The notes under the pieces were generated by a model. It saw only the letters and a program-made list of their open reading frames with translations. It searched no databases and had not been told where the DNA came from. This document shows, one piece after another, positions 1 to 64,000 of a stretch of 64,000 nucleotides of DNA. Within the stretch, counting starts at the first letter, position 1; every line of letters begins with the position of its first letter. The translations under genes and the position numbers were made by a program. This stretch comes from Limimaricola cinnabarinus LL-001 (GTDB taxonomy: Bacteria > Pseudomonadota > Alphaproteobacteria > Rhodobacterales > Rhodobacteraceae), in contig NZ_BATB01000006.1 in the NCBI RefSeq assembly GCF_000466965.1, positions 1 through 64,000 on the forward strand. The letters run 5' to 3'.

Positions 1-363
1 AGTGGCCGGAGTGGCCGGAGCAATCGTCTTGCCCGGGGTTCCGGTGGTGCCGAGATCAACCGCAGCGCTTGCGGCGCCGGGTGACGTGGCGGTCTTGGAG
101 GGCGCGTCGGGGCCCGTGGCCTTCGTGGCGGCGGGGCTGGTATCGGCGCCGGGCGATGGCTGCTGGCCGGTCGTCGCCGAGGACCGCTTGTCGGTCTCGG
201 AGGTCGGCTTGCCGGTGGTCTTGCCGGTGCTGTCATTCGCCCCGGCGCTGCCAGAGCGCCCTGGCGCATCCGTCCTCGCGCCAGCCGGCCTGCCCGGGGT
301 GCCTGTCGTCTTTCGTGCCAAAACCCTGTCCCTTCCGTCCCCGAATGCGCCGGAATTTTCCAT
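1..363 (-). CDS. Mitofilin-like (COG4223) protein, N-terminal part
   Basis: Only the first 121 codons are present; the frame runs off the left edge without a stop. The visible part starts MENSGAF and is a low-complexity tract rich in Thr, Ala, Pro, Gly and Lys, with no predicted membrane segment yet. In Rhodobacterales the gene after hemD usually encodes a mitofilin-like inner-membrane protein with a disordered N-terminus, one membrane span and a coiled coil. Position and composition fit, but the diagnostic regions lie outside the window. The start lies 44 bases after the hemD stop, so the two are probably co-transcribed. The assignment is inferred from context more than from sequence. Confidence 0.55.
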   Translation of the reverse strand, partial: MENSGAFGDGRDRVLARKTTGTPGRPAGARTDAPGRSGSAGANDSTGKTTGKPTSETDKRSSATTGQQPSPGADTSPAATKATGPDAPSKTATSPGAASAAVDLGTTGTPGKTIAPATPAT

Positions 364-407
364 GCCGCCGCAGCATTTGCAGACCCTAGCCCGCCCCGTG
401 CGTCGCC

Positions 408-1139
408 TCAAGCGCCGCTGCCACCGGATTGTGTCATGGAACCGAACGTCGCATGGGCCACAAGGGTTGCGTCGATCATCGCGATCGCCTCGGGATGCGT
501 GGCCCGCGTGACCACCCCTCCGAGCGGCGCAAGCGCCCGCGCGGCGGCGGCGCTGATCGCCACGAGGGCCAGTGGCGCGGCCACAGGGGCGCATTCGGCG
601 AGAAGGGCGGCGCTGCGCGGCGAGAACACAGGCACCACCACCGGCACCGCGCCGTCGAGCAGCGCGCGCGCCTCGGCGGAGAGCGGGCAGGTGGTCTGGG
701 CATAGACCACCGCATCACCGCAGTCGCGCCCCGCCGCGCGCAGCCGCGCCGGGAGGTCGCCGCGCTGGTGATCGCCGCGCAGATGCAAAAGCGGCCCCTC
801 CTCGGGGGCGGCGAGGATCGCGGCGCGCATCGTCTCGGCGGTGCCGCCCCCGGCGCGTGGCTCCAACCCGACCGCCCGCGCGGCCTGCGCGGTGCGCGGC
901 CCGACGCACCACGCGGGCAGGCCGGCATAGCCCATCCGCGCGGCCCCCAGCGCGCCGCGCTCGGAGGTCAGGATGAGGACGGCGGGGGGCGTCGCGGGAC
1001 GGGGCGGCGTCATCTCGTCGATCCGCAGCAAGGGTGCGATCACGGCCCGCAGATGCCGCCCCGCCGCGACCTCCAATTCGGCCAGAAAGCGCCGCGCCGC
1101 CGTTTCGGGCCGGGTCAGCAGCAGGATCGGATCGGTCAT
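408..1139 (-). CDS. hemD: Uroporphyrinogen-III synthase
   Basis: Cyclises hydroxymethylbilane to uroporphyrinogen III, the branch point to heme, siroheme and cobalamin, in the cytoplasm. The 243-residue product has the family's usual length and opens with the typical strand [12 protein letters not shown] followed by a helix. HemD proteins diverge strongly and have few invariant residues, so the call rests on this N-terminus, the two-lobed Ala/Gly-rich pattern and the context: it is divergent from tsaD, as in many Rhodobacterales, and followed by a mitofilin-like gene. The hemD-tsaD gap of about 165 bases must hold both promoters. hemH lies some 20 kb away in the same window. Confidence 0.88.
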
Positions 1140-1304
1140 CTTGCTCCCCTTTCGGCCCGGTCCGGCGCCGGCACGCGCCCGGCTCGACCCGTTACCGTGC
1201 CCGTTCTCGTGGCCGCGTGCGGCTCAGCGGATGGCCCCGCGCGGCATTGTTCAGATCGAACCGGGATGGTAGCTGCGGTGGGCGCGGGCGCAAGCGGGGC
1301 GGAC

Positions 1305-2396
1305 ATGGCCACACTTACCATTCTCGGCATCGAATCGAGCTGCGACGACAGCGCGGCGGCGGTGGTGCGTCGGACGGAAGGGCGGGCCACGGTCCTGTCC
1401 TCGGTGGTGCGCGGCCAGACGGCGCTGCATGCGCAGTTCGGCGGCGTCGTGCCGGAGATCGCGGCGCGCGCGCATGCCGAGGTGCTCGATCACTGCGTCG
1501 AGGCGGCGCTGGGCGAGGCGGGGCTGGCACTGTCCGATCTCGACGGAATCGCGGTGACCGCCGGGCCGGGCCTGATCGGCGGCGTGCTGTCGGGCGTCAT
1601 GCTGGCCAAGGGGCTGTCGGCGGCCACGGGCCTGCCCTTGATCGGGGTGAACCACCTTGCGGGCCACGCGCTGACGCCGAGGCTGACCGATGGCTTCTGC
1701 TTTCCCTACCTGATGCTGCTGGTCTCCGGCGGACATTGCCAGTTTCTCGTGGTCGAGGGCGAGGACCGGTTCCGGCGTCTGGGCGGCACCATCGACGACG
1801 CGCCGGGCGAGGCCTTCGACAAGACCGCGCGGCTCTTGGGCCTGCCGCAACCCGGCGGCCCGGCGGTCGAGATCGAGGCGCGGCAGGGCGACGCGGACCG
1901 CATCGCGCTGCCGCGCCCGCTTCTCGACCGGCCCGGCTGCGACATGTCGTTCTCGGGTCTGAAGACGGCCCTGCTCAGGGCGCGCGACGCCGAAATGGCC
2001 GCGGCGGGTGGTCTGACGCGGGCCGCGCGGGCCGATCTCGCGGCGGCGTTCCAGAAGGCGGTGGTCGAGATCCTGCGCGAAAAGACCCGGCGGGCGCTGG
2101 CGCTCTATCTCGAGATGTCGCCCGACCGCCCGGCCTTTGCCGTGGCGGGGGGCGTGGCGGCGAACGGGCCGATCCGCGCCGCGCTCACGGCGCTTTGCGC
2201 CGAGGCGGGGGTCGAGTTCGCGGCGCCGCCGCTGGCCTTGTGCACCGACAACGCGGCGATGATCGCCCATGCGGGTCTGGCGCGGCTGGCGGCGGGCGAG
2301 GCGGACGGGCTGGACCTGTCGGCGCGGCCGCGCTGGCCTCTCGACGGGGAGGCGGCGCCGATGATCGGTTCGGGGCGCAAGGGAGCCAAGGCATGA
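1305..2396 (+). CDS. tsaD: tRNA N6-adenosine threonylcarbamoyltransferase TsaD
   Basis: Transfers the threonylcarbamoyl group from threonylcarbamoyl-AMP to A37 of tRNAs that read ANN codons, working with TsaB, TsaC and TsaE. The 363-residue product shows the ASKHA phosphate-binding start GIESSCDDS (residues 8-16) and the metal-binding HxxxH in NHLAGH (His117 and His121), plus [14 protein letters not shown] and a C-terminal [12 protein letters not shown]. The frame is open far upstream, but the ATG at 1305 starts exactly at the conserved N-terminus. The stop overlaps a possible ATG of the gpsA reading region, inside a 14-base near-duplicate. Confidence 0.97.
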
Positions 2397-2406
2397 GGAT
2401 CGGGGC

Positions 2407-3374
2407 ATGAGGATCGGAGTTGCAGGTGCGGGGCCTTTGGCGCGGCGCTTGCCGTGACGCTGGCGCAGGCGGGGCGCGACGTGACCCTCTGGGCGCGCGA
2501 TACGGGCGCGGTGGAGCGGATGCGCGCCACTCGGCAGGCGGAGCGGCTGCCCGAGATCGACCTTCCGGCGCGGATCGACCCGGTGTCGGATCTCGCCGCC
2601 TTGTTCGATTGCGACACGATCCTGCTGGCACTGCCCGCGCAGGCCACGCGCGGCTTCGTGACCGCCCATCGCGACGCGCTTTCGGGCAAGGTGCTCGTCG
2701 CCTGCGCCAAGGGCATCGATCTCACCAGCCTCACCGGCCAGACGGCGATCATCGCCCATGCCGTGCCATCGGCCACGCCCGCCCTGCTGACGGGTCCGAG
2801 CTTTGCCGCCGACATCGCGCGGGCCCTGCCGACGGCGCTGACGCTGGCCTGTGCCGACGAGGCCTGTGGTGCCGCGCTGCAGGCCGCGCTCTCGACCCCG
2901 ACGCTCAGGCTCTATCGCACGGCGGACGTGATCGGCGCGGAGTTGGGCGGCGCGCTCAAGAACGTCATCGCCATCGCCTGCGGCGCCTGCATCGGCGCGG
3001 GTTTGGGCGACAGCGCCCGCGCCGCCCTGATGACCCGCGGCTTTGCCGAGATGCAGCGCCTCGCCGCGAGCTTGGGCGCGCGGCCCGACACCCTGATGGG
3101 CCTGTCGGGCTTCGGCGATCTGGTGCTGACCTGCTCGTCCGAGCTGTCGCGCAACTACCGCTATGGTCTCGCGCTGGGCCGGGGCGAGAGCTTCGACAGC
3201 CACACCACGGTCGAGGGCGCGGCCACGGCGCGCGCCGTCACCGATCTTGCCGCCGGGCGCGGGCTCGACTTGCCGATCTCGGCGGTCACCGCGCGCATGG
3301 TCGCAGGCGACCTCACACCGCTTCAGGCGCTCGACGCGCTGATCAACAGACCCCTCAAGGAGGAACGAGAATGA
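2407..3374 (+). CDS. gpsA: Glycerol-3-phosphate dehydrogenase [NAD(P)+], frameshifted in this sequence
   Basis: Reduces dihydroxyacetone phosphate to sn-glycerol 3-phosphate for phospholipid synthesis. The ATG at 2407 gives MRIGVAGAG and then hits a stop; restoring one G in the run 2430-2433 gives [15 protein letters not shown], the family's Rossmann GxGxxG, and continues in the long downstream frame. That frame holds CAKGID, the substrate-loop [13 protein letters not shown] with the catalytic Lys, and the C-terminal GFGDL and NRPLK regions. A GTG at 2454 would give an open frame but lose the NAD-binding loop, so it is unlikely to be the true start. gpsA is normally essential, so I favour a sequence error. 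It ends with an ATGA overlap with the next gene. Confidence 0.92.
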
Positions 3375-3643
3375 GCTTTGCCCTGATCACCCGCGACAAG
3401 CCCGACGCGCTGCAGATCCGCAAGGAGACCCGCGAGGCGCATCTGGAATACATCGAAGCCACCGGCGTGGTGCTGATGGCGGGGCCGTTTCTGAGCGAGG
3501 GCGGCGAGATGGACGGCTCGCTCGTGATCCTCGACGTGGCCGACATGGCGGCGGCGCGCGACTGGGCCGAGAACGACCCCTATGCCCGCGCCGGCCTGTT
3601 CGACAGCGTCGAGATCCGCGCCTGGAAGAAGGTGATCGGTTAA
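3371..3643 (+). CDS. YciI-like (YCII-related) protein
   Basis: A 90-residue ferredoxin-like-fold protein. It shows the family features LITRDKP near the start, REAHLEYI in the first helix and the characteristic [11 protein letters not shown] stretch before the last strand. The family's biochemical role is mostly unknown; a dehalogenase or lyase activity has been suggested for some members, and nothing here points to a substrate. It sits between gpsA (ATGA overlap) and the EVE-domain gene (the TAA stop shares its last base with the next ATG), so it is translated as part of the tsaD-gpsA operon. Rhodobacterales often keep gpsA-YciI-EVE together. Confidence 0.9.
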
Positions 3644-4068
3644 TGCGCTACTGGCTGTTCAAGTCCGAGCCGAACGTCTGGTCGTGGGACATGCAGGTGG
3701 CCAGGGGCGAGGCGGGAGAGGAGTGGGACGGGATCCGCAACTACCAGGCCCGCAACTTCATGCGCGAGATGGAGATCGGCGATCGCGGCTTCTTCTATCA
3801 TTCGAACATCGGCAAGGCGGCGGTGGGCGTGGTCGAGGTCTGCGCCACGATCCATCCCGACAGCAAGGCGGGTGATCCGCGCTGGGAATGCGTCGACATC
3901 CGCGCGCTCTACAAGCTCGGGCGCGAGGTGAGCCTCGACGAGATCAAGTCCGAGCCGCGGCTGTCGCAGATGGTGCTGGTCAACAATTCGCGCCTGTCGG
4001 TGCAGCCGGTTTCGGAGGATGAGTGGCGCGTGATCCACGAACTGGCGGGAACTCTGGCCGAGGCGTAG
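3643..4068 (+). CDS. EVE domain-containing protein
   Basis: A 141-residue single-domain EVE protein, similar to bacterial homologues of thymocyte nuclear protein 1. The fold is PUA-like and in characterised members binds modified DNA bases; a role in RNA-base recognition is also possible. Visible family motifs are YWLFKSEP at the N-terminus, WDGIRNYQARNF, FYHSNIGKAAVGVVEV and the final strand with MVLVNNSRLSVQPV. The length matches stand-alone EVE proteins. It is the last gene of the tsaD-gpsA-YciI-EVE set. Nothing beside it indicates a restriction or base-modification system, so a defence role is not supported here. Confidence 0.92.
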   Translation: MRYWLFKSEPNVWSWDMQVARGEAGEEWDGIRNYQARNFMREMEIGDRGFFYHSNIGKAAVGVVEVCATIHPDSKAGDPRWECVDIRALYKLGREVSLDEIKSEPRLSQMVLVNNSRLSVQPVSEDEWRVIHELAGTLAEA

Positions 4069-4119
4069 CGCGAAAGCGCCATCCGGGCCATGCTGGTCGA
4101 AACACCGGAGGGTCCACGG

Positions 4120-4515
4120 ATGGCGATACTCTCGATCCTGCTCGCGGCGCTCGCGTCCTTCGCGCTGGGTGCGGCGTGGTACATGATGCTGGCCCAGCCA
4201 TGGATGGCGGCCTCGGGCGTGGCCATGGGCGCGGATGGCAAGCCTCGGAATTCGGACGCGCCGCTGCCCTACCTCGTGTCCTTCGTGGCGATGCTGATCG
4301 TCGCGGCGACGATGCGCTACGGCTTCGGCCTCGCGGGGATCGACAGCGCGGCGGGGGGCTTCTTCGGCGGTGTGGCGATCGGCGCTCTGTTCATCGCGCC
4401 GTGGATCACGCTCAACACCGGCTATGCGAACCGGCCCTGGTCTCTCGCGGTGATCGACGGCGGCTACGCGACGCTGGGCTGCGCCGCGATGGGGCTGGTG
4501 CTCGGATTGTTCTGA
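4120..4515 (+). CDS. DUF1761 family membrane protein
   Basis: A 131-residue integral membrane protein with about four hydrophobic segments: ILSILLAALASFALGAAWY at the N-terminus, YLVSFVAMLIVAATM, a Gly-rich segment FFGGVAIGALFIAPWI, and a last segment ending in GLVLGLF. The NTGYANRPWSLAVIDGGY stretch is typical of DUF1761, whose function is unknown. An in-frame ATG at 4090 would add ten polar residues, but the start at 4120 begins right at the first membrane helix as in relatives. It follows the EVE gene after about 50 bases and may be read with it. Confidence 0.82.
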   Translation: MAILSILLAALASFALGAAWYMMLAQPWMAASGVAMGADGKPRNSDAPLPYLVSFVAMLIVAATMRYGFGLAGIDSAAGGFFGGVAIGALFIAPWITLNTGYANRPWSLAVIDGGYATLGCAAMGLVLGLF

Positions 4516-4730
4516 GGGGTTTCGGGGGGGCGACCATCCATGCCAGCACCCCCCGGTTTCCCCCGCGGACTCCCACCCGGCGGAACCTCGAAACTCTGGG
4601 GTCTGGCCATCCTGGCCGACGAAAGGAGCGGTAGGCCGTTCATCGATTCGAGGCAACACATGCTTGTGGAGAACTCGTCTCCAATCGACCGCAATCCGTT
4701 AAGATCCTGCCGCTTTCGCGTCTTCGGCGC
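4516..4730. other. Intergenic region between DUF1761 gene and ahcY
   Basis: About 215 bases between two convergent genes. I see no open frame with plausible coding character and no tRNA-like fold. It probably holds the transcription ends of both flanking units, but no clear stem followed by a T-run is visible. Confidence 0.5.
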
Positions 4731-6122
4731 TCAGTAGCGGTAGTGCTCGGGCTTGAACGGCCCTTCCACCGGGACGCCGATATATTCGGCCTGTTCGCGG
4801 CGTAGTTCGGTGAGCCTTGCGCCCACCCGCTCCAGATGCAGCCGTGCCACCTTCTCGTCGAGCGCCTTGGGCAGGACGAACACGCCCGGACGATACGCGT
4901 CCCCCCGAGTCCAGAGCTCGATCTGCGCCAGCACCTGATTGGTGAAGGAGGCCGACATTACGAAGGAGGGGTGCCCCGTGGCGTTGCCGAGGTTCAGAAG
5001 TCGGCCCTCGGAGAGCAGGATGATCGAATTGCCCGAAGGCATCTCGATCAGGTCCACCTGGTCCTTGATGTTGGTCCATTTGTGGTTGCGCAGGCTCGCC
5101 ACCTCGATCTCGTTGTCGAAGTGGCCGATATTGCCGACGATGGCCATGTTCTTCATCTCGCGCATATGCTCGATGCGGATCACGTCGCGGTTGCCGGTGG
5201 TGGTGACGAAGATGTCGGCGGTCGCCACCTCCTCCTCCAGAAGCGTCACCTCATAGCCATCCATCGCCGCCTGCAGCGCGCAGATCGGATCGACCTCCGT
5301 GACCTTCACCCGCGCGCCCGCGCCGCGCAAGCTCGCCGCCGAGCCCTTGCCTACATCGCCATAGCCGCAGACCACCGCGACCTTGCCGGCCATCATCGTG
5401 TCGGTGGCGCGGCGGATGCCGTCGACGAGGCTCTCGCGGCAGCCATACTTGTTGTCGAATTTGGACTTGGTCACCGAATCGTTCACGTTGATCGCCACGA
5501 ACGGCAAGAGACCCTTTCTGTGCAGCTCGTAGAGCCTGTGCACGCCGGTCGTCGTCTCCTCGGAGACGCCACGGATCGCGTCGCGCTGACGGGTGAACCA
5601 GCCGGGGCTTCGGGTCAGCCGCTCGCGGATCTGGCCGAACAGGCAGACCTCCTCGTCGGAGCGCGGCAGGTCGAGAAGCCCGGTCTCGCCCGCCTCGACC
5701 CGCGCGCCCAAGAGGATGTACATCGTGGCGTCGCCGCCATCGTCGAGGATCAGGTTCGCGCCCTCGTCGAAATCGAAGATGCGGTCGGTATAGGCCCAGT
5801 ACTCGGCGAGGCTCTCGCCCTTCACGGCGAAGACCGGCGTGCCGCCCGCCGCGATGGCCGCCGCCGCGTGGTCCTGCGTCGAAAAGATGTTGCACGAGGC
5901 CCAGCGCAGCTCGGCCCCCAGCGCGCGCAGCGTTTCGATCAGCACCGCGGTCTGGATCGTCATGTGCAGCGAGCCCGCGATCCGCGCGCCCCTGAGCGGT
6001 TGGCTCGGCCCGTATTCCGTGCGCAGCGCCATCAGCCCCGGCATCTCGGTCTCGGCGATCGCGATCTCCTTGCGGCCCCAATCGGCCAGCGAGATGTCCT
6101 TGACGACATGGTCCGGAGCCAT
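4731..6122 (-). CDS. ahcY: Adenosylhomocysteinase
   Basis: Reversibly hydrolyses S-adenosylhomocysteine to adenosine and homocysteine, removing the inhibitory by-product of methyl transfer. It is a cytoplasmic, NAD-bound homotetramer. The 463-residue product carries [15 protein letters not shown], the substrate region [13 protein letters not shown], the NAD-binding loop [13 protein letters not shown], and the C-terminal KPEHYRY with the Lys-His-Tyr tail that caps the NAD site. The frame is open some 700 bases further upstream across the neighbouring gene, but the Met at 6122 gives the conserved [16 protein letters not shown] start. AhcY usually has about 460-470 residues here. I looked for an SAH or SAM riboswitch upstream and saw no convincing match. 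Confidence 0.98.
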
Positions 6123-6266
6123 GGGGGCCTCCTTGCGCGAAGAAAAGAGAGCGTGCCTCAGGCGTAACACCCACGAGCCCGATCTGGCAATCGCGGCGAG
6201 ATTGAAGCAAGGACGCGCCGCGTGGTAGCGCATCCCGATCATCGAGCCATCCCAAGGAGCGTGCGG

Positions 6267-7217
6267 ATGCGTGTGAGCGTCGAAAGCGACAGGCCGGCCC
6301 GGCACCGCCACGCGGTGGTGTTCTGCTGTGACGACAACTACCTGCCCTATGCCGCCTTCGCGGCCGCACAGCTCGCGGCGCTCGCCCCAGAGCGGGATTT
6401 CGACATCGTCATCTGCGCCGACACCCCACTCGATCTGCCCGCGACGCTCGATCTGCGGCGTTGCGCAATCGATGCGGGCGGCATGTTCGACGGCTTCGGC
6501 CTCGACGCGCGGCGCACCGTTTCGACCTATCTGCGGCTCGCGGTACCCGAGGCGCTGGCGCCCGATTATGACCGCATCCTCTATCTCGACAGTGACGTCT
6601 TCCTGCGTGGCGGCGATTTCGGCGCGCTCTTGCGCGTGAACCTTCACGGCCGCCCGGCGGCGGCGGTGCGCGACAACCAGCAATGGCGCAGCCCCGGCCG
6701 CCATCCGGCCGATCTCAGGGCGCTGGGCCTGTCGAACGGGGCCTATTTCAACGCGGGCGTGATGCTGATCGACGTGAAGGCCTGGCGCGAAAGCGGAATG
6801 CTGGACCGCGCCTTGAGCTTTGGCGCGCGGCATGCCGGGCGGATGCAGCACAAGGATCAGACCCTGCTCAACGCCGTGCTGCAGGGGAGCTGGGCCGAAA
6901 TGTCCCCGGTGTGGAACTGGCAGTACACGCGCGCCTCACGGCTGTTCGAGGCGATGCTCGAGACGCATGTGGTGCATTTCATAGGTCCCGCCAAACCTTG
7001 GGCCGATCCGCAGGACCGGCTGCCGCCGCAGTTCGCCGCCGCGCTGGCGCAGTTCATGGAGCGACATTTTCCCAACCGGACGGCTCCCGTGCCGGGGGCC
7101 GGGCCGATGGCGGTGCCGGGCGGGGCGCGCGCCCTCGCCTGGGCGCATTTTCGCGGCGCGGGGCGCACCGAGCGCTATTTCGCGCGCTTTGCGAACGACC
7201 TTACGGTGCTGACATGA
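6267..7217 (+). CDS. Glycosyltransferase family 8 protein
   Basis: A 316-residue retaining GT-A fold transferase of the LgtC/glycogenin type. It shows the N-terminal strand [15 protein letters not shown], the metal-binding DxD in YLDSDVFL (about residue 107), [23 protein letters not shown], and a C-terminal HFIGPAKPW that supplies the last metal ligand. The nucleotide-sugar donor and the acceptor cannot be read from sequence; lipopolysaccharide core or another surface glycan is typical. The ATG at 6267 follows an AAGGAG site by about eight bases and was preferred over an upstream in-frame Met. It overlaps the next gene by ATGA. Confidence 0.9.
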
Positions 7218-7807
7218 GCCGCGCGCCGCGGGCGTGGCAGCGGATGCTCTCGGGGCGCAGGCTCGACCTGCTGGACCCGACGCCGATGGATGTGGAAATC
7301 TCGGACATCGCGCATGGGCTGGCCTTCGTGGCACGCTGGAACGGGCAGACGCGGGGCGATTTCGCCTATTCGGTGGCCGAACATTCGCTTCTGGTCGAGG
7401 AGATCTTCGCATATTGCCACCCCGGCGCGCCCGCGGGCCAGCGGTTGGCGGCGCTGTTGCACGACGCGCCCGAATACGTGATCGGCGACATGATCTCGCC
7501 GGTGAAGGCGGCGGTGGGGCCGGGATATGCCGCGCTCGACGCACGGCTGACGGCGGCGATCCACCTGCGCTTCGGCCTGCCTGCGGTGCTGCCCGCCGAG
7601 CTGAAGCGCCGGATCAAGCGCGCCGACAAGGTTTCGGCCTGGCTCGAGGCCGTGTGCATCGCGGGGTTCTCCGCGGCCGAGGCCGACCGCCTGTTCGGAC
7701 GGCTCGACCGCGATCTCGCCGTGCGCTTCGAAATCCGGCTCAGGCCGCCGCGCGAAACGCGAGAGGCGTTCGTCGCGCGCCACGAGAGCCTGATCTCGGG
7801 CCTTTAG
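7214..7807 (+). CDS. HD-domain phosphohydrolase (YfbR-like)
   Basis: A 197-residue HD-superfamily hydrolase. Metal ligands of the HD motif are visible as AEHSLLVEE (His), LLHDAPEYVIGD (His-Asp) and the downstream KRADKVSAW (Asp). The family includes 5'-deoxynucleotidases such as YfbR, which dephosphorylate deoxynucleoside monophosphates, and the N-terminal DPTPMDVEISDIAHGLA is typical of its alphaproteobacterial branch. Substrate specificity is inferred only. It is translationally coupled to the GT8 gene through ATGA and its stop lies two bases from the msrA stop on the other strand, so the two units converge with almost no spacer. Confidence 0.88.
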   Translation: MSRAPRAWQRMLSGRRLDLLDPTPMDVEISDIAHGLAFVARWNGQTRGDFAYSVAEHSLLVEEIFAYCHPGAPAGQRLAALLHDAPEYVIGDMISPVKAAVGPGYAALDARLTAAIHLRFGLPAVLPAELKRRIKRADKVSAWLEAVCIAGFSAAEADRLFGRLDRDLAVRFEIRLRPPRETREAFVARHESLISGL

Positions 7808-7809
7808 GA

Positions 7810-8448
7810 TTACTTCGCGAAGGGCGCCTCGGACCCCCAGAGCGCCTTCACCGTCGCGTCGCGGCCGCAGCCCTCGCGGTAGCGCTTGTAAGCCTCGGAT
7901 TTCGGCACGAAGAGCCCGACCGAGGAGACGGCGAGGCGCTCGGCGCTCTTGTAGTAGTCCTGATGATAGGCGTCGGCGGGGTAGAAGGAGGCATCGCCGA
8001 GGATCGGCGTGACGATCTCGCGGCCCAACGCGTCGCGCGCGGCCTGCTTGGCGGCCTCGGCGGCGGGCTTGTCCTGCGCGTCCGCGAAGATCGCGGTACG
8101 GTAGGAGGGGCCGCGGTCGCAGAACTGTCCGCCTGCATCGGTCGGATCGATCGAGCGGAAGAACAAGTCATAGAGCCGGCGCGCGTCGATCCTGCTCGGA
8201 TCATAGGTGATCTCGACCGCCTCGTAATGCCCGGTGCCACCGCCCGTGACCTCTTCGTAGGTCGGGTTCGACGTGTCGCCGCCGGCAAAGCCCGAAACCG
8301 CCTCGATCACCCCGTCGACCTTCTCGAAATCGGCTTCGACGCACCAGAAACAGCCGCCCGCCACGGTGATGGTCTGGGTGGACTGCGCCTGCGCCATCGG
8401 GGCCATGAGCGCCAGCGCGGCGGCGAGAACGGGGGATGTGCGGATCAT
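7810..8448 (-). CDS. msrA: Peptide-methionine (S)-S-oxide reductase, probably exported
   Basis: Reduces the S-epimer of methionine sulfoxide in proteins or free methionine. The catalytic motif GGCFWC is present (Cys33 and Cys36 of 212), followed by TGHYEAVEITYDP and the YHQDYYK region. A cleavable signal peptide is visible at residues 1-21, ending ALMAPMAQAQ, so the enzyme is likely periplasmic, unlike most single-domain MsrA proteins. No msrB is adjacent. A Cys in REGCGRD near the C-terminus could act as a recycling cysteine. It has its own 160-base gap from argG. Confidence 0.95.
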   Translation of the reverse strand: MIRTSPVLAAALALMAPMAQAQSTQTITVAGGCFWCVEADFEKVDGVIEAVSGFAGGDTSNPTYEEVTGGGTGHYEAVEITYDPSRIDARRLYDLFFRSIDPTDAGGQFCDRGPSYRTAIFADAQDKPAAEAAKQAARDALGREIVTPILGDASFYPADAYHQDYYKSAERLAVSSVGLFVPKSEAYKRYREGCGRDATVKALWGSEAPFAK

Positions 8449-8611
8449 GTCGTCTCCATCGCGAACAGGCCGGAATGGTGACGCATCCGTCGATCACGGC
8501 CCAGACAAGGCTGCGTGACCAAGGCGGACCGGGCGGGTCCACTTTACACTCGAAATACTCAAATCCCAAGCAGGGGACGGGCGCCGCGCCAGAAGGCCCG
8601 GCGCCGCCGCT

Positions 8612-9844
8612 TCACTTCACCCGGCGGTTGCGAGCCGCGAGCAGCTTCAGACGCAGCGCGTTGAGTTGGATGAAGCCCTTGGCGTCGACCTGATCATAGG
8701 CGCCGGCGTCCTCCTCGAAGGTCACATGCGCCTCGGAATAGAGGCTGTGATCGGACCAGCGGGCGATGGTGCGGGCCGAGCCCTTGTAGAGCTTTACCCG
8801 CACGGTGCCGGTGACGTGCTCCTGGCTCTTGTCGATCAGCGCCTGCAGCATCTCGCGCTCGGGGCTGAACCAGAAGCCGTTGTAGATCAGCTCGGCATAG
8901 CGTGGCATGATCGAATCCTTGAGATGACCCGCGCCGCTATCGAGCGTGATCTGCTCGATGCCGCGATGCGCCTCGAGCAGCACCGTGCCGCCGGGCGTCT
9001 CGTAGATGCCGCGAGACTTCATGCCCACGAAGCGGTTCTCGACCAGATCGAGGCGGCCTACACCGTGCTTGCCGCCCAGCTCGTTGAGCCTGGTCAGGAT
9101 CGTGGCCGGGCTCATCGCCTCGCCGTTGATCGACACCGCATCGCCCTTCTCGAAGCCGATCTCGATGATTTCGGGCTCGTTCGGGGCCTCCTCGGGGGCG
9201 ACGGTGCGCTGGTAGACGTATTCGGGCGCCTCGTCGGCCGGATCTTCGAGCACCTTGCCCTCGGAGGAGGTGTGCAGAAGGTTGGCATCGACCGAGAAGG
9301 GCGCTTCGCCGCGCTTGTCCTTGGCGATCGGGATCTGGTTCTGTTCGGCGAACTCCAGAAGCTTGGTGCGCGAGGTCAGGTCCCATTCGCGCCACGGCGC
9401 GATCACCTTGATCTCGGGGTTGAGCGCATAAGCCGCCAGTTCGAAGCGGACCTGATCGTTGCCCTTGCCGGTGGCGCCATGGGCCACGGCGTCGGCGCCC
9501 TCGGCCTCGGCGATCTCGACCAGACGCTTGGAGATCAGCGGTCGGGCGATCGAGGTGCCCAAGAGGTAGAGCCCCTCGTAGAGCGCGTTGGCGCGGAACA
9601 TCGGGAAGACGAAGTCGCGCACGAACTCCTCGCGCAGATCCTCGATGTGGATGCTCGTGGCGCCCATCATCTCGGCCTTCTTGCGCGCGGGCTCCAGCTC
9701 CTCGCCCTGACCGAGATCGGCGGTGAAGGTCACCACCTCACAGCCATATTCGGTCTGCAGCCATTTCAGGATGATCGAGGTGTCGAGGCCGCCGGAATAG
9801 GCGAGGACGACCTTCTTCGGGGCGGGCTGGGCGGCCATGGGCAT
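8612..9844 (-). CDS. argG: Argininosuccinate synthase
   Basis: Condenses citrulline and aspartate with ATP to argininosuccinate, the penultimate step of arginine synthesis. The 410-residue product has the pyrophosphatase loop YSGGLDTS (residues 16-23), [14 protein letters not shown], the citrulline/aspartate-binding [19 protein letters not shown] and [16 protein letters not shown] near the C-terminus. Two starts are possible, 9844 (MPMAAQ) and 9838 (MAAQ), differing by two residues. It is a stand-alone minus-strand gene; argJ is about 31 kb away. A GC-rich inverted repeat GGCGCCG/CGGCGCC lies just beyond the stop, without a clear T-run. Confidence 0.98.
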
Positions 9845-9872
9845 TCTCCGTATGGGCGTTCAGGGGCGTGCG

Positions 9873-10361
9873 TTAAAGGCTTTCGGCCGTTGGGGCAAGC
9901 GCGGGGCGCGGCACGCGCGCGCGGCCTTGGGCAAAGGCCCGCGCGAAGGCGCGGTCGCCCGCATTGCCGAGGCGGGGGGCCGCGTCGCGCATCGGCATCC
10001 ACAGCGCGCGGTGCCCCGCCTCGGTGGGGGCGCCATGCGGGCGCACCGGGCGCGCCGCATAGATGTGACACAGCTTCTCGCCCCACATGTCGTAGTCGGG
10101 CATGAATACGAAACGCCGGAACGCGCCCATGCGGCGCGCCGCGGCGATGCGCCAGCCGGTCTCCTCGAACACCTCGCGATGCAGCGCCTGCAGGGTGCTT
10201 TCGCCCGGATCGACGCCGCCGCCGGGAAGCTGAATGTCGGAGGGGTCGTCCTCCTTGCAGGTCAGCAGCAGATCGCCGCCGCGTTCGAGAATCGCGTAGA
10301 CCCCGACCCGCAGCCGGTATCTCTGGCCGCGCCGCACCTGTTCGCCATAGCGCCGGATCAT
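9873..10361 (-). CDS. NUDIX hydrolase
   Basis: A 162-residue NUDIX protein. The NUDIX box is intact as GGGVDPGESTLQALHREVFEETGW (G-x5-E-x7-REVxEExGW), preceded by VYAILERGGDLLLTCKEDD. The substrate cannot be read from the box; nucleoside diphosphate derivatives are usual. The C-terminus is Ala/Arg-rich. The frame is open over 1 kb upstream opposite hslO, but the Met at 10361 (MIRRYGEQ) matches the usual N-terminus, and the upstream part is a shadow of hslO. It lies 28 bases upstream of argG on the same strand; the divergent hslO start is 70 bases away. Confidence 0.9.
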   Translation of the reverse strand: MIRRYGEQVRRGQRYRLRVGVYAILERGGDLLLTCKEDDPSDIQLPGGGVDPGESTLQALHREVFEETGWRIAAARRMGAFRRFVFMPDYDMWGEKLCHIYAARPVRPHGAPTEAGHRALWMPMRDAAPRLGNAGDRAFARAFAQGRARVPRPALAPTAESL

Positions 10362-10431
10362 CCCTTTTTGTCTCCCGACAAGCTTCCTATATGGTCGCGG
10401 TATGCCTATCCCCGACACGCAAGGAAACCCC

Positions 10432-11486
10432 ATGAGCCTCGCGCCCGCATTGCCTGGGACGACACCGTCCTGCCCTTCCAGCTCGACCAGTCCGACATCC
10501 GGGGCCGGGTCGCGCGTCTCGACGGCGTGCTCGACCGGGTGCTGGAGCAGCACGACTACCCCGCGCAGATCGAGGCGCTGGTGGCCGAGATGACCCTTCT
10601 CACCGCGTTGATCGGCCAGACCGTGAAGTTGCGCTGGAAGCTGTCGCTTCAGGTGCGCGGCGACGGGCCGGCGCGGCTGATCGCCACCGATTACTACGCC
10701 CCCACCGAGGAGGGCGCCCCGGCCCGTATCCGCGCCTGGGCCAGCTTCGACGAGAACCGTCTCGACGAAGGGGCTGAGCCCTCTTCGCTGATCGGCAAGG
10801 GCTATTTCGCGATCCTGATCGATCAGGGGCAGGGCATGGCGCCCTATCAGGGCATCACGCCGATCACCGGCGACACGCTGGCCTCCTGCGCCGAGACCTA
10901 TTTCGCGCAGTCCGAGCAGCTGCCGACGCGGTTCTCGCTGACCTTCGGCAAATCCACCGAGCCAGGCCGCGGCGAAAGCTGGCGCGCTGGCGGCGTGATG
11001 CTGCAGAAGATGCCCAAGGCTTCGCCCTTCGCCGCGACCGCCGAGGGCGGCTCGGGCGAGGAGGGGCTTCTTGAGGCCGCCGACATCCTCGACGAGGACG
11101 AGGGCGAGAACTGGACCCGCGCCAACGTGCTGCTCGATACGGTGGATCAGCTCGAGCTGATCGGGCCGAGCGTGACACCGACGGACTTGCTGATCCGGCT
11201 GTTCCACGAGGAAGGGCCGCGGGTCTTCGAGGCGCAGCCGGTGCAGTTCGGCTGCACCTGCTCGGAAGAGAAGGTGCGCCAGAGCCTGTCGATCTACTCG
11301 GCCAAGGACATCGGACACATGACCACCGAAGAAGGCATCGTCACCGCCGATTGCCAGTTCTGCGGGGCGCATTACGAGTTCGCGCCCAACACGCTCGGGT
11401 TCGAGGCGACCGAAGGGCCGGATGCCAAGGCCAATGAGGCCGAGGCCGATGGACAGGCCGGTGAGCAGGCCGGTGGACGGGGCTGA
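10432..11486 (+). CDS. hslO: Redox-regulated chaperone Hsp33, frameshifted near the start
   Basis: A cytosolic holdase chaperone activated by oxidation and unfolding. The main frame carries the zinc-binding cysteines CTC and CQFC in the C-terminal redox switch (near nt 11250 and 11355), preceded by VLLDTVDQLELIGPSVTPTDLLIRLFHEE. The ATG at 10432 follows an AAGGA site and reads MSLAP before drifting out of frame; restoring one C in the CCC run 10444-10446 gives MSLAPRIAWDDTVLPFQLD, the expected N-terminus. No other start precedes that region in the correct frame. I treat it as one intact gene with a base missing in the sequence. Its end overlaps the next NUDIX gene. Confidence 0.92.
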
Positions 11487-12083
11487 ACCCGACATCAAGG
11501 CGCGGCTCCTTCGGGCGCTGAGCCATCCGGGCGATCTGTCGTCGGATTACGACATCGACCCCCGTCTGCCGGTCCCCGAAGGTCGGGTGCTGCGGCAGGC
11601 GGGGGTGCTCGTGGCGGTGCATCTCGATGGCGGCGCGCCGCGTCTTCTGCTGACCAAGCGTTCGGCCCGGCTGCGCCATCACCCCGGCCAGATCGCCTTT
11701 CCGGGCGGCAAGGTCGAGCCGGTGGATGACGGCCCCGTGGGCGCCGCACTGCGCGAGGCGCATGAGGAGATCGGCCTGCCGCCGGAGCGGGTCGAGGTGC
11801 TGGGCACGCTTCCGGCGCACGAGACGGTGACGGGGTTCTCGGTGACGCCGGTGGTCGGGATCTTGCGCGGGGCCTTCGATCCGGTGCCGGAGGCGGGCGA
11901 AGTGGCCGAGGTATTTTCGGTTCCTCTGGCACATCTCGCCAATCCCTACCACTTTCGTATAGAGGGGCGGCGTTGGCAGGGGCGTCGGCGGCACTATTAT
12001 GTGGTGCGTGGGGTCCGTATTACATTTGGGGCGCCACGGCGCGCATGTTGCGCAGCTTGGCCGAGAGGATGACCCGGGAATGA
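11449..12083 (+). CDS. CoA pyrophosphatase-like NUDIX hydrolase, frameshifted near the C-terminus
   Basis: A NudL/CoAse-type enzyme expected to cleave CoA to phosphopantetheine and 3',5'-ADP. LLTKRSARLRHHPGQIAFPGG, the CoA-specific signature, precedes the NUDIX box GGKVEP...REAHEEIGL. The long frame drifts after HYYVV; adding one C at 12007 restores PWGPYYIWGATARML, a typical CoA-pyrophosphatase tail, and ends at a TGA (12081-12083) that overlaps the next ATG as ATGA. That coupling supports the correction. The start is uncertain: ATG 11449 or GTG 11461/11473, all overlapping the hslO 3' end. Confidence 0.88.
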
Positions 12084-13237
12084 GCGAGCGGATCGAGGCG
12101 GACTGGCTTGCGGGTGCGCCCGCGCGCGCCGTCACGCGGATGTTGGAGGAGGCGGGCCATCAGGCCTGGTTCGTGGGCGGCTGCGTGCGCAACGCCCTCT
12201 TGGGCGCGCCGGTCTCGGATCTCGATCTGACCACCGACGCCCGGCCCGAGCGGGTGATGGAGCTGGCGCGCGCGGCGGGCCTGAAACCCGTGCCCACCGG
12301 CATTGATCATGGCACCGTCACCGTCGTGGCCCGCGGCACCCCGATCGAGGTCACGACCTTTCGGTGTGATGTCGAGACCGACGGGCGGCGCGCCACGGTC
12401 GCCTATTCCGACGACATCGCCGAGGACGCGGCGCGGCGCGATTTCACGATGAACGCGCTTTATGCCGATGCGCGCGGCGAGGTGGTCGATCCGCTCGGCA
12501 CCGGTCTTGCCGATCTCGCCGCGCATCGTCTGCGCTTCATCGGCGAGGCCGAGGCACGCATCCGCGAGGATTACCTGCGCATCCTGCGGTTCTTTCGTTT
12601 CCACGCCTGGTACGGCGCCCCCGAGGGTGGCATCGACGCCGACGGCCTTGCCGCCTGCGCCGGTCTGGCCGAGGGGATCGAGGCGCTCTCGCGCGAGCGT
12701 GTCGGTGCCGAGATGCTCAAGCTCATGGCCGCGCCCGACCCGGCGCCCGCAGTCGCCTCGATGGCGATGTCCGGCGTGCTGATGCGGGTGCTTCCGGGCG
12801 GCGCGTCGGACCCGCTCTCGGTGCTGGTCCATGTCGAGGAGGAGGCGGGCCTCGCCCCCGATCCGATCCGTCGGCTGGCGCTCGTGGGGGGCGAGGAGGT
12901 GGCCGCGTGCCTGCGGCTGAGCCGGGCGCAGGAGGCCGGGCTTCAGGCGCTGCGCGACGCGATGGGGTCGGGCTGGGGGTCGGGAGAGCTTGGCTACAGG
13001 CTCGGCGCCGGGCGGGGTCTCGACGTGCTGGCCCTGAACGCGGCGCTGTCGGGGCGCGAGATTGACCCTGTTTCACGGGAAACCATGGAGGTGGGCGCAC
13101 GGGCATCGTTGCCGGTCAAGGCGGCGGACCTGATGCCACGGATCACCGGCCCGGCACTGGGCGAGGCGCTGCGCGAGATCGAGGCGCGCTGGATCGCCTC
13201 GGGCTTTGCCTTGGGTCGCGACGCGCTTCTCTCTTAG
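12080..13237 (+). CDS. CCA tRNA nucleotidyltransferase (class II)
   Basis: Adds or repairs the 3' CCA of tRNA without a template. The 385-residue product has the nucleotidyltransferase signature FVGGCVRNALLG (about residues 31-42), the catalytic carboxylates DLDLTT, RRDFTMNALYAD, and the ribose-binding RFIGEAEARIREDYLRILRFFRF. A poly(A) polymerase (PcnB) belongs to the same superfamily; in alphaproteobacteria with a single copy the CCA-adding role is usual. The ATG at 12080 overlaps the stop of the preceding NUDIX gene once that gene's missing base is restored. Confidence 0.93.
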   Translation: MSERIEADWLAGAPARAVTRMLEEAGHQAWFVGGCVRNALLGAPVSDLDLTTDARPERVMELARAAGLKPVPTGIDHGTVTVVARGTPIEVTTFRCDVETDGRRATVAYSDDIAEDAARRDFTMNALYADARGEVVDPLGTGLADLAAHRLRFIGEAEARIREDYLRILRFFRFHAWYGAPEGGIDADGLAACAGLAEGIEALSRERVGAEMLKLMAAPDPAPAVASMAMSGVLMRVLPGGASDPLSVLVHVEEEAGLAPDPIRRLALVGGEEVAACLRLSRAQEAGLQALRDAMGSGWGSGELGYRLGAGRGLDVLALNAALSGREIDPVSRETMEVGARASLPVKAADLMPRITGPALGEALREIEARWIASGFALGRDALLS

Positions 13238-13318
13238 GTTGCGCGGCTTGCCGCGTATGCGCGTTTTCCTTCGGGGCAAACCGGCTTATATGCTGCTGGC
13301 ACGCATTCGAGACAATCC

Positions 13319-15169
13319 ATGTTCCGTTTCTTTGAAACCCTCGTCGACCCGTATGGGGAGTACGAGCAGACCGACCGTCCGCCCTCCCGGCTCTGGCCGT
13401 TCCTGAAGGAATACGCGCGGCCCTTCGCGCGGATCTTCTGGGTCACCGGCGTTCTATCGGTCGTGGTGGCCGTGGTCGAGATCTGGCTCATCGCCTATAT
13501 GGGCCGCCTCGTGGACCTTCTGGGCCAGGCCACGCCCGAGACGGTTCTGGCCCGCCACGGGGCCGAGCTTTTGCTCGTCGCGGCCTTCATCCTGATCCTG
13601 CGCCCGGCGTTTCAGGCCCTGCACGTGCTGCTGCTCAACAATGCGATCCTGCCCAATTTCGGCACCACCCTGCGCTGGCGCGCGCATCGCCACGTGCTGC
13701 GACAGTCGGTCGGCTGGTTCGAGAACGACTTTGCCGGCCGGATCGCCAACCGGATCATGCAGACGCCGCCCGCCGCCGGCGAGGTGGTGTTCCAGGTCTT
13801 CGACGCGATCACCTTCGCGTTGGCCTATGTCGTCGGCGCCGCCGTCCTCTTGGGCGAGGCGGACCCGATGCTGCTCTTGCCGCTGGTGATCTGGTTCGGG
13901 CTCTATGCGGCCTTGATGCGCTGGACCGTGAAGCGGATCGGCCCGGCCTCAGAGGCCTCCTCCGACGCGCGCAGCGCCGTGACGGGCCGCGTCGTCGACA
14001 CCTATACCAACATCCATTCGGTCAAGATGTTCGCGCATCACGACCGCGAACTCGAAGGCGCGAAATCGGTGATCGAGCAGGCTCGCGCCACCTTCCAACG
14101 CGAGATGCGGCTCTTCACGATCATGGACGTGTCGCTGTCGGTGCTCAACGGGCTCCTGATCGTCGGGGTGGTCGGCTGGGGGCTCTACTTGTGGATCTCC
14201 GGCTCCGCCAGCGTCGGCGTCGTGGCCGCCGCCACGGCCCTGTGCCTGCGGCTCAACGCGATGACCGGCTGGATCATGTGGGCGGTGACCAACTTCTTCC
14301 AGAATCTCGGCGTCATCGCCGAAGGCATGAAGACCATCGCCCAGCCGATCACCCTCATCGACGACGCCACGGCGCACCCGCTCACGGTGACGCGCGGCGA
14401 GATCGCGGCGCGCGACCTCGGCCATCGTTACGGCCAGAATGCGGGCGGCGTCGGGCCGCTCGACCTGACAATTCCGGCAGGGCAGAAGATCGGTCTCGTC
14501 GGCGCGTCGGGTGCGGGAAAATCGACCCTCGTGAAGCTGCTTTTGCGGTTCTACGACCCCGAAAGGGGCCGGATCGAGATCGACGGGCAGGACATCTCGG
14601 GCGTGACGCAGGACAGCCTGCGGCAGGCCATCGGCATGGTGCAGCAAGACAGCGCGCTGCTGCACCGCTCGGTGCGCGAAAACATCCTCTATGGCCACCC
14701 CGACGCCACAGAGGCCGAGATGATCGCCGCCGCGCGTCAGGCCGAGGCGCATGACTTCATCCTCGATCTCGTCGATGGCGAGGGGCGCACGGGCTACGAC
14801 GCGCAGGTGGGCGAGCGCGGCGTGAAGCTTTCGGGCGGGCAGCGGCAGCGCATCGCTTTGGCGCGCGTGATCCTCAAGGACGCGCCGATTCTCGTGCTCG
14901 ACGAGGCGACCTCGGCGTTGGATTCGGAGGTCGAGGCGGCGATCCTCGGCACGCTCTACGAGATGATGGAGGGCAAGACCGTCATCGCCATCGCGCACCG
15001 GCTCTCGACCATCGCCCGGATGGACCGGGTGCTGGTGATGGAGGAGGGGCGCATCGTCGAGGACGGCACGCATGACGCGCTCTTGGAGCGGGGCGGCATC
15101 TATGCCCGGTTCTGGGAGCGACAGTCCGGCGGATTTCTCGGGATGGACGCCACGGAGGCCGCCGAATGA
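13319..15169 (+). CDS. ABC exporter half-transporter, first of a pair
   Basis: A 616-residue type IV (exporter-fold) half-transporter: an N-terminal membrane domain with about six helices (residues 35-340), then one nucleotide-binding domain. Walker A GASGAGKST lies near residue 395, the signature LSGGQRQR near 503, and Walker B ILVLDEATSALD near 524; all catalytic residues look canonical. The ATG at 13319 starts MFRFFETLVDPY. Its ATGA overlap with the next exporter gene suggests a heterodimer. The substrate (lipid, peptide or drug) is not evident. A TATATG at about 13287 may be part of its promoter. Confidence 0.93.
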   Translation: MFRFFETLVDPYGEYEQTDRPPSRLWPFLKEYARPFARIFWVTGVLSVVVAVVEIWLIAYMGRLVDLLGQATPETVLARHGAELLLVAAFILILRPAFQALHVLLLNNAILPNFGTTLRWRAHRHVLRQSVGWFENDFAGRIANRIMQTPPAAGEVVFQVFDAITFALAYVVGAAVLLGEADPMLLLPLVIWFGLYAALMRWTVKRIGPASEASSDARSAVTGRVVDTYTNIHSVKMFAHHDRELEGAKSVIEQARATFQREMRLFTIMDVSLSVLNGLLIVGVVGWGLYLWISGSASVGVVAAATALCLRLNAMTGWIMWAVTNFFQNLGVIAEGMKTIAQPITLIDDATAHPLTVTRGEIAARDLGHRYGQNAGGVGPLDLTIPAGQKIGLVGASGAGKSTLVKLLLRFYDPERGRIEIDGQDISGVTQDSLRQAIGMVQQDSALLHRSVRENILYGHPDATEAEMIAAARQAEAHDFILDLVDGEGRTGYDAQVGERGVKLSGGQRQRIALARVILKDAPILVLDEATSALDSEVEAAILGTLYEMMEGKTVIAIAHRLSTIARMDRVLVMEEGRIVEDGTHDALLERGGIYARFWERQSGGFLGMDATEAAE

Positions 15170-16998
15170 AGGACATCTCCAAGCTCATCGCCCCGTTCCG
15201 CCCCGCCAAGGGGCCGCCACCGGGCGCGCTCGTGCCGTTCCTGCGCTGGGCGCTTTCGGGCAGCTTCGCCGTCACCGGGGCAAGCGCGCTGGTCTCGGTC
15301 GCCGCAGGCGTGCTCGAGGTGCTCTCGGCACTGATCCTGGGCCGGGTGATCGACACCGCGCTCGCGGCCGAGCCGGGCGGGTTCTTCGCAGGCAACATGG
15401 GGCTGCTTCTGGGCGTCGCGGCCTTCTTCGTGATCCTGCGCCCCATCGTCATGGGGCTGTCGGGGCTGATGCAGAGCGTGGTGCTGTCGCCGTCGATCTA
15501 CACCCTCGTGCTGTCGCGCCTGCACCGGCACACGCTGGGTCAGGCGGTGAGCTTCTTCGACAACGATTTCGCGGGCCGCATCGCGCAAAAACAGATGCAG
15601 GCGGCGCGGGCGACGACCGATCTCACGGTCGACACGATCCAGACCGTCTTCTTCGCGCTGGCCTCGCTCATCGGCTCGGCCTTCCTGCTTCTGACGATCG
15701 ACACGCTGACCGCCGGGCTGCTGACGCTCTGGCTCGTGGGTTATGTCCTGCTGATCCGCGCCTACATGCCGAAGATCCGCGCCACCTCGACCGCCCGGGC
15801 GGCGGCACGCGCGATGGTGACGGGGCAGGTCGTCGACACGATCACCAACATCAAGACGGTGAAGCTCTTTGGCCATTCCGATCACGAGGACCGCGCCGCG
15901 ATCGACGCGATGCACCAGTTCCGCGAGCGGTCGCTGGGCTTTGGCAAGGTGTCGGCGGGGTTCCGGTTCTGGCTCATGGCGCTGGCGGGCACGCTGCCGG
16001 TGATCGTCACCGGCGCGACGCTGGTGTTCTGGAGCCGTGGCGCCGCCTCGCCCGGCGACATCGCCGCCGCCGGCGCGATCTCGCTGCGCCTCGCGCAGAT
16101 GACCGGCTGGGTCAGCTTCACGCTGATGACGATCTACTCGAATCTCGGCGAGATCGAGGACGCGATCCACACCTTGTCGCCCGCGCATGGGCTGACCGAC
16201 CGCGACGGTGCGCGCGATCTGGCGGTGCGGCAGGGCGCGGTGCGTTTCGAAGGCGTGCGCTTTACCTATGGCGGCGGGGTCGGGGGGCTGCGCGGCATCG
16301 ATCTCGACATCGCGCCGGGCGAAAAGATCGGCGTCGTCGGGGCCTCCGGCGCGGGCAAATCGACGCTCGTGGCGGCGCTTTTGCGGCTCTATGACGTGGA
16401 ACAGGGTCGCATCACCATCGATGGGCAGGACATCTCGGGTGTGACGCAGGAAAGCCTGCGCCGACAGATTGGCATGGTCACGCAGGACACGGCGATGTTC
16501 AACCGCTCCGCCCGCGACAACATCCGCTACGGTCATCCGGACGCGTCGCAGCAGGCGGTCGAGACGGCGGCCTCGCGCGCCGAGGCGCATGGCTTCATCG
16601 CCGATCTCGCGGACCTCAAGGGGCGGCGCGGCTACGACGCGCATCTGGGCGAACGCGGCGTGAAGCTTTCGGGCGGGCAGCGCCAGCGCATCGCTATCGC
16701 GCGGGCCATGCTCAAGGACGCGCCGATCCTCGTGCTCGACGAGGCGACCTCGGCGCTCGACAGCGAAGTGGAGGCGCAGATTCAGGCCGCGCTCGAACAG
16801 GCGATGCAAGGCAAGACCGTGATCGCCATCGCGCACCGGCTTTCGACCATTGCGCGCATGGACCGGATCGTGGTCATGGAAGGCGGCCGCATCGTCGAGG
16901 CGGGCACGCATGATGCGCTGCTCGATCTGGGCGAGGTCTATGCCCGCTACTGGAGCCGCCAATCGGGCGGGTTCCTCGGGCAGGAGGCCGCCGAGTAA
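15166..16998 (+). CDS. ABC exporter half-transporter, second of a pair
   Basis: A 610-residue partner of the preceding gene, with the same layout. The membrane domain spans about residues 20-330; Walker A GASGAGKST sits near 390, the signature LSGGQRQR near 500 and Walker B ILVLDEATSALD just after. Both proteins keep complete ATPase motifs, so there is no sign of a degenerate site of the kind seen in many heterodimeric exporters. The two proteins share long stretches, such as VGERGVKLSGGQ in the first against LGERGVKLSGGQ here, pointing to an old tandem duplication. It is followed after 11 bases by the RNA methyltransferase gene. Confidence 0.93.
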   Translation: MKDISKLIAPFRPAKGPPPGALVPFLRWALSGSFAVTGASALVSVAAGVLEVLSALILGRVIDTALAAEPGGFFAGNMGLLLGVAAFFVILRPIVMGLSGLMQSVVLSPSIYTLVLSRLHRHTLGQAVSFFDNDFAGRIAQKQMQAARATTDLTVDTIQTVFFALASLIGSAFLLLTIDTLTAGLLTLWLVGYVLLIRAYMPKIRATSTARAAARAMVTGQVVDTITNIKTVKLFGHSDHEDRAAIDAMHQFRERSLGFGKVSAGFRFWLMALAGTLPVIVTGATLVFWSRGAASPGDIAAAGAISLRLAQMTGWVSFTLMTIYSNLGEIEDAIHTLSPAHGLTDRDGARDLAVRQGAVRFEGVRFTYGGGVGGLRGIDLDIAPGEKIGVVGASGAGKSTLVAALLRLYDVEQGRITIDGQDISGVTQESLRRQIGMVTQDTAMFNRSARDNIRYGHPDASQQAVETAASRAEAHGFIADLADLKGRRGYDAHLGERGVKLSGGQRQRIAIARAMLKDAPILVLDEATSALDSEVEAQIQAALEQAMQGKTVIAIAHRLSTIARMDRIVVMEGGRIVEAGTHDALLDLGEVYARYWSRQSGGFLGQEAAE

Positions 16999-17009
16999 GA
17001 GAGGACGCC

Positions 17010-18259
17010 ATGACCGAGACCCTGCCGCCGAAGACCCCGCAACCCGATCCCGCGCCCCGCGGCGAGGTGACGATCGAGAGGGTGACGCATCACGCATGGG
17101 GCGCGCGCAGAACGGCACTCTCGTGCCGCGCGCCCTGCCCGGCGAAGTGGTGATGCTCACGGCCGAGGCTGCGAAGATCGTCACCCCCTCGCCCGAGCGG
17201 ATCGCACCGCCCTGCCGCCATTTCAAGGCCTGCGGCGGCTGCGCCATGCAGCACGCCTCCGACGGCTTCGTCGAAGGCTGGAAGGCCGAGATCGTGCGCA
17301 CCGCGCTGCGCGCCCAGGGGCTGACGGGCGAGATCGCCCGCGTTCTCACCTCGCCCGCCGACAGCCGCCGCCGTGCCCGTCTCGCTGGGCGGCGCACCAA
17401 GAAGGGCGCGCTCGTGGGCTTTCACGCCCGTGCCTCCGACACGGTGATCGAGGTGCCGGGCTGCCGCCTGCTGCTGCCCGAACTCACGGCGCTGATCCCG
17501 GCGCTGGAGCGGATCGCGGCACTTGCCGCATCGCGCAAGGGCGAGGCGGGCCTGACCGTGACCGCCAGCGAAGCGGGCCCCGATCTGCATATCGACACCG
17601 ACAAGGAGCTGACCGAGGCGCTGCGCATCGCGCTTCCGGACATCGCGCGCGAGGCGGGGATTGCGCGGCTGGTCTGGGCCGACGAGATCGTGGCCGAACT
17701 CGAGCCGCCCGTCCAGATGATGGGCCGCGCGCGGGTCGTGCCGCCGCCCGGCGCCTTTCTTCAGGCCACCGCGCATGGCGAGGCGGCGCTGCTGGACTGC
17801 GTGCGTGCCTCCGTGGGCGGGGCCGCGCGCATCGTCGATCTCTTTGCGGGATGCGGCACCTTCTCGCTGCCGCTGGCCGAAAGGGCCGAGATTCACGCCG
17901 TCGAGGGGGAGGCCGCGATGCTGGCGGCGCTCGATCGGGGCTGGCGCGGGGTGCCGGGGCTCAAGCGCGTGAGCACCGAGACGCGCGATCTGTTCCGCCG
18001 CCCGCTCCTGCCGGACGAGCTGTCGCGATTCGATGCCGCCGTGATCGACCCGCCGCGCGCGGGCGCTCAGGCGCAGGTGGCCGCTCTCGCCGCATCTCAA
18101 ATCAATGTGATCGCAATGGTGTCCTGCAGCCCGTCGAGCTTTGCGCGCGACGCCAAAGCCCTTGTGAACAAGGGGTTCGAGATGGGTCCTGTGACCGTGG
18201 TGGACCAATTTCGCTGGTCGCCGCATGTGGAATTGGCGACACGATTCACCCGGTTCTAA
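17010..18259 (+). CDS. Class I SAM-dependent RNA methyltransferase with Fe-S motif, frameshifted near the start
   Basis: A TrmA/RlmD-family uracil-C5 RNA methyltransferase; rRNA or tRNA target not resolved. The long frame has the 4Fe-4S cysteines CRHFKACGGC plus a later Cys, the SAM-binding VDLFAGCGTFSLPLA, the IDPPRAGA motif and the catalytic-Cys region VSCSPSSFARD. The ATG at 17010 opens MTETLPPKTPQP and leads into the TRAM-like EVTIERV; restoring one G at 17094 gives HHGMGRAQNGTLVPRALPGE and joins the long frame. The RBS AGAGAGGACG lies just upstream. It is probably intact in the organism. Confidence 0.9.
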
Positions 18260-18345
18260 CCATGATGCGCGAGGCTCCCCCTAGGCGGGATTTCACGGAT
18301 CCGCTAAATTCGCCGAAACGGCTTCAGACCGGGACAGTGGGCAGC

Positions 18346-18840
18346 ATGACCATCGACAGACGCAAGTTTCTCCTCGCCGCGCCGGCGCTTCTCGCAGCTT
18401 GTTCGGGCCGCCGGGTGCTGAGCTATGATGGGCCTCAGATCACCTCGATCATGGCCTTCAAGCAGCAGCGCAAACTCTACCTGCTCAGCGGCAACAAGGC
18501 GATCAAGACCTATCCCTTCCAGCTTGGCTTCGCCCCCGTCGGTCACAAGCAGTTCGAAGGCGACGGCAAGACGCCCGAAGGCGCCTACATCATCGACCGG
18601 CGCAATCCCAACAGCGCCTATCACCTCTCGGTCGGTATCTCCTATCCCAATGCCAACGATCGCGCCTTTGCCGAAGCCTATGGCAAGAGCCCGGGCGGCG
18701 AGATCTTCATCCACGGCACGCCCAGCGTGGTCGAGGGCAAGAAGGACTGGACCGCGGGCTGCATCGCCGTGATGAATCACGAGGTCGAGGAAATCTATTC
18801 GATGGTTGGTGATTACACCCCGGTCTTCGTCAAGGCCTGA
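18346..18840 (+). CDS. L,D-transpeptidase family lipoprotein
   Basis: A 164-residue YkuD-domain protein. The N-terminus MTIDRRKFLLAAPALLAAC combines a Tat-like RRKF with a lipobox LAAC, so it is probably an outer- or inner-membrane-anchored lipoprotein facing the periplasm. The catalytic HGxx...SxGC pattern is visible as FIHGTPSV and TAGCIAV, with the nucleophilic Cys near residue 139. YkuD enzymes form 3-3 peptidoglycan cross-links or attach proteins to the wall; some sibling families lack those roles. A stem-loop terminator follows. The ATG at 18346 was preferred because the frame upstream is antisense-like filler. Confidence 0.9.
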   Translation: MTIDRRKFLLAAPALLAACSGRRVLSYDGPQITSIMAFKQQRKLYLLSGNKAIKTYPFQLGFAPVGHKQFEGDGKTPEGAYIIDRRNPNSAYHLSVGISYPNANDRAFAEAYGKSPGGEIFIHGTPSVVEGKKDWTAGCIAVMNHEVEEIYSMVGDYTPVFVKA

Positions 18841-18866
18841 GCGGGGTTCGGCATCGGCCAACACGA

Positions 18867-18894
18867 GAAAGGGACGCCGCAGCGCCCCTTTTTT
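18867..18894 (+). terminator. Rho-independent terminator after L,D-transpeptidase gene
   Basis: An imperfect stem (AGGGACGC with GCGCCCCT, one mismatch) with a CGCA-type loop is followed by six T residues, about 30 bases after the stop codon. Confidence 0.75.
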
Positions 18895-18945
18895 CATGTC
18901 CGATACAGGTTCCAGAACGATCCGGTCCCTGACATGGCGGCAGCC

Positions 18946-19455
18946 TCAGGCCGCGAGCACCATCGTCCACCAGATCTTGCCTGCCGGTTCCTGAAACCAC
19001 GCAAGGCCCATGCGGGTCGCCGACGGGTCGAGGATCACGTCACGCGTCGCCGACTCCTCCATCCACGAGGCGAGCGTTTCGAGCTCGGTCTCGTAGGTTT
19101 CCGAGATCGTCTCGCCCACCAGACGCCCCGAGAACCCGACGCGCCGGAGACGGTCCACCGGGGACGAGCCGTCGGAGCCGAAATGCCAAGGCCGGTTCTG
19201 CACGCTCATGTCGCGCGAATGGGTGGCGGCGGCGGCGTTGAGCTGCGCGTCGAGGGTGAGCATGGACAGCCCGCGCGCTTGGCGCAGCGTGTTGACGCCG
19301 TCGAGCATCCGGTAGGGGATCTGCGCCTCGTCCTCCGGCCTGATTCGGTACACCTGCGGCAGCGGCAAGCCGTCGGGGCCGATCCGGCCCGTGGGCGCCG
19401 CGCAGGCCGAAAGGCCGGTGAGAAGAAGGCCGAGAATCAGCTCGCGTCGCTGCAT
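18946..19455 (-). CDS. CAP/SCP-domain lipoprotein
   Basis: A 169-residue secreted protein of the CAP (cysteine-rich secretory, antigen 5, PR-1) superfamily. The signal peptide MQRRELILGLLLTGLSAC ends in a lipobox (LSAC), so it is probably lipid-anchored. The core shows LDGVNTLRQARGL, ATHSRDM with the conserved His, ENI-equivalent VGETISETY and WM.ES..RDVILDPSATRMGLAW. The role of bacterial CAP proteins is unclear; association with the cell wall is common. It lies between, and opposite to, two L,D-transpeptidase genes, which suggests an envelope function. Confidence 0.87.
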   Translation of the reverse strand: MQRRELILGLLLTGLSACAAPTGRIGPDGLPLPQVYRIRPEDEAQIPYRMLDGVNTLRQARGLSMLTLDAQLNAAAATHSRDMSVQNRPWHFGSDGSSPVDRLRRVGFSGRLVGETISETYETELETLASWMEESATRDVILDPSATRMGLAWFQEPAGKIWWTMVLAA

Positions 19456-19619
19456 GCGTCACCTGTGAGGTCCAGAACTCTCGCCTGATAGCGGCAGCGG
19501 CGCGACAGATCAAACGGGATCGGCGGGGCCTCGCCAAGTTGACGTTTCGGTGAATTGCGCCTCACGCAAACGCGATCTACGAGATTCTGGTGACGTCACC
19601 CCCTGCTCTGGAGATTCGC

Positions 19620-20219
19620 ATGGGTCATGACCCCAAAGCGTTGAACCGTCGCGGCTTCATTGCCGCCACTGCCGCCTTCGGCGCGACCGTGCTGGCCAGC
19701 CCGGCGCTGGCCCTGTCCGGCTCCACCGAGATCGAAGGCGACATCTCGTCCTCCGTGAGCCGCAACGTCTCGAGCTTCCGCGCGCTCGACTGGCGGCCCT
19801 ATTTCGCCGATCTGCGCAACGGCGCGATCCTTGCCGATACCCAGAGCCGGGCCGTGCATTTCTGGAGCGCCGACGAGAGCATCTATCGGCTTTATCCCAG
19901 CTCGGTGCCGCTGACGCCCGACCTGACCCGTCTGGGCCGCACCGAGATCATCAAGAAGGTCGAGGGCCCCGACTGGCGCCCGACGCCCGAGATGCGCCAG
20001 CGCAACCCCGAATGGCCCGAATACATCCCCGCCGGTCCCGACAGCCCGCTGGGCAGCCATGCGATGTGGCTGACCTGGCAATACTACCGGATCCACGGCA
20101 CCCACGACACGCGCAAGATCGGGCGGCGTTCCTCGAATGGCTGCATCGGGCTCTACAACGAGCACATCGCCGAGCTGTTCTCGCTCTCGACCATCGGCAC
20201 GCAGGTCATGCTGATCTGA
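19620..20219 (+). CDS. Tat-exported L,D-transpeptidase
   Basis: A 199-residue YkuD-family enzyme. A Tat signal is visible at LNRRGFIAATAAFGATVLASPALAL (RRGF motif, then AxA cleavage). The catalytic pattern is IHGTHD and RRSSNGCIGLYNEHI, with the nucleophilic Cys following the SNG. ErfK/YbiS-type members attach lipoprotein to peptidoglycan or form 3-3 cross-links; the exact activity is inferred. An in-frame Met at 19590 is possible, but 19620 (MGHDPKALNRRG) gives the normal short n-region. It has its own strong terminator. Confidence 0.9.
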   Translation: MGHDPKALNRRGFIAATAAFGATVLASPALALSGSTEIEGDISSSVSRNVSSFRALDWRPYFADLRNGAILADTQSRAVHFWSADESIYRLYPSSVPLTPDLTRLGRTEIIKKVEGPDWRPTPEMRQRNPEWPEYIPAGPDSPLGSHAMWLTWQYYRIHGTHDTRKIGRRSSNGCIGLYNEHIAELFSLSTIGTQVMLI

Positions 20220-20241
20220 GATCGAATAGAGACGGATGCAG

Positions 20242-20269
20242 GAAGGGGGCCGCTGGGGCCCCCTTTTTC
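20242..20269 (+). terminator. Rho-independent terminator after L,D-transpeptidase gene
   Basis: AAGGGGG and its complement CCCCCTT form the stem around a GC-rich loop, followed by five T residues. It starts about 22 bases after the stop, and the complementary T-run could serve hemH from the other strand only weakly. Confidence 0.85.
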
Positions 20270-20272
20270 GTA

Positions 20273-21322
20273 TCAGATCCAGCCCGAGAGGTTCTCGCGG
20301 ATCACCCGTTCCAGCATGTCGATATGCTCGGGATGCTCGTTCAGGCAGGGAATGTAAGTGAAGCTCTCGCCGCCTGCATGTTCGAAACTCTCGCGGATCT
20401 CCTCGTTGATCTCTTCGAGCGTCTCGATGCAATCGGCCGAGAAGGCCGGGGCGCAGACCGAGATCCTGCGCGTACCCTCTTCCTTGGCGAGCCGCGCCAC
20501 CTCCTCGACGGTGTAGGGCTTGAGCCATTCCTCGCGCCCGAAGACCGACTGGAAGGTGTTCACCACCCGCGTCTCCTCCCAGCCCAGCGCGTCGCGCAGC
20601 AGCCGCGTCGTCTTCTGGCACTGGCAATGATAGGGGTCGCCCTCCAGCAGGTAGCGCTTGGGCAGCCCGTGATAGGAGCAGACCAGCACCTCGGGGCGGC
20701 TTTCGGGCGTCGGATGCGCGCGCCGCACCGAATTGGCCAGCGCCTCGATATAGTCGGGCCGGTCGAAATAGGGGTCCACCACCCGCGCGGTGGGCTGCCA
20801 CTTCTCCTTGGAAAGCGCCTTGAAGAAGGCGTCGTTGGCGGTGGCGGAGGTGGCGCCGGCATATTGCGGGTAGAGCGGGAAGAACAGGATCTTGCGGCAG
20901 CCGTTCTCGACCATGCGGCGCACCACCGACTTGGTCGAGGGATTGCCGTAGCGCATGCAGAACTCGACCTGCACTGCGTCGCCATGCTCTGCCTCGAAGC
21001 GAGCGCGCAACGCCTCGGTCTGGGCGCGGGTGATGGTCCTGAGCGGGCTCTCGTTCAACTCCTCGTTCCAGATCGAACGGTAGGCGGCGCCGGATTTCTG
21101 CGGCCGCTTCGACAGGATGATGCCCTGCAGGATCGGCTGCCAGATCAGCGGGTTGGTGTCGACGACGCGGCGATCGGAGAGGAATTCCGACAGGTAGCGC
21201 CGCATCGAGCGGTAATCGGTGCCGTCGGGCGTGCCGAGATTGGCCACGAGAATGCCGACGCGGGATTTCGGCAGCGCCGGGTGATCGGCGGGGGCATGGG
21301 TCGGTCGGGTCGCGTCGAGCAT
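20273..21322 (-). CDS. hemH: Ferrochelatase
   Basis: Inserts ferrous iron into protoporphyrin IX, the last step of heme synthesis, at the cytoplasmic membrane face. The 349-residue product shows GILVANLGTPD, the catalytic SYHGLPKRYLLEGDPYHCQCQKT with conserved His, and CAPAFSADCIETLEEI with the acidic face of the active site. The open frame begins at 21379, but MLDATRPTHAPADHP at 21322 is the more likely start. The gene converges with the L,D-transpeptidase gene; a small gap of about 115 bases separates it from the methyltransferase on the same strand. Confidence 0.97.
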   Translation of the reverse strand: MLDATRPTHAPADHPALPKSRVGILVANLGTPDGTDYRSMRRYLSEFLSDRRVVDTNPLIWQPILQGIILSKRPQKSGAAYRSIWNEELNESPLRTITRAQTEALRARFEAEHGDAVQVEFCMRYGNPSTKSVVRRMVENGCRKILFFPLYPQYAGATSATANDAFFKALSKEKWQPTARVVDPYFDRPDYIEALANSVRRAHPTPESRPEVLVCSYHGLPKRYLLEGDPYHCQCQKTTRLLRDALGWEETRVVNTFQSVFGREEWLKPYTVEEVARLAKEEGTRRISVCAPAFSADCIETLEEINEEIRESFEHAGGESFTYIPCLNEHPEHIDMLERVIRENLSGWI

Positions 21323-21437
21323 CGTCTGTCCTCGGGGCTGCAGCAGTCTTTGGGTATGTCGAGAGTAAGGTAGCGGCAACGCGGGGCCGGCAACCGGTTC
21401 GCGCGCCGGTGCAGCCTCGCGGTCCCGCGGTTCGGGG

Positions 21438-22277
21438 TCAATCGGCGCTATCGTCGCGGGCGCGGCGCAGAGCCTCTTCGAGGCTTCGGGTCGCGGAGCC
21501 CGGTCGCAAGGGCTGGGGTTGATCGGCGGAAGGGGCCCAGCCGGTAAGGGTGATCACCTCGAAGCGGGCGCCCACGCGGCCATCGGGGCGTGCGCTGGTC
21601 TCGGCATGGAGCCGCGCCGCCTCGGCCAGAACGGCGCGGCGCGTCGGGCGGCGCAGGCGGTGCGCCATCGCGTTGCTCTCGCCCATGGCCCGCAGATCGC
21701 GCATCAGGTGGAACGGCGTCTCGTAGCTGACATCATAGGGCGTGCCGTCCGCCACGGGGAGCGCCAGCCCCGCGCGCTGTAGGAGCGCGCCGAGATCGCG
21801 GATCTCGCCCATCGGGGCCACTCGGGGCGAAAGCCCCCCCGTGACGGCGGTTTCGGCGGCGGTGAGGGCGGCGCGCAGATCGGCCAGCGTCTCGCCGCCG
21901 AACAGCGTCGCGATCAAAAGCCCGTCGGGACGCAGCGCCCGGGCGCATTGAATCAACTGGCCGATGGGGTCCTCGGCCCAGTGAAGCGCCAGCGCGTGGA
22001 TCACGAGATCCTGCGAGGCGGGAACGAGATCGAGCGTCTCGGCATCGGCCACGATCCGGGCCCGCGGCAGGCGCGCGGCCCACAGATCGGGCCAGGGCGT
22101 GACCACGGACACGTCTTTAAAGGATCGGTTAACCTCGGCGATCCTATCCTCGATGTCGTCGGCCACGGCCTCCTGCAGGAACAGGGCCGGATCGCGCGCG
22201 GCGCGGGCGCGGTGCCGGGCAAGGGCGCGGCGGTCGAACAGGGCGGGGCGCTGGGCCGTGGTCTGGGTCTGTGACAT
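21438..22277 (-). CDS. SAM-dependent methyltransferase-like protein (BioC/NDUFAF5 type)
   Basis: A 279-residue protein with the C-terminal half of a class I methyltransferase: ALALHWAEDPIGQLIQCARALRPDGLLIATLFGGETL and the later RDLRAMGESNA. Relatives in mitochondria and alphaproteobacteria include NDUFAF5, which hydroxylates an arginine of complex I, and BioC of biotin synthesis. The usual glycine-rich SAM loop is not obvious where expected (around VSVVTPWPDLW), so catalysis or cofactor use may be altered. The start is placed at MSQTQTT (22277); the frame is open to 22301. It is divergent from comF with almost no spacer. Confidence 0.78.
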   Translation of the reverse strand: MSQTQTTAQRPALFDRRALARHRARAARDPALFLQEAVADDIEDRIAEVNRSFKDVSVVTPWPDLWAARLPRARIVADAETLDLVPASQDLVIHALALHWAEDPIGQLIQCARALRPDGLLIATLFGGETLADLRAALTAAETAVTGGLSPRVAPMGEIRDLGALLQRAGLALPVADGTPYDVSYETPFHLMRDLRAMGESNAMAHRLRRPTRRAVLAEAARLHAETSARPDGRVGARFEVITLTGWAPSADQPQPLRPGSATRSLEEALRRARDDSAD

Positions 22278-22299
22278 GCGCCCGAGATAGGGGTCCAGC

Positions 22300-23019
22300 A
22301 TGGGAATGCAAAGCGTCCTGAGGGCGATCTACCCCGCCGCCTGCATGGGCTGCGGCGAAATGACCGAGGAGGATTTCGCGCTTTGCGGCGCCTGCTGGCG
22401 CGACACGCCGTTTCTGGGCGGGGCGATGTGCGGGTTCTGCGCCCGGCCCCTGCCGGGAGAGGCCGAGCCGGGGCTGGTTTGCGACGCCTGCATGTCAGCT
22501 CCGCCGCCATGGTCGCAGGGCCGGGCGGTGCTGCGCTACCGCGACGGCGCGCGGCGGCTGGTGCTGGGGCTCAAGCATGGCGACCGCACCGATCTCGCCG
22601 CGCCGATGGCGCTCTGGATGGCGCGGGCAGTGGCGGATCTGGCGCGGCCCGACATGCTAGTGGTGCCGGTGCCGCTGCACCGGTCGCGGCTCTGGCGGCG
22701 ACGCTACAACCAGTCGGCGCTGCTGGCCGCGGGGGTCGCCCGCGCGCTGGGCTGCGCGCATGGGCCCGACGCGCTCTGGCGGCACCGCCCCACCGCCTCG
22801 CTCGGCGGCCAGGACGCCGAGGCCCGCCGCGCGACGCTCGATGGCGCGATCCGGGCGCATCCGCGGCGCGGGGCCGGGATGCGGGGGCGGGCGGTGCTCA
22901 TCGTCGATGACGTGCTGACCTCTGGCGCCACGCTCACCGCCTGCGCGCAGGCCGCCCGCGCGGCGGGTGCGGCACAGATATACGTCGCGGCACTGGCCCG
23001 CGCGGCCCCGGACCCCTAG
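22300..23019 (+). CDS. ComF family protein (phosphoribosyltransferase domain)
   Basis: A 239-residue ComF/GntX-type protein. A putative zinc-binding N-terminus holds the pairs CMGCGE, CGAC, CGFC and CDAC; the C-terminal phosphoribosyltransferase fold contains the PRPP motif VLIVDDVLTSGATLTAC. ComF supports DNA uptake in competent bacteria, and other members have roles in sugar metabolism or unknown functions. No competence genes are adjacent. ATG 22300 and ATG 22306 are both possible starts. Confidence 0.92.
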   Translation: MGMQSVLRAIYPAACMGCGEMTEEDFALCGACWRDTPFLGGAMCGFCARPLPGEAEPGLVCDACMSAPPPWSQGRAVLRYRDGARRLVLGLKHGDRTDLAAPMALWMARAVADLARPDMLVVPVPLHRSRLWRRRYNQSALLAAGVARALGCAHGPDALWRHRPTASLGGQDAEARRATLDGAIRAHPRRGAGMRGRAVLIVDDVLTSGATLTACAQAARAAGAAQIYVAALARAAPDP

Positions 23020-23053
23020 ATCAGGGGAAACCACTCATGTACCGGAGGCCTTG

Positions 23054-23323
23054 ATGCCCGACGCGACCCCACAGATCGAAATCTACACCTCGCCCACCTG
23101 CGGCTATTGCCACGCCGCCAAGCGGCTGCTGGCGCAAAAGGGCGTCTCCTATACCGAGATCGACGTCGTGGCCGCGCCCCAGCGCCGCGCCGAGATGACG
23201 CAGCGCGCCAATGGCGGGCGCACTGTGCCGCAGATCTTCATCGGCGACACCCATGTCGGCGGTTATGACGACATGGCGCTGCTCGACCGGCGCGGCGGTC
23301 TCGACCCCTTGCTGGGCAAGTGA
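23054..23323 (+). CDS. grxC: Glutaredoxin 3
   Basis: An 89-residue glutaredoxin. The dithiol active site CGYC lies in YTSPTCGYCHAAKRLL, followed by the cis-proline TVPQIFIG and the GSH-binding GGYDDM. It reduces disulfides and glutathione mixed disulfides in the cytoplasm. The ATG at 23054 follows a GGAGG site. The next gene overlaps its end by four bases (GTGA), so the two are translated together. Glutaredoxin next to a nitrilase-family gene, downstream of comF, is a common alphaproteobacterial order. Confidence 0.95.
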   Translation: MPDATPQIEIYTSPTCGYCHAAKRLLAQKGVSYTEIDVVAAPQRRAEMTQRANGGRTVPQIFIGDTHVGGYDDMALLDRRGGLDPLLGK

Positions 23324-24156
23324 TCCGCGCCGCGCTCCTGCAACTTACCGCCTCGGACGATCCCGCGCGCAACCTCTCGATCTTGCGCGGGATGGTCCGC
23401 GACGCGGTGGCGCAGGGCGCAAAGCTGATCTGCACGCCCGAGGTCAGCAACTGCGTCTCGGCCAGCCGGGCGAGGCAGCTTGAGGTTCTGTGCCATGAGG
23501 CGGAGGATCCGATGCTGGCGGCCATGCGCGAGGAGGCGGCAAAGGCCGGGGTCTGGCTGGCGCTGGGCTCGGTCGCGGTCAGGACCGACGAGGCCGACGG
23601 GCGCTTTGCCAACCGGTCGCTGCTGATCGGCCCGGACGGGGCGGTCCATTCGCGCTACGACAAGATCCACATGTTCGACGTCGAGGTGAGCGCAACCGAG
23701 ACCTACCGCGAATCCGCCGGCTACCGGCCCGGCGACCGCGCGGTGCTGGCCCGGACGCCGCTGGCCGCAATCGGTCTGAGCATCTGCTACGACCTCCGGT
23801 TTCCGCAACTCTACCGGGCGCTTGCACAGGCCGGGGCCGAGATCCTGTTGGTGCCCAGCGCCTTTTCTCCGGTTACCGGCGCCGCGCATTGGGAAACGCT
23901 GCTGCGCGCCCGGGCGATCGAGACGGGGTCCTTCGTGCTCGCCGCCGCGCAGACCGGGCGGCACGCCGCGACCGAGGGGCGGGCGCGCGAGACATGGGGC
24001 CATAGCCTCGCGGTGGACCCGTGGGGCGCGGTGATCGTCGATGCCGGTACGGCAACCGGCATCACCATCGTTGATCTGGACCTCGCCGAAGTGGCACAAG
24101 CGAGACGGCGGGTGCCCTCGCTCGCGCATGATCGCCCTTATGATGGACCCGCATGA
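23320..24156 (+). CDS. Carbon-nitrogen hydrolase (Nit1/Nit2-like)
   Basis: A 278-residue nitrilase-superfamily amidase. The catalytic triad is visible as Glu in TPEVSN, Lys in SRYDKIHMFDV and Cys in SICYDLRFP. Close relatives (Nit1, Nit2) remove deaminated glutathione or omega-amides such as alpha-ketoglutaramate; specificity here is inferred. It starts with GTG at 23320 inside the grxC 3' end and ends with an ATGA overlap on marR. Coupling with glutaredoxin fits a role in glutathione-related repair. Confidence 0.93.
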   Translation: MIRAALLQLTASDDPARNLSILRGMVRDAVAQGAKLICTPEVSNCVSASRARQLEVLCHEAEDPMLAAMREEAAKAGVWLALGSVAVRTDEADGRFANRSLLIGPDGAVHSRYDKIHMFDVEVSATETYRESAGYRPGDRAVLARTPLAAIGLSICYDLRFPQLYRALAQAGAEILLVPSAFSPVTGAAHWETLLRARAIETGSFVLAAAQTGRHAATEGRARETWGHSLAVDPWGAVIVDAGTATGITIVDLDLAEVAQARRRVPSLAHDRPYDGPA

Positions 24157-24594
24157 GCCAGCCTGTCGACAACCTCGCCATCACGCTGTTCAGCGAGATT
24201 CTGGCCGTCGACCAGCTGGCGCGCAACACCATGTCCAAGGTGCTGCCCAAGGGCATGGAGCTGTCGCATTTCTCGGTGCTGAACCACCTCGCCTTTTCGG
24301 GGACCGAACGCAGTCCGGCGCAACTCGCCAAGACGTTCCACCTGACGCGCGGGGCGATGACCAACACGCTGGGCAAGCTCGAATGGGCGGGCTGGGTGCA
24401 TATCCGCCCCGACTGGGACGACGCGCGCCGCAAGATGGTGGCGATCAGCCTGCCGGGTTTGAGGCGCGCAATGCCGCCGTGGCCGCGATCACGCCGATCG
24501 TTGCGAGGTGGTCGAGCGGGTCGGGGCCGAGCGCGCCCGCGCGGCGCTTCCGGTGCTGCGCGAGCTCAGGCTTCGGCTCTCGGACGTGGACTAG
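24153..24594 (+). CDS. MarR family transcriptional regulator, twice frameshifted
   Basis: A winged-helix regulator of about 148 residues. The N-terminal frame reads MSQPVDNLAITLFSEI, then LSHFSVLNHLAF and the recognition part QLAKTFHLTRGAMTNTLGKLEWAGWV with the wing RPDWDDARRKMVAIS. After that the frame is lost: adding one C in 24449-24450 restores PAGFEARNAAVAAITPIV, and one more near 24504 restores EVVERVGAERARAALPVLRELRLRL ending at TAG 24592-24594. The C-terminal helices restored this way are the dimerisation arm expected of MarR. It overlaps the nitrilase gene by ATGA. Confidence 0.85.
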
Positions 24595-24616
24595 AGCGTC
24601 ACCCGCTAGGCCATGA

Positions 24617-25384
24617 TCAGAGCGTGATCCGCTCGGGCCGCAGGCTCGAAGTGACGTAGTTCACCGACAGGTCGCGCTCCGACAGCGACCAGCTCCAGGA
24701 GATCGGGTTGAATACCATGCCCTTGCGGTCCACCGGCGCCAGCCCGGCGCGTTTGAGCAGGTCGTAAAGCTCGTCGGGGGTGATGAACTTCTTCCAGTCA
24801 TGCGTGCCCTTGGGCAGCCAGCGCATCACCCATTCCGCCCCGAGGATCGCTATGCCGAAGCTCTTGGCGTTGCGGTTGAGGGTCGAGCAGATGTGCAGCC
24901 CGCCGGGGCGCAGCAGGTCGTGACAGGCGGTGAGATAGTCGATCGGCGAGGCGACGTGCTCGACCACCTCCATGTTGAGGACCACGTCGAACCGCTCTCC
25001 CGCCGCCGCCATGTCCTCGGCAGTGGTGTGGCGGTAGTCGATCTCGAGGCCCGACTGCTCGGCATGGAGCCGCGCCACGGGAATGTTGCGCGCCGCCGCG
25101 TCCGCGCCGATCACCTCTGCGCCGAGCCGGGCCATCGGTTCGCACAATAGCCCGCCGCCGCAGCCGATATCGAGCAGGCGCAGCCCCTCGAAGGGCCTGT
25201 TCCGGGACAGATCGCGATCGAACTGCGCCGCGATCTGGTCGGTGATGTAGCCCAGCCGACAGGGGTTGAGCATGTGCAACGGCTTGAACTTGCCGGTCTC
25301 GTCCCACCATTCGGCGGCCATCGCCTCGAACTTGGCGACCTCCTGCGCATCGACGGTGGAGCGGGCGGGGTCGGTCTGCGGCAT
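24617..25384 (-). CDS. ubiG: Ubiquinone biosynthesis O-methyltransferase
   Basis: Catalyses both O-methylation steps of ubiquinone synthesis. The 255-residue product opens [32 protein letters not shown], a UbiG hallmark, followed by the SAM loop [11 protein letters not shown] (motif I), NMEVVEHV and TLNRNAKSF. The start at [11 protein letters not shown] (25384) was preferred over upstream Met residues. It is divergent from pip by about 65 bases that presumably carry both promoters. Confidence 0.96.
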
Positions 25385-25448
25385 GGTTTCGATCCTTCTT
25401 CGTCGCGGGCGGGTGACGGCGTGGTGCTTGTGCCTATATAGGTCGGGC

Positions 25449-26440
25449 ATGGACAAGGTCTCAGGTCACCGCCGCGCCATCGCGCATCTTCATCCCCCCG
25501 TCGAGCCCTTCGACCAGCGCATGGTCGAGGTGGGCGATGGGCACCGGATCTATGTCGAGCAATGTGGCAACCCGGACGGCAAGCCGGTGGTGGTGCTGCA
25601 TGGCGGTCCGGGCGGCGGATGCAGCCCAGCGATGCGGCGCTATTTCGACGCCTCGGCCTGGCGCATCATCCTGTTCGACCAGCGCGGCTGCGGCCGCTCG
25701 CGGCCCCATGCCAGCGTCGAGGCCAACACGACGTGGCACCTCGTCTCGGACATGGAGCATATCCGCGAGATGCTCGGGATCGAGCAATGGGTGCTGTTCG
25801 GGGGCTCATGGGGCGCGACATTGGCGCTGATCTACGCGCAGACCCACCCCGAGCGGGCCGCGGCACTGATCCTGCGCGGCGTGTTCCTGATGACCGAGGC
25901 CGAGCTGCAATGGTTCTATGGCGGCGGCGCGGGACAGTTCTGGCCCGAGTTGTGGGAGCGGTTCACCGCGCCGATCCCTCAGGCCGAGCATGACGACCTG
26001 ATCGCCGCCTATCACCGGCGGCTGTTTTCGGGCGATGCAGGCTGCGAGTTGCGCCATGCGAGAAGCTGGGCCTCGTGGGAGAACGCCTTGGCCTCGATCG
26101 ACAATGACGGGCCGCTGGGCGACGGTCCGGCTGAATATGCCCGCGCCTTCTCGCGGCTCGAGAACCACTACTTCCACAATCGCGGCTTTCTCGCACCGGG
26201 GCAGGGCATCCTCGAACGGATGGACCGGATCGCGCAGATCCCGGGGCTGATCGTTCAGGGGCGCTATGACATGATCTGCCCGCCTCCGGGGCGCACCGGC
26301 TGTCAGCACTCTGGCCTGCCGCGCGGCTCAAGATGATTCCCCGTGCGGGTCATGCGCTGTCCGAGCCGGGCATCTCGGCCGAACTGGTGCGCGCGACCGA
26401 CGCGCTGGGCCGTGGCAACGAGGGGCCGATCTTCGGCTGA
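25449..26440 (+). CDS. pip: Prolyl aminopeptidase, frameshifted near the C-terminus
   Basis: Removes N-terminal proline from peptides; alpha/beta-hydrolase fold, cytoplasmic. Visible are HGGPGGGCS (oxyanion), [11 protein letters not shown], the nucleophile elbow [10 protein letters not shown] and the Asp region GRYDMICPP. The long frame then ends early without the catalytic His; adding one G in the run 26288-26291 gives [15 protein letters not shown] and [10 protein letters not shown], supplying the His, and ends at TGA 26438-26440. With the base restored the length is about 330 residues, normal for the family. I treat it as intact. Confidence 0.93.
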
Positions 26441-26576
26441 GCGACGCAAGGTAATCTTCACAAGGCTTTACAGCTCCCCAAGCTTCGCTAACCTGAAGTC
26501 AATCAAGAAGGTGCGGAACCGCACCAGAGCGGCCCATGTCCCGGGCCACAGGGGAGACTTCGACAGCTTGGGGAGC

Positions 26577-27561
26577 GTGATACGCATCGTCCTGCAGCGT
26601 CTGGCGCTTGGCCTTCTGACGCTGCTCATCGTCTCGGCGGTGATCTTCGGCGCGGTGAACCTGCTTCCCGGCGATTTTGCGCAGGCCGTGCTGGGCCAGT
26701 CCGCGACGCCCGAGGCGGTCACGGCGATCCGCACCCAACTCGGCCTCGATCAGCCACTACCGGTCCGCTACGTGCAATGGCTCTGGGACGCGGCGCGCGG
26801 TGATCTCGGGGTCAGCTTCGCACAGGCCAACTTCGCGAGCTTCACCGGGCGGGTGGACCCCTCGGCCACCGTGCTGGCGCAGATCGCGCCGCGTTTTGCC
26901 AACACCATGTTCCTCGCGGGCGTGACGGCGGCCATCGCCGTGCCGATGGCGGTGGGTCTGGGCATCCTCGCCGCGCTGTGGCGCGATACCGCCTTCGACA
27001 AGGGCGCCAACATCGCGACGCTGTCCTCGATCTCAAGCCCCGAATTTTTTTCTGGCCTATATCCTGATCCTGCTGTTTGCGGTGGTGAACCCGGTGCTAC
27101 CCTCGCTGTCGAACATCTTTCCCGGCATGAGCTTTGGCGAAAGGCTGGAAAAGACCCTGCTTCCTGCTCTGACGCTGACGCTGGTGGTCACCGCGCACAT
27201 GATGCGCATGACCCGCGCCGCGATCCTCAACCTGATGGCGCAGCCCTATATCGAGATGGCGCGGCTCAAGGGGATGCGGCCCCTGCGGGTGATCTGGCGA
27301 CACGCGCTCCCGAACGCGCTGGCCCCCATCGTCAACGTGGTGGCGCTCAACCTCGCCTATCTTGTCACCGGCGTCGTCGTGGTTGAGGTGGTCTTCGTTT
27401 ATCCCGGCATCGGCCAGCTCTTCGTCGACAGCGTGAAGCTGCGCGACATCCCTGTGGTGCAGGCCTGCTGCCTGATCTTTGCGGCGGCCTATATCTTGCT
27501 GAACCTCACCGCCGACATCCTGTCGATCATCTCGAACCCGCGTCTGAGGCACCCCAAATGA
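26577..27561 (+). CDS. Peptide-type ABC transporter permease (DppB-like), frameshifted
   Basis: The first permease of a DppBCDF-type importer. A GTG at 26577 with GGGGAG upstream opens VIRIVLQRLALGLLTLLIVSAVIFG, the usual first helix, then GQSATPEAVTAIRTQLGLDQPL. The frame breaks at SSPEFF: a run of seven T (27045-27051) appears to have one base too many; with six T it continues LAYILILLFAVVNPVLPS into the second half. That half holds the EAA-type loop with YIEMARLKGMRPLRVIWRHALPNAL. This is the only apparent insertion among the indels in this window. The stop overlaps the next gene by ATGA. Confidence 0.9.
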
Positions 27562-28730
27562 GTCTCTGGATCTGGGCCATCGGCGCGCTCGCCGCCATCG
27601 CGGCGCTGGCATGGATCGGCCTCTGTGTGGCGCGCAGGCTGAGCGGCAACGCGCCGCGCTACCGCGACATGTCCTATGGCGTGGCCTTCGGCTACGCGCT
27701 GGCGCTCGCCGCTATCGCGGGCGGGGTCTGGCTCTGGATGAAGCCGGGTGCCGTCTATTTCCGCTGGGCGGTGATGGGCTTTTTCCTCTGCGCCGCCGCG
27801 GCCTTCGTCTTTCGCCTTGCGGGGCGGCATCTGGGGCCGGAGCGGTTGAGGCGGCAGTTTCGCAAGATGCCGCTGACGGCGGCCTTCGGCATCCTCGTGA
27901 TCCTCATCTATGCCATCGTCGCGATCTTTGCCGCGTGGATCGCCCCCTACGGACAGGAGGCGGTGCTGGGTGCTGCCAACGTGGTGCCGGGCGGCGACCC
28001 GGCGATGGGCGGCGATCCGGCCTTTCCGCTGGGCACCGACCGGATCGGGCGCGACATCCTCTCGCGGCTCATCTACGGCGCGCAGAACACCGTGGGGCTG
28101 GCCTTCGCGACGACGCTGCTGGCGTTCCTTCTCGGCGGCTCGCTGGGGCTTCTGGCCGCCGTCGTGGGTGGCTGGCTCGATCAGGTGCTGAGCCGCGGCG
28201 TCGATGTGCTGATGGCGATCCCCTCGCTCATTTTCGCGCTTTTGCTGCTCACCATCGCGAGCGTCTGGGCCGACGGGGCGCGCGGGCTGATGACGCTCTA
28301 CATGGTGCTGATCATCGCGGTGATCGACAGCACGCGGGTGTTCCGCCTCTCCCGCTCGGTCGGCATCGGGATCGTGGTGATGGATTACGTCGAGGCCGCC
28401 AAGCTGCGCGGCGAGGGCATGGGGCATCTGGTGTTCCGCGAAATCCTGCCCAATGCCATGGCGCCGCTTCTGGCCGAGTTCGGGCTGCGGTTCTGCTTCG
28501 TGTTCCTGACCATCGCCTCGCTCTCGTTCCTTGGCGTCGGCATCCAGCCGCCGCTGGCGGATTGGGGCACCATGGTCCGCGACCTCGCGCAGTTCATCAA
28601 CTTCGCGGCCTTCGCGCCGATGGTGGCGCTGGCGCCGCTCCTGCCGGCGCTGGCCATTGCGATCCTGACCGTGGGGGTGAACTTCGTCGTGGACTGGATG
28701 CTGCACCGCGCCTCGGGGCTGAAATCGTGA
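27558..28730 (+). CDS. Peptide-type ABC transporter permease (DppC-like) with extra N-terminal membrane segments
   Basis: A 390-residue permease, about 90 residues longer than a usual DppC. Residues 1-100 hold extra hydrophobic segments (IWAIGALAAIAALAWIGLCV, an Ala-rich one near 48-60 and YFRWAVMGFFLCAAAAFVF), before the conserved core that begins with FRKMPLTAAFGILVILIYAIVAIFAAWIAPY. GTDRIGRDILSRLIYG and the EAA loop VEAAKLRGEGMGHLVFREILPNA are present. The extension is seen in some alphaproteobacterial and rhizobial transporters. It is coupled to both neighbours by four-base overlaps. Confidence 0.9.
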   Translation: MSLWIWAIGALAAIAALAWIGLCVARRLSGNAPRYRDMSYGVAFGYALALAAIAGGVWLWMKPGAVYFRWAVMGFFLCAAAAFVFRLAGRHLGPERLRRQFRKMPLTAAFGILVILIYAIVAIFAAWIAPYGQEAVLGAANVVPGGDPAMGGDPAFPLGTDRIGRDILSRLIYGAQNTVGLAFATTLLAFLLGGSLGLLAAVVGGWLDQVLSRGVDVLMAIPSLIFALLLLTIASVWADGARGLMTLYMVLIIAVIDSTRVFRLSRSVGIGIVVMDYVEAAKLRGEGMGHLVFREILPNAMAPLLAEFGLRFCFVFLTIASLSFLGVGIQPPLADWGTMVRDLAQFINFAAFAPMVALAPLLPALAIAILTVGVNFVVDWMLHRASGLKS

Positions 28731-30370
28731 CGCCGCTTCTGGAAATACGCGATCTGCGGATCGAGGGCCGCTCGGACGAGGCATGGCACCCGATCATCAA
28801 TGGCATCGACCTGACGCTGGGTCGTGGCGAGGTGCTCGGGCTGATCGGCGAATCGGGGGCGGGCAAATCGACGCTGGGCCTCGCCGCGATGGGCTATGTG
28901 CGCGACGGGGTGCGGATCTCGGGCGGCGCGGTGGTGTTCGACGGCATCGACCTGATGACCGCCTCGACCGAGGAGAAGCGCTCGCTCTTGGGCCGCCGCA
29001 TCGCCTATGTCGCGCAATCGGCGGCGGCGAGCTTCAACCCCGCGCACAAGCTGATCGACCAGCATGTCGAGGCGCCGGTGCGCCACGGCGTGTCCGGGCG
29101 CGGCGAAAGCGTCGAGGTTGCGATCGAACTTTATCGCAAGCTGCGCCTGCCGAACCCCGAGGAGATCGGGTTTCGCTATCCGCATCAGGTCTCGGGCGGG
29201 CAATTGCAGCGCGCTATGACGGCGATGGCAATGTCCTGCCGCCCCGATCTCATCATCTTCGATGAGCCGACCACCGCGCTCGACGTGACCACGCAGATCG
29301 AGGTGCTAGCGGCGATCCGCGACATCGTCGACCAGTTCGGCACCTCGGCGATCTACATCACCCACGACCTCGCCGTCGTGGCGCAGATGGCGGATCGCAT
29401 AAAGGTGCTGCTCAGAGGCGACGAGGTCGAGACCGCGCCGACGCGGCAGATGCTGGAGCACCCGCGCGAGGACTATACCAAGTCGCTTTGGGCGGTGCGC
29501 GGCTATCACCGGCCCGAAAAGCCCGCGCCCGGCCCTGACAGCGTGCCGATCCTTTCGGTCGAGGGGGTGACGGCGGCCTATGGCGAACAAGTGGTGCTGG
29601 AGAAGGTGTCCTTCGACATCCATCCCGGCCGCACCGTCGCGGTGGTGGGCGAAAGCGGCTCGGGCAAGTCGACCACCGCGCGGGTGATCACCGGGCTGCT
29701 GCCGCCCAAGGGTGGGGCTGTGCGCTTCGAGGGCGAGGCGCTGCCGCCCGGCTACCGCCAGCGGTCCAAGGACCAGCTCAGGCAGGTCCAGATGATCTAC
29801 CAGATGGCCGACACCGCGCTGAACCCGCGCCAGACCGTGGCGCAGATCATCGGCCGGCCGGTGCGCTTCTATTCCGGGCTCAGGGGACGCCGCCTGCGGG
29901 TCCGCGTGGACGAGCTGCTCGACCAGATCGAGATGGATCCGGCCATTTTTCGCGACCGGTTGCCGGGCGAGTTGTCGGGCGGGCAGAAGCAGCGTATCGG
30001 CATCGCCCGCGCGTTGGCCGCCGAGCCGCGTCTCATCATCTGCGACGAGGTGACGAGCGCCCTCGATCAATTGGTGGCTGAAGGCATCCTCAAGCTTCTG
30101 GCGCGGCTGCAGGACGAGCTGGGCCTGTCCTACATGTTCATCACCCACGACCTCGCCACGGTGAAGGCGATCGCCGACGAGGTGGTGGTGATGAAGGAGG
30201 GCCAGGTGATCGAGCAGGGCCCCAAGACCGCGATGTTCACGCCGCCGCACCACCCCTACACCGACCTGCTTTTGTCTTCGGTGCCCGAGATGGACCCCGA
30301 TTGGCTCGACAAGCTTCTGGCCGAACGGGGAGTTGAGGCGCTGGGCGAGGCGGCAACGGGTAAGATGTGA
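28727..30370 (+). CDS. Dual ATP-binding protein of peptide-type ABC transporter (DppD-DppF fused)
   Basis: A 547-residue protein with two complete ATPase domains, equivalent to separate DppD and DppF. Domain 1 has Walker A GESGAGKST, signature VSGGQLQRAM and Walker B LIIFDEPTTALD; domain 2 has GESGSGKST, LSGGQKQRIGIARAL and LIICDEVTSALD. The oligopeptide/dipeptide C-terminal extension with HPYTDLLLSSVPEMD is present. It starts with GTG at 28727 and is followed by the binding protein. Ligand is not readable; oligopeptide, opine or sugar-type cargo are all used by this family. Confidence 0.93.
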   Translation: MTPLLEIRDLRIEGRSDEAWHPIINGIDLTLGRGEVLGLIGESGAGKSTLGLAAMGYVRDGVRISGGAVVFDGIDLMTASTEEKRSLLGRRIAYVAQSAAASFNPAHKLIDQHVEAPVRHGVSGRGESVEVAIELYRKLRLPNPEEIGFRYPHQVSGGQLQRAMTAMAMSCRPDLIIFDEPTTALDVTTQIEVLAAIRDIVDQFGTSAIYITHDLAVVAQMADRIKVLLRGDEVETAPTRQMLEHPREDYTKSLWAVRGYHRPEKPAPGPDSVPILSVEGVTAAYGEQVVLEKVSFDIHPGRTVAVVGESGSGKSTTARVITGLLPPKGGAVRFEGEALPPGYRQRSKDQLRQVQMIYQMADTALNPRQTVAQIIGRPVRFYSGLRGRRLRVRVDELLDQIEMDPAIFRDRLPGELSGGQKQRIGIARALAAEPRLIICDEVTSALDQLVAEGILKLLARLQDELGLSYMFITHDLATVKAIADEVVVMKEGQVIEQGPKTAMFTPPHHPYTDLLLSSVPEMDPDWLDKLLAERGVEALGEAATGKM

Positions 30371-30416
30371 GCGAATCGGCCCCGTGAGGCCAAAAGAAAC
30401 CAAGAGGGAGAACGAC

Positions 30417-31961
30417 ATGCTGCCACAGATCAGCCGCCGGGGATTGCTCAGAAGCGGGGCCGCCGCAGGCCTGTTGTCCGTCACCGGCCTGCCGCTGCGC
30501 GCGCAGTCGCGCGGGGGCACGCTCAAGCTCGGCCTCGCGGGCGCCAACACTTCCGACAGCTGGGACGGGCGCACCCATTCCGACACCTACATGATCCTCA
30601 CCGCCCATGGCGCGGTGTTCGACTGCCTCACCGAGATCGCCGCCAATGGCGAGCTGGTGGGCGAGCTTGCGACCTCGTGGGAATCGACCCCCGACGCCAA
30701 GACATGGACCTTCGATCTGCGGCAGGACGTGACCTTCCACAATGGCGCGGCCTTCACCGCCGACGACGTGATCGCCTCGCTCAAGCTGCATCTCGATGAG
30801 GATGCGAAATCGGCTGCGAGGCCGATCGTCGACCCGATCACCGAGATGAAGAAGCTCGGCGAGCATCAGGTGCAGTTCGTGCTCGAGGCGGGCAATGCCG
30901 ACTTCCCGTTTCTGATGTCGGACTATCACCTGCTGATCTATCCGCACCAGAACGTCGAGGAGGCGATCGCGCAGGGCATCGGCACCGGGCTTTACAAGGT
31001 CGAGAGCTTCGATCCCGGCGTGCGCACGCTGCTGAGCCGTGTTGACGGCCACTACAAGGACGGCAAGGCAGGCTGGTTCGACCAGATCGAGGTGATCGCG
31101 ATCAATGACGGCTCGGCCCGGATGACGGCGTTGATGACCAGCCAGGTCGACGCGGTGAACAACGTGGAGTTCCAGGTCGAGCCGCTCCTGAAAGCCAACC
31201 CGCAGCTCGCGCTCAATGAGGTGACGGGCAACCAGCACTACACCTTCCCGATGCTCACTGATCTCTCGCCGATGGACAACGTCACCGTGCGCAAGGCCCT
31301 CAAGCATGCGGTGCGGCGCGAGGAGCTGGTCGAGAAGATCCTGATGGGCCATGGCGCGGTCGCCAATGACCACCCGATCGGCCCGGCGAACCAGTATTAC
31401 CATGCCGAGCTGGAGCAGAACGCCTATGACCCCGACAGGTCGAAGGCGCTCTTGAAGGAGGCCGGTCTCGATGGCCTGAGCATCGACCTCTCGGTTTCCG
31501 AGGCGGCCTTTTCGGGGGCGATCGACGCAGGCCTTCTGTATCAGGCGAGCGCCCGCGACTGCGGCATCGACATCAATGTCGTGCAGGAGCCGGCGGATGG
31601 CTACTGGTCCAACGTCTGGATCAAGAAGCCGTGGTGCGCCTCCTACTGGTCGGGCCGCGTGACCGAGGACTGGATGTTCACGCTGGGCTACGAGGCCGGG
31701 GCCGCGTGGAACGACACCCATTGGGAGGACCAGCGCTTCCAGACCCTGCTCAGGGAGGCGCGCGCCGAACTCGACAGCGACAAGCGCCGCGAAATGTATC
31801 ACGAGATGCAGGCCCTGTGCTCGAGCGAGGGCGCCACGGCGATCCCGATGTATGCCAACTTCGTCGACGGCTACAACACCAAGCTCGGCCACCCCGAGGT
31901 GGTCGGCAACGTCTTCGACCTCGACAGCAACCGCATCTGCGAACGGTGGTGGATGGCCTGA
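30417..31961 (+). CDS. Tat-exported extracellular solute-binding protein (family 5)
   Basis: A 514-residue periplasmic binding protein of the DppA/OppA type. The start ISRRGLLRSGAAAGLLSVTGLPLRAQ is a Tat signal. The family-5 core shows LATSWESTPDAKTWTFDLRQDVTFHNG and the later GHGAVANDHPIG. Placing the binding protein last in the operon, after the permeases and ATPases, is less common than first. A GAGGGAG site precedes the ATG. A stem-loop terminator follows, so the four genes form one transport unit. Confidence 0.93.
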   Translation: MLPQISRRGLLRSGAAAGLLSVTGLPLRAQSRGGTLKLGLAGANTSDSWDGRTHSDTYMILTAHGAVFDCLTEIAANGELVGELATSWESTPDAKTWTFDLRQDVTFHNGAAFTADDVIASLKLHLDEDAKSAARPIVDPITEMKKLGEHQVQFVLEAGNADFPFLMSDYHLLIYPHQNVEEAIAQGIGTGLYKVESFDPGVRTLLSRVDGHYKDGKAGWFDQIEVIAINDGSARMTALMTSQVDAVNNVEFQVEPLLKANPQLALNEVTGNQHYTFPMLTDLSPMDNVTVRKALKHAVRREELVEKILMGHGAVANDHPIGPANQYYHAELEQNAYDPDRSKALLKEAGLDGLSIDLSVSEAAFSGAIDAGLLYQASARDCGIDINVVQEPADGYWSNVWIKKPWCASYWSGRVTEDWMFTLGYEAGAAWNDTHWEDQRFQTLLREARAELDSDKRREMYHEMQALCSSEGATAIPMYANFVDGYNTKLGHPEVVGNVFDLDSNRICERWWMA

Positions 31962-31994
31962 TCGGCCCTTAGGCCGCCATCTCGCACGACGAAA

Positions 31995-32026
31995 TGCGCC
32001 GCTCCCCCGGGGGTGGCGCGTTTTTC
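31995..32026 (+). terminator. Rho-independent terminator after the ABC importer operon
   Basis: GCGCC and GGCGC arms enclose a second C-rich/G-rich stem (CCCCCGGGGG), followed directly by five T residues about 35 bases past the stop of the binding-protein gene. Confidence 0.8.
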
Positions 32027-32143
32027 GTTCGCATCGTGGATACGGTAGGCCGGGCCGTCATGCGAGCGGCCGGGGGCGGGCGACCCTGTCGGGCCGAGAG
32101 CCGGAAAACGGGGCGCCTCTATCCGGCGTGAAGCGCGCAGGCC

Positions 32144-32392
32144 CTATGCCTTGTCATCATCGGCCTTCTTCTTCAGCTCGTCATAGTTGCTGGGATCGAA
32201 ATCACCGGGATCGAAGGCTTCCTCATCCTCCGAGATTCCGGTCACATAGGTCGTTCCGGTCTTTTCGTCGTAGGCGAGGCCGTAATTCGCACGGCCCTCC
32301 GACTTGTAGCGTCGGTATTCATGAATGCCGGCAAGGATGATGATCACCGTCACTGGCAGCAGGATGAGGGCAGCGAGCAGTCTGGCTTCCAT
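32144..32392 (-). CDS. Small single-pass membrane protein of unknown function
   Basis: An 82-residue protein with one N-terminal membrane segment, LLAALILLPVTVIIILAGI (about residues 4-22), then a charged tail with YDEKTGTTYVTGI and an acidic Asp/Glu-rich C-terminus ending in KKKADDDKA. The Tyr-rich linker and acidic tail suggest a cytoplasmic or periplasmic soluble segment, but orientation is uncertain. I do not recognise a family. It stands alone on the minus strand between the ABC importer terminator and dps. Clear codon bias and a good ATG with AGGAGCG upstream support it as real. Confidence 0.78.
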   Translation of the reverse strand: MEARLLAALILLPVTVIIILAGIHEYRRYKSEGRANYGLAYDEKTGTTYVTGISEDEEAFDPGDFDPSNYDELKKKADDDKA

Positions 32393-32801
32393 GGGAGCGC
32401 TCCTTTGCGGGCTGTTCGGGGTTGTGCGGCACCGGCATGCGCGCCGCAGCGTCAGGCGCGCCAGTATTGGCAGCCGTGACGGGGTCGGAGCGTTTTTCGC
32501 CGGGGCGGCTCAGGTAGCACACCAAATGAAACTGTCGAAGAGCTTTCGCTCGATCGGGGTCGGGCATGCGTCGGGTGCATGGCATGCGCCCTCGCATCGG
32601 CGCTCCTGCCCATGGGCCCCGGCACTGGGGCTGGAAAGGCGGCCGGACCGGTGAACCGGTTCTGCTTCGCTTCGGGTCCGTTGCGGCAAACGGCGCGGCT
32701 TCGCGGCTCTCCTCATGCGCGCGGGACGCAGGCAGGAACCGGGCCCTTGCACGAGCGTTGGCAAGACAACGCACGCAATCTCGCTTTGAGAGAGGATACC
32801 C
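32393..32801. other. 409-base intergenic region upstream of dps
   Basis: Separates the small minus-strand membrane-protein gene from dps. Open frames here look like random GC-rich filler, not genes. The stretch has room for the dps promoter and an oxidative-stress or iron-responsive operator, but I find no clear OxyR, Fur or Irr inverted repeat by eye. The sequence AGAGAGGATACCC just before dps contains its Shine-Dalgarno. Confidence 0.5.
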
Positions 32802-33275
32802 ATGCCCGAGAATTTCGCAGGAGAGCTGAATCAGGACGTCCGCACCCAGATGGTCGACCTGCTCAACAAGAACCTCGTCAACATGCTTGCCCTGACGCTG
32901 GCGGTGAAGCAGGCGCATTGGAACCTCAAGGGTCCGGGCTTCATCGGCGTGCATGAGCTGCTCGACGAGGCGGCCGACCGGCTGCGCGAGGGCGCCGATC
33001 TGATGGCCGAGCGCGCGGTGATTCTGGGTGGTTTCGCCCGCGGCACCGTCGAGGTCGCCGCCGACAAGGCCGAGATGGACGCCTATCCGGTGGAAGTGAG
33101 TGACATCAAGCAGCACGTCGAGGAGCTGAAATTGCGCTACATGTTCGTCGGCGGCGAGGTTCGCAAGGCGATGGAAGAGGCGGGCGACGCCGGTGACGAG
33201 GACACCGCCGACCTGTTCACCGAAGTGAGCCGCACGCTCGACAAGGACGCGTGGTTCATCGGCGCCAACGCCTGA
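32802..33275 (+). CDS. dps: Dps family DNA-binding/ferritin-like protein
   Basis: A 157-residue ferritin-like dodecamer protein that oxidises and stores iron and protects DNA under oxidative stress. The ferroxidase signature is present: HWNLKGPGFIGVHELLDE supplies the His, Asp and Glu ligands shared across the dimer interface. An N-terminal DNA-binding Lys/Arg tail is weak here (MPENFAGELNQDV), so DNA condensation may be limited. It stands alone with a very strong terminator, consistent with an independently regulated stress gene. Confidence 0.95.
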   Translation: MPENFAGELNQDVRTQMVDLLNKNLVNMLALTLAVKQAHWNLKGPGFIGVHELLDEAADRLREGADLMAERAVILGGFARGTVEVAADKAEMDAYPVEVSDIKQHVEELKLRYMFVGGEVRKAMEEAGDAGDEDTADLFTEVSRTLDKDAWFIGANA

Positions 33276-33298
33276 TCGCCACCTTTCGGAACGACCGG

Positions 33299-33334
33299 AC
33301 GGCCCGCTCTCCTCAATAGGAGAGCGGGCCGTTT
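33299..33334 (+). terminator. Strong terminator after dps
   Basis: ACGGCCCGCTCTCCT and AGGAGAGCGGGCCGT are perfectly complementary 15-base arms around a CAAT loop, followed by a short TTT, about 24 bases after the dps stop. Confidence 0.9.
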
Positions 33335-33514
33335 CCGTGCGGGGCAAAGCGGCCGGCCGATCCCGGCGGAGCAATCGGGCAACGGCCTGCGGGGCATGGG
33401 GTTTTGCACGCTGGACAGTTCGGCGCGATGCCACTTCTAGTCGGCGGCGTTTCCGGTGCCTTTCACCTCAGGCGGGTGCCGGCGGCGTCACCCGACCTGC
33501 CCGAAAGGACCTTC

Positions 33515-34009
33515 ATGCCCCTGCGTCTCTCCAAGATCGCGATGCTGCTCGGCCTCGCCCTCTTCGCCTTCCTCGTCACGCTCAACAACATCGTCGATTA
33601 CGGCTCGAACTTCGCCTTCGTGCAGCACGTGCTGTCGATGGACACCACCTTCGAGGGCAACGCGTTGATGGGCCGCGCGATCACCACCGAATGGATGTGG
33701 CATGCGGGCTATTGGCTGATCATCGCGGGCGAGGGGCTGACCGCGCTGCTCCTCGGCATCGGCGCGATCCGGCTGCTCATGGCGCTGCGCGCGCCGGCGC
33801 GGGATTTCCACGCGGCCAAGAGCTGGGCCGTGCTGGGCGCGACCACCGGTTTTCTGGTCTGGTTTGTCGGCTTCATGGCGATCGGGGCGGAATGGTTCCT
33901 GATGTGGCAGTCCGATATCTGGAATGGCCAGCAGCCGGCTTTCCGTTTCTACATCACCATTCTGGCGGTGATCATCTTCGTGATGCAGCCCGACGAGGAT
34001 GCGATCTGA
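33515..34009 (+). CDS. DUF2165 family membrane protein
   Basis: A 164-residue predicted small integral membrane protein with four hydrophobic segments: IAMLLGLALFAFLVTLNNI, WLIIAGEGLTALLLGIGAI, SWAVLGATTGFLVWFVGFMA and YITILAVIIFV. NNIVDYGSNFAFVQHVLSMDT after the first helix and AEWFLMWQS in the third are DUF2165 features. The function is unknown. The start at 33515 follows GAAAGGA and gives a normal short N-terminus. It is monocistronic or weakly linked with the rimP leader that follows. Confidence 0.87.
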   Translation: MPLRLSKIAMLLGLALFAFLVTLNNIVDYGSNFAFVQHVLSMDTTFEGNALMGRAITTEWMWHAGYWLIIAGEGLTALLLGIGAIRLLMALRAPARDFHAAKSWAVLGATTGFLVWFVGFMAIGAEWFLMWQSDIWNGQQPAFRFYITILAVIIFVMQPDEDAI

Positions 34010-34017
34010 CAGGGCTC

Positions 34018-34165
34018 CGGGGGGTCCGTGTCACGCGACACTTGCAGACTCGTGCCGACCCCCCTATATCCCCCTCAGAACAGCGGCGCGCCGGCCTCCA
34101 CAACCGGCGCCCACCGGGAAAGATCGACGGGCCGCTGGCCCGTTTTTTTGTGCTTGGAGGACCTC
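34018..34165 (+). promoter_or_regulatory. Structured leader upstream of rimP
   Basis: Three consecutive stem-loops can be drawn before rimP. The first pairs GGGGGGTC (34019-34026) with GACCCCCC (34057-34064) and contains an inner hairpin GTGTC/GACAC (34028-34041). The second pairs GCGCCGG (34088-34094) with CCGGCGC (34104-34110). The third is the terminator-like hairpin at 34127-34149. A TATATCC lies at 34065. Only 16 bases separate the last T-run from the rimP ATG, so any promoter must lie upstream of these structures. Confidence 0.5.
34127..34149 (+). terminator. Terminator-like hairpin immediately before rimP
   Basis: ACGGGCC/GGCCCGT arms with a GCT loop are followed by seven T residues. 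It either ends the DUF2165 transcript or, since rimP starts 17 bases downstream, acts as an attenuator of the rimP-nusA-infB operon. Confidence 0.8.
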
Positions 34166-34755
34166 ATGTCCGACCTCATCGCCAAGGCGGCGATCGACCG
34201 CCGCGTCCAGGAGATCATCGAGCCCGTCATCGCTGACATGGGTTTCGAGCTGGTGCGCGTGCGCCTGATGTCGGGCAAGAGCTCGACCCTGCAGATCATG
34301 GCGCAGAAGCCCGACGGCACGATCGAGGTCGACGAGTGCGGCCAGATCTCCACCGCCGTCTCGGCCGTGCTCGACGTCGAGGACCCGATCATCGACGCCT
34401 ACACGCTCGAGGTCTCCTCGCCCGGCATCGACCGGCCGCTGACCCGGCTCAAGGATTTCGAGCAGTGGAAGGGCTTCGAGGCCAAGATCGAGACCGAGGA
34501 GCTGATCGACGGCCGCCGCCGCTTCAAGGGCGAGCTGGCGGGCGTCGAGGACGGCGAGGTGCTGATCGAGATCGAGGAGGCCGGCGAGACGGTCACCATC
34601 GGTCTGAAGTTCGAGTGGCTCTCGGACGCCAAGCTGGTGCTGACCGACGAGCTGATCCGCGACGTGCTGCGCTCGCGCAAGGATGCGGGCCAGATCGACG
34701 AGACCCAATTCGACGATGTTGAAACCATCATTGATGGTGATGAGGAGAACGACTG

Positions 34756-34756
<1 letters not shown>
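34166..34756 (+). CDS. rimP: Ribosome maturation factor RimP
   Basis: Assists late assembly of the 30S subunit. The 196-residue product has the N-terminal domain with [15 protein letters not shown] and the conserved [21 protein letters not shown] hinge, then an SH3-like C-terminal domain (residues about 110-160) and an acidic tail. The ATG at 34166 follows GGAGG by five bases. Its stop overlaps the first base of nusA (TGATG). It heads the rimP-nusA-ylxR-infB operon, a conserved order. Confidence 0.97.
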
Positions 34757-36369
<1,613 letters not shown>

Positions 36370-36377
36370 GGCAAGAG

Positions 36378-37001
36378 ATGGGTCGTGGTGGAATGAAAGC
36401 GGAGCGGGCCGACGGGCCGGAGCGGAAATGCATCGTCACGGGTGACGTGCAGCCGAAATCCGGACTGATCCGCTTCGTGATCGGTCCCGACGGCCAGGTG
36501 GTTCCCGACATCCTCGGCAAACTGCCGGGGCGGGGGATCTACGTCACCGCCGAGAAGGCGGTGATCGAGACGGCCAAGCGCGGGCAGTTCGCCCGCGCCG
36601 CCAAGATGCCGGTGACGGTGCCGGAGGGTCTCGCGGCCGAGGTGGAGCGCCAGCAGGCGCGCCGCGTCGTCGACCTGATCGCTCTGGCGCGCAAGGCGGG
36701 GCTCGCGATCGCGGGCTTCGAAAAGGTGAAATCGGCGCTCGCGGGCGATCACGTCCGCGTGCTGTTGCAGGCCTCGGATGGCTCCGAACGCGGCAAGAGC
36801 AAATTGTGGACCCCTACGGGGGCAAGATATTACGGCTGCCTGACCTCGGACGAATTGGGTTTGGCTTTCGGCCGGCAAAGTGTGATACACGGCGCGCTCG
36901 CTGCTGGCGGACTCAGCGACCGTGTTGTAGAGGAGGCCGCGAAACTGCGCGGTCTGCGAGAGAGCAACGGCGGCGATACGGCCTCCGGGAAGGATATGTA
37001 A
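36378..37001 (+). CDS. YlxR-L7Ae fused RNA-binding protein
   Basis: A 207-residue protein with an N-terminal YlxR (DUF448) domain, marked by [25 protein letters not shown] and LPGRGIYV, and a C-terminal L7Ae-like RNA-binding domain with [17 protein letters not shown] and [23 protein letters not shown]. This fused form is usual in alphaproteobacteria between nusA and infB. Its function is not firmly known; links to rRNA or RNase P have been suggested for YlxR. It sits eight bases after nusA, and infB begins five bases after its stop. Confidence 0.94.
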
Positions 37002-37006
37002 ATCTG

Positions 37007-39517
37007 ATGAGCGATACCGACGGCAAGAAACCTCTTGGTCTGCACGGGTCCCGTCCGGGGAACGTCAAGCAGAGCTTTAGTCATGGCCGGACCAAGAACG
37101 TCGTGGTCGAGACCAAACGCAAGCGCGTCGTGGTGCCGAAGCCCGGTGGCGCGGCACAAGGCACGGCCGCGACCGGCGTGGTGAGGGGCGATCCCTCCAA
37201 GCGCCCGGCGGGAATCAGCGAGGCCGAACTCGAGCGCCGGATGCGCGCTCTCGCCCTCGCCCGGTCGCGCGAGGCCGAAGAGGCCGAGAAGCGCGCCGCC
37301 GAGGAGGCTGCCCGTGCCGAAGAGCGTGAGCGCCGCCGCGCCGAGATCGAGGCCAAGGAACGCGAGGACCGCGAGCGCGAAGAGGCGCTCAAGGCCAAGG
37401 CCGAGGAAGAGGAGCGCAAGAAGCGCGAGGCCGAGGAAGCCGCGCGCCGTGCCTCCCAGCCCGCGCCGCAGCAGCCCGCGGCCCAGCCTGCCGCCGCGCC
37501 CGGCGAGATGCCCGCAGGCGGTCAGCGTCCGAACTCCGCGCCCCGCAAGGCCGGCGATCGCGATCGCGACGCCCGCGCCGACAAGAAGGCCAAGCCCGCC
37601 GCCAAGGGCGGGGTCGACAACCGTCGCTCGGGTAAGCTGACGCTGAACCAGGCGCTGTCGGGCGAAGGCGGCCGTCAGCGGTCCATGGCCCAGATGAAGC
37701 GCAAGCAGGAGCGCGCGCGCCAGAAGGCGATGGGCGGCCATGTCGAGCGCGAGAAGGTCGTGCGCGACGTGCAGCTGCCCGAGGTCATCACCGTGGGCGA
37801 GCTTGCCAACCGCATGGCCGAGCGCGTGGCCGACGTGGTCAAGTCGCTGATGAACAACGGCATCATGGCGACGCAGAACCAGTCGATCGACGCCGACACC
37901 GCCGAGCTGATCATCGAGGATTTCGGCCACCGCGTCGTCCGCGTCTCGGATGCCGACGTCGAACAGGTGATCGAACAGGTCAAGGACAAGCCAGAGGACC
38001 TGCTCGACCGTGCGCCGATCATCACCGTGATGGGCCATGTCGACCACGGCAAGACCTCGCTGCTCGACGCGATCCGCAAGACCAAGGTCGTCTCGGGCGA
38101 GGCCGGTGGCATCACCCAGCATATCGGTGCCTATCAGGTCGAAGCCGCCAACGGCACGCGCCTGACTTTCCTCGACACGCCCGGCCACGCGGCCTTCACC
38201 TCGATGCGCGCCCGTGGCGCGCAGGTGACGGACATCGTGGTGCTGGTGGTCGCGGCCGATGACGCGGTGATGCCGCAGACCATCGAGGCGCTGAACCACG
38301 CCAAGGCCGCCAAGGTGCCGATGATCGTTGCGATCAACAAGGTCGACAAGTACGACGCCAACCCCGACAAGGTCCGCACGGACCTGCTCCAGCACGAGGT
38401 CATCGTCGAAAAGATGTCCGGCGACGTGCAGGACGTCGAGGTGTCGGCGATCACCGGCAAGGGTCTGGACCAGCTGCTCGAGGCGATCGCGCTGCAGTCC
38501 GAGATCCTCGAGCTGAAGGCCAACCCGAACCGTCCGGCGCAGGGCGCTGTGATCGAGGCGCAGCTGGACGTGGGCCGCGGCCCGGTCGCGACCGTCCTCG
38601 TGCAGAACGGCACGCTCAAGCGCGGCGACATCTTCGTCGTGGGTGAGCAGTGGGGCAAGGTCCGCGCGCTGGTCGACGACAAGGGCGAGCGCGTCGAGGA
38701 GGCCGGTCCCTCGGTCCCCGTCGAGGTGCTGGGTCTCAACGGCACGCCTGAGGCGGGCGACGTTCTCAACGTCGTCGCGACCGAGGCGCAGGCCCGCGAG
38801 ATCGCGGAATACCGCGCCAACGCCGCCAAGGAGAAGCGCGCCGCAGCCGGTGCCGCGACGACCCTCGAGCAGCTCATGGCCAAGGCCAAGGAAGACAAGA
38901 ACGTCTCCGAGCTGCCGGTGGTGGTGAAGTCCGACGTGCAGGGTTCGGCCGAGGCCATCGTTCAGGCGATGGAAAAGATCGGCAACGACGAGGTCCGGGT
39001 CCGGGTGCTGCATTCGGGCGTGGGCGCGATCACCGAGAGCGACATCGGCCTCGCCGAGGCGTCGGGCGCTCCGGTCTTCGGCTTCAACGTCCGGGCCAAC
39101 GCGCCTGCACGTCAGGCCGCGAACCAGAAGGGCGTCGAGATCCGCTACTACAGTGTGATCTACGACCTCGTGGACGACGTGAAGCAAGCGGCCTCGGGCC
39201 TTCTGTCGAACGAGATCCGCGAGAAGTTCATCGGCTATGCCAGCATCAAGGAGGTCTTCAAGGTCTCCAATGTCGGCAAGGTCGCGGGTTGTCTCGTTAC
39301 CGAAGGCGTGGCGCGCCGCTCCGCCGGTGTCCGCCTGCTGCGCGACAACGTCGTGATCCACGAGGGCACGCTCAAGACCCTCAAGCGCTTCAAGGACGAA
39401 GTGTCCGAAGTGCAGTCGGGTCAGGAATGTGGCATGGCCTTCGAGAACCACGAGGACATCCGCCCCGGCGATGTCATCGAGATCTTCGAGCGGGAATCGG
39501 TCGAGCGGTCGCTCTGA
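37007..39517 (+). CDS. infB: Translation initiation factor IF-2
   Basis: A GTPase that positions initiator tRNA on the 30S subunit and promotes subunit joining. The 836-residue product starts [14 protein letters not shown], has a long charged coiled-coil region rich in Glu, Arg, Lys and Ala (about residues 75-160), a Pro/Gln/Ala linker, the IF2N-type helical region, then the G domain with G1 GHVDHGKT (about 343-350), G3 DTPGHAAF and G4 NKVD (about 443). The ATG at 37007 was chosen from the conserved start; the upstream open frame belongs to ylxR read in another phase. A terminator follows. Confidence 0.98.
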
Positions 39518-39547
39518 TCCGATCATCCGATCCACTGAACACAAAAA

Positions 39548-39576
39548 AAGGGGCGGCCTTCGGGCCGCCCCTTCGC
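39548..39576 (+). terminator. Terminator after infB
   Basis: GGGGCGGCC and GGCCGCCCC form a nine-base stem around TTCG. The stretch of seven A residues before it gives a T-run on the opposite strand, so it can act in both directions, though the plus-strand side has only CTTCGCG after the stem. Confidence 0.75.
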
Positions 39577-39621
39577 GTTTGCAGAGTTGACGGGAACGGC
39601 CGGGATCGTAGTTCAGACCCG

Positions 39622-40167
39622 ATGAAACGGGTGATGATCATCGGGCAGCCCGGTTCGGGCAAATCATGGCTGGCGCGGCGGATGGGCGAGATCACGCATC
39701 TGCCGGTCGTGCATATCGATGCCATCCATTGGGCGCCCGGCTGGGTCGAGCGACCGCGCGCAGAAAAGGACCGGCTGTGCGCCGGAGTTCATGCGCGGCC
39801 CGAATGGATCTTCGAAGGCGGACATTCATCGACATGGGAAGCACGGCTGGATCGTGCCGATACGGTGATCTGGCTCGATCTGCCGCTGGGTCTGCGTCTG
39901 CGGCGGGTGCTGTGGCGCAGCCTGAGCAACTGGGGACGCAGCCGTCCGGAGCTGCCGCCGGGATGCCCGGAACGCTTCAATGGCGAGTTCGTGCGATACA
40001 TCTGGCGCACGCGCCGGTCGCAGCGGTCGAAGCTGTGCTGGTTTTACGGGCAGGTTCCCGAGGACAAGGATCGCCACCATTTGCGAAGTCGGCGCGAGGT
40101 CGCGGACTATCTGGGCGGGCTCTCCGAAGCGGTGGCAAGCGGGAATCTCGGTCTGCCGCATCGCTGA
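39622..40167 (+). CDS. P-loop nucleoside kinase-like protein (topology-modulation/FlaR type)
   Basis: A 181-residue P-loop NTPase with Walker A GQPGSGKSWLARRMGE at the N-terminus, VVHIDAIHWAPGW, EGGHSSTWEARLDRADTVIWLDLP and a Cys/Arg-rich lid region. Relatives are labelled adenylate kinase or DNA topology modulation protein, but no member's substrate is well established. The start ATG at 39622 gives the usual MKRVMIIG. A terminator follows. It has no obvious functional link to infB upstream. Confidence 0.83.
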   Translation: MKRVMIIGQPGSGKSWLARRMGEITHLPVVHIDAIHWAPGWVERPRAEKDRLCAGVHARPEWIFEGGHSSTWEARLDRADTVIWLDLPLGLRLRRVLWRSLSNWGRSRPELPPGCPERFNGEFVRYIWRTRRSQRSKLCWFYGQVPEDKDRHHLRSRREVADYLGGLSEAVASGNLGLPHR

Positions 40168-40182
40168 GAGCTGGGAAAATTG

Positions 40183-40211
40183 AAAAGGGACGGCTTTGGG
40201 CCGTCCCTTTC
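40183..40211 (+). terminator. Terminator after P-loop kinase gene
   Basis: AAAGGGACGG and CCGTCCCTTT are ten-base complementary arms around CTTTGGG. It sits about 16 bases after the stop and ends with a short T-run. The A-rich 5' arm would act for the minus strand too. Confidence 0.82.
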
Positions 40212-40250
40212 GCGTTCGGATACTCGTGAAATTATATACGCGAAAGGGCC

Positions 40251-40394
40251 TCAGGCGGCTTGGGGACCACTGTTGGCGGGACGCCCCTCATAGAGACGTT
40301 CACCGACACGGACCAGCATCCGGCCGTTCGCGAGCTGTTTGACAAGAAGGCCCTGCACCGAGATGCAGCTACCGATCAGGATGGTTTGCAGCAT
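40251..40394 (-). CDS. 47-residue protein of unknown function
   Basis: A short frame not related to any family I recognise. The product begins MLQTILIGSC, continues SVQGLLVKQLANGRMLVRVGERLYEGRPA and ends GPQAA. The alternation of hydrophobic and charged residues suggests a small beta-rich fold. ATG at 40394 is preceded by GGAG at eight bases. The upstream region to about 40500 is AT-rich compared with the rest of the window and carries a seven-base inverted repeat. It lies between two convergent units' ends and is separate from mutT. Coding status is moderately supported by codon use and the ribosome binding site only. Confidence 0.5.
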   Translation of the reverse strand: MLQTILIGSCISVQGLLVKQLANGRMLVRVGERLYEGRPANSGPQAA

Positions 40395-40396
40395 AA

Positions 40397-40425
40397 TGGA
40401 CTCCATATAATCAATGGTGAGTCCA
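40397..40425. repeat. Inverted repeat upstream of the 47-residue gene
   Basis: TGGACTC and GAGTCCA are perfect seven-base arms 15 bases apart, just upstream of the small minus-strand gene and overlapping its ribosome binding site. It may be a protein-binding operator or an RNA hairpin that masks the start. Confidence 0.55.
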
Positions 40426-40536
40426 CTATAGGCGGTGATTTATGAACAACCTACTGTAGCTGACAAATATTTGACGACATATGGAACCAATTGCCTTGTT
40501 CTGACGCAGCGTTTGCACGTGCCCGGTTCGGGAACC

Positions 40537-40935
40537 TCACAGCCAGTCGCGCAGCACGGGAATCAACGGCAGATCGGCTGGCGGCATCGGATAATCGCGC
40601 AGGCGGTTCGGCCGCACCCATTCCAGCGCCTGATTCTCGCGCCCATGTGGCTGGCCCTGCCAGCGGCGGCAGGCAAAGAGCGGCATCAGCAAATGGAAGC
40701 TCTCATAGGCATGGCTGGCGAAGGTGAGCGGCGCGAGGCAGCTCTCCTGTGTGTCGATGCCCAGTTCCTCGTGCAACTCTCGGATCAGCGCGGCCTCGGG
40801 GCTCTCGCCCGGCTCGACCTTGCCACCCGGAAACTCCCACAGCCCGGCCATCGACTTGCCCTCGGGGCGCTGCGCGAGCAGCACCCTGCCATCGGCGTCG
40901 ATCAACGCCACCGCCGAGACGAGGACGATCTTCAC
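40537..40935 (-). CDS. mutT: 8-oxo-dGTP diphosphatase MutT
   Basis: Hydrolyses 8-oxo-dGTP to prevent oxidised guanine from entering DNA. The 132-residue product has GGKVEPGESPEAALIRELHEELGI, a complete NUDIX box, preceded by AGLWEFPGGK as in MutT proper, and ends with WVRPNRLRDYPMPPADLPLI, the typical MutT tail. Its ATG overlaps the argJ stop by four bases, so both are co-translated. argJ-mutT pairing is common in alphaproteobacteria. Confidence 0.94.
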   Translation of the reverse strand: MKIVLVSAVALIDADGRVLLAQRPEGKSMAGLWEFPGGKVEPGESPEAALIRELHEELGIDTQESCLAPLTFASHAYESFHLLMPLFACRRWQGQPHGRENQALEWVRPNRLRDYPMPPADLPLIPVLRDWL

Positions 40936-42149
40936 GAGCGGTAGTCGGCATTGATGTCGATGTAGCGATGCGTGAGATCGCAGGTCCAGGCCACGGCCTC
41001 GCCGGAGCCGAGCCCGAGATCGACGTCGATGACGATCTCCTGACCCTTCATGTAGGCGGCGGCCTTCTCTTCGTCATAGGCGGGGCTGACCCAGCCGTTC
41101 TGGGCCACCAGGATCTCGCCGAAGTGGATCGAGAGCCGGTCGCGGTCGGCCTCGGCACCGGATTTGCCCACGGCCATGACGACGCGGCCCCAGTTCGGGT
41201 CCTCGCCCGCGATCGCGGTTTTCACCAGCGGCGAATTGGCGGTGGCCATGGCGACCTTGCGGGCGTCGTCGTCCGAAGCCGCGCCGGTGACGCGGATCTC
41301 CACGAACTTGGTCGCGCCCTCGCCGTCGCGCACCACCTGATGCGCGAGATCGAGCATCACCCGCTCCAGCCCGGCCGCGAAATCGGCGCTGCCGGTGACA
41401 TTGACGCCTGAGGCCCCGGTCGCGGCCATCAGCAGCGTGTCCGAGGTCGAGGTGTCGCTGTCGACGGTGATGCAGTTGAAGGTTCGGTCTGTGATCTCGC
41501 GCAGAAGGTCCTGCAGCTTGGGCTGGTCGATCAATGCATCGGTGAAGATATAGACCAGCATCGTCGCCATGTCGGGCGCGATCATGCCCGAGCCCTTGGC
41601 GATGCCGGCGATCTTCACCGGCTTGCCGTCGATGGAGACGGTTTCGGTCGACCCCTTGGGGAAGGTGTCGGTGGTCATGATGGCGCGCGCGGCACCCTCG
41701 ATGCCCGCAGGCTCCAGCGCGGCGTTCAGCTCTCCCAGCTTGGCAACGATGCGCTCATGCGGCAGCGGCTCACCGATCACGCCGGTCGAGGAGGTGAAGA
41801 CGCGCGCGGCGTCGATGCCGGTGGCCTGCGCCACGGCGGCGCAGATTTCGGCCACCGAGCGTTCGCCCGCCTGACCGGTAAAGGCGTTGGAATTGCCGGA
41901 ATTGACGAGAAAGGCGGCGCGGGAGGTGTCCGCGCCGATCTTGGCCTCGCAGTCGCGGACCGGGGCAGAGCGGGTGGAGGAGCGCGTGAACACCCCCGCC
42001 ACCGCCGAGCCCGGCTCCAGTTCGGCGAGCATCACGTCGGTCCGGTTCGCGTATCGCACCCCGGCCGCGACCGAGGCGAAACGCACGCCCGCGATCTCGG
42101 GCAGGGCGGGAAAGGCGGCGGGCGCCAGCGGCGAGACCGGACCGGCCAT
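40932..42149 (-). CDS. argJ: Glutamate N-acetyltransferase/amino-acid N-acetyltransferase ArgJ
   Basis: Bifunctional arginine-synthesis enzyme that moves acetyl from N-acetylornithine to glutamate and can also use acetyl-CoA. The 405-residue precursor should self-cleave into two subunits: the cleavage site is in GSGMIAPDMATML, between Ala195 and the nucleophilic Thr196. FLVNSGNSNAFTG and TTDTFPK are other family marks. It begins two bases after the stop of the PPIase gene and overlaps mutT by ATGA. Confidence 0.97.
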   Translation of the reverse strand: MAGPVSPLAPAAFPALPEIAGVRFASVAAGVRYANRTDVMLAELEPGSAVAGVFTRSSTRSAPVRDCEAKIGADTSRAAFLVNSGNSNAFTGQAGERSVAEICAAVAQATGIDAARVFTSSTGVIGEPLPHERIVAKLGELNAALEPAGIEGAARAIMTTDTFPKGSTETVSIDGKPVKIAGIAKGSGMIAPDMATMLVYIFTDALIDQPKLQDLLREITDRTFNCITVDSDTSTSDTLLMAATGASGVNVTGSADFAAGLERVMLDLAHQVVRDGEGATKFVEIRVTGAASDDDARKVAMATANSPLVKTAIAGEDPNWGRVVMAVGKSGAEADRDRLSIHFGEILVAQNGWVSPAYDEEKAAAYMKGQEIVIDVDLGLGSGEAVAWTCDLTHRYIDINADYRS

Positions 42150-42151
42150 GA

Positions 42152-42994
42152 TCAGTTGCCCTCTTCGAGCAGACCGAGGTCGGTCAGCAGGGCCGGGTCG
42201 AAGGCGCCCTCCTCGGGGCGGGCCACCTCGGCCTCGCTCTCGAGCTCGACCAGACGCTCCTCGATCTTGCTCTGCTGGATCTGGCTGGCGAGATCGTCGC
42301 GCACCTCTTCGAGGGCGGGCGGCTTCTGACTGCGGGTGTCATCAAGGCGGATGATGTGAAAGCCGAACTGCGTCTCGACCGGCGTTTCGGTGGTCTCGCC
42401 CTTCTCAAGCTCGGCCACGGCGTTCTGGAACGGCTCGACCATCATGCCTTCGGCGAACCAGCCGAGGCTGCCGCCTTGCGCGCCCGAGCCGGGATCGGTC
42501 GAGACTTCCTTGGCGATTTCGGCAAAATCCTCGCTCGCCTCAAGCCGCTCCATCACCGCCTGCGCCTCTTCCTCGGTCTCCACGAGGATGTGGCTGGCGT
42601 TGAACTCCTGCGTCGCCTCGGCATCGGCGAAGGCCTCGTCATAGGCGGCCTGAATCTCCTCTTCGGAGACCTCCTCGCCCATCATGGAGTTGATCGCTTC
42701 GCCCGCGAGCAGCGAGCGGCGCTGGTTCTGCAGGGCCAGCTCGACCCGGACCGGAGTGTCTTCGAGCGTGTCGGCGAGCACCTGCTGCTGCACCAGCTGG
42801 TCGAGAATGCCCTGAAACAGGGTCTCGGGCGGGAGCTGTTGGTACTGTTGCGGCAGCTGGCTGCGGGTGATGATCATCTCGCCCAGCGTGATCTCGGTGC
42901 CGTTCACGGTGGCGACGACATCCGAGGCCTGCTGCGCGGAGGCCATCGAGGCGAGGCCGGCCATCAGGGCGGCGACGGGCAACGTACGGATCAT
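42152..42994 (-). CDS. Parvulin-type peptidylprolyl isomerase, exported
   Basis: A 280-residue periplasmic folding helper. A signal peptide ends ...AGLASMASAQ (about residue 20). A SurA-like N-terminal helical region (residues 30-120) is followed by the rotamase domain with ASHILVETEEEAQAVMERL, STDPGSGAQGGSLGWF and TQFGFHIIRLDD, and a short C-terminal helix with an acidic tail. It is the first gene of the ppi-argJ-mutT unit and is divergent from secA, a plausible pairing of export functions. The start 42994 matches the signal peptide. Confidence 0.94.
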   Translation of the reverse strand: MIRTLPVAALMAGLASMASAQQASDVVATVNGTEITLGEMIITRSQLPQQYQQLPPETLFQGILDQLVQQQVLADTLEDTPVRVELALQNQRRSLLAGEAINSMMGEEVSEEEIQAAYDEAFADAEATQEFNASHILVETEEEAQAVMERLEASEDFAEIAKEVSTDPGSGAQGGSLGWFAEGMMVEPFQNAVAELEKGETTETPVETQFGFHIIRLDDTRSQKPPALEEVRDDLASQIQQSKIEERLVELESEAEVARPEEGAFDPALLTDLGLLEEGN

Positions 42995-43179
42995 GTGGTT
43001 TCCTTCCTGGCCGCGCGGGGACCGCGTCCCGGGCGCGACGTTGACACTCGGTCTCCCGCCCCTTACATCGCCGGATGGGCTGGCAAAGGGCGGCACTTGC
43101 GCCCTATCTATGCCCCACATGCGGGGGCGACAAGCGACCTCCTTGCAGATCAAGTCACGACGGCAGGAGACAATCGCCA

Positions 43180-45995
<2,816 letters not shown>

Positions 45996-46048
45996 AAAGA
46001 GGCGTGCCTGTCGGGCGCGCCCTGATTTTGCCCGGATGACTCCCTCAA

Positions 46049-46080
46049 CAGGCCGGCTTGCCGTCGCGCGCCGGCCTTTT
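46049..46080 (+). terminator. Terminator after secA
   Basis: AGGCCGGC and GCCGGCCT arms with a 12-base loop, followed by four T residues, about 55 bases past the secA stop. Confidence 0.8.
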
Positions 46081-46123
46081 GCCCCGCCTAGTCTGGACCG
46101 ACCAGATGGGTAGGGATCGTCTC

Positions 46124-47034
46124 ATGGCTGTTTTGCGTTTTCTTGCGACCGCGGGTGCCTGCGCCACCGCCGCGCTGGCGATCGGCCAGTTCATGGAAAG
46201 CGGTGTGTCGCGCGCCTCGGCGACGCCGGTCGAGCTTCCGCAGACCTTTCCCGAACCGCCCATCCTGATCGGCTCCTTGCCCGACAGCCCGCCTCTCGCT
46301 GCCGCGGCCTTCGACCGGCCGGTGCCGATGCGCACCCCTGTGCCGCTGGCACGCTTGTCGGTGCCGCGCGGGGAGGGTTGCGGCCTGTCACTGTCGGCCG
46401 AGCCGCGCTCCGGCGCGATGGCCGCTCTGCAGCTCAAGGCCCCCTGCGCGCCCATGGCCCGCGTGATGCTGCGCCACCAAGGGCTGACCGTGACCCTGCT
46501 GACCGACGGGGATGGCCGGGCCGAGGCGCTGTTTCCCGCCCTTTCGGCGCAGGCCGTGTTCATGGCCGAGGCCGGTGGCAAGACCGCCATCGCCTCCGTC
46601 GATCTGCCCGACATGCAGGAGTGGCAGCGCGTGGCGCTGCAATGGCGCGACAGCGACGGGATCTCGCTGCATGCGCTGGCGCCGGGCGGCAGGCCCGGCG
46701 GCGCGGGCGATCTGAGCTCGATGCCCCTGCGGATTCTACTACGGACTCGGGCACGGGCGCCGTCATGGTAGCCTTGGGCCATGCCGCCGCGCCCGAGGCG
46801 CATCTGGCGCAGATCTACAGCGCGCCGGTCGGCGAAACGCGCGGCCTGCGGGTCGAGATCGAGGTGACGGCGGAGAATTGCGGCACGCCAATGCAGGCCG
46901 AAATGGTGCGCAGCGACGGCAAGGGCGGTCTGGCCAGCCTCGACCTTGAGGTCACGCTTCCGGGCTGCGATGCGCTAGGCGAGCTTCTCGTCTTGCAAAA
47001 CCTTGAGCCGGGGCTGACACTCGCGTCGAGATGA
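46124..47034 (+). CDS. Exported hypothetical protein, frameshifted
   Basis: A protein of about 303 residues once one base is restored. An N-terminal signal-like segment MAVLRFLATAGACATAALAIG is followed by a Pro-rich stretch and a conserved-looking domain with the Cys-containing GCGLSLSAEPRSGAMAAL and LKAPCAPMARVMLRHQGL; the C-terminal half has VTAENCGTPMQAEM and LEVTLPGCDALGEL. The visible Cys pairs could form disulfides in the periplasm. The frame breaks near 46720; one added G restores the long frame and makes an ATGA overlap with the next gene. I do not recognise a family. Confidence 0.75.
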
Positions 47035-48650
47035 CGCTCAGAAAACCCGCCTTTCCCCCGATCTTCAAGACGTTACGCCGCGTGGCCTTGGGCGCGGTCC
47101 TCGGGTGCGCGCCGCAAGCTCTCTTGGCGCAGGAGCCGGATCGGGAGGTGCGGCTTACCTCGCGCTCGGGCACGCTGAACCTCACCGGAAGCCTTCTGGG
47201 CTATGACGGACGCTACCTGCGGATCGCCACCGAGCATGGCGAGCTGACGCTGCCGCTCGCCGGTGTGACTTGCGAGGGCGCGAGCTGCCCCGACCCGGAT
47301 GTTTGGGTGCCCGAGTTGCGGCTTTCGGGCGCGGCGCGGCTGGGCGAGCTGGTGCTGCCCGCTCTGGTCGAGGGTTATGCCCGCGCCCAAGGCTGGGAGC
47401 CCGAGCGCGTCGAGTCGCATGAGGGCCACGCGCTCTACAGCCTCGCCCTGCCGCGGGAAGCGGGGGAGGCCGAGGAGAAGCTGCGGGTCTCGTTTCGCCT
47501 GACCTCGACCGAGGACGGTTTCGCCGATCTTCTGGCGAACGAGGCCGACATGGCAATGGCCGAGCGGTTGCTCGACGCCAAGGAACTGTCGCTTGCCCGG
47601 GACGCGGGATTGGGTCGGCTCGACGCGCCGGGGCGGCTGCAGCTCGTGGGGCTCGACGCGCTGGTGCCGGTGGTCGCGCCGGGACGGCGGTTGCAGGCGC
47701 TGTCGCTGTCGCAGCTGTCGCGGCTTTTCGCGGGCGAGATCACCGATTGGTCGCGTCTGGGGGAGGCGCTGGGGCCGGTGCGGCTACATCTTGAGGCCGA
47801 GACGAGCGGGCAGGCGCAGGGCTTTGAGACGCTGGTGCTGGAGCGCATGGAGCGCAGCCTGTCGGCCGAGGTGGTCCGCCACGCGGATGCCGACGCGCTT
47901 GCCGCCGCCGTGGTCGCCGATCCCGGCGCGATCGGCATGCTGCCCTTTGGACGGCTGGGTGCGGCGCAGCCATTGGCCCTGACAGGCCCTTGCGGGTTGC
48001 GCGGCACGGCCCGGCCTGAGAGCGTCACCACGGGGGATTTCCCACTCACCCTGCCCTTGGTGCTCTATCGCCCCATGCGCCGCCTGCCGGAAGCGGCGGA
48101 AGCGTTCCTCGCCTGGATTGCCACGAGCGAGGCGCAACTCGTGCTGCGCCGTGCCGGGGTCACCGGTCTCGCGCCGATCCCGATCCCGATCGAGAGCCAG
48201 GGCGGACGCATCGCCGGGGCGGTACTCTCGGCGGGCGACGACGTGGCGTTGGAGGATCTGCAGCGGATGCTGCGGGTGCTGGGGTCGCGCCAGAGGCTGT
48301 CGACAACCTTCCGTTTCGAAGCCGGAGAGACCGCCCTCGACGCGGTGTCGCGCTCGCGCGTGGTGCAGCTTGCCCAAGCGATCCGCGACGGGCGCCACAG
48401 CGGCGAATCGCTGCTGCTGGCGGGCTTTTCGGATGGGCGCGGCGGCCCGGTGGCCAATCACGACCTGTCGCTCGAGCGTGCCGAGGCGGTGCGGGCGGCG
48501 GTGCTGTCACTCTTGGGCGGCGAAATGCCGTCCGGTGCCTCGCTCGAGGTCGCGGCCTTTGGCGAAGCGATGCCCATGGGCTGCGACGACACCGAGACCG
48601 GGCGCGGCATCAATCGCAGGGTCGAGCTTTGGGTCGCGCCCTTGCGCTAA
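47031..48650 (+). CDS. Periplasmic phosphate-binding-like domain fused to OmpA C-terminal domain
   Basis: A 539-residue envelope protein. A signal peptide ends near residue 33 (GCAPQALLAQ). Residues about 90-400 resemble a type II periplasmic binding fold of the PstS kind, with LFAGEITDWSRLG and DPGAIGMLPFG. The last 130 residues are OmpA-like and probably bind peptidoglycan: FRFEAGETALDAVSR, LLLAGFSDGRGG, NHDLSLERAEAVRAAV and GRGINRRVELW. The combination would tether a substrate-binding module to the cell wall. It overlaps the previous gene by ATGA, so the two are probably partners. Confidence 0.82.
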   Translation: MTLRKPAFPPIFKTLRRVALGAVLGCAPQALLAQEPDREVRLTSRSGTLNLTGSLLGYDGRYLRIATEHGELTLPLAGVTCEGASCPDPDVWVPELRLSGAARLGELVLPALVEGYARAQGWEPERVESHEGHALYSLALPREAGEAEEKLRVSFRLTSTEDGFADLLANEADMAMAERLLDAKELSLARDAGLGRLDAPGRLQLVGLDALVPVVAPGRRLQALSLSQLSRLFAGEITDWSRLGEALGPVRLHLEAETSGQAQGFETLVLERMERSLSAEVVRHADADALAAAVVADPGAIGMLPFGRLGAAQPLALTGPCGLRGTARPESVTTGDFPLTLPLVLYRPMRRLPEAAEAFLAWIATSEAQLVLRRAGVTGLAPIPIPIESQGGRIAGAVLSAGDDVALEDLQRMLRVLGSRQRLSTTFRFEAGETALDAVSRSRVVQLAQAIRDGRHSGESLLLAGFSDGRGGPVANHDLSLERAEAVRAAVLSLLGGEMPSGASLEVAAFGEAMPMGCDDTETGRGINRRVELWVAPLR

Positions 48651-48671
48651 ACGGCTCCTGTCGGCGATCCT

Positions 48672-49433
48672 TCAAAGCAGCCCCTCCGTGCGAAAGCTCG
48701 TTTCGCGCGATTTGCCGATCACGAGATGGTCGTGCAGCGTGATGCCGAGCGCGCGCGCCGCCGCCTCGATCTGCCCGGTCATGACGATATCGGCCTCCGA
48801 CGGCGTCGGGTCGCCCGAGGGGTGGTTGTGCACGAGGATCAGCGCCGAGGCGTTCAGCTCCAGCGCCCTCTTGACCACCTCACGGGGATAGACCGGCACA
48901 TGATCGACAGTGCCGCGCGCCTGCGCCTCGTCGGCGACGAGCACGTTGCGCCGGTCGAGAAACAGCACCCGGAACTGCTCGGTGTCGCGATGCGCCATCA
49001 CCGTGCGACAGTAGTCGAGCAGCGGCTCCCAACCCGATAGCACGGGCTGCGCGATGACCTTCGCGCGTGCCATGCGGTGCGCGACGGCCTCGACCACCTT
49101 GATCTCGGTGAGCACGGAGGGACCGACGCCGTCGATCTCGCTCAGCCGAGGGGGCGGGGCAGCAAGCACCCGGTTGAGATCGCCGAAGGCGTCGATCAGG
49201 CGGCGGGCCAGCGGTTTGACGTCCTGCCGCGGGATGGCGCGGAACAAAAGCAGCTCCAGCAGCTCGTAATCCGGCATGGCGTCGGCCCCGCCCGAGAGGA
49301 ACCTCTCACGCAGGCGGCGGCGGTGATCGGCCATGTAGGAGGGAACGCGCCCCTTGGGCAACGGCGCGACATCGGCCACCTCGTCGCGGTCGAAGGGAAG
49401 GGGGCGTTCGGCGAAGGAAGGATCGGAAACCAT
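48672..49433 (-). CDS. radC: RadC family (MPN+/JAMM) protein
   Basis: A 253-residue RadC homologue. The C-terminal JAMM metalloprotease-like motif is intact: HNHPSGDPTPSEAD, preceded by the catalytic-Glu region. The N-terminal half holds a helix-hairpin-helix type segment with LSEIDGVGPSVLTEIK. Despite its name, a role in DNA repair is not established. Its start codon lies inside a perfect inverted repeat shared with the gap after dnaJ, and it is read in the same direction as dnaK-dnaJ. The ATG at 49433 is the likely start. Confidence 0.93.
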   Translation of the reverse strand: MVSDPSFAERPLPFDRDEVADVAPLPKGRVPSYMADHRRRLRERFLSGGADAMPDYELLELLLFRAIPRQDVKPLARRLIDAFGDLNRVLAAPPPRLSEIDGVGPSVLTEIKVVEAVAHRMARAKVIAQPVLSGWEPLLDYCRTVMAHRDTEQFRVLFLDRRNVLVADEAQARGTVDHVPVYPREVVKRALELNASALILVHNHPSGDPTPSEADIVMTGQIEAAARALGITLHDHLVIGKSRETSFRTEGLL

Positions 49434-49458
49434 GCCCGCGAGTGTTTCGCGGGCATGG
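49430..49458. repeat. Perfect 12-base inverted repeat covering the radC start codon
   Basis: CCATGCCCGCGA and TCGCGGGCATGG are complementary 12-base arms separated by five bases. On the minus strand the radC ATG lies in the 3' arm and TTTCC follows, so it may end the dnaJ transcript or hide the radC start in a hairpin. Confidence 0.75.
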
Positions 49459-49478
49459 TTAAAACGGGCTTAAGAGTT

Positions 49479-50636
49479 TCAGCCCTTCATCGAATCCCAG
49501 AACCCCTTCACGGCGGAGAAGAAGTTCGAGCTTTGCGGATTGTTCTTCTCGCCAAGCTCGTCGAACTCCTTGAGAAGATCGCGTTGCCGCGCGGTGAGGT
49601 TGACCGGCGTCTCGACGGCGAGCTCGATGAACATGTCGCCGCGCTGGCCACCGCGCAGGGCGGGCATACCCTTGCCGCGCAGGCGCATCTGCCGACCCGA
49701 CTGGCTGCCTTCGGGGATCTTCACGCGGGACTTGCCGCCATCGATGGTCGGCACCTCGATGTCACCGCCCAACGCCGCCGCCGCCATGGAGACGGGCACG
49801 CGGCAGTAGAGATCGTGGCCGTCACGCTTGAAGAGCTGGTGTTCGGCCACATCGATGAAGATGTAGAGATCGCCCGACGGGCCGCCACGCAGCCCGGCCT
49901 CGCCCTCACCGGCAAGCCGGATGCGGGTCCCGGTCTCGACGCCCGCGGGGATGTTGACCGAGAGGGATTTCTCCTTCTCGACGCGTCCCGCGCCCTGACA
50001 GGCCCGGCAGGGGTCCTTGATGATCTGACCGATGCCGTTGCAGGTCGGGCAAGTGCGTTCGACCGTGAAGAAGCCCTGCTGCGCGCGCACCTTGCCCATG
50101 CCCGAACAGGTCGGGCAGGTCGCGGGTTCGGAGCCGTCGGAGGCGCCCGAACCCAAGCATTTGCCGCAGGTGACGGAGGTGGGCACCGTCACGGTCTTTT
50201 GCATGCCCGCGAAGGCGTCTTCGAGATTGATGCGCAGGTTGTAGCGCAGATCGTTGCCGCGCGCGGCCCGGCTGCGGCCACCGCCGCCGCCGCCGCGCTG
50301 GCCCATGAAATCGCCGAAGAGATCGTCGAACACGTCCGAGAAGGCCGAGGCGAAGTCGCCCTGACCGCGGAAGCCGCCCGCACCGCCGCCCGGACGCGCA
50401 CCCATGCCACCTTCGAAGGCGGCGTGGCCATAGCGGTCATAGGCGGCCTTCTTGTCGGCGTCCTTAAGCACGTCATAGGCCTCGTTGGCGGCCTTGAACT
50501 GCTCTTCGGCATTGGGGTTGTCGGAGTTGCGGTCGGGGTGAAGCTCCTTCGCCTTCTGGCGATAGGCCTTCTTGATCTCGTCGGCGGACACGCCCTTGGA
50601 GACTCCGAGCGTTTCGTAATAGTCGCGTTTTGCCAT
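49479..50636 (-). CDS. dnaJ: Chaperone protein DnaJ
   Basis: Hsp40 co-chaperone that stimulates DnaK ATPase and delivers substrates. The 385-residue product has the J domain with the HPD motif (LHPDRNSDN), a Gly/Phe-rich linker (residues 75-120), four zinc-binding CxxCxGxG repeats ([32 protein letters not shown]), and a C-terminal substrate-binding domain. The start is conserved: [14 protein letters not shown]. It follows dnaK after 82 bases that contain a strong hairpin. Confidence 0.98.
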
Positions 50637-50663
50637 AGGATCGTCCTGCCTTTCGGAAACGGA

Positions 50664-50696
50664 AAGGAGCCGGCCCGGTCAGCGGGCCGGCTCCTT
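50664..50696 (-). repeat. Hairpin between dnaK and dnaJ
   Basis: AAGGAGCCGGCCCG and CGGGCCGGCTCCTT are 14-base complementary arms around a five-base loop, with only TCCG after it on the transcribed strand. It probably reduces read-through or protects the dnaK transcript 3' end, so that more DnaK than DnaJ is made. Confidence 0.75.
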
Positions 50697-50718
50697 GGAC
50701 CAGAGCTTGCGCGGCGCC

Positions 50719-52641
50719 TCAGCGGCCCCGCTTGTCGTCGTCCAGATCCTCGAAGTCGGCGTCCACGATGCCGTCATCGTCGTTGTCGCGCGGCTTGTCG
50801 CTCTCTGCGGGCTCGTCTTCGCCGGCCTCGGCCTGACCGGCCTTGTAGATGGCCTCGCCCAGCTTCATCGCCGCCTCGGAGACGTTCTGGATGCCCGAGC
50901 GGATCTTGTCGGGGTTGTCGCCCTCGACTTCGTCCTTGAGCGCGGCCAGCGCCAGTTCGATCGCCTCGATCGTGGTCGGATCGACCTTGTCGGCATGCTC
51001 TTCCATCGACTTTTCGGTCGAATGGATCAGGCTCTCCGCCTGGTTCTTGGCCTCGACCAGATCACGCCGCTTCTTGTCGCCCTCGGCGTTCTCCTCGGCC
51101 TCGCGGACCATCTTCTCGATGTCCTCGTCGGTGAGACCGCCGGACGCCTGGATGGTGATCTTCTGCTCCTTGCCGGTGCCCTTGTCCTTGGCGCTCACCG
51201 ACACGATGCCGTTGGCATCGATGTCGAAGGTCACCTCGATCTGCGGCATGCCGCGCGGGGCGGGCGGGATGTTCTCGAGGTTGAACTGGCCCAGCATCTT
51301 GTTGTCCTGGGCCATCTCGCGCTCACCCTGGAAGACCCGGATCGTCACCGCGTTCTGGTTGTCCTCGGCGGTCGAGAAGATTTGGCTCTTTTTGGTCGGG
51401 ATCGTGGTGTTGCGGTCGATCAGGCGGGTGAACACGCCACCCAGCGTCTCGATGCCCAAGGACAGCGGCGTCACGTCGAGCAGCACCACGTCCTTGACGT
51501 CGCCCTGCAGCACGCCGGCCTGGATCGCAGCACCCAGCGCCACCACCTCGTCGGGGTTCACGCCCTTGTGCGGCTCCTTGCCGAAGAACTTGGTCACCTC
51601 TTCCACGACCTTGGGCATGCGGGTCATGCCGCCGACGAGCACGACCTCGTCGATGTCCGAGGTCGAGATGCCGGCATCCTTGAGCGCAGCCTGGCAGGGC
51701 TTCATCGAGGCCTTGATCAGGTCACCCACGAGGCTTTCGAGCTTGGCGCGGGTCAGCTTCATGACGAGGTGCAGCGGCGTGCCGGTCGAGGCGTTCATCG
51801 AGATGAACGGCTGGTTGATCTCGGTTTGGGTCGAGCTCGACAGCTCGATCTTCGCCTTCTCGGCCGCTTCCTTCAGACGCTGCAGCGCCATCTTGTCGGT
51901 GGTGAGATCGGCGCCATGCTCCTTTTTGAACTCCTGCGCGAGGTAGTTCACGATGCGCATGTCGAAGTCTTCGCCACCGAGGAAGGTGTCGCCATTGGTC
52001 GACTTCACCTCGAACAGGCCGTCGTCGATCTCGAGGATGGTCACGTCGAAGGTGCCGCCGCCGAGGTCATAGACGGCGATGGTCTTGGCGTCCTTCTTGT
52101 CGAGGCCATAGGCCAGCGCGGCGGCGGTCGGCTCGTTGATGATGCGCAGCACTTCGAGGCCGGCGATCTTGCCCGCGTCCTTGGTCGCCTGACGCTGGGC
52201 GTCGTTGAAGTAGGCGGGAACGGTGATGACGGCCTGCGTCACTTCCTCGCCAAGATAGGACTCGGCGGTTTCCTTCATCTTCTGGAGCGTGAAGGCGGAG
52301 ATCTGCGAGGGGGAATACTTCTCGCCCTTCACCTCGACCCAGGCGTCGCCATTGCCGCCGTCCACGATGTTGTAGGGGACGAGCTTGCGGTCCTTCTCGA
52401 CCGCGGCGTCCGACATGCGGCGGCCGACGAGGCGCTTGACCGCGTGGATGGTGTTGGACGGGTTGGTGACGGCCTGCCGCTTGGCGGGCTGGCCGACCAG
52501 ACGCTCATCGTCGGTGAAGGCGACGATCGACGGGGTGGTGCGGGCGCCTTCCGAGTTCTCGATCACGCGGGGCTGCGAGCCATCCATGATCGCGACGCAG
52601 GAGTTGGTGGTCCCGAGGTCGATGCCGATTACTTTAGCCAT
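50719..52641 (-). CDS. dnaK: Chaperone protein DnaK
   Basis: Hsp70 ATPase that binds exposed hydrophobic segments with DnaJ and GrpE. The 640-residue product opens [15 protein letters not shown], and has the phosphate-binding [12 protein letters not shown], the connect motif and the substrate domain with [18 protein letters not shown], and a flexible C-terminus with EDDDKR-type acidic residues. The start at 52641 was preferred over the two-residue longer MNMAK. Upstream on the minus strand a sequence resembling a heat-shock promoter is visible. It is followed by dnaJ. Confidence 0.99.
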
Positions 52642-52747
52642 GTTCAAAACCCTCTAGCTCTAGGCGGTTTTCCGGTGCGGACCCGTTGAGGCATCCGCCC
52701 CGGACAGGAATTTTGCGGCGAGACGAGCCCGCCGCGGATCACTGGGC

Positions 52748-52776
52748 TATATAGGGAGGGCGTTTTCGGGCTGCAA
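52748..52776 (-). promoter_or_regulatory. Candidate RpoH-type heat-shock promoter of dnaK
   Basis: On the minus strand TTGCAG (52771-52776), a 14-base spacer and CCCTATATA (52748-52756) resemble a sigma-32 type promoter. It lies about 105 bases upstream of the dnaK ATG. This is a pattern match by eye, not measured. Confidence 0.55.
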
Positions 52777-52840
52777 CTGGCAGCGATGGCCGAGACGCGC
52801 CATTTTGCCACCTCGGTGGAACCGAACGGGGAGACGGCGC

Positions 52841-53449
52841 ATGGAAGCGGAGGAGATCGACCTGCGGGGGGTGCGGGTGCTGCCCGGCTTTCTGGGACCC
52901 GACGCGCAGGCGGCGATGGTCGCCGATCTGCGCAAGGTAGCGCGCGCCGCCCCGGTAATGCGCCCGGTCACCCGGCGCGGCCCGATGAGCGTGCGGATGA
53001 CCTCCGCCGGCCGGCTGGGCTGGGTCGCGGATCGGCGCGGCTACCGTTACGAAGAACTGCACCCCGAAACCGGCCGCCCCTGGCCGTCGATTCCGCAAAG
53101 CGTCCTGGCGGTCTGGCGCGCGGTGTCGGGCACGGATGTCGATCCCGACAGCTGTCTCGTGAACCTCTACCGCGAGGGGGCGAAGATGGGCCTGCATCAG
53201 GACCGCGACGAGGGGGATTTCTCCTACCCGGTGGTGTCGATCTCGCTTGGCGACGAGGCGCTGTTCCGGGTGGGGTCGGTCGAAAAGGGCGGCAGGACCG
53301 CCTCGATCTGGCTGCGCTCGGGCGATGTCGCGGTGATGGGCGGCGCGGCGCGGCTGGTGCATCACGGCATCGACCGGCTGCGCGAAGGATCCTCGACGCT
53401 GATCACGGGGGGCGGGCGGATCAACGTCACGCTCCGGGTGGTGCGTTAA
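52841..53449 (+). CDS. alkB: Alpha-ketoglutarate-dependent dioxygenase AlkB
   Basis: Removes methyl lesions such as 1-methyladenine and 3-methylcytosine from DNA and RNA by oxidative demethylation. The 202-residue product has the iron ligands HQDRDEGDF (His and Asp) and the distal His in LVHHGIDRL, and the 2-oxoglutarate-binding Arg at the end (NVTLRVVR). MSVRMTSAGRLGWVADRRGYRY is the usual nucleotide-recognition lid. It is divergent from dnaK with about 200 bases between the start codons; its stop overlaps the stop of the convergent ABC permease gene (TTAA). Confidence 0.95.
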   Translation: MEAEEIDLRGVRVLPGFLGPDAQAAMVADLRKVARAAPVMRPVTRRGPMSVRMTSAGRLGWVADRRGYRYEELHPETGRPWPSIPQSVLAVWRAVSGTDVDPDSCLVNLYREGAKMGLHQDRDEGDFSYPVVSISLGDEALFRVGSVEKGGRTASIWLRSGDVAVMGGAARLVHHGIDRLREGSSTLITGGGRINVTLRVVR

Positions 53450-54267
53450 CGCCCGGCGCTCCAACTCGCGGAGGCGCGCTTGCGAGTGAAGAACTCGGCC
53501 ATCATGCCGACAGCCACCAGAATCAGCCCGATCCAGAGCGGATAGAGAGCCGAGGTGAAATGCGGCGTGTAGTTGAGGAATATGTCGCCCCGCGCCTGAT
53601 CGATCGCGTGAAACAGCGGGTTCCAGTCGAACACCGAAAGCATGTAGCCCGGAAGCGTGTTGGCCACGAACATCTTGCCGCTCGCGATCATGTTGACGCG
53701 CGAATAGACCGAGACGCCGATGGTGGTGAACTCGGGCAGCCATGGCTTGATTGCCATGAAGATCATGCCGACGCCGACACCCGAGAACCACGCCACCAGC
53801 AGCATCCCCATCGCGCCCACCGGGTCCTCGATCACCACCGGCGTCACCAGCACGTGGTAGAAGAACAGGATCACCAGAAGCGACAACAGCTGGATGTAGA
53901 GCGAGCCCAGCGCCGCCGCCGAAATGGTCACGGCGGTGTTGAGCGGCGCGTGCTTCATCATCGAGGAGGCGGGGCCGTCGGCCTTGACCACCGCGCCCAC
54001 GGCCTTGGTGTGGATCAGAAACAGGAAGATGCCCGACATCAGATAAAGCAGGAAGTCGCCCCGAAGCCCGGCGCCGCGCGCGCCGATCAGCGTGAACATC
54101 AGATAGAAGGCGAGCACGAAGATCACCGTCTGGACGATGTTCATCAACAGCCCCGCAAGCGCATTGCGGTGATCCTTGCGGATCTCGCGCACGGTGGAGT
54201 GATAGATCAGTTCGGCCAATCCGGCTGCGCGTCGGCCCGTGCCGCGGGGGCGCTCGCCTTGGAACAT
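53446..54267 (-). CDS. ABC-2 type permease, capsule polysaccharide export-like
   Basis: A 273-residue permease with about six membrane segments: NIVQTVIFVLAFYLMFTLI, a Gly-rich FLLYLMSGIFLFLI, then SAAALGSLYIQLLSLLVILFFY, an acidic loop, GMLLVAWFSGVGVGMIFMAI and a C-terminal ALYPLWIGLILVAVGMMAEFF. This matches KpsM-type or teichoic-acid-type polysaccharide exporters. No ATPase partner (KpsT-like) is adjacent; it stands on the minus strand between alkB and cysQ. The cluster downstream makes a surface-polysaccharide role plausible. Confidence 0.85.
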   Translation of the reverse strand: MFQGERPRGTGRRAAGLAELIYHSTVREIRKDHRNALAGLLMNIVQTVIFVLAFYLMFTLIGARGAGLRGDFLLYLMSGIFLFLIHTKAVGAVVKADGPASSMMKHAPLNTAVTISAAALGSLYIQLLSLLVILFFYHVLVTPVVIEDPVGAMGMLLVAWFSGVGVGMIFMAIKPWLPEFTTIGVSVYSRVNMIASGKMFVANTLPGYMLSVFDWNPLFHAIDQARGDIFLNYTPHFTSALYPLWIGLILVAVGMMAEFFTRKRASASWSAGR

Positions 54268-54429
54268 CTGACCTCGCTCTGCGACCGGGTTCCGCGACCG
54301 GCGGACGGGTGACGAATTTCTTGCCGATCTCCGGACGGGATACCATAAGGAGATCGCTCCGACCTATCAACATCGCATGAAGCGGATGGCGATTTCGGGG
54401 CGGTACAAGGTCAAAGGACGGTTGGTGAT

Positions 54430-55224
54430 ATGGATTTCGACAGGCTGACGCAGGTGATGCGCAAACTCGCGATCGAGGCGGGCGAGAAAATCATGGAGAT
54501 CTATGACGGTCCCGATTTCGACGTGCGTGCCAAGAGCGACGACAGCCCCGTCACCGCTGCCGACGAGGCCGCCGACGCGCTGATCTCGGACGGGCTGCGC
54601 GCCGCCTTCCCCGAGATGCCGCTCGTCACCGAGGAGCAGTCCGACAGCCACGGCCAGAGCGTTTCGACCTTCCTGATCGTCGATCCGCTCGATGGCACCA
54701 AGGAGTTCGTGCAGCGCCGCGGCGACTTCACCGTCAACATCGCCCTCGTCGAGGACGGCCAGCCGACGCGCGGCGTGGTCTATGCCCCCGCCAAGGGGCG
54801 CCTGTTCTACACCGACGCCTCGGGGGTTTCGGTCGAGGAGCAGGGCCCGTTCGATGCGGACACGCCGGGCGCCACCGCGCCGATCAAGGTCTCGACCCCC
54901 GACGCGGCGCTCCGCGTCGTCGCCTCCAAGAGCCACCGCGACGCCGCCACCGACGACTACATCGGCAAATACGAGGTCGCCGACATGAAGAGCGCGGGCT
55001 CCTCGCTCAAGTTCTGTCTCGTGGCGACGGGCGAGGCCGACATCTATCCGCGCCTCGGGCGCACCATGGAGTGGGACACGGCGGCCGGTCACGCGGTGCT
55101 CGGCGGCGCGGGCGGCAAGGTCGTGCGCTTCGACGATCACACGGTGCTGGGCTATGGCAAGCCGGGCTTCGAGAACCCGTTCTTCATCGCTTACGCCCCC
55201 GGCGTGGATCTGGCCAAGCCCTGA
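54430..55224 (+). CDS. cysQ: 3'(2'),5'-bisphosphate nucleotidase CysQ
   Basis: Dephosphorylates 3'-phosphoadenosine 5'-phosphate (PAP), the by-product of sulfotransfer and sulfate reduction, to AMP. The 264-residue product has the inositol-phosphatase-superfamily metal motif DPLDGTKEF (about residues 85-93), EEQSD upstream and WDTAAGHAVL near the C-terminus. It is followed at the stop by kdsB (TGATG overlap). Its presence in the same region as the sulfotransferase at 62.2 kb is a logical match, since PAP accumulates during sulfation. Confidence 0.95.
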   Translation: MDFDRLTQVMRKLAIEAGEKIMEIYDGPDFDVRAKSDDSPVTAADEAADALISDGLRAAFPEMPLVTEEQSDSHGQSVSTFLIVDPLDGTKEFVQRRGDFTVNIALVEDGQPTRGVVYAPAKGRLFYTDASGVSVEEQGPFDADTPGATAPIKVSTPDAALRVVASKSHRDAATDDYIGKYEVADMKSAGSSLKFCLVATGEADIYPRLGRTMEWDTAAGHAVLGGAGGKVVRFDDHTVLGYGKPGFENPFFIAYAPGVDLAKP

Positions 55225-56027
55225 TGTCGGTGCTGATCGTCATCCCCGCGCGCTACGCCTCATCCCGCTATCCGGGCAAGCCGCTGGTCGAGCTGACCGG
55301 GGCGACGGGGGAGGCGCGCAGCCTGATCCGCCGCTCCTGGGAGGCGGCGATGCAGGTTTCCGGCAACCCGCGCGTCGTGGTCGCCACCGACGACGACCGG
55401 ATCCGCACCGCCGCCGAGGCCTTCGGCGCGGAGGTGGTGATGACCTCCGAGGCCTGTCGCAACGGCACCGAACGCTGCGCCGAGGCCTATGACGCGCTGG
55501 GCGGCGGCTTCGAGATCGTGGTGAACCTGCAAGGCGACGCGCCGCTGACCCCGCCATGGTTCGTGGAGCGTCTGATCGAGGATCTGCGCGATCACCCGGT
55601 GGCCGAAGTGGCGACGCCGGTTCTGCGCGCCGATGCCGCGGCGCTCAAGGGCTTTCGCGAGGATCGCCGCGCGGGCCGGGTCGGGGGCACCACGGCGGTG
55701 TTCGGCACCGACAATACCGCGCTCTACTTCTCCAAGGAGGTGATCCCCTACACCGGGCGCGACGATTATGCCGACGAGGAGGCGACGCCGGTGTTCCACC
55801 ATGTCGGGGTCTATGCCTACCGCCCCTCGGCGCTGGCCGCCTATGGCCGCTGGCAGCAGGGGCCGCTGGAGACGCTCGAAGGGCTGGAGCAGCTGCGCTT
55901 TCTCGAACGCCGGGTGCCGATGCTCTGCGTCGAGGTCGAGGCACGCGGGCGGCAGTTCTGGGAGCTGAACAACCCCTCCGACGTGCCGCGCATCGAGGCG
56001 ATGCTCGCCGAGATGCAGGTGGCGTGA
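55224..56027 (+). CDS. kdsB: 3-deoxy-manno-octulosonate cytidylyltransferase
   Basis: Activates Kdo to CMP-Kdo for LPS inner core or capsule linker synthesis. The 267-residue product starts VLIVIPARYASSRYPGKPLVEL and shows VVATDDDRI, NLQGDAPL, which is the metal-binding region, and HHVGVYAYRP. It begins in the last bases of cysQ and is followed by a GTG-started glycosyltransferase with a GTGA overlap. KpsU-type capsule enzymes are close relatives, so capsule linker use is as likely as LPS. Confidence 0.95.
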   Translation: MSVLIVIPARYASSRYPGKPLVELTGATGEARSLIRRSWEAAMQVSGNPRVVVATDDDRIRTAAEAFGAEVVMTSEACRNGTERCAEAYDALGGGFEIVVNLQGDAPLTPPWFVERLIEDLRDHPVAEVATPVLRADAAALKGFREDRRAGRVGGTTAVFGTDNTALYFSKEVIPYTGRDDYADEEATPVFHHVGVYAYRPSALAAYGRWQQGPLETLEGLEQLRFLERRVPMLCVEVEARGRQFWELNNPSDVPRIEAMLAEMQVA

Positions 56028-57283
56028 CGCCGATCCGCGTCAGCGTCGTCATCGCCAGCCGCGGGCGCCCCGATGCGCTGCGGCTGTGCCTGACGGCGCT
56101 GTCGCAAAGCCGCCACCCCGCCTTCGAGGTCGTCGTCGTCACCGATGCCGAGGGGCAGGCGGCGCTGGCGTCCTGGGGCGACCGGATTCGGGTGCGCCGC
56201 TGCGACGAGGCCAATATCGGCCGCGCGCGCAACATCGGCATCGAGGCGGCGGCGGGCGAGGTGGTGGCCTTTCTTGACGACGACGCGCTGCCCGAGCCGG
56301 GCTGGCTCGCGGCGCTGACTGCTCCGTTCGAGGACGAAACGGTGGCCGCAGCGGGCGGTTTCGTGCGCGGCCCCGGCCACTTCGGCTGGCAATGGCGGGC
56401 GCGCGCGGCCTTCGCCGACGGCAGCTGTCGCGATCTGGTGCTCGAGAGCGATGCGCCGATCGTGCTGCGCGGCAGGCTCGGGCGTGGCATCAAGACCGAG
56501 GGCACCAACATGGCGGTGCGGCGCGGCGTGCTGACCGCGATGGGCGGCTTCGATCCGGCCTATCGCTTCTATCTCGACGAGACCGACCTGAACCTGCGGC
56601 TCGCGGCCATGGGCGCGCGCACCGCGATCGTGCCGCAAGCGCAGGTGCATCACGGCTATCTCGCCTCGCCCCGCCGCCGCGACGACCGGGTGCCACGCGA
56701 CCTGTCCGACATCGGAGCGAGCCTCGCGGTGTTCCTGCGGCGCCACGGCGCGCGGCTCGATGGCAATGCCCGGATCGAAGCCGAGCGCATGGCCCAGAAG
56801 CAGCGGCTTTTGCACCATATGCAATGGGGCCGGATCGCGCCGGGGGATGTGGGACGCCTCATGGCAAGCTTCGAGGCAGGCGTATCCGAGGGACGGCTCA
56901 GACCGCTGGAGCGGCTGGTGCCGCTCGACGAGCCGCCGCCCGCCTTTTCGCCGTTGCGCGACATCGGCTCCGCGCTGCCCTCGGTCTGGCTCTCGGCGCG
57001 GCCCTTCACCGCGCGCGCGCAGATGGCCGAGGCGGTGCAGATCGCCGGGCGCGGCCATGTCGTGACGCTGCTGGTGCTGTGGCCCGATGCGCGCCGCCAC
57101 CATATCCGGTTCGACCCGCGCGGCGTCTGGGTGCAGTCGGGCGGGCTGTTCGGCCCGTCGCTGCCCGGCGATCCGGCGTTCCGGCGCTGGCGTTTTGCCG
57201 AGCGCGCCGCCTTCGAGGAGGCGCGGCAACGTACGCATCGCGACCCCGAGGGGGCGAGAATTGATGAGATGACGCCATCATGA
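56024..57283 (+). CDS. Glycosyltransferase family 2 protein with C-terminal extension
   Basis: A 419-residue protein. The N-terminal GT2 domain shows VSVVIASRGRPDALRLCL, the DXD-like FLDDDALPEPGWL (about residue 85), GTNMAVRR and YFLDETDLNLRL-like YRFYLDETDLN, then VHHGYL. The C-terminal 150 residues (from about 270) are charged and contain a separate region with LWPDARRHHIRFDPRGVWVQSGG, of unknown role. It starts with GTG inside kdsB. Donor and acceptor are not readable. Confidence 0.85.
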   Translation: MTPIRVSVVIASRGRPDALRLCLTALSQSRHPAFEVVVVTDAEGQAALASWGDRIRVRRCDEANIGRARNIGIEAAAGEVVAFLDDDALPEPGWLAALTAPFEDETVAAAGGFVRGPGHFGWQWRARAAFADGSCRDLVLESDAPIVLRGRLGRGIKTEGTNMAVRRGVLTAMGGFDPAYRFYLDETDLNLRLAAMGARTAIVPQAQVHHGYLASPRRRDDRVPRDLSDIGASLAVFLRRHGARLDGNARIEAERMAQKQRLLHHMQWGRIAPGDVGRLMASFEAGVSEGRLRPLERLVPLDEPPPAFSPLRDIGSALPSVWLSARPFTARAQMAEAVQIAGRGHVVTLLVLWPDARRHHIRFDPRGVWVQSGGLFGPSLPGDPAFRRWRFAERAAFEEARQRTHRDPEGARIDEMTPS

Positions 57284-57386
57284 TAGGAACGTCTTGCGGT
57301 TGTTCACGGTTGTTGCGAAGCAGATCGCAAAGGTTTTCAAGCGGGCGCCTTCTCCCCGATGCGCCGCGAACAAAGGATTCAGGTAG

Positions 57387-58280
57387 ATGACGACACGTGT
57401 GACCAAGGCCGTATTTCCCGTGGCAGGACTTGGGACGCGGTTCCTACCGGCCACCAAATCCGTTCCCAAGGAAATCATGACGCTCGTCGACAAGCCGTTG
57501 ATCCAATACGCGATCGACGAGGCGCGCGCCGCCGGTATCGAGGAGTTCATCTTCGTGACCGCGCGCGGCAAGTCGGCGCTCGAGGATTACTTCGACCATG
57601 CGCCCGAACTGGAAACGCGCTTGGCCGAAGACGGCAAGGACCAACTGCTCGACGTGCTCAAGTCGACCTACATGCCGTCGGGTGCCATCGCCTATATCCG
57701 CCAGCATCAGGCGATGGGCCTAGGCCACGCGGTCTGGTGCGCGCGCAACCTGATCGGCGACGAGCCCTTTGCGGTGATCCTGCCCGATGACGTGATCGCC
57801 GCCGAGAAGCCTTGCCTGCAGCAGATGGTCGAAGCACATCGCGAGACCGGTGGCTGCATGGTCGCGGCGATGGAGGTGCCCAATGAGCGCACCTCTTCTT
57901 ACGGCGTGCTCGATGTCGAGGCCGGGCAGGGCGACACGATGAAGGTGCGCGGCATGGTCGAGAAGCCCAAGCCCGCCGACGCGCCCTCGAACCTCGCCGT
58001 GATCGGGCGCTACATCCTGTCGCCGCAGGTTATGCAGCATCTCGATTCGGTCGAAAAAGGCGCAGGCGGAGAGATCCAGCTGACCGACGCGATCGCCAAG
58101 GAGATCGACAGCCCGCGCGGTGTCTTCGGGCACCGCTTCTCGGGCGAGCGCTACGATTGCGGCTCCAAGGCGGGCTTCTTGCAGGCGACCGTGGCCTTCG
58201 GCCTCGCGCGCGATGAGCTGCGCGACGAGTTCGGCCAGTATCTCCACGAGATGATGGCGATCCGCAACGCCGCGCAATGA
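57387..58280 (+). CDS. galU: UTP-glucose-1-phosphate uridylyltransferase
   Basis: Makes UDP-glucose for polysaccharide, trehalose or osmoprotectant synthesis. The 297-residue product has PVAGLGTRFLPATKSVPKEIM, QHQAMGLGHAVWCAR and VILPDDVI, all typical. It begins after about 100 bases without an overlapping gene, so it probably has its own promoter, then is followed by a family-4 glycosyltransferase whose apparent start overlaps the galU stop. UDP-glucose would feed the glycosyltransferases of the cluster. Confidence 0.97.
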   Translation: MTTRVTKAVFPVAGLGTRFLPATKSVPKEIMTLVDKPLIQYAIDEARAAGIEEFIFVTARGKSALEDYFDHAPELETRLAEDGKDQLLDVLKSTYMPSGAIAYIRQHQAMGLGHAVWCARNLIGDEPFAVILPDDVIAAEKPCLQQMVEAHRETGGCMVAAMEVPNERTSSYGVLDVEAGQGDTMKVRGMVEKPKPADAPSNLAVIGRYILSPQVMQHLDSVEKGAGGEIQLTDAIAKEIDSPRGVFGHRFSGERYDCGSKAGFLQATVAFGLARDELRDEFGQYLHEMMAIRNAAQ

Positions 58281-58287
58281 CCGGCGC

Positions 58288-59475
58288 TTGGTCCCGCCGA
58301 CCTCGCTGATCCTCGACCTGACGCGGCTGGCCAGCCGCGCCGGGCGCATGGCCACCGGCGTCGACCGGGTCGAGAGGGCTTGGCTCAGCGCCTGCCTCGC
58401 GGATCCCCGGCCTGTTCTCGGCCTGCTGCGAACGCCTGTGGGTTTCGCGCTGCTCGACCGGGCCGGCATGCAGAGGTTCGCGCGGGCGTTCGATCATCAT
58501 GATTGGGGCCGTGCAGGGCCGGTGGCGATGCTGTTCCGGCGGCTCGACCCGGCCCGACGCGCGGCGCAGGGGCGGGTGCGCGCGCTCGCCGTGGCACGCG
58601 TTTCGCGGCGCGGTCTGACGGGGATGCTGCGCCGATGGCTGCCGCCGGGGGCCGTCTATCTCAACACCGGCCACGCCAATCTCGACAACCGGGTGATGCG
58701 CGCTTTGCACGGCGCGGGGGCGCGCGTCGTCGTGCTGGTCCATGACACGATCCCGCTCGATCTGCCGCAGGCGGCGGGACCGGGCAGCGTCGCGCGCTTT
58801 GGGCGGCGGCTCGATGTGGTGGCGCGCCACGCCGACCGGGTCGTGGCCACCGCGCGGGTGACCGCCTCGCGGATCGAGGCGCGGCTGGCCGAACGGGGGC
58901 GGGTGCCGCCGATGGTGGTGGCGCCGCTCGGGGTCGCTCCGGCCCGACCCGATCCTGCCGCGCTGCCGCCCGATATCGACCTCGTCCGCCCCTACATGGT
59001 GGTGCTGGGCACCATCGAGCCGCGCAAGAATCACGCGCTGCTGCTCGATGTCTGGGAGCGGCTGGGCGATGACGCGCCGCGCCTCTTCATCTGCGGTGCG
59101 CGCGGCTGGAACAATGCGGAGGTCTTTGCGCGGCTCGACCGGGGCGTGCCGGGGGTGTCCGAGATGCCGGGCCTCTCGGACGGGGCGGTCGCGGCGTTGC
59201 TGGGCGGCGCGCGGGCGCTGTTGTTTCCCTCGCTGGCCGAGGGCTACGGCCTGCCGCCGCTCGAAGCGCAGGCCTTGGGATGCCGCGTGATCTGTGGCGA
59301 TCTTGCCATCTGCCGCGAATTGCTGGGCGACGCCGCCGTTTACTGCGACCCGGCCGACCGCTACCAGTGGGAGCAGGCGATCCGGGCGCATGCCGCGCCG
59401 CCCCGCCTGCCGCCACCGCGCGTCCTGTCGCCAAGCTGGGCGGCACATGTGGAGCGCGCGCTCGGGGGGCTTTGA
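58288..59475 (+). CDS. Glycosyltransferase family 4 (GT-B) protein
   Basis: A 395-residue protein with the GT-B C-terminal motifs VVLGTIEPRKNHALLLDVWERL, ICGARGWNN, LLFPSLAEGYGLPPLEAQALGCRVICGD and a final ELLGDAAVYCDP. The start drawn here is TTG at 58288. An ATG at 58277 overlaps the galU stop as ATGA; it reads MTGAWSRRP and joins this frame only if one C is missing at 58301-58302. That fits the pattern elsewhere in the window, so the true start is probably 58277. Donor unknown. Confidence 0.85.
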   Translation: MVPPTSLILDLTRLASRAGRMATGVDRVERAWLSACLADPRPVLGLLRTPVGFALLDRAGMQRFARAFDHHDWGRAGPVAMLFRRLDPARRAAQGRVRALAVARVSRRGLTGMLRRWLPPGAVYLNTGHANLDNRVMRALHGAGARVVVLVHDTIPLDLPQAAGPGSVARFGRRLDVVARHADRVVATARVTASRIEARLAERGRVPPMVVAPLGVAPARPDPAALPPDIDLVRPYMVVLGTIEPRKNHALLLDVWERLGDDAPRLFICGARGWNNAEVFARLDRGVPGVSEMPGLSDGAVAALLGGARALLFPSLAEGYGLPPLEAQALGCRVICGDLAICRELLGDAAVYCDPADRYQWEQAIRAHAAPPRLPPPRVLSPSWAAHVERALGGL

Positions 59476-59503
59476 TCGGCCACCGGGCCGGGGAGACGGA
59501 CGC

Positions 59504-60514
59504 TTGAAGGCCTGGCAGACCTACCGGCTGAGATTGCAGCGCAAGAGATGGCGCCTTCGGGCGCTGCGCAAGCGGCGCGAGTTGTCTTGTGTCGTCGATC
59601 GAAGCACGCAGATCCGCCCCTCGGACATCCTCGTCTTCACCACGCTGCGCAACGAGGCCGCCCGGCTGCCGCATTTCCTCGACCATTACCGGGGCATGGG
59701 CGTTTCGCATTTCTTCATGGTCGACAACGGCAGCGATGACGGCGGCGCGGCGTTTCTGGCCGAACAGCCCGACGTGTCTCTGTGGCGCAGCGACGCGAGC
59801 TACAAGCGCGCCCGATTCGGGGTCGATTGGCTCAACTGGCTGATGCGCCGCCACGGCCACGGCCACTGGTGTCTGACCGTCGATCCCGATGAGCTGCTGA
59901 TCTATCCCTTCTGCGACACGCGGCCGCTCGCGGCGCTGACCGACTGGCTCGACGCTTCCTCGATCCGCAGCTTCGGAGCGATGCTGCTCGATCTCTACCC
60001 CAAGGGGCCGATCGGCGCACAGCCCTTCGCGGCGGGCGACGACCCGCTCGAGATCGCCTGCTGGTTCGATCCGGGCAATTACAGCATCTCGCGCAACGCG
60101 CTCTACGGCAATTTGTGGATTCAGGGCGGGCCGCGCGCACGGATGTTCTTTGCCGACATGCCCGAGCGCGCGCCCGCGCTCAACAAGATCCCGCTGGTGA
60201 AATGGGACCGCCGCTACGCCTATGTCAGCTCGACCCACATGCTGCTGCCGCGCGGGCTCAACCTCGTCTATGACGAGTGGGGCGGCGAGAAGACCTGCGG
60301 CATGCTGCTCCATACCAAGTTCCTCGACGGCTTTGGCGACAAGGCCCGCGAGGAGCTGCAACGGGGTCAACATTACGCCGCAAGCGCCGAGTACAAGGCC
60401 TATGCCGCCGGTCTGGAGGCGGACCCTGAACTGTGGTGCCGATGGAGCGAAAGATACATCAACTGGCGGCAACTCGAGGTGCTGGGCCTGATGTCGCGAG
60501 GCAACTGGGCGTGA
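59504..60514 (+). CDS. Glycosyltransferase family 2-like protein
   Basis: A 336-residue protein whose core reads FTTLRNEAARLPHFLDHYRGMGVSHFFMVDNGSDDGG, LTVDPDELLIYP and SSTHMLLPRGLN, the Glyco_tranf_2_4 pattern (DxD-like VDPDE). The N-terminal 45 residues are basic and may bind membrane or nucleic acid phosphate. The start is TTG at 59504 preceded by GGGGAGA; no ATG is available. It overlaps the next gene with GTGA. Probably part of surface-polysaccharide synthesis. Confidence 0.82.
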   Translation: MKAWQTYRLRLQRKRWRLRALRKRRELSCVVDRSTQIRPSDILVFTTLRNEAARLPHFLDHYRGMGVSHFFMVDNGSDDGGAAFLAEQPDVSLWRSDASYKRARFGVDWLNWLMRRHGHGHWCLTVDPDELLIYPFCDTRPLAALTDWLDASSIRSFGAMLLDLYPKGPIGAQPFAAGDDPLEIACWFDPGNYSISRNALYGNLWIQGGPRARMFFADMPERAPALNKIPLVKWDRRYAYVSSTHMLLPRGLNLVYDEWGGEKTCGMLLHTKFLDGFGDKAREELQRGQHYAASAEYKAYAAGLEADPELWCRWSERYINWRQLEVLGLMSRGNWA

Positions 60515-62217
60515 GCCTCGGCGTCGTGATCCTCGTGCACAACGCGCTGGGCCGCGCGGAGGAGGTGATCCGGCACTGGGCGCTGTCAGGCTGCCCGGTG
60601 GTGGTGCATGTCGACAGCGCCATGCGCCGGTCGCGGTTCGAGCGGTTTCGGGCGGGTTTCGACGACATCTCCGACCGGGTGCTGTTTTGCGACCGGCACC
60701 GCTGCGAATGGGGCGGCTGGGGCATGGTGGCGGCGACGCAGTCGGGCGCGCGGCTGATGCTCGACAGCTTCGCCTCGGTCGAGCATGTCTATCTCGCTTC
60801 CGGCTCCTGCGTGCCACTGCGCCCGGTGGCCGAACTTACCGCCTATCTCGCCGCGCGCCGCGACACCGACTTCATCGAGAGCGCCTGTGTCGCCGACGTG
60901 CCATGGACCGTGGGCGGCCTCTCGGAGGAGCGGTTCACCCTGCGCTTTCCGTTTTCGTGGAAGCGGCAGCGCTGGGCCTTCGACCGCTACGTGGCGCTGC
61001 AGCGGCGTCTGGCGGTGCGGCGGCGCCTGCCGGAGGGGCTGGTGCCGCATATGGGATCGCAATGGTGGTGCCTGACGCGCGCGACGCTGGAGGCGATCCT
61101 GTCGGACCCGCAGCGCCCGGCGCTCGACCTCTACTTCGCCCGGGTCTGGATCCCCGACGAAAGCTATTTCCAAAGCCTCGCGCGCCGCTGGTCCACGCGG
61201 ATCGAAAGCCGGTCGCTGACCATGGCCAAGTTCGATTTTCAGGGCAAGCCGCACCTGTTCTACGACGATCACCTGCCGCTGCTGCGCCGTTCGGAGTGCT
61301 TCGTCGCGCGCAAGATCTGGCCCCGGGCGCAGGCGATCTATGACGAGATGGCGGCGGGCGGGCATCCGGCGGGCATGGCCGAACCCGCGCCTGCGCGGAT
61401 CGACCGGGTCTTTGCCCAAGCGACGGAGCGGCGGGTGCATGGCCGTGCCGGTCTCTACATGCAAAGCCGCTTGCCCAACGAGGGGTGGGAGAATGGCTTT
61501 ACCGCTGCGCCCTACGGCGTGCTGCAGGGCTTTGCCGAGCTGTTCGAGGGCTTCGAGGGCTGGTTCGCCCGCGCGAGCGGCGCCACCGTGCATGGTCATC
61601 TCTTTGCCCCCGAGGTCGTGGCCTTCGAAGGCGGCGGCGCGCCGTGGCGCGGGGTGCTGTCCGACAGCGCGGCGCTGCGCGATCACGACGCACGGCGGTT
61701 TCTCACCAACCTGATCTGGAACGGGCGCGGCGCGCGTCAGGTGTTCCAGTTCGGCCCGCGCGACAGCCAGCATGTGAGTTGGGACATCGCCAAGGATCCC
61801 AATGCGCGGATCGGCGTCATCTCCGGAGCCTGGACGGTGCCGCTGTTTCGCTCCGGGCGGCCCGTGGCCGAGCTGCGCGACACAGCGGCGCGGCTGCAGA
61901 AGACCGAGGCCGACCATCTGGGCGCGCTGCGCTCACCCTATGCCAAGGCGCGGATCAGGATCTGGACGCTGGCCGAGCTTCTGGAGGCCCCCGCCGAGGC
62001 GCTGGCGCAGATGCTCGCCGATATCGCGCCGCACCACATCGGCGCGCTGCCCGACCCGCCGCCGATGCTGCCGCTCGACGGGTTCGGCGGGTTCCTGCAG
62101 GAGATGCGCAACTTGGGCATGCATCCCTACCTGACCGGCGACATCCCCGCCGGGCCCGCGCCCCGTCCCCGTCGTTCCGCCCCCAAGCCCTATCTGGTGA
62201 GCCGCCCCAATGCCTGA
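60511..62217 (+). CDS. Core-2/I-branching-like beta-1,6-N-acetylglucosaminyltransferase with DUF5928 region
   Basis: A 568-residue protein. The N-terminal half resembles family 14 branching enzymes: VVILVHNALGRAEEVIRHW, VYLASGSCVPLRPVAEL, MGSQWWCLTRATLEAIL and IPDESYFQSL (about residues 1-240). The C-terminal half (from about 290) has RLPNEGWENGFTAAPYGVLQGF, FLTNLIWNGRGARQVFQFGPRD and a C-terminal Arg/Pro tail, a region I associate with DUF5928 in Rhodobacterales, of unknown function. It starts with GTG overlapping the previous gene and its end overlaps the sulfotransferase gene by eight bases. Confidence 0.82.
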   Translation: MSLGVVILVHNALGRAEEVIRHWALSGCPVVVHVDSAMRRSRFERFRAGFDDISDRVLFCDRHRCEWGGWGMVAATQSGARLMLDSFASVEHVYLASGSCVPLRPVAELTAYLAARRDTDFIESACVADVPWTVGGLSEERFTLRFPFSWKRQRWAFDRYVALQRRLAVRRRLPEGLVPHMGSQWWCLTRATLEAILSDPQRPALDLYFARVWIPDESYFQSLARRWSTRIESRSLTMAKFDFQGKPHLFYDDHLPLLRRSECFVARKIWPRAQAIYDEMAAGGHPAGMAEPAPARIDRVFAQATERRVHGRAGLYMQSRLPNEGWENGFTAAPYGVLQGFAELFEGFEGWFARASGATVHGHLFAPEVVAFEGGGAPWRGVLSDSAALRDHDARRFLTNLIWNGRGARQVFQFGPRDSQHVSWDIAKDPNARIGVISGAWTVPLFRSGRPVAELRDTAARLQKTEADHLGALRSPYAKARIRIWTLAELLEAPAEALAQMLADIAPHHIGALPDPPPMLPLDGFGGFLQEMRNLGMHPYLTGDIPAGPAPRPRRSAPKPYLVSRPNA

Positions 62218-63630
62218 CTTCGACAGCTTCGTGGTGCTCGCCGAGATGCGCACCGGTTCGAACTTCCTCGAAAGCAATCTCAACGCGCTCGACGGCGTGA
62301 CCTGCCACGGCGAGGCCTTCAACCCGCATTTCATCGGATCGCCCAAGGACGCGCCGATCCTCGGGGTGGACCGGGCCGTGCGCGACGCGGCGCCGCTCGA
62401 CCTGCTGGCCCGGTTGCGCGCGGCGCCGGGGCTGCACGGGTTTCGCTACTTCAGCGATCACGACCCGCGCCTCTTCGCACCGCTGATGGAGGCGCCGCGC
62501 ATCGCCAAGATCGTGCTGACCCGCAACCCGGCCGAATCCTACGTTTCGCACCGCATCGCGGCGGCGACGGGGCAGTGGAAGCTCACCGATGCGCGCCATG
62601 CTCGGGCCGAGCGCGTGCCTTCGACGCCACCGGCTTCGAGCGGCATCTGGAGCGCCTGCGGCAGGCGCAGCTACGTATCATGGGCGCGTTGCAGCGCGGT
62701 GGGCAGAGCGCCTTCTATATCGATTACGACGACCTTCAGGATCTGGCCGTGCTCAACGGTCTGGCCGCTTGGCTAGGCGTGCCGGCGCGGCTGGAGGGGC
62801 TTGATCGCAGCCTCAAGAAGCAGAACCCCGAAAGCCTCGCCGAGAAGGTGGAGAATTTCGACGAGATGCGGGCGGCGCTGGCGCGGATCGACCGGTTCGA
62901 TCTGGGTCGCACCCCCAATTTCGAGCCGCGGCGCGGCCCGATGGTGCCCAGCTACATCGCGCCCGCGCAGAGCGGCCTGTTGTGCCTGCCGCTCAAATCC
63001 GGGCCGGAGGCGGCGCTGCGCGGCTGGCTCGAGGCGCTCGATGGCGCGCCGCTGCGCCAGGACTTCACGCAAAAGACGCTGCGCACGTGGCAGGGCGCGC
63101 ATCCCGGTCACCGCAGCTTCGCGGTGCTGCGCCACCCAGTGGCGCGGCTGCACGCCGCCTTTTGCGACCGGATCCTCGACCGGGGGGCGGGCGGTTTCCA
63201 CGAGATCCGCGAGACGCTGCGCCGCCGCTACGACCTGCCGATCGCGTCCGAGGCGGCGGGCCCCGACCCCGATCCCGCGCATCACCGCGCCGCCTTCGCC
63301 GCCTTCGTCGGTTTCGTGAAGGCCAATCTGGCCGGGCAGACCGCGGTCCGGGTCGATGCGGCCTGGGCCAGCCAGAGGATGCTGTTGCAGGGGATCGCCG
63401 AGTTCGAATGCCCCGACGCGATCTTGCGCGAAGACGAGCTTGCGCAGGCGCTACCAAGGCTGGCCGCGCATGCGGGGCGCGAGGCGCCGCCATGGACGAA
63501 TGCGAGCGACCCGCACGAGGACGCCCTCGTCGCGATCTATGACGCGGATATCGAAGCGGCGGTGCGGGCGGTCCATGCGCGCGATTACGCGCGGTTCGGA
63601 TTTGCGGATTGGCGGCCGCTGCGCAGCTGA
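62210..63630 (+). CDS. Two-domain sulfotransferase (NodH-like), frameshifted
   Basis: About 473 residues with one base restored. The N-terminal domain is Stf0/NodH-like: LAEMRTGSNFLESNLNAL gives the 5'-phosphosulfate loop (Arg14-Asn18), with IVLTRNPAESYVSHRIA as the 3'-phosphate motif. The frame breaks at 62618-62619; one extra C gives VPFDATGFERHLERLRQAQL. The C-terminal part (from about residue 240) looks like a second sulfotransferase domain: LLCLPLKSGPEAALRGWL and FAVLRHPVARLHAAF, typical of carbohydrate sulfotransferases. It would use PAPS to sulfate a glycan. Confidence 0.85.
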
Positions 63631-63664
63631 GCCGGGCTATCGGGCAGGAGTGGCGTCCGAGGCG

Positions 63665-64000
63665 TCAAGCGGCCTGAATCGCGGGGCCTTCGGTCAGGAT
63701 CGCATGCAGCGTGCCAGCCTCGGCGTTGGAGCGCAGCTTCTGGCAGGTGGCGGTGTCGCGCAATGTGCGCGACACCAACGCCAAGGCCTTGAGATGCTCG
63801 ACGCCGCTGCCATCGGGGGCAAGCAGGCAGAACACGAGATCCACGGGCTGACGGTCGATCGAATCGAATTCGAGCGGCTTGTCGAGGCGGATGAACAGGC
63901 CTTGCACCCGGTCGAGACCGCCGAGTCGCGCATGCGGCAGCGCCACGCCATGGCCGACGCCGGTGGGGCCGAGACCCTCGCGTTCGAGCAGCGCCTCGAC
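63665..64000 (-). CDS. ptsN: PTS IIA-like nitrogen regulatory protein PtsN, C-terminal part
   Basis: The last 111 residues of EIIA-Ntr; the gene continues beyond the right edge. The phosphorylated His is in VGHGVALPHARL, followed by VDLVFCLLAPDGSGVEHLKALALVSRTLRD, a IIA hallmark. It is the terminal component of the regulatory phosphoenolpyruvate phosphotransferase (nitrogen PTS), which in other bacteria affects potassium transport and stress responses. It usually follows rpoN-associated hpf, which would lie outside this window. It converges with the sulfotransferase gene. Confidence 0.93.
   Translation of the reverse strand, partial: VEALLEREGLGPTGVGHGVALPHARLGGLDRVQGLFIRLDKPLEFDSIDRQPVDLVFCLLAPDGSGVEHLKALALVSRTLRDTATCQKLRSNAEAGTLHAILTEGPAIQAA

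Follow-up and report, generated by a model that had tools for sequence, protein, structure and literature searches.

An undescribed small-protein family of the Rhodobacteraceae with a predicted small-barrel fold and a relative in front of CysP-like sulfate-binding proteins

In the window, the 64,000-nucleotide stretch of Limimaricola cinnabarinus LL-001 DNA analyzed here, the minus-strand reading frame at 40251-40394 is almost certainly a real gene, and at the level of sequence it is a member of an undescribed small-protein family of the Rhodobacteraceae. The overall explanation that we favor, and hold to be on balance probable, is a Rhodobacteraceae small-protein gene that lies after mutT, is mostly convergent to infB, and encodes a small cytosolic binding module. 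About two thirds of the sampled genera in this large and ecologically important family carry the gene, mostly in one place, and it is absent from the curated libraries searched. We regard it as a small-protein family that is new but whose predicted fold is of a familiar style and whose second use is out of the ordinary. Three features define the frame and its start:

40251 to 40394 (stop codon included), minus strand: the small gene, 47 aa, from reading frame, homologs, start alignment, and dN/dS
40401 to 40404, minus strand: Shine-Dalgarno GGAG, six bases before the ATG and partly inside one repeat arm
40404 to 40406, minus strand: alternative upstream ATG (51-aa reading) from the ORF list, which relatives do not support as the start

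The frame runs from an ATG at 40394 to a TGA at 40251-40253 and translates as MLQTILIGSCISVQGLLVKQLANGRMLVRVGERLYEGRPANSGPQAA. The ORF list gives a 51-aa product from the ATG at 40406, four codons upstream; the start is placed at the Met of 40394 because this is where the relatives align. The 47-residue minus-strand frame with a good ribosome-binding site, described in the earlier note from the letters of the sequence, is thus recovered, with GGAG at 40401-40404 ahead of the ATG at 40394. GGAG, AGGAG, GGAGG, or GGGGA also occurs in 75 of 80 relatives, within the 15 bases ending 3 before the start, and the remaining five have GGGG or GGGA at that position. The observation made in the earlier note is confirmed as a whole, and its interpretation is partly supported.

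Conservation of the protein among relatives, on which the claim of a real gene had been made to depend, was found widely in the family. The small protein is present in all eight Limimaricola genomes of the genus sample. Of 61 relatives examined, 24 have it, every one of them among the 37 of the window's family and none among the 24 others. A profile search identified the gene in 265 of 394 Rhodobacteraceae genomes, drawn from 393 genera (243 of 347 when genomes of good quality are counted), the family-wide profile having 22 rows. It is also present in 103 of 149 genomes of the order sample; the matches in the class sample (3 of 289 genomes) and, with a broader profile, in the phylum sample (19 of 349) all lie within the window's family. 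Since it was not found at the search threshold in 129 of the 394 family genomes, the gene is not essential across the family. Named relatives include L. variabilis, L. hongkongensis, and L. litoreus within the genus and many beyond it, from Cereibacter to Sulfitobacter (GTDB), and lengths in the family range from 43 to 53 aa in a sample of 81.

The frame also bears the marks of selection on a protein. Among the eight genus sequences the median dN/dS is 0.088, and their 28 pairs together differ 99 times at codon position 1, 49 times at position 2, and 392 times at position 3; between the window and L. variabilis, 17 third-position changes leave zero amino-acid changes over 40 codons. Stops in frame are found in none of 85 loci picked by protein match (the window, 80 named loci, and four further loci of the genus), and the other five frames carry stops in 33 to 74 of the 85. 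The 80 named loci are the best 80 of 300 relatives (303 stretches), chosen by the pattern [LIM]GSC[VI]SVQG, so the conservation of Cys10 among them follows from that selection; in looser members Tyr or His replaces it. That the frame is instead a shadow or chance frame from which no product is made has a negligible probability. Its short length, the missing family-library match of the window protein, and the fact that all 13 seemingly free plasmid copies, four of which were read, lack a listed gene in a gene table that is incomplete speak for such a frame, but we consider the reading refuted by conservation over hundreds of genomes across the family together with the coding constraint seen in dN/dS and codon positions, and the confident predicted fold also stands against it.

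The surroundings of the gene are equally regular, and the following neighbors serve to describe them:

40537 to 40935, minus strand: mutT-like Nudix gene, the conserved upstream neighbor (locus comparison)
40932 to 42149, minus strand: argJ, a conserved neighbor (locus comparison)
39622 to 40167, plus strand: kinase-like gene resembling PRK08118 with a score below cut-off, convergent and placed between small gene and infB (2 of 80 loci)
40186 to 40208, no strand given: strong G+C hairpin in the gap that separates the small gene from its convergent plus-strand neighbor (folding; a simple terminator scan made no call)

In 79 of 80 related loci mutT lies directly upstream of the small gene, and in 79 argJ and a peptidyl-prolyl isomerase gene adjoin it; secA is near in 78, and the end of infB converges on it in 74, some of the exceptions being cut by a contig end and others not. 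The gap from mutT to the small gene spans 80-274 bases (median 131, n = 79), and the distance from the small gene to the infB end has a median of 93 bases and reaches 2853 (n = 74). Among 25 genomes taken from those listed without the small gene in the family and order samples, mutT was found in 24. Just 16-211 nt separate mutT from infB in 11 of the 24 and leave no small-gene-like frame, so that the absence is clean at least in these 11; for the remaining 13, the stretch examined showed no infB. Of the 80 related loci, two, both from Limimaricola, have the kinase-like gene of the window, and L. litoreus (L120) lacks it; this gene therefore represents a local insertion or loss. An 87-base stretch containing the 40186-40208 hairpin folds at z -3.25, and this hairpin is probably a terminator shared by the small gene and the convergent gene. 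The proposal that the small gene falls between two terminated units holds on one side: the plus-strand neighbor ends before a strong hairpin (itself not called by the terminator scan), but mutT is on the same strand as the small gene and the scan placed no terminator between them.

Upstream of the start the GC content of the DNA drops strongly, and three features lie in or overlap this region:

40395 to 40504, minus strand: AT-rich upstream region, probably with the gene's own promoter (GC content; no sigma-70 consensus match)
40425 to 40430, minus strand: -10-like TATAGT, picked by eye (a consensus scan gave no match)
40397 to 40425, no strand given: inverted repeat TGGACTC-15-GAGTCCA (pattern search; arms not conserved in the genus)

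That an AT-rich stretch stands out here from its surroundings is borne out by a GC content of 39% at 40395-40504 versus 67.7% for the window. Among 110-base windows (step 5 bases, this one included), 0.016% show so low a GC content. Low GC upstream is also general in the family, with a mean of 43% versus 61% over 80 loci, which favors a promoter region and disfavors an acquired segment. A sigma-70 consensus scan gave no match upstream of the small gene, and the -10-like hexamer reads TATAAT in L. litoreus. The suggestion of a recently acquired AT-rich segment could draw on the strong local drop in GC, on related copies carried by plasmids, and on the third or so of family genomes that have no match, but it is extremely improbable in view of the mutT order shared by nearly all loci and of the family-wide composition of the upstream region, and we do not uphold it. 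When upstream sequences were searched for motifs in the 70 of 80 loci kept after removal of similar ones, AACAAT (16 loci versus 2.8 expected), TTGTGA (13 versus 2.8), and TGTGTC (9 versus 0.9) were over-represented, relatedness perhaps accounting for part of each excess, and a clear operator was not found in these 70 loci. Loci L074, L091, and L102, among several Sulfitobacter-like ones, have AACAAT...ATTGTT inverted repeats upstream, in which AACAAT precedes the start by about 65 bases.

The inverted repeat reported at the start region exists, with arms TGGACTC at 40397-40403 and GAGTCCA at 40419-40425 separated by a spacer of 15, and it overlaps the Shine-Dalgarno sequence. Both arms are complete in only two of the eight genus genomes, those of the window and of L. 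litoreus; another genome (G005) has shortened arms, and the other five genus loci lack the left arm. One view is that the repeat is a DNA operator, bound by a dedicated repressor or by the small protein itself. One arm touches the -10-like hexamer, the exact pattern has a single match in the window where 100 shuffles lead one to expect none, and the genome contains no further copy of the 29-bp site. However, the repeat is not conserved in the genus, and, whatever their sequence, perfect 7-bp inverted repeats with a spacer of 3-20 are common (225 starts in the window, about 3.5 per kb), and the chance that the gene has its own operator here, as had been proposed, is very slim; a single genomic occurrence and full arms in two genomes do not sustain that proposal.

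A slim chance attaches to a second view, in which the functional unit is an RNA, either a coding sRNA or a hairpin formed by the repeat that masks the Shine-Dalgarno sequence and so controls translation. Three of the eight genus genomes have a ribosome site less open than that of shuffled sequences, namely the window (27% versus 44%), L. hongkongensis (17% versus 50%, via another hairpin), and G005 (23% versus 42%), and coding sRNAs such as Pos19 are known in a relative (PMC5036791). Against this, openness is unchanged in two genomes (L. variabilis and L. litoreus) and greater in three, and masking is not a trait of the family, the mean z over 77 other loci being -0.01. The 91-base fold is not unusual (z -1.37), third codon positions vary freely, Rfam gave no match here at the gathering threshold and two weak ones below it (E 0.08 and 0.54), and Pos19 is a different gene, at the cxp/fadB locus (PMC5036791). 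We take the repeat to be incidental or, failing that, a peculiarity of a few species, and the protein-coding gene remains our reading of the locus. Elsewhere in the window, at 53554-53702 on the plus strand, Rfam matches the Ruegeria cis2 sRNA (RF02645) with 69.9 bits versus a gathering score of 50.

The fold of the small protein was modeled from an alignment of 65 of 81 sequences, also used for the library scans, from which 16 near-duplicates or sequences with non-ATG starts had been omitted. AlphaFold predicts a four-stranded all-beta monomer with a mean pLDDT of 89.2 and strands at residues 2-7, 11-20, 26-30, and 33-39. Foldseek against the PDB returned no solved structure at E <= 0.001, the best rows, Caulobacter Hfq (E 0.71, TMq 0.55) and biotin protein ligase (E 0.7), not being significant. 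The VIA structural comparison, a second look in which folds ranked low by Foldseek could not appear, gave no Z above 4.1 and placed IscB first, followed by the biotin ligase C-terminal domain, Tudor, the HIV integrase C-terminal domain, Lsm, and some others; structures of other kinds, such as IscB and a cytochrome c, are also among the structural rows. Because no fold match is significant and the rows are mixed, "SH3/Sm-like" describes shape only. A small-barrel fold is likely on the strength of the model, which we read as that of a generic small barrel and not as membership of the Hfq, biotin ligase, Tudor, or other listed families. All 81 proteins carry a net charge of +1 to +7, with a median pI of 9.6, and the small protein has no signal or membrane stretch.

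The description of the gene as unrecognized agrees with the curated family libraries searched, Pfam and NCBIfam, which do not hold it: the window protein has no row, the family has no trusted match, and the best E values among the 65 members scanned (of 81) are 0.0042 (DUF5983_N, in three members) and 0.016. A sequence search of the PDB gave no Hfq row, and its sole row (E 0.045) is a different protein. PADLOC returned no row for the three proteins tested, and a defence role was rejected on that ground. A phage origin was likewise rejected, no relative emerging from tblastn in phage records, from a pattern scan of viral contigs (eight stretches, none a relative), or from PHROGs (weak rows at most, best E 0.043). 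A relation to IF-1, with its IF-1/S1-type OB fold, had been suggested by eye and was also rejected, the single IF-1 of the same genome giving an hhalign probability of 0.4 over 10 columns against the profile.

Evidence for a second use of the same sequence came from a weak second match in one genome, a sulfate-binding protein whose 40 N-terminal residues belong to the small-protein family and are followed by a normal-looking signal peptide. This arrangement of module and CysP is also found on plasmids of Ponticoccus, Thioclava, and Paracoccus. When a module profile of seven rows (six of CysP type and one free plasmid copy) was compared with the small-protein profile by hhalign, 42 columns aligned with a probability of 99.2% and an E value of 2.5e-19, and the small protein is thereby shown to be homologous to the N-terminal module of CysP-like sulfate-binding proteins over the whole length of the module. 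Only a minority of the family shares the link, that CysP being present in 33 of 295 genomes. Of 30 CysP loci examined (30 of 39 places, one each from 30 of the 33 genomes), 16 have the module in front of the signal peptide; six rows of the module profile used were themselves drawn from loci of this kind or from plasmids. The module begins with Met in 14 of the 16, the start of L249 in the CysP set being degenerate. Fourteen of the 16 have no Met between module and mature part, so that their module is translated unless the protein starts at a GTG or TTG; the remaining two have a Met within the hydrophobic stretch. Basic character is weaker in the CysP modules, with a net charge of -3 to +3 over the matched part in the 16 loci, and the Cys of most stand-alone members is replaced there by His, Arg, Asn, Gly, Thr, Tyr, or Ala. 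In all 11 module-bearing loci examined for neighbors cysT follows, and an Rrf2 gene was found in six of them; Pfam confirms Rrf2 and a solute-binding protein, one each. The window's genome has no such CysP at threshold and no second copy of the module, so a link to sulfur may not apply there.

Several further copies extend this picture of the module. CysP-like proteins occur at L147-L150, L157-L159, L190-L192, L194, and L242-L271, many with the module before the signal peptide; L248 seemingly holds a remnant of the module only, and the CysP frame of L148 is interrupted. A further CysP of genome G168, beyond the 30 examined, also carries the module. At L193 (genome G108, start 2683), a free 41-aa copy is closer to the CysP type than to the mutT type, and no CysP was found in the stretch. 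Fifteen plasmid records have a match, two of CysP type, with a CysP gene listed under one match and none under the other, and 13 with seemingly free copies; three of the four read in Paracoccus and Sulfitobacter (L063, L064, L065, L066) lie near VanZ-family or polysaccharide genes.

The arrangement in CysP raises a further explanation, in which the sequence is a leader-type module with a co-translational role in the expression or export of what it heads, and the stand-alone copy is derived or trans-acting. The 16 CysP loci, with their Met starts and the lack of a later Met in 14, support it, but the stand-alone gene heads nothing: no co-directional gene lies directly downstream, the next gene in the window being convergent, as infB is in 74 of 80 loci. 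We regard this explanation as quite unlikely, and retain the small cytosolic binding module as the favored one. Under the favored explanation, the small gene would be transcribed from its own AT-rich promoter region and translated from its good ribosome site, and the product, having no signal or membrane stretch, would stay in the cytosol and act as a small SH3/Sm-like binding module, perhaps oligomeric, whose basic surface might hold a nucleic acid or protein partner. For the CysP relatives we would expect the module to be synthesized first and to remain at the cytosolic face of the membrane as the remainder of the protein crosses it, behavior more in keeping with binding or tethering than with enzymatic activity. 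The chances that the small protein is a binding module are about even. A nucleic acid is a doubtful candidate for the partner, for which the basic character speaks weakly, and a role in sulfur supply is unlikely; the less basic CysP relatives speak weakly for such a role or for one at the start of translation or export. The nucleic-acid lead and the sulfur/export lead point in different directions. A decidedly improbable proposal would make the protein a dual-use cytosolic mini-barrel, acting in trans as a free 47-aa protein and, as a module in front of the CysP signal peptide, being left on the cytosolic face after cleavage, so that CysP export would be signaled to, or controlled by, a cytosolic partner that the free protein shares; if this were true, intracellular control would be coupled to transport-protein export in an undescribed way. 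The 47-aa product is small enough for quick structural work, and the odd placement of a module before the CysP signal peptide invites a test of what a pre-signal-peptide module does.

Several known proteins and RNAs resemble the small protein in part. SH3/Sm-type small barrels (Hfq, the biotin ligase C-terminal domain, Tudor) are alike in size and all-beta make-up and supply many of the best structural rows, but no score is significant (best E 0.71, Z at most 4.1). The viral structure BFVD A0A516LJT4 (57 aa) is alike in predicted structure and sequence (39% identity over 41 columns, TM 0.77, E 0.0039), but it was not recovered by sequence in phage records, where tblastn for a similar sequence gave nothing or one phage at E 6, and it was not found in the literature searched. 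Titles and abstracts on Rhodobacterales small proteins, mutT/infB small proteins, CysP extensions, and small barrels yielded none on the small gene, and a search with peptide strings from the small protein found no publication. DUF1127, which has members in Rhodobacter, likewise covers small proteins, from alphaproteobacteria and others; it differs in that Pfam scans of the small protein gave no DUF1127 row and the prediction here is all-beta. RSP_0557, a DUF1127 gene, was rejected as the same gene. Pos19 of the related Rhodobacter sphaeroides is likewise a small coding gene, with about 50 codons, and its over-expression reduces sulfur-gene mRNAs, cysP among them; it differs in regulating as an RNA and in lying between cxp and fadB under an RpoE promoter, and its authors did not find it outside R. 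sphaeroides (PMC5036791). Because of this locus, as opposed to mutT/infB, Pos19 was rejected as the same gene. The N-terminal extension of the Rhodobacteraceae CysP is, in contrast, a sequence relative of the small protein over the whole module, and differs from it in being fused ahead of a signal peptide, in lacking the Cys, and in being less basic.
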